Below, piece by piece: positions 1 to 32,585 of a stretch of 32,585 nucleotides of DNA. The notes below the pieces were generated by a model. It worked only from the letters and a program-made list of their open reading frames with translations. It was not told where the DNA came from and ran no database searches. Position numbers and translations under genes: made by a program. How positions within the stretch are numbered: position 1 is the first letter of the stretch; each line of letters begins with the position of its first letter. Origin of the DNA: Candidatus Aegiribacteria sp. (GTDB taxonomy: Bacteria; Fermentibacterota; Fermentibacteria; Fermentibacterales; JCC-6); assembly GCA_030594645.1 (NCBI GenBank), contig JAUVEU010000028.1, positions 1-32,585 on the forward strand, given 5' to 3'.

Positions 1-453
1 AGAACAGATGTGATACTCGGCGACTATCACAAGACGGTGCTTCCCGGAACATACGACGTACAGGTGACAGTGGATGGATACTTACCAAAAACAGTAACTG
101 ATGTTTTAGTAGGTCCGGAGGAAAGGGTTGAAGTCAGTTTCGTTCTTGATATGCTGGGCATTGAGGAAGGTGATACAGGAGGTCAGAGCTTACTCGGGAA
201 CCTTTCTGTTTTCCCAAATCCAGTTTCTAATTCCTGTGAGATCAGGCTTCCTGTAACAGGAGTTGATGGAACCGTTAATATCTACTCTATTACCGGTCAT
301 CTGGTGTATAGACTGGATGTATCCTCACAGGCAACATCCATAGATTGGAATTGCAGGGGAGAAAACAGAACTGAGATTCCGTCTGGAGTTTATATTGTAA
401 AATTCAATTCCGGCGGGATATCAACGACTGAGAGATTCATCATCAACAGGTAA
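1..453 (+). CDS. Secreted protein, C-terminal part: carboxypeptidase-regulatory-like domain plus sorting domain (5' end outside window)
   Basis: The reading frame is open from the first base, so this is the 3' end of a longer gene; no start is visible. The first ~55 residues look like a transthyretin-like (carboxypeptidase regulatory/PEGA) domain, with GDYHKTVLPGTYDVQV and a following GYLPKTV, as is common after M14 carboxypeptidase domains. The last ~85 residues form a type A sorting (FlgD-Ig-like) domain: FPNPVSNSCEIRL, then a strand with TGHLVYRL, then PSGVYIVKF and a final basic strand ending INR. Such domains direct outer-membrane secretion and surface anchoring in T9SS-bearing bacteria; whether this organism has a T9SS cannot be seen here. 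The catalytic part, if any, lies upstream. M14 peptidase is a guess from the regulatory domain alone. Confidence 0.75.
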   Translation, partial: RTDVILGDYHKTVLPGTYDVQVTVDGYLPKTVTDVLVGPEERVEVSFVLDMLGIEEGDTGGQSLLGNLSVFPNPVSNSCEIRLPVTGVDGTVNIYSITGHLVYRLDVSSQATSIDWNCRGENRTEIPSGVYIVKFNSGGISTTERFIINR

Positions 454-487
454 ATTGATGATTAACCAGATATGTTGTTTTACATAA

Positions 488-617
488 CTACTCCGCTATC
501 TCGAATGAGAGCATATCTTCTCTGCTGGAGCAAGAGCATCCTTTGCACGAACCGGCAGGGTTGTCAGTGAATGTTCCTATCTGGTAGATGAGAGTGCTTA
601 CCACCCATGCAAGAATA
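488..617 (-). pseudogene. Fossil of feoB 3' end fused in frame to feoC 3' end
   Basis: Read on the minus strand this stretch encodes the C-terminal FeoB segment ILAWVVSTLIYQIGTFTD followed by NPAG, and then, in the same frame, the FeoC tail SCKGCSCSSREDMLSFEI, ending AE and a TAG stop at 490-488. The intact genes in this window carry the FeoB part at 4539-4608 and the FeoC part at 4229-4289. The junction lies in GAACCGGC (plus strand), present at both places 257 bp apart, so a deletion across this microhomology would create the join. Of about 14 base differences in the 40 aligned codons, about 12 are synonymous. A TGA lies just upstream in frame and there is no start codon or ribosome site, so the piece is not expressed as a gene here. 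Confidence 0.85.
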
Positions 618-696
618 AAGGTTCACCAAATACTGAAAACCTCAGTTTCTCATAGAAGTCCACAGCATCCTCCAACAGTCTTCCTTGTTCAAAAAA
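601..696 (-). pseudogene. Possible coding remnant of unknown gene
   Basis: Minus-strand frame open from 696 (just after an in-frame TGA at 699-697) to a TAA at 600-598. Its translation includes EQGRLLEDAVDFYEKLRFSV, which looks like real protein (amphipathic helix, then a strand). It has no start codon with a ribosome site, no counterpart elsewhere in the window, and its end runs into the FeoB/FeoC fossil. It may be the remnant of a third gene in a decayed intergenic block, or chance. Confidence 0.3.
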
Positions 697-707
697 TCAA
701 GTCTTCA

Positions 708-3170
708 TCATTCCCCCTTCACATACTCGTCAAACCACCTGAGCTGTTCCCACAACACGTGTTCCAGGCTCTCCTGAGCCCGGTAGCCGTGATCTTCGAA
801 TGGCAGCAGTACCAGTCGGGCTGTGCCGCCTGACCCGCGTACCGCTTCAAAAAAGACTTCGGACTGGAACGTAAGGGTTCCCGGGTTGGAGTCATCATCA
901 CCATGGATTATCAGGATGGGCTCGTTGATCTGGTCAGCAAAAAATGTAGGCGAGAGCTGGATATATGCATCCCTTGCCTCGAAAAGGGAACGGCGCTCGG
1001 ACTGGAAGCCGAAGGGCTGGTTGGTTTTGTTATAAGAGCCGCTGCGTGCTATACCTGCCTGAAAAAGATCAGTATGTGCCAGTAGATTGGCAACCATCAG
1101 CGCGCCGTGGCTGTGGCCCATGATACCAATCCTCTCCGGATCAGCAACTCCCATTTCAACTGCTTTTGCAACAACAGCCTCAGCGTCGGCCACCAGCTGG
1201 GGCACGAATGTATCATATGTTGTCTCCGGGTCACCCAGCATAGGCATGGAAGTTCGGTCCAGGACTGCATAACCCCGCAACAGGAAGTAAAGGTGTGAGG
1301 CACCGTAGATACGCATAAAGCGCTGGGCTGAACCTCTCACCTGCCCGGCTGTAGTCGTGCCGGAGTACTCAAGCGGGTAAGCATCTACCACCGTGGGCAG
1401 TGGTGTGCCCTCCTCGTAACCCGGAGGCAGATACAGGTGGAAGCTCAGCGGCACACCGTCCTCGCGCTCGAAGTGAACGATACGCTTCTCGATCTCCCGC
1501 AGCTGTGGTATCGGGTCCTCGAACCGGGTAATCGGTTCCATGGAAAGTGCTCTCGCGGCCTCCCCGGCGGAAGCTTCAATCTCTTCACCCAGCGTAGCCA
1601 GATAATAGTTGGGCACATCCGTGCTGGATTCGGAGCGCAATACAAAGCGGTTCTCAGATCCGGCAAACCCCTGGAAGTACTCGTATCGATCAGGATCGCA
1701 GCGGAACAGACGCTCGGTTTCACCGGTTTCCAGATTTCTCAGATCAAGGAAGGGCCTGTCGCCCTGCTCAGTAGCACCTGTGCCGCTGAAGTAAACAGCG
1801 TCACCAGTCTGATGCATCACCCCCTGGCCATTTGCCAACCTGCGGAAAACAGGATTGCCGGGATCACCGTACCGGTCTCCAACATCACGGTCGTACCATA
1901 AGCGTGCTGTACCATCGTCTACATCGAGGAGCCAGACGTAAAACCAGCGACGCATACGTTCATATTCACAGAGCATGAGTGTTCCACCCTGTTCACCCCA
2001 GGCCATCTGCCAGGGCAGGAGACGGTGTTCAGCACGAAAAACCTCTTCAGCCTGACCGTTAAAGGGTGCACAGAGCCGCATGAGCCGATCGCGGTGAGGT
2101 ACTTCAGCAACAGGATCGCCATCGTCCAGAGCCTCTACCCAGTAAAGTTCATGCGGGGAAGTGGCACGCCAAGAAACAGAGCGCGGCCCAACATTCACAC
2201 CGTGAGCGGGAACGGCATCGGCCAGAGGAAGTGAGGCAATATCAGCCACAAGCTTGTCCTCTGTGCTCCACACCTCAATCTCTAAAGCAAACCGCCACCA
2301 GGCTACCTCGTGAGACCACGGGCCAACAACGTACTCCACAAGAATGTACTCGCCATCCGGGGAGAACTCGGCATTGCAGTAGTGTGTCCCGTCGCCAATA
2401 ACGCTAACACTGCCATTGAGCGGATCAACGATTACAAGCTCAGATTTGCAGTAGTAATCGAACAAAACATCATCGTATGCGGTTTGAAGCAGGTTACGCG
2501 CCTCGTATGTGGATCGTGCTGCAGCACCTATCCCCTCTGCCACCTTCGGCCCTGCCGGAATAGCCGGTGGCGAGGGTTCTGCCCCCCGCTCAGGGATACG
2601 GAGCACCAGCAGACGCTCCTGATCAGGCAGCCACTGAACAGGATTGCCAAGAAGTGGATTAAGAGCCACACCCTCTATTTCAGCCAGCTCTCCCCCCACC
2701 GAGCCAACCCACAGCCCAAGGTGGTCGGAGTGTCCCACAGTAAGGGCAAAATGGTTACCGTCAACGGTAAATGCCACACCGTGTACCTCGGCACCATCCG
2801 GTAAGTCCAGTGGAGTAACAGCACCCCCATCAACCTGCACCAGGCGCGGAGAAGTACCCCCGTGACGACCATGTACGCAGTTCAGCGCAGGGTTAACCCT
2901 TATTCCGGCCAGCTTATACATAGGAGCAGCAAGCTCAGCCAGAGAGGGATAAAGCGCAGGATCTGCCAGAAGCAGGTACTCCCCTGTTGGAGCGGTCCAC
3001 ACCCAGGGAAGCTGCGCTGCATACAGCACATCAAGTAAATCTTCAGGAGGAGACTGCCACGCAGTTACCAGCTCCATATCAGCATCGGACGCTACTGCAC
3101 CCGGCAATAAAACAAAAGCTCCCAAAGTGGTTGCAAGCAAACCTGATAATGTCATGAAGTATCTTTTCAC
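708..3170 (-). CDS. Secreted S9 family (glutamyl endopeptidase-like) serine peptidase
   Basis: An 820-residue peptidase exported by Sec. The GTG start at 3170 is chosen because GGAGGT lies 5 bases upstream and the following residues (VKRYFMTLSGLLATTLGAFV, cleavage after AVA) form a signal peptide; the frame runs 40 codons further upstream without such signals. The N-terminal ~500 residues form the S9 beta-propeller. The C-terminal alpha/beta hydrolase domain has the nucleophile motif GHSHGA (Ser near residue 687), the acid in HGDDDSN (~759) and the histidine in EDHGY (~794). The stretch AGIARSGSYN followed by PFGFQSERR is typical of the S9 glutamyl endopeptidase subgroup, which cleaves after acidic residues; the substrate here is not known. 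It is a single gene, tail-to-tail with the secreted protein at 1-453. A role in peptide scavenging outside the cytoplasm is inferred. Confidence 0.88.
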   Translation of the reverse strand: MKRYFMTLSGLLATTLGAFVLLPGAVASDADMELVTAWQSPPEDLLDVLYAAQLPWVWTAPTGEYLLLADPALYPSLAELAAPMYKLAGIRVNPALNCVHGRHGGTSPRLVQVDGGAVTPLDLPDGAEVHGVAFTVDGNHFALTVGHSDHLGLWVGSVGGELAEIEGVALNPLLGNPVQWLPDQERLLVLRIPERGAEPSPPAIPAGPKVAEGIGAAARSTYEARNLLQTAYDDVLFDYYCKSELVIVDPLNGSVSVIGDGTHYCNAEFSPDGEYILVEYVVGPWSHEVAWWRFALEIEVWSTEDKLVADIASLPLADAVPAHGVNVGPRSVSWRATSPHELYWVEALDDGDPVAEVPHRDRLMRLCAPFNGQAEEVFRAEHRLLPWQMAWGEQGGTLMLCEYERMRRWFYVWLLDVDDGTARLWYDRDVGDRYGDPGNPVFRRLANGQGVMHQTGDAVYFSGTGATEQGDRPFLDLRNLETGETERLFRCDPDRYEYFQGFAGSENRFVLRSESSTDVPNYYLATLGEEIEASAGEAARALSMEPITRFEDPIPQLREIEKRIVHFEREDGVPLSFHLYLPPGYEEGTPLPTVVDAYPLEYSGTTTAGQVRGSAQRFMRIYGASHLYFLLRGYAVLDRTSMPMLGDPETTYDTFVPQLVADAEAVVAKAVEMGVADPERIGIMGHSHGALMVANLLAHTDLFQAGIARSGSYNKTNQPFGFQSERRSLFEARDAYIQLSPTFFADQINEPILIIHGDDDSNPGTLTFQSEVFFEAVRGSGGTARLVLLPFEDHGYRAQESLEHVLWEQLRWFDEYVKGE

Positions 3171-3330
3171 TGATGACCTCCATATTCCAGTGCTGACGCG
3201 ATTGTTTTCATGAAGCTTCGAATGACCGCTGCATCTCCTTAGACCAGGTAACAGGTATAGTCGGCTCAAATCGAATTGAAACAATCTCAAAAGCGTACCG
3301 GATGAAAGTCACAGAATACTCGGGGCTTGA

Positions 3331-3717
3331 TCAATTATTTGGTGTTTCTCTCAGTCTTACCAGAATGCCTTTGATTGCGCTTCTCAAGTCGCTTATATGA
3401 TCTTCGCAGATGTTATAGATAAGCTCAGCATCAAGATCGAAATAGAGGTGACTTAGAAAATCCCTTACTCCGATGGCGCCTTTCCAGTCGATTTCGGGAT
3501 GCTCATCCATCAAGGATCTTCCGCCATATTTCTCAAAGCGTTTAAGGTTCTCTCCAATGGTGATAAGCATGAGGGCGATTCCATCGAGCCTGTCAATTCC
3601 ATAATCATCTTTGAGAAAATCACCGGGAATCTGAATACTGCTGAAGCGGCGCTCAACTTTATTGATACTCTCCAGAATCTGTTCAGAAATGTCTTTCAGC
3701 AGTTCTAAATCAGACAT
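3331..3717 (-). CDS. hepT: HepT-like toxin (DUF86), partner of MntA-type antitoxin
   Basis: A 128-residue all-helical protein of the HepT/DUF86 family, the ribonuclease toxin of the HepT-MntA system. The diagnostic RX4HXY motif is present as RDFLSHLY (Arg85, His90, Tyr92). In studied members the partner nucleotidyltransferase adds AMP to the tyrosine and silences the toxin. The ATG at 3717 is preferred over one 13 codons upstream: it has a strong ribosome site (GGGAGGTG, 4-5 bases before) and overlaps the antitoxin stop codon by 8 bases (ATGTCTGA), the usual coupled layout. It is the second gene of a two-gene operon with the gene at 3710-3997. Family assignment is secure; activity is inferred. 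Confidence 0.88.
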   Translation of the reverse strand: MSDLELLKDISEQILESINKVERRFSSIQIPGDFLKDDYGIDRLDGIALMLITIGENLKRFEKYGGRSLMDEHPEIDWKGAIGVRDFLSHLYFDLDAELIYNICEDHISDLRSAIKGILVRLRETPNN

Positions 3718-3997
3718 ACACCACCTCCCGCTCGATACGCTTCTTAAGCAAAGCATTCATAGAGGTTCTGTAACGCACCAGGTCAACGGGAGCATTAAGA
3801 GCTTCTTCAAGATACTCCTTAATATGAATCATTGCGTAAAGATCAGGCGGCATTTCGACTACAATATCAACATCACTGTTCTTTCCTGCTTCATTACGGG
3901 CTACTGAGCCGAACACCCCTAGACTTTCGATCCCAAAACGCTCCTTGAGAAAGGGGTTCAGTTTTCTCAGCACAGTCAGGGTTTGTTCAAGACTCAT
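3710..3997 (-). CDS. mntA: MntA-like minimal nucleotidyltransferase antitoxin
   Basis: A 95-residue minimal nucleotidyltransferase. The signature GSX10DXD is intact: Gly30-Ser31, then Asp42 and Asp44 (GSVARNEAGKNSDVD), which bind the metal and nucleotide. Members of this family AMPylate the HepT toxin encoded next to them. The ATG at 3997 is preceded by GGAGGTGAAG. The gene overlaps hepT by 8 bases. Upstream there is a possible promoter with a dyad over the -35 box (see 4022-4050), which would suit autoregulation. Such pairs are scattered by horizontal transfer and sometimes act in phage defence; nothing in this locus proves that role. Confidence 0.88.
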   Translation of the reverse strand: MSLEQTLTVLRKLNPFLKERFGIESLGVFGSVARNEAGKNSDVDIVVEMPPDLYAMIHIKEYLEEALNAPVDLVRYRTSMNALLKKRIEREVVYV

Positions 3998-4021
3998 TCT
4001 TCACCTCCGTTAAAAGAACAA

Positions 4022-4050
4022 TCTGATTTCCCTGACTGCTGGTCAAGGGT
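4022..4050 (-). promoter_or_regulatory. Possible mntA-hepT promoter with dyad
   Basis: On the minus strand TTGACC (4045-4040) is followed after 17 bases by GATTGT, a weak -10 box, about 20 bases before the ribosome site of mntA. The -35 lies in an imperfect inverted repeat: CCCTGAC, TGCTG, GTCAAGGG (4030-4049, one bulged T). This could be an operator for the antitoxin or complex. The -10 is poor, so confidence is low. Confidence 0.3.
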
Positions 4051-4113
4051 TGGAATTTGAATCTAATAACGGAAAGTGCCCTCATCAGTGGAGTAGAACC
4101 GGATTTTCTTTTC

Positions 4114-4140
4114 TAAGTGCCGCAAGTGACATCCGGCCCC
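4114..4140. repeat. Intergenic repeat motif TAAGTGCCGCAAGTG, copy 1
   Basis: TAAGTGCCGCAAGTGAC followed by ATCCGGCCCC. The same 17-base motif (one base different) occurs at 25883-25899 and 29229-29245. All three lie downstream of the stop codon of a minus-strand gene, in the same orientation. Inside it AAGTG is repeated with a 9-base period. The rest of 3998-4211 shows no gene. Confidence 0.7.
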
Positions 4141-4211
4141 GGGTATGTTCACTGAAGTACATATGGGGATGGAGACTTTTGCCGGGCCATACTCTATCTA
4201 AAAACGAAATA

Positions 4212-4448
4212 TCAGTTTGCTTGCACCACTATTTCAAATGAAAGCATATCTTCTCTGCTGGAGCAGGAACAACCCTTGCATGAACCGGCTGTGGAGCATT
4301 CAGCGGATACAGCACGGATCCTTTTCTTCCGCAGAAGAACATCAAGAACCGGCTCCATAGCGGCCGGTTCCATTTGAAAGTGACCCGAAATTTCGCGGAG
4401 GGAGAGCCTGCCGTGCTTTTCGAGTAACTCAAGCACTTCGGTAAGCAT
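4212..4448 (-). CDS. feoC: FeoC-like winged-helix protein with Cys cluster
   Basis: A 78-residue FeoC-type protein. Residues 1-48 form a winged helix (MLTEVLELLEKHGRLSLREI and following). The second part has four cysteines, C51, C57, C60 and C62, in the pattern C-x5-C-x2-C-x-C, resembling the iron-sulfur or iron-sensing cluster of FeoC proteins. FeoC is thought to bind FeoB and regulate its stability or activity. The ATG at 4448 is chosen because it overlaps the feoB stop as TAATG; the frame also extends 28 codons upstream inside feoB, but that part is feoB in another frame. It is the last gene of the iron operon. A near-identical tail of this protein is found in the fossil at 488-617. Confidence 0.85.
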   Translation of the reverse strand: MLTEVLELLEKHGRLSLREISGHFQMEPAAMEPVLDVLLRKKRIRAVSAECSTAGSCKGCSCSSREDMLSFEIVVQAN

Positions 4449-6754
4449 TACGCGGCAACTTTCATTCTTCGGGACATAAGCTTCAGGCTGATGTAAATCA
4501 ATCCAAGAATTCCAATGGCTATTGATATCCACATTGCGGAACCGGCAGGGTTATCGGTAAATGTTCCTATCTGGTAGAAGAGAGTACTTATCACCCATGC
4601 AAGAATACTGAGGTAGATCGTGGAGAACATGGCCCAGCGGAGATTAGTTTCACGGTAGATAGCCGCAATGGCAGCTACACATGGCGCGTAGATAAGTATG
4701 AACAGGAGGTAGGCGTAAGCTCCAACTTTTCCATTGAAGTGTTCCTGTATGGCGGTTAGAGTGTTGCTTTCGATCTCTATTTCTTCCGCTGCTTCATCTG
4801 TGTTGCTCAGATCATCGCTTATCTCAACACCAATCGGATCTCTCAGCGCTCCTCCGAAATCACTGAAACCGTTCGGGATCGCAGCAAAGGATTCAGCGAT
4901 TCCAGCCCAGAAATCGAAAGGTTCTTCTTCTGCTTCAGAACTGCTCTCCTGTGCATTCATTCCACTGTACAATGTATCGAGTGTGCCGACAACCGCTTCC
5001 TTCGCGAAGATGCCTGTGAACAGACCGACAGCCGCCGGCCAGTTATCGGAAGTGAGACCCATCGGGTAGAATACGGGAGCTATTGTTTTACTAATGGCAG
5101 AAAGAACAGAGTTCTCTGAATCCTGATTGCCGAAGCTGCCGTCCGTTCCAATTGAACCGAGAAAGCTGAGTATGATTACAACCGCGATGATCACTTTACC
5201 CGCTCTTTGTAAAAAGCTCTTCAGACGGTAGATCGTATGGTACATTATTCCCCTGAATGTCGGGAGATGATACGGGGGCAGCTCCATTACAAAGGTTGAT
5301 GTCTCACCCTGAAGGATCGTTTTCTTGAAGAGAAGCCCAGTTCCCACGGCCAGCAGGATACCCACCATGTACAGACTGAAGAGTACAGGACCTCCCTGTC
5401 TGGGAAAGAATGCCGCTACGAAAAGAGTGTAGACCGGTAATCTGGCCCCGCAGGACATGAATGGGTTCATCATGATAGCGAGAATTCTGTCTCTGTTGTT
5501 TTCGAGTGTGCGTGTGGCCATTATCGCCGGTACATTGCACCCGAACCCCACGAGCATTGGAATGAATGCTTTACCGGGAAGACCTATTACCCTGAGAAAC
5601 CGATCCATTACGAATGCGGCTCTCGCCATATAACCTGAATCCTCAAGGAGAGAAAGGCAGAAGAAGATCAGGAAAATAGGTGGTATGAAGGTCGCGACTG
5701 TCTGAATACCGCCGCCTATACCGTCAGACAGGAAAGTAACCAGAATTTCCGGCAATTTGAATATCTCAAGGAGAACCCTGAATCCGTCCACGAAAACAGT
5801 TCCCGTTAAACCATCGAAAAAATCAATGAAAGGAGCGCCGACATGTATCGTGATGACAAACATCATGTACATAACACCGAGGAAGATAGGTATTCCGAGA
5901 ATTCTGTTCAGAATCACCATGTCGATTCTGTCAGATACATTTCTTCGAACTTCACTTGTTCGATGCACTACATCCTTTGCGAGACCGTGAATGAAACCGT
6001 ATCTTCCATCGGCCATGATGATATCCATGTCATCACCGATATGCTTTTCGACCTGTTCTATTTCGGATTTCAGAGAGTCACAGGGAACAGAGTCACCGCA
6101 TAATTCAATTGCGTACTCATCATCTTCGAGTAACTTTATAGCAAGCCATCTGGGATCTACATTGTTTTTTTCAGCAATCTGTTGTACTCTGTTCTGAATG
6201 AGCTGTATCGCTTTTTCAAGTACAGAATCGTAAGCAACCTTCGTTTCAGGGATCGAGTGGTTCATACTTTCCCTGTTGATTACATCCTTCAGTTCATCGA
6301 TTCCTTTGTTTCTTGAAGCGACGATAGGAATAACAGGACAGTCGAGGTGTCTGGACAGATGCTCGATCTCGATCTTGATTTTACGTTTTGCCGCAAGGTC
6401 CGTCATATTAAGCGCCACAACCATTGGAACCTTCATCTCAAGCAGCTGGGTTGTAAGAAAGAGATTTCGCTCCAGATTGGTTGCGTCCAGAATGTTTACT
6501 ATAAGATCAGGGTGTTCTGTGAGAATGTACTTTCTTGCAATTGATTCATCTATTGAGAATGCGGTAAAGGAATAAATACCTGGCAGGTCAGTTACATCAA
6601 CCTCCAAGTTATCATGTTTATAGTTGCCTTCAATTCGATCCACAGTTACGCCGGGCCAGTTGCCGACCCTCTGACGGGAACCGGTCAAAGCATTCAGAAG
6701 CGTTGTTTTACCGACATTAGGATTACCGGCGATCGCGATTCTAATGTTTTTCAT
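4448..6754 (-). CDS. feoB: Ferrous iron transporter FeoB
   Basis: A 768-residue inner-membrane Fe(II) transporter. The N-terminal G domain has GNPNVGKT (residues 10-17), DLPG (56-59), NMTD (116-119) and a G5-like VASRNKG (~145-151). A helical linker domain follows, then the membrane part with two Gate repeats; the conserved cysteine is in GFGCNVPAIMATR, and MNPFMSCGARLPVYT follows. An acidic cytoplasmic segment (about 40% Asp/Glu near residues 600-665) sits before the last helices. The ATG at 6754 is chosen because it overlaps the feoA stop as ATGA and has GGAG upstream; a start 5 codons earlier is possible. Stop and feoC start overlap as TAATG. Iron-dependent control by the DtxR-type regulator of the same operon is inferred from the operators at 7031 and 7843. 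Confidence 0.95.
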   Translation of the reverse strand: MKNIRIAIAGNPNVGKTTLLNALTGSRQRVGNWPGVTVDRIEGNYKHDNLEVDVTDLPGIYSFTAFSIDESIARKYILTEHPDLIVNILDATNLERNLFLTTQLLEMKVPMVVALNMTDLAAKRKIKIEIEHLSRHLDCPVIPIVASRNKGIDELKDVINRESMNHSIPETKVAYDSVLEKAIQLIQNRVQQIAEKNNVDPRWLAIKLLEDDEYAIELCGDSVPCDSLKSEIEQVEKHIGDDMDIIMADGRYGFIHGLAKDVVHRTSEVRRNVSDRIDMVILNRILGIPIFLGVMYMMFVITIHVGAPFIDFFDGLTGTVFVDGFRVLLEIFKLPEILVTFLSDGIGGGIQTVATFIPPIFLIFFCLSLLEDSGYMARAAFVMDRFLRVIGLPGKAFIPMLVGFGCNVPAIMATRTLENNRDRILAIMMNPFMSCGARLPVYTLFVAAFFPRQGGPVLFSLYMVGILLAVGTGLLFKKTILQGETSTFVMELPPYHLPTFRGIMYHTIYRLKSFLQRAGKVIIAVVIILSFLGSIGTDGSFGNQDSENSVLSAISKTIAPVFYPMGLTSDNWPAAVGLFTGIFAKEAVVGTLDTLYSGMNAQESSSEAEEEPFDFWAGIAESFAAIPNGFSDFGGALRDPIGVEISDDLSNTDEAAEEIEIESNTLTAIQEHFNGKVGAYAYLLFILIYAPCVAAIAAIYRETNLRWAMFSTIYLSILAWVISTLFYQIGTFTDNPAGSAMWISIAIGILGLIYISLKLMSRRMKVAA

Positions 6755-6999
6755 TCTAACTCCGAACATTCAGTCTTCGCATCAATAATCAGAACGTCAG
6801 CCTCGCTTTTTCTCAATGTGATCTTCTGACCCTTCAGTTCGATTTCAACAGGGTCTCCCATAGGCGCTTTTCTGAGAAGCCTTAGCCGGCAGCCTTTTAC
6901 GAGTCCCATTCTCAGCAGTTTGTGACGGTATGTTTTGCTTCCCTGTTCGTATCCTGTGATCATTGCTTCGGAACCGATTTCAAGATCACCGATCTTCAT
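6751..6999 (-). CDS. feoA: FeoA, SH3-like Fe(II) transport accessory protein
   Basis: An 82-residue FeoA-domain protein (SH3-like fold) that assists FeoB. Family features include the N-terminal IGDLEIGSEAMITGY, the central HKLLRMGLVKGCRL (the conserved R-x-MG-x-x-x-G) and the C-terminal strand ITLRKSEADVLII. The ATG at 6999 has AAAGGAAATCTT before it. It overlaps feoB by 4 bases. It sits 67 bases after a second FeoA-domain gene, and a putative DtxR operator (7031-7046) lies in that gap, so it may have its own promoter. Confidence 0.92.
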   Translation of the reverse strand: MKIGDLEIGSEAMITGYEQGSKTYRHKLLRMGLVKGCRLRLLRKAPMGDPVEIELKGQKITLRKSEADVLIIDAKTECSELE

Positions 7000-7030
7000 A
7001 AGATTTCCTTTCGGTGTTGAAATTCGAATA

Positions 7031-7046
7031 TTTAGGCATATCTAAA
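7031..7046 (-). promoter_or_regulatory. Predicted iron-regulator operator upstream of feoA
   Basis: TTTAGGCATATCTAAA, an inverted repeat TTTAG-N6-CTAAA flanked by A and T. On the minus strand it reads TTTAGATATGCCTAAA and matches the site upstream of the dtxR-like gene (ATTAGATCAGGCTAAA) at 13 of 16 positions. It lies 31-46 bases before the feoA start. Recognition by the DtxR-like protein is inferred from the shared motif and placement. Confidence 0.55.
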
Positions 7047-7066
7047 TCCTGTATTAAAAAAAATGA

Positions 7067-7327
7067 TCATTCAAGCCACAGGAAAATCTTATGCGACATT
7101 CCATGTCCTATCATCAATCGTGTGTCACCGGTTTTTATGAGAATCATACCGTTATTCCCGGTTGACTGGAGGATTTCAATATCATTCCCGATATGCAATC
7201 CCATGCCACTGAACCGCTCTCGGAATCCCCTGCCGCCCCTTACGGCGATTATCCTGGCCTTCTGACCGGGTTGCAGTTCACTCAATCTAAGAGAGTGGCT
7301 GTGTGTTCTATTTCTCCGGTTGCGCAT
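7067..7327 (-). CDS. Second, stand-alone FeoA-domain protein
   Basis: An 86-residue protein: a short basic N-terminus (MRNRRNRTHSHS) and then a FeoA/SH3-like domain (LRLSELQPGQKARIIAV, FRERFSGMGLHIGNDI, MIGHGMSHKIFLWLE). The ATG at 7327 follows GAGGAACAGGAAGAAG. The frame is open 49 codons further upstream, but that part lies within the dtxR-like gene. It overlaps the regulator gene by 20 bases. It may assist FeoB, or stand in for the SH3-like domain missing from the regulator; DtxR proteins normally carry a FeoA-like domain at their C-terminus. Which role is right cannot be told from sequence. Confidence 0.85.
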   Translation of the reverse strand: MRNRRNRTHSHSLRLSELQPGQKARIIAVRGGRGFRERFSGMGLHIGNDIEILQSTGNNGMILIKTGDTRLMIGHGMSHKIFLWLE

Positions 7328-7805
7328 CTTCTTCCTGTTCCTCTTTGCATATTTCGCATGAATCATTCTCAACGGTTCCTTCATTATGAATGAATCCAAA
7401 TCCTTCAACCCATTTTTTTCCACCATACTTGCATTTTCTCTCGAAATCGAGGTACTGGACGAATCTCTCAACAACCTCGTTCGGGATGATATGTTCTATG
7501 CTGCATGCGCATTTGTTAGCAGTGTCAGGGTCTATAGCAAGTACAGTAGTGAAGAAGTTACGGAATACCTCATGCTTCCACGCTATTTGTTTTGCGATTT
7601 CCAAGCCTTCGGGCGTTAGTGTGATGATATCATAGGGTGCGTGGTTAACAAGACCGCGATTTACCAGGATCTGAAGGGCATTCGTTACTGAGGAATTAGC
7701 TACATTGAGTTTCTTCGCAATATCTGTAGCTCTCGCCGCAGTCTTTACTTTAATCACATTATAGATGGCCTCAAGATAATCCTCAAGACTTGAACTGAGC
7801 TCCAT
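7308..7805 (-). CDS. DtxR/MntR-family metal-dependent transcriptional repressor
   Basis: A 165-residue regulator. The N-terminal ~65 residues are the winged helix (SLEDYLEAIYNVIKVKTAAR, KLNVANSSVTNALQILVNRG, then LTPEGLEIA). The metal-binding/dimerisation domain follows, with AIDPDTANKCACSIEHIIP (the usual A-C-x-x-E-H ligand set). Instead of an SH3-like domain there is a 45-residue tail with cysteines (CKYGGKK, CEIC) and an acidic end. It is the first gene of the iron operon dtxR-feoA2-feoA-feoB-feoC, and two matching dyads lie before it and before feoA. The expected job is Fe(II)-dependent repression of feo uptake, including its own gene. MntR-like manganese sensing is possible in principle; the feo context favours iron. 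Confidence 0.9.
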   Translation of the reverse strand: MELSSSLEDYLEAIYNVIKVKTAARATDIAKKLNVANSSVTNALQILVNRGLVNHAPYDIITLTPEGLEIAKQIAWKHEVFRNFFTTVLAIDPDTANKCACSIEHIIPNEVVERFVQYLDFERKCKYGGKKWVEGFGFIHNEGTVENDSCEICKEEQEEDAQPEK

Positions 7806-7842
7806 GTAACCAAAACCTTTCAGATTAGCTATATATAATAAC

Positions 7843-7858
7843 TTTAGCCTGATCTAAT
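7843..7858 (-). promoter_or_regulatory. Predicted iron-regulator operator upstream of the dtxR-like gene
   Basis: TTTAGCCTGATCTAAT; minus strand ATTAGATCAGGCTAAA. It shares TTAGAT and CTAAA with the site at 7031-7046. It starts within the predicted -10 box of the promoter at 7856-7883, so binding would block RNA polymerase: autorepression of the iron operon. Confidence 0.55.
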
Positions 7859-7883
7859 TTACTTGAAAATTAGAAAATGTCAA
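7856..7883 (-). promoter_or_regulatory. Predicted promoter of the iron operon
   Basis: On the minus strand TTGACA (7883-7878, perfect -35), a 16-base spacer, then TAAATT (7861-7856, 4 of 6 match to the -10). The leader to the ATG at 7805 would be about 45 bases. The overlap with the operator supports it. Confidence 0.5.
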
Positions 7884-7896
7884 GCTATAGAGGGCT

Positions 7897-7970
7897 TCAG
7901 GTTCCATAGAATATTCCGTCATGCAGGTGAGCAGAATCGCCCATTCCAAATCGTGATTCTCGATCTCCCG
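7897..7970 (-). pseudogene. Fossil of an FmdB-like gene 3' end
   Basis: The minus strand encodes RFGMGDSAHLHDGIFYGT and a TGA stop. This matches the C-terminus of the intact FmdB-type protein at 15676-16083 (GFGMDDSAPSHDGGLYEA). The two are about 84% identical in bases over the 44-base core, but many differences change amino acids and there is a 3-base gap, so this copy has decayed. There is no start or upstream part. The rest of 7806-8166 is AT-rich and holds the iron-operon promoter and possible promoter boxes (TTGACT at 7992) for the small secreted protein; no other gene is seen. Confidence 0.75.
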
Positions 7971-8166
7971 TTTATTACTCGATAATTTCTATTGACTGTA
8001 GAAATGGAATTTATCATATACTATAAACGAATTAACAATAGATATAGAAATACTATTATATAAGTAGTTAAGCAAAAAATTGTATAGAATAGTAATATAT
8101 TCACATTTTACAATATAGTTGTAAGTAACACTGATGCTAGAAGATATGAAAAGAGGTGAATTAACA

Positions 8167-8499
8167 ATGAAGAAGATAGTTGTACTCCTGTTGCTTGTGT
8201 TCTGTATTGGAAGTATTGCAGCCAGACCTGCACCGTGGACAAGAACATATGTAGCCGTACATGTGAGTGGGGCAGGTCAGTATTACAGAGTAGCAATAGA
8301 CACGAACCCCCCGGTGCCTGCTGCACCTGACTATTACCCGATTAACCTTATCGCACATGTCAAGGTTAACGAGCTGCCAACCGTAGATGTCAGAGTTGAT
8401 GTATATGCTGAATGGGGCGGAGGCATTATCTGGACCCAGACAGAATACGACGTTGAGGTTTATCCGGGGCAGACCACACACGTATACTTCAATAACTGA
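8167..8499 (+). CDS. Small secreted protein of unknown function
   Basis: 110 residues. The ATG at 8167 is preferred over one 11 codons upstream because AGAGGTG precedes it and it opens directly on a signal peptide (MKKIVVLLLLVFCIGSIAA). The mature part (~90 residues) is predicted all-beta, with alternating hydrophobics (YVAVHVSGAGQYYRVAID, VKVNELPTVDVRVDVYAEWG, YDVEVYPGQTTHVYF) and no cysteine, resembling a single Ig-like or transthyretin-like fold. I do not recognise the family. It is monocistronic: AT-rich DNA upstream and a strong hairpin 40 bases after the stop. Confidence 0.75.
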   Translation: MKKIVVLLLLVFCIGSIAARPAPWTRTYVAVHVSGAGQYYRVAIDTNPPVPAAPDYYPINLIAHVKVNELPTVDVRVDVYAEWGGGIIWTQTEYDVEVYPGQTTHVYFNN

Positions 8500-8540
8500 C
8501 GAATAGCAGGTCTGACAACCGAACAGCTTTGAACAGAAAG

Positions 8541-8560
8541 AGCGCCATATCAATGGCGCT
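8541..8560 (+). terminator. Hairpin after the small secreted protein gene
   Basis: AGCGCCAT, loop ATCA, ATGGCGCT: a perfect 8-bp stem. No T-run follows (CTACTGC), so it may be a weak intrinsic terminator or a 3'-end stabilising hairpin. Confidence 0.6.
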
Positions 8561-8645
8561 CTACTGCAAAGAATCAAATAATTCATTCAATGTATGCAGT
8601 CCGAATCAGTCTAGCAGATTATCTCTACTCAGGGAATTGACTTAC

Positions 8646-8674
8646 TTGACAGGGATTAGTGGTTACACTATTCT
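8646..8674 (+). promoter_or_regulatory. Predicted sigma-70 promoter of the HTH-M29 gene
   Basis: TTGACA (8646-8651), a 17-base spacer, TATTCT (8669-8674). The -35 is perfect and the -10 matches 4 of 6. The start of transcription would be near 8681, leaving a leader of about 30 bases that carries the ribosome site AGAAGGAGAAG. Confidence 0.65.
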
Positions 8675-8709
8675 AATTCAGAAATATCTGAAATAGAAGG
8701 AGAAGAAAA

Positions 8710-10143
8710 TTGAAAGGACTCGATATTGTATCGGAATTCAGTAAACTTCAACTACTTAGCAACAGGCACGCATTCCAGATACTGAAGGAATTGCAGAAAA
8801 TGCCGCAATCAGGCGTTCAGCTGGCAGAAAAGCTTGGTATGAAGACACCGCGTGTGATCTACTACCTTAAAAAACTTGAACATTCCGGTTTCGCCAGGCA
8901 GATAGAACACAGGCCAGTACGCGGAAATCGCGAGAAGTTCTACTGTGCGGCAGCTCAGAATTTTCTTTTGTCAGCCGGGCTGGAAGAAACGGGTGAATCG
9001 GACAGCGGGATGAACAACAGCCTTAATAATTCGTACATTGAATATTTCCTGAAGCGTGATCTGGATCTTGATCTAAATGAGTTTGCCAGAGTCGTTCTAT
9101 CGGACTACCTGTCGATTCAGCCGGAGGAAAGGGTTGTTATAGCCTTCGAGGAACAGAACATAGGTATATACCTGAAAATTGTGACATATCTGCGCCGTAT
9201 TGGAGCGCATTACAGGACACTTGTCAGTAATCCTGTCCTCGCAAGAGAAATCCTGTTCGATCTTCCCGAAAAGGAAGTAGAAATATTCTACAAAGGTATT
9301 GCTGAGTCAGTAGACTGGGCAGATGTCTGGATAGATCTAAAACGATCGGCAATTCTGGAAAAAGAAGGAGTTTCAAAGGAGAGGCTTGATTTTGTTACGG
9401 AAGTACGGAGACAGTCACTTATCGGCATTAACGAGAAACCGGACATGAGAGCCATTATCATATCCATACCGAGATTCGAAGAAGAATTCCATACTGATTC
9501 CGATGCACTTGAAAAGCTGAGCATGTTCTGGAAAGCTGCTTCAGTAAGCGCCGGTGAGTTCAGTACTGTCCGTGATTTTGCAGAAAGAATACGAAAATAT
9601 GACACTTTCACGATTCATACTGGTAAAAACAATGCTTTGAATATTACTGTAGATCGGGAGAAGTATTTCATAGATGCAGGTCCCCTCTCTTCATCGAAAA
9701 TTAACAATGTGTTCTGTATTCCATCCGGAGAGATTACGTTCGTTCCCGTTATGTCAGAAGTTTCAGGAAGCATATACATGGACTGCTGCGAGCTGGATAA
9801 TGCAGAAGCAAGTGGAATTTACCTGCATGTAGAAAACGGCATCGTTACAGACTGCCGGACTGAAAGCGGCGATAAGCGGCTTGAAGAGTACTTCAGAACA
9901 TCTGACCCTCAGGAAAAGACCATAAGTCAGGTAGGCTTCGGGTTGAATCCCGCAGTCAGATCAGTATCATATATCCCCAAACTCGATACCAAGATATTCG
10001 GGAGTTTTCACCTTACTTTCGGAGACAATCGAGCTGTTGGCGGAGATATCACTGGATATACAACCTGGGATATCATTACCGAGAAACCCAGGGTTACCAG
10101 TAATAATGAAATTATTCTGGATAAAGGTGTATTTTCTATTTAA
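8710..10143 (+). CDS. Winged-helix DNA-binding domain fused to an M29-aminopeptidase-like domain
   Basis: 477 residues with a TTG start at 8710 behind AAGGAGAAGAAAA. Residues ~10-80 form an ArsR-type winged helix (HAFQILKELQKMPQSGVQLA, KTPRVIYYLKKLEHSGFARQ). From ~120 onward the protein resembles M29 (thermophilic aminopeptidase/AmpS) metallopeptidases: the EERVVIAFEEQN segment, NNVFCIPSGEITFVPV (the family's N-x-PsGEv..aP motif), VGFGLNPAV, a GSFHLTFG motif and YTTWDIIT near the end. By my recollection of the family, the ligand Glu before GiGtNP and the His of the final H-W-D are not conserved here (Gln/Val and Thr), while the first Glu, one His and the Asp remain. It may be a peptide- or amino-acid-sensing regulator using a dead peptidase fold. 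Monocistronic or leading into the gene 27 bases downstream. Confidence 0.75.
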   Translation: MKGLDIVSEFSKLQLLSNRHAFQILKELQKMPQSGVQLAEKLGMKTPRVIYYLKKLEHSGFARQIEHRPVRGNREKFYCAAAQNFLLSAGLEETGESDSGMNNSLNNSYIEYFLKRDLDLDLNEFARVVLSDYLSIQPEERVVIAFEEQNIGIYLKIVTYLRRIGAHYRTLVSNPVLAREILFDLPEKEVEIFYKGIAESVDWADVWIDLKRSAILEKEGVSKERLDFVTEVRRQSLIGINEKPDMRAIIISIPRFEEEFHTDSDALEKLSMFWKAASVSAGEFSTVRDFAERIRKYDTFTIHTGKNNALNITVDREKYFIDAGPLSSSKINNVFCIPSGEITFVPVMSEVSGSIYMDCCELDNAEASGIYLHVENGIVTDCRTESGDKRLEEYFRTSDPQEKTISQVGFGLNPAVRSVSYIPKLDTKIFGSFHLTFGDNRAVGGDITGYTTWDIITEKPRVTSNNEIILDKGVFSI

Positions 10144-10170
10144 ATAGTAATACTGGATGAAGGAGTTGCC

Positions 10171-12195
10171 ATGAAGTCTTATCGTATCTTTTTACAGAAT
10201 GCATCAGCTTTGCTGTCTGTGATGTTGCTTGTATTCATCCTCGATGCTCACAGTTCAGTCTCTCTTGATGCTCACTCTCCAGGGGGTGGAATTTATTCTT
10301 CCTGTCCTGAAAATCTGCTCGACCCGGAATTTCCCATTCCAGATCCGTTAACTGCACCGGTACCGATGCCAAACTGGCCTATCAGTATTGGCTGGAGTAC
10401 TAATTTCCCTGGATCCGGTGTGTGTCTTGCTGATATTGAAGGCGATGGCTTTCTCGAAATAATTGCCGGTTCCTCAAACGGGTCTGTCCATGTCTTTGAC
10501 TATCAGGGCAATGATCTTCCCGGATGGCCTAAGACAGGGTTGGGAAAAATACGAGCCAAGGTAGCCGTCGGGGATATGGATCCTGATTATCCAGGCCTGG
10601 AAATAGTTGCCGTTGCGGAAACCAGCACAATGTACGTCTGGCATAATGACGGAACTCCGGTTCCAGGATGGCCTCAGGCCACCGGTTCAGTCGGACACCT
10701 CAGAGCACCTGTTATTTTTGATGTAGACGGTGATGGCGATCTTGAGATAATACTCGGGAAAGGTGAAGTCTGTGTTTACAACCATGACGGAACGATATAT
10801 CCAGGCTGGCCACAGTCGATAGGCTCCGTTGCAACGCCTTCAGTAGCAGATGTTGATAACGACGGAGTGGTTGAGATCTGCGCGGTTTCGTACACTTCCA
10901 TATACCTCTGGGATAAGGATGGCAATCCGGAACCGGGCTGGCCCCTGATGGATGTTGCAGGAGCGACAAGCTATGCTCAGCCTGTACTCGCGGATCTTGA
11001 TGGTGACGGTGATCTGGAAATACTTCATGCACATTACGATCAGTGGTCTTCGCCATCACAGAACCATGTTGTCATACATCATCACGATGGAACACCTTTT
11101 GAAAACTGGCCACAGAATTATCCGGGACCCCACACCTACATTACGCCGGTTGTAGGCGATATTGATAATGACGGTGATCTGGAAATATTTGGCGGTGGTC
11201 ATACTTTCGATCTTATGGCAAAGCATCACACCGGGGCAAATGTTGCCGGCTGGCCTGTTTCCGCACTGAGCGCCCTGGAATGCTCACCGATAGTGTTTGA
11301 TGTTGATGGTGATGGTTACAGAGAAGTTCTTTTCGCTGAAAACTGGCCAGGTGCAAATGGTTTCCTGTACGCATTCAACGGTGATGGTTCAACGGTTGCA
11401 GACTGGCCTGTATCGATCAGTGCACCGTCTTATGTCAACAGTGCTGCTGCCGGTGATGTGGATAATGACGGGGACATCGAGATTGCATTTATGACCGGCA
11501 ACGGAACGGTGAATCTATGGACTGTTGAAGACGTTCCTTACAGGGCGTATCTAACAGAATGGGGAACATATTTCCATGATAACTGGAATACAGGCTGGAT
11601 GCATCCCCTGGCTCCTTTGAATCCTGTTGTCTATAACTCGGGGGGGTCAAACCATCTGACCTGGAATGCGAATACAGAACCGGACATCGCCGGTTACAAT
11701 ATTTACAGAAGCGATGTATCAGGCGGACCCTATACGAAAATCAACGGCACAGTGGTTGCAGATACACTCTACACTGATCCTTCAGGAACAACTGATCATT
11801 ATTACTGTATATCCGCTGCTATCATGGCCTGCGCGGAGTCCAGGCTCAGTGTTGAAGCAGATGTCCAGACAGGCATTACTACCGATGACCAATACAGACC
11901 ATTCAACATATACGCCTTCCCGAATCCATTCAGTGCAAATACCACGATCAGCTTCTCAGTTCCCCTTGAGCTTACAGGAAACACTGAGTTAAGCATCTAC
12001 GACCTGAGAGGGCTGAGGGTGAAGACCCTGTTAAATGAGATCCTGCCTGCAGGAGAGTATTCTGTTGTCTGGGATACAAATGATAACTCTGGAAGGAATA
12101 TTACTCCAGGAATTTACTTCTATCAATTGAGAGTGGGAAACCACTATACCGAAATAAAGAAAATAACATTTATTCATTCCGGGCTGTGTCCATAA
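10171..12195 (+). CDS. Secreted FG-GAP/VCBS-repeat protein with Fn3-like and sorting domains
   Basis: 674 residues; ATG at 10171 behind AAGGAGTTGCC. An N-terminal hydrophobic stretch (ALLSVMLLVFILDA) acts as signal peptide. Residues ~75-450 are seven or so integrin-type FG-GAP/VCBS repeats, each with a calcium-loop motif such as DVDGDGDLEI, DVDNDGVVEI, DIDNDGDLEI, and a recurring (P)GWP. They should fold as a calcium-binding beta-propeller. A fibronectin-III-like domain follows (NHLTWNANTEPDIAGYNIYR), then a type A sorting domain (AFPNPFSANTTISF, LSIYDLRGLRVKTL, PGIYFYQL). The tail after the last strand is a few residues longer than usual and ends in Cys-Pro. Probably surface-exposed or released; binding partner unknown. 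The next gene is another sorting-domain protein 27 bases downstream, likely co-transcribed. Confidence 0.85.
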   Translation: MKSYRIFLQNASALLSVMLLVFILDAHSSVSLDAHSPGGGIYSSCPENLLDPEFPIPDPLTAPVPMPNWPISIGWSTNFPGSGVCLADIEGDGFLEIIAGSSNGSVHVFDYQGNDLPGWPKTGLGKIRAKVAVGDMDPDYPGLEIVAVAETSTMYVWHNDGTPVPGWPQATGSVGHLRAPVIFDVDGDGDLEIILGKGEVCVYNHDGTIYPGWPQSIGSVATPSVADVDNDGVVEICAVSYTSIYLWDKDGNPEPGWPLMDVAGATSYAQPVLADLDGDGDLEILHAHYDQWSSPSQNHVVIHHHDGTPFENWPQNYPGPHTYITPVVGDIDNDGDLEIFGGGHTFDLMAKHHTGANVAGWPVSALSALECSPIVFDVDGDGYREVLFAENWPGANGFLYAFNGDGSTVADWPVSISAPSYVNSAAAGDVDNDGDIEIAFMTGNGTVNLWTVEDVPYRAYLTEWGTYFHDNWNTGWMHPLAPLNPVVYNSGGSNHLTWNANTEPDIAGYNIYRSDVSGGPYTKINGTVVADTLYTDPSGTTDHYYCISAAIMACAESRLSVEADVQTGITTDDQYRPFNIYAFPNPFSANTTISFSVPLELTGNTELSIYDLRGLRVKTLLNEILPAGEYSVVWDTNDNSGRNITPGIYFYQLRVGNHYTEIKKITFIHSGLCP

Positions 12196-12222
12196 TCCGG
12201 GATTATTCGTATAAGGAATCAG

Positions 12223-14010
12223 TTGGAAGATTCCCTGAACGGTGTACAGCAATCAGGCAGTAAAAAGAAAGGCGGTACTCAATTGTCAGCAAAACGAACA
12301 AGTCTCTATCTGCTCATCACATTAGTCATTGCTCTCCCGTCGCTCTCGTATCCGGTCGATCCGGCTTTATACGAATACACCAGTTTCAGCAATGTTTCTG
12401 AAAGCGGCAGCGAACACCATCTGTCCCCGTCCGTCACGCTGGATCCACTAACTCCGACATTCACAATAAGTCATACGGAAAGTGGTGGTGATGTAACTAT
12501 CGATGTTGTGTCAAGCGAAGATTTATTCTCGGGATGGGTTGCAGGAAAGGACATCTGGTCGAACCCCAACTGGGACTACTGGTGGCTTAATACTCGGATT
12601 GCAATCGATGCGGAGAACAGTGTCTATGCTGCTGTAAAGCTCTACGAATACGGTAATCCATCTATTAATTTTGATATGTTCATTCTTGAGAACAACGGCT
12701 ACATCAGCGAAGAGTTCCCCGACTGGAACGGTCCGGAAAGCAATCCTCTGATCGTCAATGACCCTGATCCTAACATCTACCTGGAACAGCCAACCCTGGA
12801 CAGAGAAGGAGCGGTCGACTCAGACAACAACACATACCTTATCTACACCAACGGCGGCTCCAACATCATTCTTACGAAGCTGGATCCAGACGGTACCCTG
12901 CTCATTAACGGTCTCAACATTGTCGTGGGAGCGAATGCCTGGACAAATGAAGCACGCGTGGACATTGATCCTGACGGTAGAATCTATGTTGTCTGGTCTA
13001 AAAGTCTTCACGATATCCAGTACGTATACTCCGATGACGGTGGAGATTCAGGTTCCTGGTCGATCCCGACATCCATCTGCTACAATGCATCCGATCAGTT
13101 GTGCAAACCGCAGATCTCCTGTGATACTAACGGCAACGTCCATATAATCTGGCAGCACTCCAGCAAGCTTGCATACATGAAACTCCTTCCGGACGGTACC
13201 GTGTCCATCGACGAGAGTTTTCTTACTTCAGGCGGTGTCTGGGCGCCCATGATGAGTATAGATGAGCAGAACAATCTGCATATAGTCTGGGGAACAGGTA
13301 CTCAGGGTTCTAATTCCGTCTACTACACGAAGATCAACGGAAACCTCGACGGAGGCGGCGCTTCCATGAGCGACGATGACCTCACTATTATTCAGGAAGC
13401 CCCTTTTATTGTCAGTACCGATGTCAGGTACCCCAAATGTGCTGTTGACAGCTACCTGAATGTTCATGCTGTTTACGAACAGGGGGAATACGGACGCCAC
13501 CAACCGAAGGCCATGAATTACATCAAGATGAATGGAGTTCCGCTGTTGAGGATAGTGTGCCCTGATGAATCGGTCCTGTTCGTGGAAATGACCGGAAGCG
13601 GTACAGACTGGGAGGGAACTTTCACTCCTCCGATGAACGGAATTTATTCCGCAGGGGTTTCGGGCTCAGATGCTGATGGCAACACAGGCATAGATACCTA
13701 TGAATTCGAATATCCCAACACCGGTATTGAATCACAGAGCGGTTTGCCTGTCTCGGGCGTTTGTTGCTCCCCGAATCCATTCAGAGGGTCGATCAGTTTC
13801 TCCTTTGCTCTTGCTGAAACAGGTAATGTCAACGTGAGTATCTTCGACATGACAGGCCGTCTGATCGAAACGCTGATGAATGAGGAACAGCAGGCTGGTC
13901 TCCATTCCGTTGACTGGAAAGCATCTTTCATGAACCCGGGTATTTATCTGTGTCGGATCTCTTCCGGCACTGTCTCCGAGACACTGAGATGTGTCATTGT
14001 AGCTGATTAA
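12223..14010 (+). CDS. Secreted BNR/sialidase-like beta-propeller protein with sorting domain
   Basis: 595 residues from a TTG at 12223 (AAGGA 5 bases upstream). A TTG at 12283 behind GAAAGGCGG would give a more typical signal peptide (SAKRTSLYLLITLVIALPSL) and is an equally good start. The body has repeating strands of the type D-x-x-x-N-x-H-x-V/I-W (GNVHIIWQHS, NNLHIVWGTG, LNVHAVYEQG, GRIYVVWSKS), as in BNR/sialidase-fold propellers. No catalytic sialidase residues could be identified, so it is probably a structural or binding protein. The C-terminus is a type A sorting domain (SPNPFRGSISFSF, VSIFDMTGRLIETL, NPGIYLCRI). It follows the FG-GAP protein gene and ends at a strong terminator. Confidence 0.8.
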   Translation: MEDSLNGVQQSGSKKKGGTQLSAKRTSLYLLITLVIALPSLSYPVDPALYEYTSFSNVSESGSEHHLSPSVTLDPLTPTFTISHTESGGDVTIDVVSSEDLFSGWVAGKDIWSNPNWDYWWLNTRIAIDAENSVYAAVKLYEYGNPSINFDMFILENNGYISEEFPDWNGPESNPLIVNDPDPNIYLEQPTLDREGAVDSDNNTYLIYTNGGSNIILTKLDPDGTLLINGLNIVVGANAWTNEARVDIDPDGRIYVVWSKSLHDIQYVYSDDGGDSGSWSIPTSICYNASDQLCKPQISCDTNGNVHIIWQHSSKLAYMKLLPDGTVSIDESFLTSGGVWAPMMSIDEQNNLHIVWGTGTQGSNSVYYTKINGNLDGGGASMSDDDLTIIQEAPFIVSTDVRYPKCAVDSYLNVHAVYEQGEYGRHQPKAMNYIKMNGVPLLRIVCPDESVLFVEMTGSGTDWEGTFTPPMNGIYSAGVSGSDADGNTGIDTYEFEYPNTGIESQSGLPVSGVCCSPNPFRGSISFSFALAETGNVNVSIFDMTGRLIETLMNEEQQAGLHSVDWKASFMNPGIYLCRISSGTVSETLRCVIVAD

Positions 14011-14029
14011 CAACAGCAGTATCACCCGT

Positions 14030-14055
14030 GGCGGAGGGTTCATCCCTCCGCCTTT
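14030..14055 (+). terminator. Intrinsic-like terminator
   Basis: GGCGGAGGG, loop TTCAT, CCCTCCGCC, then TTT: a perfect 9-bp GC-rich stem 20 bases after the stop at 14010. A second hairpin (CCGGG, ACATCAG, CCCGG) follows at 14076-14092. Together they end the transcript of the two secreted-protein genes. Confidence 0.75.
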
Positions 14056-14188
14056 CATGCAGGGAAGATTCGTAACCGGGACATCAGCCCGGATTCATCC
14101 TTGAAATGTTCTCTGGTTCCAAATGCACAGTATGATTAGATTTTTCATTGAAATATTGTTCAGCCGCTTTTAAGGAGGAAGGAGAAGT

Positions 14189-15628
14189 TTGAAACAGCGA
14201 AAGGTATTATCAACTTTCCTCCTCCCTTTGGGTGATCTTCTGCTGGTTATAGGTGTTTTCCTTCTTGGGTACTGGCTCCGCCATTTCATTCTCTCCGATA
14301 TCTTTCAGAATCTGTTGAGAGTTTCCGATGATTTCAGGCTTGGTCTATGGCACTATGCTGTCTCAGGAACAGTCATGGGAGTCATTGAAATTATCATGCT
14401 TCAGGCTTTCGGGGTTTACAGAAGAGAGTATGGACTTGCCAAGGTAGAAGAACTGGCCTGGATTCTACGTTCATCATTTATGGCAGTGATCATAACTTTT
14501 GCTTTCAGTTTTGCTACAAGGCAGTTGCTCTTCTCGAGATTTGTACTGCTGTTCGCATTTCCCGCAACTTCCATTGCGATTTCCATCTGGCATGGGTTTT
14601 TTCACCGAATGGCTCGCAGGTTCGCTCTCAGTCGCGGTAAAGGTATAAGAGTAGCGGTCTATGGTTCGGGATCACTTGCTGTTGAACTGGCTGAGTTCAT
14701 GGAGAAGAGAGCTCTGGTTCCATATGAAATTGCAGGGTTCGTACTCACTGAAAACGGGAGGGATACATCTCCTGAAAGCAGTGCGAAAATATTCGAATCA
14801 TTCGACCGGATGTTTGAATGGATGCGGTTGAATGGGGTTTCGGAACTGATCGTAGCAGACCCGGAACTGACGCGGGAAAATATGGCTTCACTGATTTACA
14901 ATTGCGAACAGGAAGGAGTTCCATATAAGCTGGTAGCTGATGTGTTTACTCTGGTCAGCCTTACTACAAGAGTCGTACACATGGGTGGAACTATCATGAT
15001 AGAGTCTGTTCCGCCTCCGCTGAGTGGAAGCCGGATACTACTTAAAAGGATAGTAGATCTGATAATAACGGTTCCACTGACTATTCTGCTGCTTCCCCTT
15101 GGATTTCTGACAGCTGTGTTCATTGTGATCGATACTGGTTTACCCGTTTTCTATATCCAGACACGTCTCGGAAGAATGAATAGAAAGTTCAGAATGTTCA
15201 AATTCAGGTCCATGAAGGTTGGTGCTCATCAGAAAAGGGATAAACTGAAAGAAGCCAACGAAGCCGGTGGACTTCTCTTCAAGATCAGAGATGATCCCAG
15301 AGTTACGAGAGCAGGCCGATTCATAAGAAAATGGAGCATAGATGAGCTGCCGCAGTTGCTCAATGTCATTACAGGAGCCATGAGTCTGGTAGGACCAAGA
15401 CCACCGTTGCCTGAAGAAGTTGAAAAGTACTCTGAACGTCACCTGAAACGGCTGGAAACCGTACCTGGAATTACTGGTGTGTGGCAGGTTTCAGGCAGAA
15501 GCGGGCTCGGGTTCAGTGAAATGGTGAAGCTTGATCTGTATTATGTTGATAATTGGTCTATCTGGATGGATCTTTCAATTCTCATACTGACGGTTCCCGC
15601 AATATTCTTCAAAGAAGGTGCATACTAA
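14189..15628 (+). CDS. Polyprenyl-phosphate sugar-1-phosphate transferase (bacterial sugar transferase family)
   Basis: 479 residues; TTG start at 14189 behind GGAGGAAGGAG. It moves a sugar-1-phosphate from a nucleotide sugar to undecaprenyl phosphate at the inner membrane, the first step of capsule/O-antigen/exopolysaccharide synthesis. Four to five N-terminal membrane helices (from LLPLGDLLLVIGVFLLGYWL) are followed by a CoA-binding-like domain (~150-250: VAVYGSGSLAVELAEF). The C-terminal transferase domain begins at LLKRIVDLIITVPL, with FKFRSMK, RKWSIDELPQLLNV, SLVGPRPPLPEEV and PGITGVWQVSGRS, all intact. WbaP/WcaJ-like in layout; the sugar cannot be told. A second member of the family lies at 18825-20279 on the other strand. 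Confidence 0.9.
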   Translation: MKQRKVLSTFLLPLGDLLLVIGVFLLGYWLRHFILSDIFQNLLRVSDDFRLGLWHYAVSGTVMGVIEIIMLQAFGVYRREYGLAKVEELAWILRSSFMAVIITFAFSFATRQLLFSRFVLLFAFPATSIAISIWHGFFHRMARRFALSRGKGIRVAVYGSGSLAVELAEFMEKRALVPYEIAGFVLTENGRDTSPESSAKIFESFDRMFEWMRLNGVSELIVADPELTRENMASLIYNCEQEGVPYKLVADVFTLVSLTTRVVHMGGTIMIESVPPPLSGSRILLKRIVDLIITVPLTILLLPLGFLTAVFIVIDTGLPVFYIQTRLGRMNRKFRMFKFRSMKVGAHQKRDKLKEANEAGGLLFKIRDDPRVTRAGRFIRKWSIDELPQLLNVITGAMSLVGPRPPLPEEVEKYSERHLKRLETVPGITGVWQVSGRSGLGFSEMVKLDLYYVDNWSIWMDLSILILTVPAIFFKEGAY

Positions 15629-15675
15629 AGCCGGGAATAACTTGCTTAACTAACTGAATTCAGATACAGGGAATC

Positions 15676-16083
15676 TCAAGCTTCGTAGAGTCCCCCGTCA
15701 TGTGATGGAGCAGAATCGTCCATTCCAAATCCTGATTCCTCAAGATCCCTCTCGATCTTTTCCGGATCTTCTCCTGCTTCCAGCCGTGAGAGTGCTTCGC
15801 TGACTTCGGAACCGAGATCTTCCCCGAGTTCATCAGCCATTCGGCGGATTGCTTTTGCCATTGCTTTCGGATCTTCTTCATCAAGTCCGGCAAGTGAAGG
15901 ATCATCTTCCAGTCCATCGCCTGTTGAAGAGTGACTGCTTCCAAAGGAGAAGGAGCTCATAACCCGCTCCATGTTTTTGTTGTCGCATCTGGGGCATACC
16001 GGCAGCGTATCTTTGGAGGGGTGTCTGACGAGGAACTGGAAAACCGTATTACATTGCTTGCAAAGATATTCGTATATAGGCAT
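15676..16083 (-). CDS. FmdB-family zinc-ribbon protein
   Basis: 135 residues. The N-terminal FmdB/CxxC-CxxC zinc ribbon has C8-x2-C11 and C30-x2-C33 (MPIYEYLCKQCNTVFQF, VCPRCDNKN). The rest is acidic and helical (DPKAMAKAIRRMADELGEDL, GEDPEKIERDLEESGFGMDD), longer than the ~70-100 residues of plain members. Function in this family is not established; a regulatory role was suggested for FmdB itself. The ATG at 16083 overlaps the pdxT stop as TAATG, so it is the last gene of the B6 operon. A decayed copy of its 3' end lies at 7897-7970. Confidence 0.85.
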   Translation of the reverse strand: MPIYEYLCKQCNTVFQFLVRHPSKDTLPVCPRCDNKNMERVMSSFSFGSSHSSTGDGLEDDPSLAGLDEEDPKAMAKAIRRMADELGEDLGSEVSEALSRLEAGEDPEKIERDLEESGFGMDDSAPSHDGGLYEA

Positions 16084-16679
16084 TATTCCTCCATGCCAAG
16101 CAGGCCTGATCGCTCAAGGAAAAGTCTGTGAAGTCTGTCATCAGAAGTAAGTTCAGGATGAAATGATGAAAGCCATAGATTATCCTGCCTGACCAGTACA
16201 GGGCCATCGTCCACACTGCTGAGCACATCAACTCCTTCTGAGAGTGGCTGAAGCAGCGGAGCTCTGATGAAAACTCCTTTAAAAGTATCTGTAAGCCCCT
16301 TGATGGACAGGTTTTCTATGAAACTCCTGGTCTGTCTGCCGAAATAGTTTCGAATTGCTTTTACATCAGCCAGACGGAGACTTTCCTGTTTGACTTCATG
16401 TTCCATTTCACTGATGGACGAAGAAAGCAGCACCGCACCGGCGCATGTCCCGAAAATCGGAAAACCATTTTTACCCATTCTTTGAATCGGTTTGGTAAGC
16501 CCCCATCTTTTCATGAGGAAGAGAAGAGTCGTTGATTCTCCTCCCGGAAGAACTAACGCTGAAATCGAATCCAGCGCATCCGGTGTCCTGATTTCAATTA
16601 CATTGAAGCTGAGATTTCTGAGGATCGCAGTGTGCTCTGCTACACCACCCTGAAGAGCGAGTACTCCGACGGATTGCAC
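16083..16679 (-). CDS. pdxT: Pyridoxal 5'-phosphate synthase glutaminase subunit PdxT
   Basis: 198 residues, the usual size. It releases ammonia from glutamine and passes it to PdxS for PLP synthesis by the DXP-independent route. Glutaminase motifs: GGEST (46-50), the nucleophile Cys79 in FGTCAGA, and the dyad His174 and Glu176 in SFHPEL. The N-terminus VGVLALQGGVAEH is typical. The start is GTG at 16679, 5 bases after the pdxS stop, with a weak GGGGCTGGT ribosome site. It overlaps the following FmdB-type gene by one base. Confidence 0.95.
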   Translation of the reverse strand: MQSVGVLALQGGVAEHTAILRNLSFNVIEIRTPDALDSISALVLPGGESTTLLFLMKRWGLTKPIQRMGKNGFPIFGTCAGAVLLSSSISEMEHEVKQESLRLADVKAIRNYFGRQTRSFIENLSIKGLTDTFKGVFIRAPLLQPLSEGVDVLSSVDDGPVLVRQDNLWLSSFHPELTSDDRLHRLFLERSGLLGMEE

Positions 16680-16684
16680 TTGGT

Positions 16685-17578
16685 CTACCAGCCCCTGTCA
16701 GCCATACGTTCTTCATCTGGAAGGGTGGAGATGTTGATGCCGACCATGGCTTCCCCCAGGTTTTTCGAAACTTCAGCCAGTATCTCAGGGTCATTGAACC
16801 TGCTTACGGCTTCAACGATAGCCCTTGCTCGTTTCTCCGGGTCACCGCTCTTGAATATACCACTGCCGACAAAAACGCCGTCCATTCCAAGCTGCATCAT
16901 CAATGCTGCGTCCGCTGGAGTAGCAACACCTCCCGCAGCGAAATTGACAACAGGCAGACAACCATTTTCATGAACATATTTCACAAGATCATAAGGAGCG
17001 CCCATCTCTTTCGCAATTGTCATAAGCTCCTCAGGAGGGGTAACCTTCAGCTTCCTGATTGATCCAAGAACGGATCTTGCATGTCTGACGGCTTCCACGA
17101 CATTTCCTGTACCAGCTTCACCTTTTGTCCGGATCATAGCGGCACCTTCGCCAATTCTCCTGAGGGCTTCACCAAGATTTGTAGCTCCGCATACAAATGG
17201 TACCTTGAAATCGAACTTGTAAACATGATTTCTTTCATCGGCAGGTGTAAGTACTTCCGATTCATCGATATAGTCAATATCCATCGCTTCAAGTATCTGA
17301 GCTTCAACAAAATGGCCTATTCTGCATTTGGCCATTACCGGAATATCAACAATTTGCTGAATACCCTTTATCATATCAGGATCGGACATGCGGGCTACTC
17401 CGCCCTGAGCTCGGATATCAGCTGGAACCCTTTCAAGCGCCATTACGGCGACAGCTCCGGCATTCTGTGCAAGTTCGGCCTGTTCAGGAGTAACGACATC
17501 CATGATAACGCCGCCTTTGAGCATACGGGCAAGTCCTGCCTTTGCCTCCCAGGTTCCTTCGGTTCTTGTCTTATTCAT
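16685..17578 (-). CDS. pdxS: Pyridoxal 5'-phosphate synthase synthase subunit PdxS
   Basis: 297 residues, full length. It forms PLP from ribose 5-phosphate, glyceraldehyde 3-phosphate and ammonia from PdxT. Expected catalytic residues are present: Asp27 (GGVIMDVVT), Lys84 ([10 protein letters not shown]) and Lys152 ([11 protein letters not shown]). The ATG at 17578 overlaps the stop of the upstream secreted-protein gene as ATGA, which points to translational coupling. Together with pdxT it gives the cell its own vitamin B6, needed among others by the DegT aminotransferase nearby. Confidence 0.97.
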
Positions 17579-18060
17579 AATATTTCCTCTTCTGCAAGCA
17601 GTTCAAAGAATACTGCTTCTTCCAGACTCCAGAGGGAGTCATATTCAATAAGTTGATTTTCGAGTTCAATACACAAGTGACTTTCAGGCAGGATATCCTC
17701 GTGGTAGGTTTTCTGAATGATTCTAAAGACATTCAGATATTGCTGAGAAGAGTGAAGGTAGCCTGTCCAGGCTTCCGAGATTTCCGCAGAACTGATTGAG
17801 TGAATATCCAGCGCTGCAGCGGTGCTTAATGCAGCGCTGGCTCTGAGCCATGCAACATCGAGAACCCAGATTCTTACAGGTGTTTCAGGGGTGATCGGGC
17901 ACTCAGGAACAGCTTCAAGATATGCGTCAAGAAGGCCTGCCATCTCTCTGTCCAGATCCACAATAATATCAAAACAGGAATCGTTCAATCTCGGTGCTTG
18001 CGCAGATCCGACTGAAATAAGCAAAGATGATATGCAAAGAATAACTGATAGCCTTTTCAT
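17575..18060 (-). CDS. Secreted protein of unknown function, first gene of the pdx operon
   Basis: 161 residues: a signal peptide ([20 protein letters not shown], cleavage near AQA) and a mostly helical mature part ([50 protein letters not shown]) with three cysteines. I do not recognise the family. The stop overlaps the pdxS ATG by 4 bases, so it appears to be the first gene of the pdxS-pdxT-fmdB transcript although it is exported. Ribosome site absent or weak: the ATG lies in GTTATAATG. Confidence 0.7.
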
Positions 18061-18252
18061 TATAACGTAAATATAGAGATTTCACCCGGTAGTTTCAATG
18101 ACCTCTTCAGAGTGAACTGAAAATTAATCATGATTTCAATCAATGTGACCGAAAGTGAATTATTGCGAATGGGTAAGGGGTTTTCCATTAGCATTCATCG
18201 TTGTAGGTTTACACACTGGTATTTAAGATGTCCGCTAAGGATGGAGTTCCTT

Positions 18253-18627
18253 TTGAAAATTGTGTTCGTAATTACTTTTTTCGCGTCTGTTTCATTCGGT
18301 GAACTGACCGAGGATCTCCGATTAATTGGTGTTCCCGCTCTATCTGCCGAATTGCAGGACACAACGGTCGTAATCAGTATATCGGGTTCCCTGGCTCAGG
18401 GTGATTCACTCCTCAAGCATTACGGCGGTATTTTCTATTCAATTACCGACAGTATTATCGGGGGCTGGGATGTATGCGGCATCATAGTTGAAATCGAGGA
18501 AGCCACCCTGGTCTTTCAAAAAAGCGATATGATTCTGCTGTTCGAACAATTATCTGAAATTGATAATGACGAAGTTATAGCGGACTGGGTTCTGAATCAC
18601 ACACGCGTATTCAGGGATTCTGACTAA
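18253..18627 (+). CDS. Small secreted protein, stop codon provided by an adjoining repeat element
   Basis: 124 residues if started at the TTG at 18253, which has GGATGGAG 6 bases upstream and opens on a signal peptide (KIVFVITFFASVSFGE). The frame is open back to 18130, and ATGs at 18241 and 18130 exist without well-spaced ribosome sites. The mature part has beta strands (TTVVISISGSLAQGDSLL, VCGIIVEIEEATLVFQ) and an acidic C-terminal helix; the family is not recognised. The TAA stop (18625-18627) is the first part of the inverted repeat of the element at 18624-18808, so the original C-terminus may have been cut. Divergent from the pdx operon; the 192 bases between them show no further gene. 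Confidence 0.6.
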   Translation: MKIVFVITFFASVSFGELTEDLRLIGVPALSAELQDTTVVISISGSLAQGDSLLKHYGGIFYSITDSIIGGWDVCGIIVEIEEATLVFQKSDMILLFEQLSEIDNDEVIADWVLNHTRVFRDSD

Positions 18628-18808
18628 TCCGCATATCTCACCAGAGTTACTACTGCAACGGCACATAAGACACTCGCATACTGCGTTCTGCTCAATCGGC
18701 CATCCTTGAAGTAAATACATTACGTCTGCGTCGACCTCATTTGCATGCCTTGTCTCCGAGCGCTTCTACACCGTTTCGTTACGCAACCTGGTGAAATATG
18801 CGGACTAA
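18624..18808. mobile_element. MITE-like element with 20-bp terminal inverted repeats
   Basis: TAATCCGCATATCTCACCAG at 18625-18644 is matched in inverted orientation by CTGGTGAAATATGCGGACTA at 18789-18808 (18 of 20 pairs). The ~145 bases between are non-coding and richer in CpG than the flanks. No transposase and no clear target duplication are visible. The termini look like those of a DNA transposon, so this may be a non-autonomous derivative. It lies between the stop of a secreted-protein gene, which it supplies, and a glycosylphosphotransferase gene. Confidence 0.6.
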
Positions 18809-18824
18809 CCTGTGTTTCTTCAGG

Positions 18825-20279
18825 TTAGATTCCCCCTTTACTGAAGAACATAACAGGAAGTGTCTTTAGAATAAGCCTGATATTCATCCCATCCGACCTG
18901 GAAATAACATAAACAAAATCGAGAAACTGAGATTTTTCAAATGCCAGTCTGCTTCTGGCATAAACCTGCCAGATACCTGTCAGTCCGGGTTTTACAGTAA
19001 ATCGCTTTTGAAGCCAGTCGCTGTTGTAATGTTCAAGTTCATAACTGATGCAGGGGCGTGGTCCGACTATGCTCATATCCCCTCTGAGAACATTAAATAT
19101 CTGTGGAAGTTCATCCAGAGAGGTTTTTCTGATAATCCTTCCAAAAGTTGTTACAGAATGAGAGCTGACCTTCTTGAAAACCTCGCCATCCTTCGTTTTT
19201 TTCGCAGCATTACCGTTGACGTATCTCCTGAAGTACTCTCTATGCAATTCTTCCCGGTTTTCAGCATCGACCAGCATTGATCTGAATTTGAGGAATATGA
19301 AAGGTTTTCTATTTTTCCCGATTCTTTTCTGTTTGAAAAGCACTCCCCCGGGGCTGGTTAGCGCTATAGTCATTGATATGGTTATAATGACCGGTGTTAA
19401 CAGAATCAAACCTGCTATTGATAACAGTATATCAGTTAGTCTCCATATCCTTTCAGCGGTTTTTGACCATTCCCCGGCAAAAAATGTAAGCGCGCCATAT
19501 TTTCCAAGTGATATCCAGGGATCGAAATACCCAAGCTCGGGTATTTTCTTTGAGTAGATTGAAAATGGAATTCCAGTATTTCTTGTATGAAGGCAGAACT
19601 CAGCGATAGAATCAAAATCCTCATCCTCGAAAACCATGATAAATTCCATTGAATCGTCTTCCTTCATGATTTCCATGCATGCCGCCAGTCGTTCAGCAGG
19701 ATTATCAGGGAGGGAGGATCTGTGAATTCTCAGTTTGAGAATTTTTCTGAAAACCGGTGATTTAAGCAGCAGTGATCGTATTTTGACTGTAACATCCTCC
19801 GGCCCGAAAAGGACAATGGAGATGGTGCCGAATCGAAAGATTCGCAGAAGGGGAGGAAAAATATAGGGGATTACCGTGATTCGCATGAAAATGCTGAATA
19901 ACAGCCAGAACCCTATGAACAGGAGGACTGAAATCCTGCTGCTCAGAAAGATGTGCGATGGAAAATGAAACAGAAAGAGCACTACTATATACAGCATGGA
20001 CGAGATGATAATCAATCTGGTAGTTCTGAAGATATTCATTATTCTGTTTACTGTTGTCCTGACAGTATAGAGGTTTTCCACCATCATGAACAGCAATTCG
20101 GTCAGGGCAAAGAAAATCCAGGTTCCTATCATGGCTGTAAACTGAGCCGCGGAAGTATTCAGTGAACCGAAACGAATCAATACCGCAAGAAGAATCGATA
20201 TCGCGATCACTATGAAGTCGCTTATAAGCAGTATCAGGAAATACAGCCTGTTGAGCCGGAAACCTAGCTTGAACGGCAA
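18825..20279 (-). CDS. Second polyprenyl-phosphate sugar-1-phosphate transferase
   Basis: 484 residues; TTG start at 20279, one base after the stop of the aminotransferase gene, with GAGAGGA upstream. Same family as the gene at 14189: about five N-terminal membrane helices, a soluble middle domain, and a C-terminal sugar transferase domain with IWRLTDILLSIAGLIL, FLKFRSMLVDAENR, RKTSLDELPQIFNVLRGDM, SIVGPRPCISYELE and PGLTGIWQVYARS. The middle part (~150-270) is diverged and lacks the clear nucleotide-binding glycine motif. It transfers a sugar phosphate to undecaprenyl phosphate to start a glycan. It forms a coupled pair with the DegT aminotransferase, which suggests an amino- or N-acetylamino-sugar as substrate (inference). 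A small AACCTG/CAGGTT hairpin overlaps its stop. Confidence 0.9.
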   Translation of the reverse strand: MPFKLGFRLNRLYFLILLISDFIVIAISILLAVLIRFGSLNTSAAQFTAMIGTWIFFALTELLFMMVENLYTVRTTVNRIMNIFRTTRLIIISSMLYIVVLFLFHFPSHIFLSSRISVLLFIGFWLLFSIFMRITVIPYIFPPLLRIFRFGTISIVLFGPEDVTVKIRSLLLKSPVFRKILKLRIHRSSLPDNPAERLAACMEIMKEDDSMEFIMVFEDEDFDSIAEFCLHTRNTGIPFSIYSKKIPELGYFDPWISLGKYGALTFFAGEWSKTAERIWRLTDILLSIAGLILLTPVIITISMTIALTSPGGVLFKQKRIGKNRKPFIFLKFRSMLVDAENREELHREYFRRYVNGNAAKKTKDGEVFKKVSSHSVTTFGRIIRKTSLDELPQIFNVLRGDMSIVGPRPCISYELEHYNSDWLQKRFTVKPGLTGIWQVYARSRLAFEKSQFLDFVYVISRSDGMNIRLILKTLPVMFFSKGGI

Positions 20280-20280
20280 A

Positions 20281-21429
20281 TCAGTCCTCTCTGAAGAATG
20301 ATTTCACTGCTTCCGCAACTAGTTCCTGCTGTTCAGCACTGATATCCGGGAACATTGGAAGAGTAAGGTTATTGGAACTGTTGTATTCGGCCACAGGGAA
20401 TTCTCCCTCCTTATACCCAAGGTAAGTGTATGCCTGCTGAGTATGCAGCGGGAAAGGATAATGAAGCCCGGATGCGACACTGCATCCATTCATGTGGTTT
20501 CTCAGATTATCACGCTTTGGAGTATGAATTGCGTAAAGATGGTAGACATGCCTTACACTTTCTTCTCTCACTGGAAGTTCAACAGGCAGATTGCTCAGGA
20601 GTTCTTCATACCTTGCAGCGGCTCTGATTCTGTTATCATTCCACTTTGAGATGTATCTGGATTTAACGCCAAGAACAGCTCCCTGAAAAGCGGACATCCT
20701 GTAATTATGCCCGATGAAATCGTAATGATATTTCTCGGTGGAGCCATGATCACGAAGCTGCTTTACTTTCAATGCTAACTCATCAGAATTCGTGGTAACT
20801 GCACCACCCTCACCGTATGCTCCGAGGTTCTTTCCAGGATAGAAGCTGAAGGCAGCCGCTGTCCCGAAACTTCCTGCTGGTCTTCCAGCTCTGGAAGCAT
20901 CGACACTCTGGCATGCATCTTCAAAAAGATGAAGACCGTATTTTTTCGAGATTCTCTCTAATTCCTGAAGATCGGCGGGTTGGCCGTAAAGGTCTACCGC
21001 GAGGATACCTTTTATTCTGGCTCCGGTTTTTGGATCTACAGGGTTCCCTGTGGTGGAGCATCCTTCAAGAAACTCTTCAACCTTCACTGGTGACAGGTTG
21101 AATGTCTGTGTATCAACATCAACAAAAACCGGAACATGTCCCGCAAGCACTATACCTTCCGCTGATGCCGTGAATGTATTGGGAGGAACGATGATACCGC
21201 TGCCGGGTTCCAGGTCGGAGCCCCATATCATGAGATGCACAGCGGCTGTACCGCTTGATACGGCAATGCAGTGTTTTGTCCCGGCTATTTTCGCGAATGC
21301 TTCTTCAAAAGCTGCTACTTTCGGTCCTAGAACATAGTAACAGGTATCAAGTACTTCTTCAAGTTCCGGTTTAATCTGATCTTTTATCTGATTGTACTGG
21401 GTTTTCAGGTCAAGGAATGGTACGGGCAT
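20281..21429 (-). CDS. DegT/DnrJ/EryC1-family sugar aminotransferase
   Basis: 382 residues, typical length. A PLP enzyme that converts a nucleotide-linked keto-sugar to an amino-sugar (WecE/ArnB/PglE-like). The catalytic lysine is Lys200 in SFYPGKNLGAYGEGG; the PLP-ring Asp is 171 in FEDACQS; VSSGTAAVHL binds the phosphate. The ATG at 21429 (MPVPFLDL) is preferred to one 7 codons upstream because AAAGGAACATTA precedes it and the family starts here. One base separates its stop from the start of the downstream sugar-phosphate transferase, so the two form an operon. PLP would come from PdxS/PdxT encoded close by. Confidence 0.93.
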   Translation of the reverse strand: MPVPFLDLKTQYNQIKDQIKPELEEVLDTCYYVLGPKVAAFEEAFAKIAGTKHCIAVSSGTAAVHLMIWGSDLEPGSGIIVPPNTFTASAEGIVLAGHVPVFVDVDTQTFNLSPVKVEEFLEGCSTTGNPVDPKTGARIKGILAVDLYGQPADLQELERISKKYGLHLFEDACQSVDASRAGRPAGSFGTAAAFSFYPGKNLGAYGEGGAVTTNSDELALKVKQLRDHGSTEKYHYDFIGHNYRMSAFQGAVLGVKSRYISKWNDNRIRAAARYEELLSNLPVELPVREESVRHVYHLYAIHTPKRDNLRNHMNGCSVASGLHYPFPLHTQQAYTYLGYKEGEFPVAEYNSSNNLTLPMFPDISAEQQELVAEAVKSFFRED

Positions 21430-21530
21430 TAATGTTCCTTTCGTGTACATAATGGATAATTTCTCAATATCAACATTATTCTACTATATAATTCCTGTTC
21501 AGTCAGCACCCATTGAATTAGAATTGGTAG

Positions 21531-22004
21531 ATGAGAGCGATAACACATATTGCAGCAGGTACGGCTGCTGCCGCAATTGCCGGAGCAGCTTCTGGAACTC
21601 CTGCCGCTGCAGGGATATTCCTTTTCGGAGGATTTCTGGATGTTGATCATGTGACTCACTTTATCTCCGCCGGACTTCCCTCCAACATTCGAACAATCCT
21701 AAAAAGTATTTTCATGAATGAAAAGCAGCTTGAGAAAACATATTCAATTTCAAGAGGCATACCTTCCAGCTGGTCTTTTCCCGTGTTTCACTGTATTGAG
21801 TTCGTTTTTCTTCTGGCAGTCTCAGGTTTTCTTCTCGAATCGAGTTTTCTTATGGCTGCCGGAATCGGGGTTCTGCTTCATTTACTGATGGATATCAGAA
21901 GTTACCCCTGCGGAATACCTTTCTTCTCAATCATCTGGCGCTGCATGAAAAAGCAGAAGTTGATGACGGAATGGCAGACCCATCGTTCAACAGTCAGGTT
22001 TTAA
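21531..22004 (+). CDS. Membrane-bound metal-dependent hydrolase-like protein (YdjM/DUF457 type)
   Basis: 157 residues with 3-4 hydrophobic segments (TAAAAIAGAASGTPAAAGIF, IEFVFLLAVSGFLLES, FLMAAGIGVLLHLLMD). Histidines and aspartates sit where the family has its putative metal site: THIAAG at the N-terminus, DVDHVTHF (~37-44) and HLLMDIRSYP (~117-126). Members are annotated as membrane-bound metal-dependent hydrolases, but a biochemical reaction is not well established. Its end overlaps the convergent glycosyltransferase gene by 11 bases. The ribosome site is weak. Confidence 0.65.
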   Translation: MRAITHIAAGTAAAAIAGAASGTPAAAGIFLFGGFLDVDHVTHFISAGLPSNIRTILKSIFMNEKQLEKTYSISRGIPSSWSFPVFHCIEFVFLLAVSGFLLESSFLMAAGIGVLLHLLMDIRSYPCGIPFFSIIWRCMKKQKLMTEWQTHRSTVRF

Positions 22005-22896
22005 CCTGAATCCAGTTGCTGTAACCGCCGATCTTTCTTCCGATCAGCTTTTCCAGAGCTGAGTGAATCCTGCATGAAAGTCGAAGGTGTTCAAGATCCG
22101 GGGGATTATCCGGATCAGAGTAATCCTCTGCGTTCCAGTCCTTTTTGCTGATTCGATTTCGCATGATTTCCGGATGCGATCCGTTAAAAACAGGAACCCT
22201 GTCAAGAGGGCCGTAGTCCCAGGGCCTGCCTGAATCGGAGTGTTTTTTCCTCATCCACTCATCATCATGGTAATAACTGTCCATTACTATCGTTTTTTTT
22301 CTCATCACCTCAGGATGACGAACCCAGCCGTAATGATAGATCCACGCACCGCAGTCCACTACCCTAAGTTTTTTTCCGTCCTTTCTGAAGCTCTGTGCGT
22401 CTTTCCAGCTTCTGATATTTCTGTTGTTTTTTACAGCTCTTATATCCATGTCGTACCAGTTATGGCCTCTGTGTACCCGATCATAGCTACCCCAGAAATG
22501 GTTGTAATGAAAAAGAAGCCCGTCAACATCGTTCCTTGAATCATACTTCTCCATGGCCCCCAGTATTTTTTGTAAATCCTGTTCATGAATCACTTCATCC
22601 GCCTGCAGGTACAGGCACCATGGATATCTGCATTGATCGAGCGCGATATCCGTTTGATCAGCATAGGTTATTCCGTCAACAAACCGCTCCGGATTCCAGT
22701 TCGTTTCGATTATCCGGATCTTCGGATCTCCTATTTCTCGGATGATCTCAATCGTGTCATCTGTGCAATCACCAGCATTTACTATGTATTCATCGACTAT
22801 GGGTAGAGCTGATCTGATCGATTCAACGACAGGATAGTCAAGCCGGACGGCATCCCTGACGAAAGTGAATCCCGAAATCAATACTTTCTTATCCAA
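21994..22896 (-). CDS. Family 2 glycosyltransferase
   Basis: 300 residues; TTG start at 22896 behind GAAGGGAAATAA. GT-A fold: ISGFTFVRDAV replaces the usual opening strand, NAGDCTDDTIEII corresponds to the nucleotide-binding segment, and LYLQADEVIHEQD holds the DxD-like metal site (A-D-E). The C-terminal part is rich in aromatic and His residues (NHFWGSYDRVHRGHNWYDMD), as in a branch of GT2 enzymes acting on surface glycans. Donor and acceptor unknown. Part of the polysaccharide region; head-to-head with the next GT2 gene. Confidence 0.85.
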   Translation of the reverse strand: MDKKVLISGFTFVRDAVRLDYPVVESIRSALPIVDEYIVNAGDCTDDTIEIIREIGDPKIRIIETNWNPERFVDGITYADQTDIALDQCRYPWCLYLQADEVIHEQDLQKILGAMEKYDSRNDVDGLLFHYNHFWGSYDRVHRGHNWYDMDIRAVKNNRNIRSWKDAQSFRKDGKKLRVVDCGAWIYHYGWVRHPEVMRKKTIVMDSYYHDDEWMRKKHSDSGRPWDYGPLDRVPVFNGSHPEIMRNRISKKDWNAEDYSDPDNPPDLEHLRLSCRIHSALEKLIGRKIGGYSNWIQVKT

Positions 22897-23017
22897 TTAT
22901 TTCCCTTCAAAATATGTCAGAGAAGAGAACATACGGCTTCAGGCTGATCAACTCAAGGTTGCTGGTATGGTCTTCCGGGACTATTATCCTGTTTCAGTAT
23001 CTGATTGAAAGGAAACC

Positions 23018-23773
23018 ATGAATCTGTCGCTGGTTGTCATAGCACTGAACGAAGAAGAAAGTATCGGTCGATGTCTGGACAGTGTGCCGATAGCCAGTGA
23101 AACGATAGTAATTGATTCCGGGAGTACCGACTCTACCATTGCCATTGCGGAAAAGCACGGAGCCAAAGTTCTTTCTCATTCATTTGAGTCTTTCTCGAAA
23201 CAGAAACAGTGGGCTATCGAACAGGCTTCAGGTGACTGGGTACTTTCTCTTGATGCTGATGAAAACCTTGATGCTGAGATTTCAAGCGAGCTTGAATCTC
23301 TCCTTGAAAATGATACTGAGCATGTTGCATTCAGACTTCCATTCAGGATACTCTACATGGGAAAACTTATGAAGTTCGGTCCGTGGTCAGGAGAGTATCA
23401 CACCAGGCTTTTCAGAAAAGGGTCCGCTCATTTCCCCGATGCCGGTATTCATGAAGGTCTGCTTATCAACAGAGGAAGCATCGGAACCGTCAAACGGGGT
23501 TTTGTTGTGCATCGATCCTACGATTCAATCAGTGAGCAGATGGATAAAATGCTCCGTTACAGCCGTATATGGGCGGAAGAAGAGTATCAGAAAAGGAGAA
23601 AATCGAATGTTTTTCAGATTTTTCTTCGACCTGCATGGCGATTTATATCCGCATACTTTTTCAGGGGTGGAATTCTTGAAGGAGTACCGGGACTGACTGC
23701 TTCCACCATCTCAGCCTTCTACGTGTTCCTGAAATGGGCCATACTCTTTGAAATGAGTATCAGCGACCGATAG
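23018..23773 (+). CDS. Family 2 glycosyltransferase (WaaE/LpsB-core type)
   Basis: 251 residues; ATG at 23018 behind AAAGGAAACC. A compact GT2 enzyme: LSLVVIALNEEESIGRCLDS, then VIDSGSTDST, WVLSLDADENLD with the DxD metal site, and GIHEGLLIN, as in the KdtX/WaaE-like group that adds sugars to lipopolysaccharide core. C-terminal amphipathic/hydrophobic segments (FISAYFFRGGILEGVPGLTA, FLKWAILFEM) suggest membrane association. Substrate not known. Confidence 0.88.
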   Translation: MNLSLVVIALNEEESIGRCLDSVPIASETIVIDSGSTDSTIAIAEKHGAKVLSHSFESFSKQKQWAIEQASGDWVLSLDADENLDAEISSELESLLENDTEHVAFRLPFRILYMGKLMKFGPWSGEYHTRLFRKGSAHFPDAGIHEGLLINRGSIGTVKRGFVVHRSYDSISEQMDKMLRYSRIWAEEEYQKRRKSNVFQIFLRPAWRFISAYFFRGGILEGVPGLTASTISAFYVFLKWAILFEMSISDR

Positions 23774-23947
23774 GAATAAAGATTGAAGGAGTATTAAACA
23801 GCGAGATCTGTTCCGTTTTGAACAGCACTGATATGTCCTATAAAGAAATAGAAAATAACAACCTGCGCCAGGGAATTGACCTTCCATCTATCTGAATACA
23901 TATTAAAACAGTAGGAATTAATGGAACTGCATATACGGGAGGTTAGA

Positions 23948-24100
23948 ATGGAACCTGTTGAAAAAGGTGATATACTTGTTTGTTCTGAATGTGGTGTTGA
24001 ATTGGAAATTAAAAAACAATGTGATTGTTCGGACTGCAAAATAATATGCTGCGGAAAGACAATGCAAGTAAAGGCAAAGTCTTCAGGCTGCTGCTGTTAA
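23948..24100 (+). CDS. 50-residue, 10-cysteine desulforedoxin-like protein
   Basis: A small gene with a strong ribosome site (GGGAGGTTAGA, then ATG at 23948). The protein begins MEPVEKGDILVCSECGVELE and continues with cysteines at 12, 15, 25, 27, 30, 34, 35 and a terminal Cys triplet 48-50. C12-x2-C15 with C34-C35-G-x-x-M is the pattern of the desulforedoxin fold (as in the N-terminus of desulfoferrodoxin), which binds one iron through four cysteines. The insertion QCDCSDC adds three more cysteines and the tail GCCC another three, both unusual. Possibly an iron or zinc redox/metal-handling peptide; this is inference. It stands alone between convergent polysaccharide genes; the 174 bases upstream show no other gene. 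Confidence 0.8.
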   Translation: MEPVEKGDILVCSECGVELEIKKQCDCSDCKIICCGKTMQVKAKSSGCCC

Positions 24101-24216
24101 CACTGTAACCCTCAGACCTTATCCTCGAGCAGCATTCCGCGCACAAGGACGGAGAATAGTTGCTTAATATCATTCATGTTCCCGATATCAATTCCAGGTA
24201 CGGGAAAGGAGTTGCC

Positions 24217-24876
24217 CTACAGCTTCCGTACAGCGGTCACGACATGGTTCAGCATTATCCATTTGAGGCCGAGTTTACGTACACAATTTTCAAGAAGGAA
24301 GCAGCCAGGGAAGGGGAAAGGGGAGATCATGAATCGGTCTTTGTTTACGATGGTGAAGCCTGAATCGTGTATTTGAGAGGCAAGTTCGCTGAGACTGAGC
24401 AGGGAGTGAATACTGCCACGCAGGAAGTAACCCAGCCGCACTCCTGTTCTTACAACAGCAGGGACAACGTCCGAAATTATAAGTCCACCCCCCGGCATGA
24501 GTACTCTCCTGCATTCATCAAGGAATTCAGCTGTATCTGTGATGTGCTTGAGTAAGGAGGTACATGTTATCAGATCTATTGAACGGTCAGGAAAGGGCAG
24601 GCAGAGCCCATCGGCCTGTACGCACAGAGGAACAATGGCTTTTGTCCATTTCAGGTAGTCGAAGTCAATGTCCAGAGCAATTGCGGTTTCCAGCCTGAAT
24701 TCACCGGCGAGACATGTCAGCAGCCGGCCATCTGCTGCACCAATATCAAGTATTCTGTCTCCCTCCGATACGCCGAGTATCCTGCACTGTTCAACAAGAA
24801 CCCCAGCGCGGCGCTGATGGCCGTAGAACTTGATCGTACTGGTTTCGCGATCGTCCAGATAAGTATCGCGTCTCAA
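24217..24876 (-). CDS. Class I SAM-dependent methyltransferase
   Basis: 219 residues; TTG start at 24876, 3 bases after the stop of the upstream deacetylase gene. Rossmann methyltransferase: motif I ILDIGAADGRLL (~42-53), the acidic residue after strand 2 in ALDIDFDYL, and motif IV/post-IV DLITCTSLLKHITD followed by RRVLMPGGGLIIS. The substrate is not evident. Coupling with an XrtA-type deacetylase suggests a methylated sugar or lipid-linked glycan (inference). Confidence 0.87.
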   Translation of the reverse strand: MRRDTYLDDRETSTIKFYGHQRRAGVLVEQCRILGVSEGDRILDIGAADGRLLTCLAGEFRLETAIALDIDFDYLKWTKAIVPLCVQADGLCLPFPDRSIDLITCTSLLKHITDTAEFLDECRRVLMPGGGLIISDVVPAVVRTGVRLGYFLRGSIHSLLSLSELASQIHDSGFTIVNKDRFMISPFPFPGCFLLENCVRKLGLKWIMLNHVVTAVRKL

Positions 24877-24879
24877 GGT

Positions 24880-25692
24880 TCAGCAACCAAAAACTTCGTT
24901 GAGAGGTGCGAAATCGTAATCCGTGAGAAGTCTTTCCAGCTTTTTAGCGCAGGAATCCAGCTTGATGTAATGTGCAAATTGAGCCCTCCACTGAAATCGG
25001 AGTCTCGGGTGACCGGGATCAAGTTCCCAGGGATGGATGTAAAATGTAACTGGAGAGTTTCTTCTCTCGGAGGCTCGAAAATTTGATCTTGTCAGCATGT
25101 AAGGGTAGAGCCGGAACCATGCACCTCCGCTCATCGGAATTGTGAGACCGCTGATCTTCCGTACGGGTAAGGGAACAACTTTTAGACATCCACATGTAGT
25201 CTCGATTACTTGTGGTTGCAGGTCGAAGCCCGGTATACCGTATCTCCAGTATTTGACAGGAAATATACTGGAATCGAATTTTACTTTAAGATTCGCAAGA
25301 ATGTCATATACCCACATAGTGTCTCTGTCTACCGAGAAGGATGGAGCCCTGTACGACAAAACTGGTTTACCAGTGATATCGGAAAGCACTTCCAGTGACT
25401 TAGCTGTCTCGGTGGCGAATTGAGCTTTTGTCATGCGGGATACAGGTGTATGTGACCAGCCATGGCAGCCTGTCTCATGCCCCAGCTCCGATAGCATTCT
25501 GACCCGTTCAGGGTGCTTCTCTGCGAGTGAACCGAGCCAGAAAAAGGTTGCACGAGTATCGTATCGTTCCAGTATACTGCTGATCCGGTCAAGTCCAAGA
25601 TCGAGTCTTTCCTCGAGAGAACCTTCCCGTTCGCTTTTCAGAGGGATTCCGTGATACCACTCTTCGACGTCAACAGTAAATGCATGCTTCAT
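24880..25692 (-). CDS. XrtA-type (DUF3473) polysaccharide deacetylase
   Basis: 270 residues. NodB-type deacetylase: TVDVEEWYHG near the N-terminus (catalytic Asp and metal Asp equivalent), GHETGCHGWSH (metal His pair, ~72-82), SYRAPSFS (~113-120), and the C-terminal YIHPWELDP region that marks the DUF3473 branch found in exosortase-A (PEP-CTERM) exopolysaccharide loci. It removes N-acetyl groups from an extracellular polysaccharide. ATG at 25692, with no clear ribosome site. First gene of a pair with the methyltransferase. No exosortase or PEP-CTERM protein is seen in the window. Confidence 0.88.
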   Translation of the reverse strand: MKHAFTVDVEEWYHGIPLKSEREGSLEERLDLGLDRISSILERYDTRATFFWLGSLAEKHPERVRMLSELGHETGCHGWSHTPVSRMTKAQFATETAKSLEVLSDITGKPVLSYRAPSFSVDRDTMWVYDILANLKVKFDSSIFPVKYWRYGIPGFDLQPQVIETTCGCLKVVPLPVRKISGLTIPMSGGAWFRLYPYMLTRSNFRASERRNSPVTFYIHPWELDPGHPRLRFQWRAQFAHYIKLDSCAKKLERLLTDYDFAPLNEVFGC

Positions 25693-25707
25693 GAAAGGGT
25701 ATTACTC

Positions 25708-25765
25708 CATCTGCAATATTGTCCTGAAGATCGTCTGAGAGTTTCCTATACGATTGAATATCTTA
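25708..25765. repeat. Intergenic repeat, long form A
   Basis: This stretch (CATCTGCAATATTGTCCTGA, then AGATC and further to GAATATCTTA) resembles 29150-29205 at about three quarters of positions with a few small gaps. Both lie a short way before a TAAGTGCCGCAAGTG motif. A shorter, weaker match (TATCTACAATATGTCCGGAA) occurs at 30717-30736. The 214 bases 25693-25906 hold only these repeats; no gene is seen. Confidence 0.55.
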
Positions 25766-25882
25766 CTAAAAAAGATAATACCGATGGTTATACTGTCCCG
25801 TCAATGTCATGTACTTCGGGTATTCGGGAGGCAGTATATCTGTCAGGGATATGTATAAATAATTCCACATTTCTCTATCGGA

Positions 25883-25899
25883 TAAGTGCCGCAAGTGAC
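25883..25899. repeat. Intergenic repeat motif TAAGTGCCGCAAGTG, copy 2
   Basis: TAAGTGCCGCAAGTGAC, identical in its 17 bases to copy 1. It starts 8 bases downstream of the stop codon of the minus-strand secreted protein gene at 25907-26485. Confidence 0.7.
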
Positions 25900-25906
25900 G
25901 ACCCTA

Positions 25907-26485
25907 TTATATAGCAGCCTTGATCCTGCCCCATGTGATATGCTCAAGAGTGTTCGAAGTGTAGCTTAACTCAATATCGTCGATGTACCAGTAATGAGCG
26001 TCAGTTGCAATGATATGAAATGCGAATTGAACTGTTTTGCCAGACCATGAAGCATCAAGGGTTTCAGTCTGCTCATACCATTCAAAACCGGTATAGGTAC
26101 CAGCATCATTTTCGCTCCAGAGTACTATCCAGTTACCGCCGTTGATGTCTCTGACTTCGGTAAAGGCATCTCCATTATCCACCTGGACAAAGTAGTTATA
26201 ACTGCCGCTCCACCACCAGGTGAAATCGAATTCACCTGCTGCCGGAAGGGTAAACTCAGGTGTGATGGCTCGAGTATCATGTGGCCACGGCGCATGGTAG
26301 TTGTACTGCAGGCTGAAGTCACCGGTGTGAGCCTGGTATTCATTGTCATACAGGGCCCAGTTGGCAGTACCTGTTATGGTCCAGTCACTGATGTTTCCAT
26401 CTTCAAAGCCATCCGTCCAGATTATCTCGGCAAATGAAATTGAGGTACATACAACCAGGAAAGTCAATACAAACTTATTCCGCAT
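25907..26485 (-). CDS. Secreted choice-of-anchor-J / MAM-like lectin-fold protein
   Basis: 192 residues; ATG at 26485 behind GAGGAGTAAAGT. Signal peptide MRNKFVLTFLVVCTSISFAE. The mature part is one jelly-roll domain of the choice-of-anchor J/cleaved-adhesin type: DGFEDGNISDWTITGTANWA at the start, HTGDFSLQYNY, a W-rich core strand (FDFTWWWSGSYNYFVQVD) and YWYIDDIELSY at the end. These domains bind carbohydrate or partner proteins on the cell surface. A short tail TWGRIKAAI follows the domain and is not part of it; it may be a sorting or anchoring tag (guess). Divergent from the S41 gene; the 270 bases between them are AT-rich without visible gene. Confidence 0.8.
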   Translation of the reverse strand: MRNKFVLTFLVVCTSISFAEIIWTDGFEDGNISDWTITGTANWALYDNEYQAHTGDFSLQYNYHAPWPHDTRAITPEFTLPAAGEFDFTWWWSGSYNYFVQVDNGDAFTEVRDINGGNWIVLWSENDAGTYTGFEWYEQTETLDASWSGKTVQFAFHIIATDAHYWYIDDIELSYTSNTLEHITWGRIKAAI

Positions 26486-26755
26486 ACTTTACTCCTCAAG
26501 ACTGCGTTATTGCATATTGTTTTCATTGTGATCGCCTGCTGAAATTCACTGAACATGTATGGGGGCCGTAGTTCTATGTCAAAAATGATAATACCGCAAA
26601 CAATTCTCCCCTGTCAACAGCATCACAAGCCTGTTTGTTCCCTTAAGGTTAACCTGGCATCGAACGATATTTGTAAATATATACCGATTCTGATTATAAT
26701 TTGCTGAATAATAAAGGTTATTGTAATATCTGCTTCTCTCTTTGAAGGGGGATTC

Positions 26756-29143
26756 ATGTCTGCAGTATGGTTTATGCCGGTTTTACTTGTTGCGCTAACG
26801 GGTGCTGCTCCTGACAATATGGGTTTTGAGGTAATGGATGATGAAGGTCTGATGCCCCTGAACTGGATCCTTGAGGGTCAGGGTTACTCCGGGTGCAGTG
26901 ATTCCGTAGTGGTGTTCAGCGGGGATCGGTCACTCAGGATTGAATACATGGAGTCAGGCAGCCTCTTCGGTTCTGTCTCGCAGTACATTCCTTTCGCTTT
27001 CCAGGGAGATTCAGTCACAATGGCCGTTTACCTGCGCAGCAGGGATATGGGAGATAAGTCTTTTGCTGGTCTGTCCCTTGATCTGTACGATACTCAGGGC
27101 GATGCAGTGTGTACGGAGTACATGTATCTGGAAGAGTTGCAATCTGATACAGACTGGCAGCGATTTGAGATAACGATGGAGAACAACATCTTTGGAGACA
27201 CACTGGAACTGGGTGTGTATCTCATGGGACCCGGTACGATATGGGTAGATGACCTGGAACTGCTACTGGACGGGGAGTCTGTTTCGGAGGCAGTGGAGCG
27301 CGGTCTGCCCGGTGCGCAACTGGATCATGAATTCGACTCCGGGTCCGGCCTTGAATTCGAAGAAGTTGATGATTTTCAGATTGAGTCGCTGGTACTGCTG
27401 GGAAAGGTGTGGGCCTTCCTGAAGTATCATCATCCGCAGATAGGCAGAGGAGATGTAAACTGGGATTATTCCCTTATGCGAATACTGCCTTCTGTACTTG
27501 AGGTATCAACGGAGTCAGAGCGGCAGCAGACGCTCCTGGATCTTGTGAACGGTCTTGAACCGGTTATTGCCGTAGAATGCTATATGCCCGAACCGGAGGA
27601 GATCCGTCTGAGCCCTGATCTTTGCTGGATAGATGGTTCTGAAGTCGGTACTTCGCTTGCCTCTGCACTCTGGAGTGTTTACGAGGGACGCTATCAGGAA
27701 ACTCACTACTATGTTAGGGAATCACAGTACTCCACATTCAGCGAATGCAAATACGGGGAAATGGACATACCGGATACGGGATTCCGATTGCTTGCTCTGT
27801 ACAGGTACTGGGGGATTATAGAGTACTTCTTCCCGTACAGGTATGCCATCGATGGAGACTGGGATGATGCCCTCCGGACATATGTTCCCGTACTAATTGC
27901 TGCTGATACACCACTTTCCTACCAGCTGGCTCTGCAGAAACTTATTGTTTCCATCGGTGATTCCCATGCGAGCATCTGGAATGAACCTGACGCTCTGCGG
28001 GAGTTTTACGGTAACCTCTATGCTCCACTTTCCATCGCGCGAGTGGAAAACCAGTGGGTTGTTACAGGTTACACTCATGAATCTGCTGTTACTTCCGGAA
28101 TTGAGCTGGGTGACGTGATTGTTTTCATAGACGGTCAGCCTGTTGCTGACAGGACAGAAGAGCTGTACCAGTATGCAAACGGCTCAACAGAGAGTTCACT
28201 CTACGAACTGCTTGGCAGTAAGATGCTCAGGGGAAACGGAGATACAGTTACTCTTACCGTTCAGAGAGGCAATGACACTCAGATAGTGACGATCCCCAGA
28301 ATGGAGTACGACAATATGGACAGTGGACTTAAAAACCGGCCTGCGGCAGGTGACGGTCCATATACCATTCTGGATGACGGAACTGGATATCTCTACGCCG
28401 GTATGCTTTCAAGAGGTGATGTAGAAGAGATGAAAGAGGAACTTCAGCATTCGGACGGTCTGGTTCTGGATTTGCGGGATTACCCTGGAGAGTTCGTGAT
28501 ACATGATGTGGCTGATTTTATCCTGCCTGAGGAGACAGTGTTTACTCACATGACCTTCCCTGATCACAGCAATCCGGGTACTTTTGTATGGGAAGAACCT
28601 CTTCATACAGGCGGAGGCGATTCTTCTGCCTACGAAGGCAAAGTCGCAATCCTGATTGATGAAGGCTCTCTTAGTTTAGCTGAGTTCACTGCTATGGCCT
28701 GGAGACTTGCACCGGAGGCATGTGTGTTCGGCAGCCCCACCGCAGGAGCGGATGGCAATATTGTACATGTTTCTCTGCCGGGTGGCGTTAACACATTCTT
28801 CACAGGACTCGGAGTCTACAATCCCGACAGAAGTGAGACTCAGAGGGTAGGGATTATTCCTGATGTTGAAGTAAGACCAACAATTGAAGGATTGCAGGCA
28901 GGCAGGGATGAGGTGCTTGAAGCCGCACTGGAATGGCTGCATTCAGCGGAATCCAATCAGCCGGTAAATACAGAAGCAGACCGGGTCAAAGCCATGGAAC
29001 TCTATTCTATGGCCCTCAGGCTGGAAGAACAACGGGACTACGAGACCGCCATGGAATACTATCGGCAATCACTGGCGCTTCATGAAGATGAAACCGTCAG
29101 AGCAGCTTATTTCAACTTGCTGGCAACCATAGGACCAATGTAA
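26756..29143 (+). CDS. Secreted S41-family peptidase with N-terminal binding domain, PDZ and TPR
   Basis: 795 residues; ATG at 26756 behind GAAGGGGGATTC; signal peptide MSAVWFMPVLLVALTGAA. Residues ~20-185 are a carbohydrate-binding-like jelly roll ending IWVDDLELLLDG. An S41 helical region (FLKYHHPQIGRGDVNWD, YRYWGIIEYFFPYRYA) precedes a PDZ domain (~430-520: SAVTSGIELGDVIVFIDGQP). The peptidase core has DGLVLDLRDYPG, the nucleophile segment DEGSLSLAEFTAMAWR (second Ser) and GSPTAGADGNIVHVSLPGG, then GIIPDVEVRPT and GRDEVLEAALEWL. The Ctp lysine is absent as in tricorn-like S41 members. A TPR-like pair of helices closes the protein (MELYSMALRLEEQRDYETAM). It probably cleaves exported or cell-envelope proteins. 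Confidence 0.87.
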   Translation: MSAVWFMPVLLVALTGAAPDNMGFEVMDDEGLMPLNWILEGQGYSGCSDSVVVFSGDRSLRIEYMESGSLFGSVSQYIPFAFQGDSVTMAVYLRSRDMGDKSFAGLSLDLYDTQGDAVCTEYMYLEELQSDTDWQRFEITMENNIFGDTLELGVYLMGPGTIWVDDLELLLDGESVSEAVERGLPGAQLDHEFDSGSGLEFEEVDDFQIESLVLLGKVWAFLKYHHPQIGRGDVNWDYSLMRILPSVLEVSTESERQQTLLDLVNGLEPVIAVECYMPEPEEIRLSPDLCWIDGSEVGTSLASALWSVYEGRYQETHYYVRESQYSTFSECKYGEMDIPDTGFRLLALYRYWGIIEYFFPYRYAIDGDWDDALRTYVPVLIAADTPLSYQLALQKLIVSIGDSHASIWNEPDALREFYGNLYAPLSIARVENQWVVTGYTHESAVTSGIELGDVIVFIDGQPVADRTEELYQYANGSTESSLYELLGSKMLRGNGDTVTLTVQRGNDTQIVTIPRMEYDNMDSGLKNRPAAGDGPYTILDDGTGYLYAGMLSRGDVEEMKEELQHSDGLVLDLRDYPGEFVIHDVADFILPEETVFTHMTFPDHSNPGTFVWEEPLHTGGGDSSAYEGKVAILIDEGSLSLAEFTAMAWRLAPEACVFGSPTAGADGNIVHVSLPGGVNTFFTGLGVYNPDRSETQRVGIIPDVEVRPTIEGLQAGRDEVLEAALEWLHSAESNQPVNTEADRVKAMELYSMALRLEEQRDYETAMEYYRQSLALHEDETVRAAYFNLLATIGPM

Positions 29144-29149
29144 GTACAT

Positions 29150-29205
29150 CATCTGCAATAATGTACTAAGAAGATCCCGACATTTGCCATACGGTTAAAT
29201 ATCTT
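29150..29205. repeat. Intergenic repeat, long form B
   Basis: Counterpart of 25708-25765, starting 7 bases after the stop of the S41 peptidase gene. It runs through ATACGGTTAAATATCTT, as compared with ATACGATTGAATATCTT in form A, and is followed after ~24 bases by copy 3 of the TAAGTGCCGCAAGTG motif, against ~118 bases in form A. Confidence 0.55.
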
Positions 29206-29228
29206 GTCTGAAATGATGAAATCATGGG

Positions 29229-29245
29229 TAAGTGCCGCAAGTGGC
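29229..29245. repeat. Intergenic repeat motif TAAGTGCCGCAAGTG, copy 3
   Basis: TAAGTGCCGCAAGTGGC, followed by GTCCGACCCC, which matches the ATCCGGCCCC after copy 1. It lies 16 bases downstream of the stop codon of the minus-strand gene at 29261. Confidence 0.7.
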
Positions 29246-29260
29246 GTCCGACCCCATGTT

Positions 29261-30676
29261 CTAGTCTATCAGAACAACTCTTCTGGATGAAGTGAAACCA
29301 TCCGAGCTAATGGTAACTATGTATGTTCCTGAGGGTTTGTCAGCGGAGTCCCAGCTGAAAGTCCCATTATCTGCAGAAAAGGATCTGTATACTTGACGGC
29401 CGGTAAGGTCGAAAATGCGAAGAGTCGCAGATTCTGCAAGGCCTTCGACCGAAATGCTGAGCCTCTCCGAGAATGGGTTGGGGAACACCCTGAGATAACA
29501 TTCAAGCGGCGGGGCAGACGAGTCGCCGATAGATGTCAGCGAGTCTCTGGACACGAACTCCAGCTCCGGATACTCCGCATCGGTTCCTTCCTCAAGCCAT
29601 GCTATCCAGTAGCCGTCCTCGACGCTGCAGACAGCAATGTTACCCTCTAATACAAGACCCGTGCCAGCGCGGACAATATGGTCGAAGCCATTCCAGACAT
29701 TCAGGAAATGCCTGCACCTTATTTCGTCGTTCCGATACCAGGCAAGGAGCAGCCCCTCGTCGTCAGGATTACATGACATGGCACAGGGATTGCTGTTGTC
29801 GGGATAAGTCCATGAGTAAGCTTCCGTGGAGACCGGTGCCGGTTCCGAGCAGTTGTAGCTGGAGAAGTGATCGGCACCCCATTCGTCCGCCCAGAGGAGC
29901 AGTCCTCTGTCGGAGCAGCTGCCCATGGCCATAATAAAGGGGTCGCAGGGGAGTGTATCAGGGGTTGAGGTCAGCGTATCGCAGAGAAGGTAAACAGGGT
30001 CTATGGGCGGGTTGTGCGAAAGGGTCATGAGCATTGTGTATCCCGGATAGCCCCAGCCGCCGCCGGTAAACTTGTCCGTGGCGAATATGGCTCGACTGTC
30101 CTGGCAGGCAACCGGTCCAACCATCCTGAAGGGGAAATATTCCGATGCGTCTTCCGGAGGGTATGGTGTTTCCTCGTAGAGGAGTGTGCCAAGATCTATC
30201 TGAGCGGAATTGATGCTGTAATCCTGCATGAACCAGTAGAAGTCAGTTCCGCTGCTTAAACAAGTGTAATAGTATCCTGCGATAAGGCCGTCATACAGAG
30301 GATGATGGTGCCTGATGAGACCGTACTGCGCGTACTCCGTGTATGTTCTTTCGAAAGACACCTGGTCCTGCGCATCAAGAAGTAAAAAATCCAGAGAATA
30401 GAGAGTATCGGTACAGAAGGTGTCCAGGGATGTGATCAGCATTACGTTCGGTGTGTCAGTATCATCCAGGCATATGGCTACAGAAGCCATTGTACAATCG
30501 TAGAATGTTGCCTCGGCGACAGGGGTGGTTCCCTCATATCTTGCTACTCTTGCATCGCCGGAGCCATCTATCCAGCTCACATAGAGATAGTCATTTCCTA
30601 TGAAGTTCAGAGGAGCTATGTCGACATTAGCCGCACAAACCCCGACCAGAAGGATGGTCACCAGCCACTTGATCAT
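29261..30676 (-). CDS. Secreted protein with sorting domain, function unknown
   Basis: 471 residues. The ATG at 30676 (MIKWLVTILLVGVCAAN, a signal peptide) has TTAGGAGAATTAAC before it and is preferred to one 9 codons upstream. The long middle part has repeated short strands (YLYVSWIDGSGDARVARY, GLLLWADEWG, GLLLAWYRNDEIRCRHF, GYWIAWLEEGTD), suggesting a beta-propeller of sialidase/BNR shape, with many cysteines for disulfides. The last ~80 residues are a type A sorting domain (VFPNPFSERLSISV, LRIFDLTGRQVYRS, PSGTYIVTI). No enzymatic motif seen. It shares this C-terminus with the proteins at 1-453, 10171 and 12223. Confidence 0.8.
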   Translation of the reverse strand: MIKWLVTILLVGVCAANVDIAPLNFIGNDYLYVSWIDGSGDARVARYEGTTPVAEATFYDCTMASVAICLDDTDTPNVMLITSLDTFCTDTLYSLDFLLLDAQDQVSFERTYTEYAQYGLIRHHHPLYDGLIAGYYYTCLSSGTDFYWFMQDYSINSAQIDLGTLLYEETPYPPEDASEYFPFRMVGPVACQDSRAIFATDKFTGGGWGYPGYTMLMTLSHNPPIDPVYLLCDTLTSTPDTLPCDPFIMAMGSCSDRGLLLWADEWGADHFSSYNCSEPAPVSTEAYSWTYPDNSNPCAMSCNPDDEGLLLAWYRNDEIRCRHFLNVWNGFDHIVRAGTGLVLEGNIAVCSVEDGYWIAWLEEGTDAEYPELEFVSRDSLTSIGDSSAPPLECYLRVFPNPFSERLSISVEGLAESATLRIFDLTGRQVYRSFSADNGTFSWDSADKPSGTYIVTISSDGFTSSRRVVLID

Positions 30677-30740
30677 GTTAATTCTCCTAACTGCCCCATA
30701 CAACGCTGATTATTTCTATCTACAATATGTCCGGAAGAAC

Positions 30741-30836
30741 AATTCGACATGTCCTGTTCTGTCGAATTTCCTTTCTTAACTGACAATATTACGGTAATCA
30801 TGCCCGGTCAATGTTCTTTGTCCTGTTCTGTGGACA
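30741..30836. promoter_or_regulatory. Two dyads with a shared TGTCCTGTTCTGT core in a divergent intergenic region
   Basis: AATTCGACA (30741-30749), 10 bases, TGTCGAATT (30760-30768) is a perfect 9-bp inverted repeat. TGTCC (30819-30823), TGTTCTGT, GGACA (30832-30836) is a second. Both contain TGTCCTGTTCTGT, 69 bases apart. They sit between a gene running left (30676) and one running right (30930), so they may be operators or leader hairpins. The remaining bases of 30677-30929 are AT-rich and hold no gene. Confidence 0.4.
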
Positions 30837-30929
30837 GAGTACCTGTATTTAACAGAATATGTATATTTTATTCTATATTACGTTATTGTGTAAATCTTTC
30901 AAGTAACGTCCTGTCCCGAATGGATTGAA

Positions 30930-32069
30930 ATGGTTAAACAGGCAGAATCACAGCGCTACATAAAATTACTGCGATATACTGTTTACTTTTTTATCATATC
31001 TGGTTTGATAGCGGGCTTCTTAATGGGCGTCGTAAGGAAAAACGCTAGCCCTGAAGTTAAAGTAATTATCGAATGGATCTTTATCATTTTCGAGAATGGG
31101 ATTCGATCGATTACCACGATTGTCGGATTCTATTTAACTATCAGATTTATTAAAACCTCCAAAGGAAAGATATCCAAATTCAGATTGATCAGTTTTGCCA
31201 GTTTTTCCATTTCATTCATATTCTTATACCTGATCCTGCCATTCATACTGCGATTTACGGAATTCTATGTTGCTTTGATGCCATTTCCCTGGGCATCTTT
31301 GCCATTTCAAGCGCCGATAACAGGTGCTCACCTGACTGTTTCCCTGACTAAAATTCTGGACTGGAACGGAGTTGTTATTACACTCTGGGTATTTTACATA
31401 TACCAATTAATAGCATTGATCGGGACGATATTCTTAGGAAGACGATGGCATTGCAGTATGCTGTGCACATTTGTCGGTGCTCATGCAGAAGCGTTTGGAG
31501 AAGCATTACCCTTAATCCCTCATAATAAAAAGCGTCCTCGATCCAAGGCAGTCCATCCAAAGATGCGTACAATTCTCTTTCTGTTTCAAATCTTTATGAT
31601 CGTCGTCTGTCTGGCCCTGATGGCTGCCTGGGGAATGTATTTCTTTGCGGGGACTGTGATTATACCAGTGAAGATACTGATCAGTATCGAAAGAATGAAA
31701 TACCTGATTTTTGAATTGTACCTGATGATATTTTTCATGCTGTTTGTCGGAGCAAGGTCTTACTGTTATTACTGTCCTGCCGGTACCCTGCTTGGTGTTA
31801 TTGGTAGAATCGCTGGACAGCAGATTACCACCGGACTTACGAAATGCAACAGCTGCGGATTATGTAATGATGTTTGCAAGATGTCGATTGACATAATGAG
31901 CAAGGCAAAGGCAGGTGAGCCGGTAAGAACTATAAACTGTGTGGGGTGTGGAGTCTGTGTTGAAACCTGCCCAACCGGTAACTTGCAGTTCACTACGATC
32001 TTCTTAACAGGATATCGAAACAGAAAAGCAAGATCTTTACTCAGGACAGATTATCGAAATGAACCTTGA
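30930..32069 (+). CDS. NapH/CcoG-type membrane 4Fe-4S polyferredoxin
   Basis: 379 residues with about six membrane helices (for example YFFIISGLIAGFLMGVV, FSISFIFLYLILPFILRF, IFMIVVCLALMAAWGMYFF). Two cytoplasmic Cys pairs of the NapH/NosR/YccM family are present: C175-x3-C179 (HCSMLC) and C279-x2-C282 (SYCYYCPAG). Two classical 4Fe-4S motifs follow: C306-x2-C309-x2-C312-x3-C316 and C337-x2-C340-x2-C343-x3-C347. Members carry electrons between the quinone pool or a periplasmic enzyme and cytoplasmic donors. The partner enzyme is not in the window, so its pathway is open. Ribosome site not evident (ATTGAAATG); an alternative start cannot be excluded. Lower GC than its neighbours, possibly a transferred gene. 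Confidence 0.85.
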   Translation: MVKQAESQRYIKLLRYTVYFFIISGLIAGFLMGVVRKNASPEVKVIIEWIFIIFENGIRSITTIVGFYLTIRFIKTSKGKISKFRLISFASFSISFIFLYLILPFILRFTEFYVALMPFPWASLPFQAPITGAHLTVSLTKILDWNGVVITLWVFYIYQLIALIGTIFLGRRWHCSMLCTFVGAHAEAFGEALPLIPHNKKRPRSKAVHPKMRTILFLFQIFMIVVCLALMAAWGMYFFAGTVIIPVKILISIERMKYLIFELYLMIFFMLFVGARSYCYYCPAGTLLGVIGRIAGQQITTGLTKCNSCGLCNDVCKMSIDIMSKAKAGEPVRTINCVGCGVCVETCPTGNLQFTTIFLTGYRNRKARSLLRTDYRNEP

Positions 32070-32076
32070 TTTCATA

Positions 32077-32585
32077 TCACCGGCCGATAACTGATACTGA
32101 TCCGGGCAAGCCTTCCGATTCAATAACTGCCGCCGGATTACCCGGAATAAAAAGCTTCATTGAGAATGGATTTCCTGAGGATAAACCGAAGTGAAGGTAT
32201 ACACTGTTCTGGCTTGTTGTTCCGCTGCCGCCTTCAACCTGCCTGAGATATATGATGCCGTCCTGCTCCAGCTCAACGGTACATCCGATGCCTGATGGAT
32301 TTACACCTTCAGGCGGATTAACCTTGACGATTGCGCCGTAGCCGCTTTCCGTGATATTTCTCAGGAGTGTTGGACCATCACCGGAACCAACCATCAGATC
32401 GAGTTTTCCGTCCAGATCGAAATCCGCTGCTGCCGCACCCCAGCCATTGAATACTCTGGCACATGCGAGCCATGTTACATCCTTGAAGGTTCCGTCACCC
32501 TGATTCAGATAGAGAAAACTCCGTCTGTCAGAGTATATGGAAGTAATGAAGAGATCAAGCCATCCATCGTTGTTGAAATCGCCCC
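32077..32585 (-). CDS. ASPIC/UnbV - FG-GAP (CRTAC1-like) secreted protein, C-terminal part (5' end outside window)
   Basis: The minus-strand frame is open from the right edge of the window to the TAA/TGA region at 32077. The first visible part has VCBS/FG-GAP repeats: GDFNNDGWLDLFITSI, YLNQGDGTFKDVTW, then AAAADFDLDGKLDLMVGSGD. The ASPIC/UnbV domain (~100 residues) follows, with YGAIVKVNPPEGVNPSGIGC, REV/RQV-type strand YLRQVEGGSG, SQNSVYLHFGLSSG and IPGNPAAVIE. This is the CRTAC1-like layout seen in many secreted proteins of environmental bacteria; a binding role is likely. An internal ATG at 32394 is not the start. It converges with the NapH-type gene, 7 bases apart. Confidence 0.82.
   Translation of the reverse strand, partial: GDFNNDGWLDLFITSIYSDRRSFLYLNQGDGTFKDVTWLACARVFNGWGAAAADFDLDGKLDLMVGSGDGPTLLRNITESGYGAIVKVNPPEGVNPSGIGCTVELEQDGIIYLRQVEGGSGTTSQNSVYLHFGLSSGNPFSMKLFIPGNPAAVIESEGLPGSVSVIGR

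Follow-up and report, generated by a model that had tools for sequence, protein, structure and literature searches.

A probable remnant of a feo operon that resembles a FeoB–FeoC fusion in Candidatus Aegiribacteria

Introduction

Can a short piece of DNA in which two gene ends share one reading frame be taken as the trace of a fused protein? The question is raised by a locus of Candidatus Aegiribacteria sp. (contig JAUVEU010000028.1). The window, that is, the whole stretch of 32,585 nucleotides analyzed here, carries an intact feo operon and in addition a relic on the minus strand at positions 488–617, in which the 3′ end of feoB is joined to the 3′ end of feoC. The initial annotation considered the relic to be the fossil of a natural in-frame FeoB–FeoC fusion, derived from a second feo locus or from a relative and preserved only at its 3′ end. 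We compared the relic with the intact feo genes of the same genome (G000) and with related genomes.

Results

The relic and its joint

The feoB-derived part of the relic (549–617, minus strand, 69 nt) is 91% identical to positions 4539–4607 of the window and 89–94% identical to feoB of six congeners. The feoC-derived part (493–556, minus strand, 64 nt) codes for the Cys-rich end SCKGCSCSS and is 86% identical to positions 4226–4289; the frame is closed by a TAG stop at 490–488. Both parts overlap at 549–556 in the 8-nt sequence GAACCGGC (read on the plus strand), and the two copies of this sequence in the intact operon of the window lie 257 nt apart. The joining of the FeoB and FeoC C-termini in one frame at an 8-base repeat, as initially annotated, is therefore correct. 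At the joint, the final part of FeoB and the first part of FeoC are missing. When the genome was searched with the relic at E up to 0.001, only the intact feoB (E = 1.1e-21) and the intact feoC (E = 6.9e-15) were found besides the relic. With such values, the resemblance to feoB and feoC is not due to chance.

The joined frame comprises 44 open codons from position 622 to the stop codon and is directly preceded by an in-frame stop. Homology to feoB starts at 617, and no feoB homology was detected in the spacer between the relic and the adjacent S9 gene (618–707). Only 69 of the 2322 nt of feoB and 64 nt of feoC are left and a full-length frame is absent. The relic has the characteristics of a gene remnant, namely, partial homology to a functional gene and truncation.

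We searched for the relic in 60 genomes, of which 10 gave some match. In the congener G017 we found the same relic with both flanks and the identical joint (92% identity over 281 nt; relic at L013:7391–7516). Here too an in-frame stop is located just upstream of the joined frame. Since relic and joint are present in both genomes, an assembly error of a single genome can be ruled out.

Genes surrounding the relic

The window starts with the 3′ part of a gene for an M14 zinc carboxypeptidase (1–453, plus strand), which runs toward the relic and lies in a region colinear with L013 of G017. The copy of G017 matches Pfam PF00246, and its PF18962 secretion tail scores just under the cut-off. The 5′ part of the gene is found on contig C53 of the window's genome; the contig ends share an exact overlap of 15 nt. 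In the M14 gene of G000 (L084, which is contig C53, from position 5954), codon 7 of the frame open in G017 is a TGA, and a later ATG may serve as the start of the gene.

On the other side of the spacer follows an insert, which separates the relic from the intact feo operon. It contains a gene of the S9 prolyl oligopeptidase family (708–3290, minus strand, PF00326) and a HepT/MntA-like pair. The HepT-like protein (3331–3756, minus strand, PF01934, NF047751 below cut-off) is the probable toxin half and gave no hit with PADLOC; the MntA-like nucleotidyltransferase (3710–3997, minus strand, PF01909, PADLOC PDC-S09, NF047752 below cut-off) is the probable antitoxin half. The insert is followed by a copy of a dispersed 27-nt repeat (4114–4140, plus strand) and by the 3′ bit (4152–4202, plus strand) of a conserved gene of 215 amino acids, which has no name in Pfam or NCBIfam and is called K in the following. 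This bit is 92% identical to the gene end of G017 and 88% identical to the full copy of the same genome (contig C53:26232–26876). Next to it are the intact feoC (4212–4532 as listed, minus strand, PF09012) and the intact feoB (4448–6769, minus strand, TIGR00437 and NF007105 above cut-off). The listed feoC reading frame begins at a GTG within feoB. Judged by the aligned relatives, the true start is likely the ATG in the TAATG which overlaps the feoB stop near 4448.

The dispersed repeat TAAGTGCCGCAAGTG(A/G)CGTCCGACCCC is intergenic and is present in the window at 4114–4140, 25883–25909, and 29229–29255. With at most one mismatch, there are 11 repeat cores in G000, 12 in G017, 17 in G018, 11 in G015, and 6 in G007 versus 0–3 in G010, G016, G009, and G008; the reversed pattern as a control gave none except one each in G018 and G010. 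The copies occasionally form tandem or inverted pairs. We take this repeat to be REP-like.

Search for a fused FeoB–FeoC protein

If the relic were the end of a fused gene, full-length FeoB proteins ending in SCKGCSCSS might be expected in relatives. In 42 genomes of the phylum, many of them incomplete, we found no full-length FeoB with the FeoC tail of the relic. The joined 40-amino-acid peptide was matched across the joint in 2 of these 42 genomes only (E up to 0.01), and these two matches are the relics themselves with their 44-codon frames. All other hits at this threshold are confined to one half of the peptide, FeoB or FeoC, and 10 of the 42 genomes have a FeoB end of this type which is unfused and whose match stops at the joint. 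At the permissive threshold of E up to 1, the 19 genomes of the genus gave 10 additional weak hits across the joint (E = 0.026–0.97) in frames of 32–140 amino acids, some with stops and none as long as FeoB. These we read as chance matches. Only 9 of the 19 genus genomes have a closely related FeoB (at least 92% identity); the sample of FeoB ends is therefore small, all the more as genomes are incomplete. In the excerpts of the Feo literature consulted, a FeoB–FeoC fusion is not mentioned, although one may still be in print.

Junctions in relatives point to a second feo allele

In G007 feoC is convergent to the end of K, a plain feo–K junction. The gene order in G017 is K, M14, relic, S9, and HepT/MntA-like pair. 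The order in G000 is the same across a contig break and continues with 51 nt from the end of K, after which the intact feo operon follows. In G017 the contig ends at the equivalent of window position 4136 and feo is found on another contig, which starts at the equivalent of 4306. Thus, the junction of insert, K bit, and intact feo is visible in G000 only.

The congener G018 has an intact feo operon (feo A) in which feoB and feoC are separate, overlapping genes and the 257 nt that separate the repeats are all in place. Its segment L012:8431–8561 is 93% identical over 131 nt to the feoC end of the relic together with the flank, reaching into the last ~28 nt of M14. The FeoC of G018 ends with FEIAE, a stop, and LCK, and the identical pattern is found in the relic, whereas the FeoC of the window ends with FEIVVQAN. 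As end and flank of the relic match G018 and not the feoC end of the own genome, we suggest that the relic is the tail of a feo allele beside M14 (M allele) and that the intact feo operon of the window stems from an allele beside K (K allele). The initial suggestion of a second feo locus is thus right insofar as the donor was a second locus or allele. We infer this two-allele history from the junctions of a few draft genomes. Three of the 19 genus genomes (G000, G017, and G008) have an M14 of the close form (84% or more), and G008 shows no feo or K homology in the 9.2 kb around M14. In none of the genomes examined did we find a complete M-allele feo operon adjoining a complete M14 gene.

Substitutions in the relic

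We counted substitutions against five intact operons (G000, G018 feo A, G015, G010, and G016), leaving out G007 (feoC only), G017 (feoC end missing), G009 (feoC cut), and the partial copy of G018. Over 126 nt, the relic of G000 differs from the feo genes of the same genome by 12 synonymous and 4 nonsynonymous changes. The corresponding numbers are 12 and 1 for G018 feo A, 8 and 6 for G015, 11 and 12 for G010, and about 14 and 14 for G016; in the latter two genomes the feoC end differs. The initial annotation had given about 12 synonymous and 2 conservative changes. The synonymous excess relative to the own genes and to G018 shows that these lines were working genes for most of the time after their separation and is not evidence of a fusion. 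The further claim that the donor was under protein-level selection until recently is compatible with this excess insofar as selection acted for most of the past.

The two relics differ from each other at 11 of 132 sites (8%), with 6 synonymous and 5 nonsynonymous changes. For 11 random changes without selection, 8.1–8.6 nonsynonymous changes are expected (P = 0.015–0.04, depending on the transition rate). This is a weak deviation from plain neutrality as 11 changes are few. At 8%, the divergence is much smaller than in the flanking genes, with their dS of about 0.3, and near the dS of the insert genes; had the relics drifted freely from the split of the two lineages onward, more differences would be expected. 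Most simply, exchange of the relic between the lineages together with the insert would account for the low divergence, although a degree of constraint on the relic would do so as well.

The feo end and its inserts

Between G000 and G017, dS is 0.14 for the S9 gene, 0.05 for HepT (based on 4 changes only), and 0.13 for MntA. The seven flanking genes have values of 0.29–0.44 (FeoB 0.31, K 0.32, M14 end 0.34, four further genes on the side of K 0.29–0.44). From this difference it follows that the insert was gained or exchanged after the lineages had split.

Rearrangements at the feo end are also found in other genomes. In G018 a defence-like insert (L012:8735–13471) coding for a HEC-01-like AAA and DUF4276 pair and a Schlafen AlbA_2 protein is located between the feo operon and a partial copy of the feo end of 704 nt, which abuts K. 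The copy is 99.7% identical with two differences, both near the feoC end. In G015 the last 33 nt of feoC occur a second time (88%), separated from the gene by 333 nt. The feo end thus rearranges readily, and copies of the tail lie beside inserted DNA in G018 and G015. By Pfam, no integrase is present among the six insert proteins of G000 and G018; NCBIfam and PADLOC likewise gave names for insert proteins but no integrase. The insert of G015 was read only as DNA. Entry of the inserts by recombination between feo alleles fits best. In G009 (L015:3700–3960) only about the first 20 codons of feoC are left, followed by unrelated sequence.

Discussion

Very probably, an ordinary feo operon, in which feoB and feoC were separate genes, lost its middle part by a deletion between short repeats and left the relic as a non-coding remnant. 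We suggest the following steps. A rearrangement would have brought, or left, the K-allele feo operon together with the insert (S9, HepT/MntA-like pair) beside the M allele. The M-allele operon would have been cut off within feoB at window position 617/618 with loss of everything upstream. From the remaining tail, 257 nt could have been lost in a single event through slippage or annealing at the 7–8-nt GCCGGTTC repeats in feoB and feoC, which would have brought the two frames together by accident. Such a deletion has a chance of one in three to keep the frame, and for this reason the relic resembles a fusion. Finally, G000 and G017 would share the relic by descent or, as the low divergence suggests, by a later exchange together with the insert.

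Several observations agree with the deletion. The parental arrangement has a direct repeat at both ends of the lost segment and the joint has one copy of it. The bases shared at the breakpoints number 8 in the feo operon of the own genome and 7 in G018 feo A, with a spacing of 257 nt in both; of the five intact operons, four have this spacing between the feoB and feoC parts, and G010 has 260 nt. Breakpoint pairs 150–400 nt apart which share at least 8 nt are rare (18 of 51,872 in the own feo operon and 9 of 54,372 in G018). That the joint lies exactly on such a pair fits a repeat-mediated deletion.

What speaks for a natural fusion is that neither relic has a stop within the joined frame and that the synonymous excess indicates a protein-coding past. 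However, an agreement of frames is expected in one of three cases, and the joint leaves out the last part of FeoB and the beginning of FeoC. Moreover, among the 42 phylum genomes the joint is matched at E up to 0.01 only by the two relics, while 10 genomes have the unfused FeoB end; the related operon of G018 is unfused and a stop lies upstream in both relics. The idea of a donor with a fused or tail-swapped FeoB–FeoC protein therefore finds no support in these genomes, and a surviving 3′ end of such a gene is the least probable of the explanations considered here. Only slightly better stands a local duplication of the present 3′ end of feo followed by a deletion, which we regard as improbable. 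The same strand, the distance of only 3.7–4 kb, and the same 8-nt repeat would suit it, but the relic differs from the own copy at 16 positions over 126 nt, and its end and flank match G018 feo A while the own feoC end is followed by the K bit. We set simple duplication aside because the flank of the relic follows G018 feo A. The alternative mentioned in the initial annotation, a chance deletion in a copied fragment, comes closer, except that the fragment would derive from the end of a different allele instead of having been copied from the present feo genes.

Selection might also have preserved the remnant as an RNA element or a small peptide. The deficit of nonsynonymous changes between the relics, the small number of differing sites (11 of 132) in comparison with the flanking dS near 0.3, and a plus-strand fold which is slightly better than that of mononucleotide shuffles (−35.1 vs. 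a mean of −30.7, SD 3.8) would be in line with such a role. Yet 11 changes are too few to carry much weight and exchange of the insert explains the low divergence; the joined frame is preceded by a stop, and the minus-strand fold is like that of mononucleotide shuffles (−30.2 vs. −30.5). We found no promoter- or terminator-like sites in 380–760 and no Rfam family across the window. A terminator, a promoter, an RNA family, or a stable fold was hence rejected as the reason for retention. Maintenance by selection is in our view highly improbable, and the relic is taken to be inert, being without a clear sign of function.

A further idea is compatible with the truncation and deletion proposed above and would be their cause. 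The 3′ end of feoC in Aegiribacteria could be a recurrent attachment or recombination site at which small cargo islands with defence-like and toxin–antitoxin-like genes arrive through recombination between feo alleles. The duplicated tails would then be scars, and the relic would be the tail at the far end, traveling with the island. Copies of the tail flank inserts in three lineages (G000/G017, G018, and G015), and the insert genes have lower dS (0.05–0.14) than the flanks (0.29–0.44). Against this stand the absence of an integrase among the six insert proteins (by Pfam), the lengths of the feoC-tail repeats in the three lineages, which range from 33 to 704 nt and resemble the outcome of homologous or ectopic recombination more than a fixed core, and the lack of a common named gene in the inserts of G000 and G018. 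We regard this idea as speculative and rather unlikely, though less so than the alternatives above.

Remnants of this kind are ordinary. Like truncated pseudogenes of bacteria, the relic is a 3′ piece with a working counterpart elsewhere and shows truncation and internal deletion; it differs from usual gene remnants in that two genes are joined in frame, which we take as accidental. RecA-independent deletion between short direct repeats is described in PMC5426353. The loss of 257 nt with one copy of a 7–8-nt repeat kept is alike, and here the process is known from its outcome alone. Excerpts from the Feo literature report FeoAB fusions, some of them with a Cys-rich membrane protein, and Cys-rich C-terminal domains of FeoB (PMC8980893, PMC8749426). 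By analogy, a Cys-rich tail on FeoB would be conceivable, but none was found here; those are complete proteins, whereas no complete gene was found for the relic. Genomic hotspots with defence or toxin–antitoxin cargo are the subject of published papers. The feo end shares with them variable cargo between conserved genes but differs in that no integrase was seen and that the tails of the anchor gene are duplicated at unequal length.

In summary, an ordinary repeat-mediated deletion in the tail of a gene can mimic an in-frame gene fusion, and a synonymous excess in such a fragment shows only that it descends from working genes. If the pattern of insertion sites is true, the feo end would be a marker for small defence or toxin–antitoxin cargo in a little-studied phylum.
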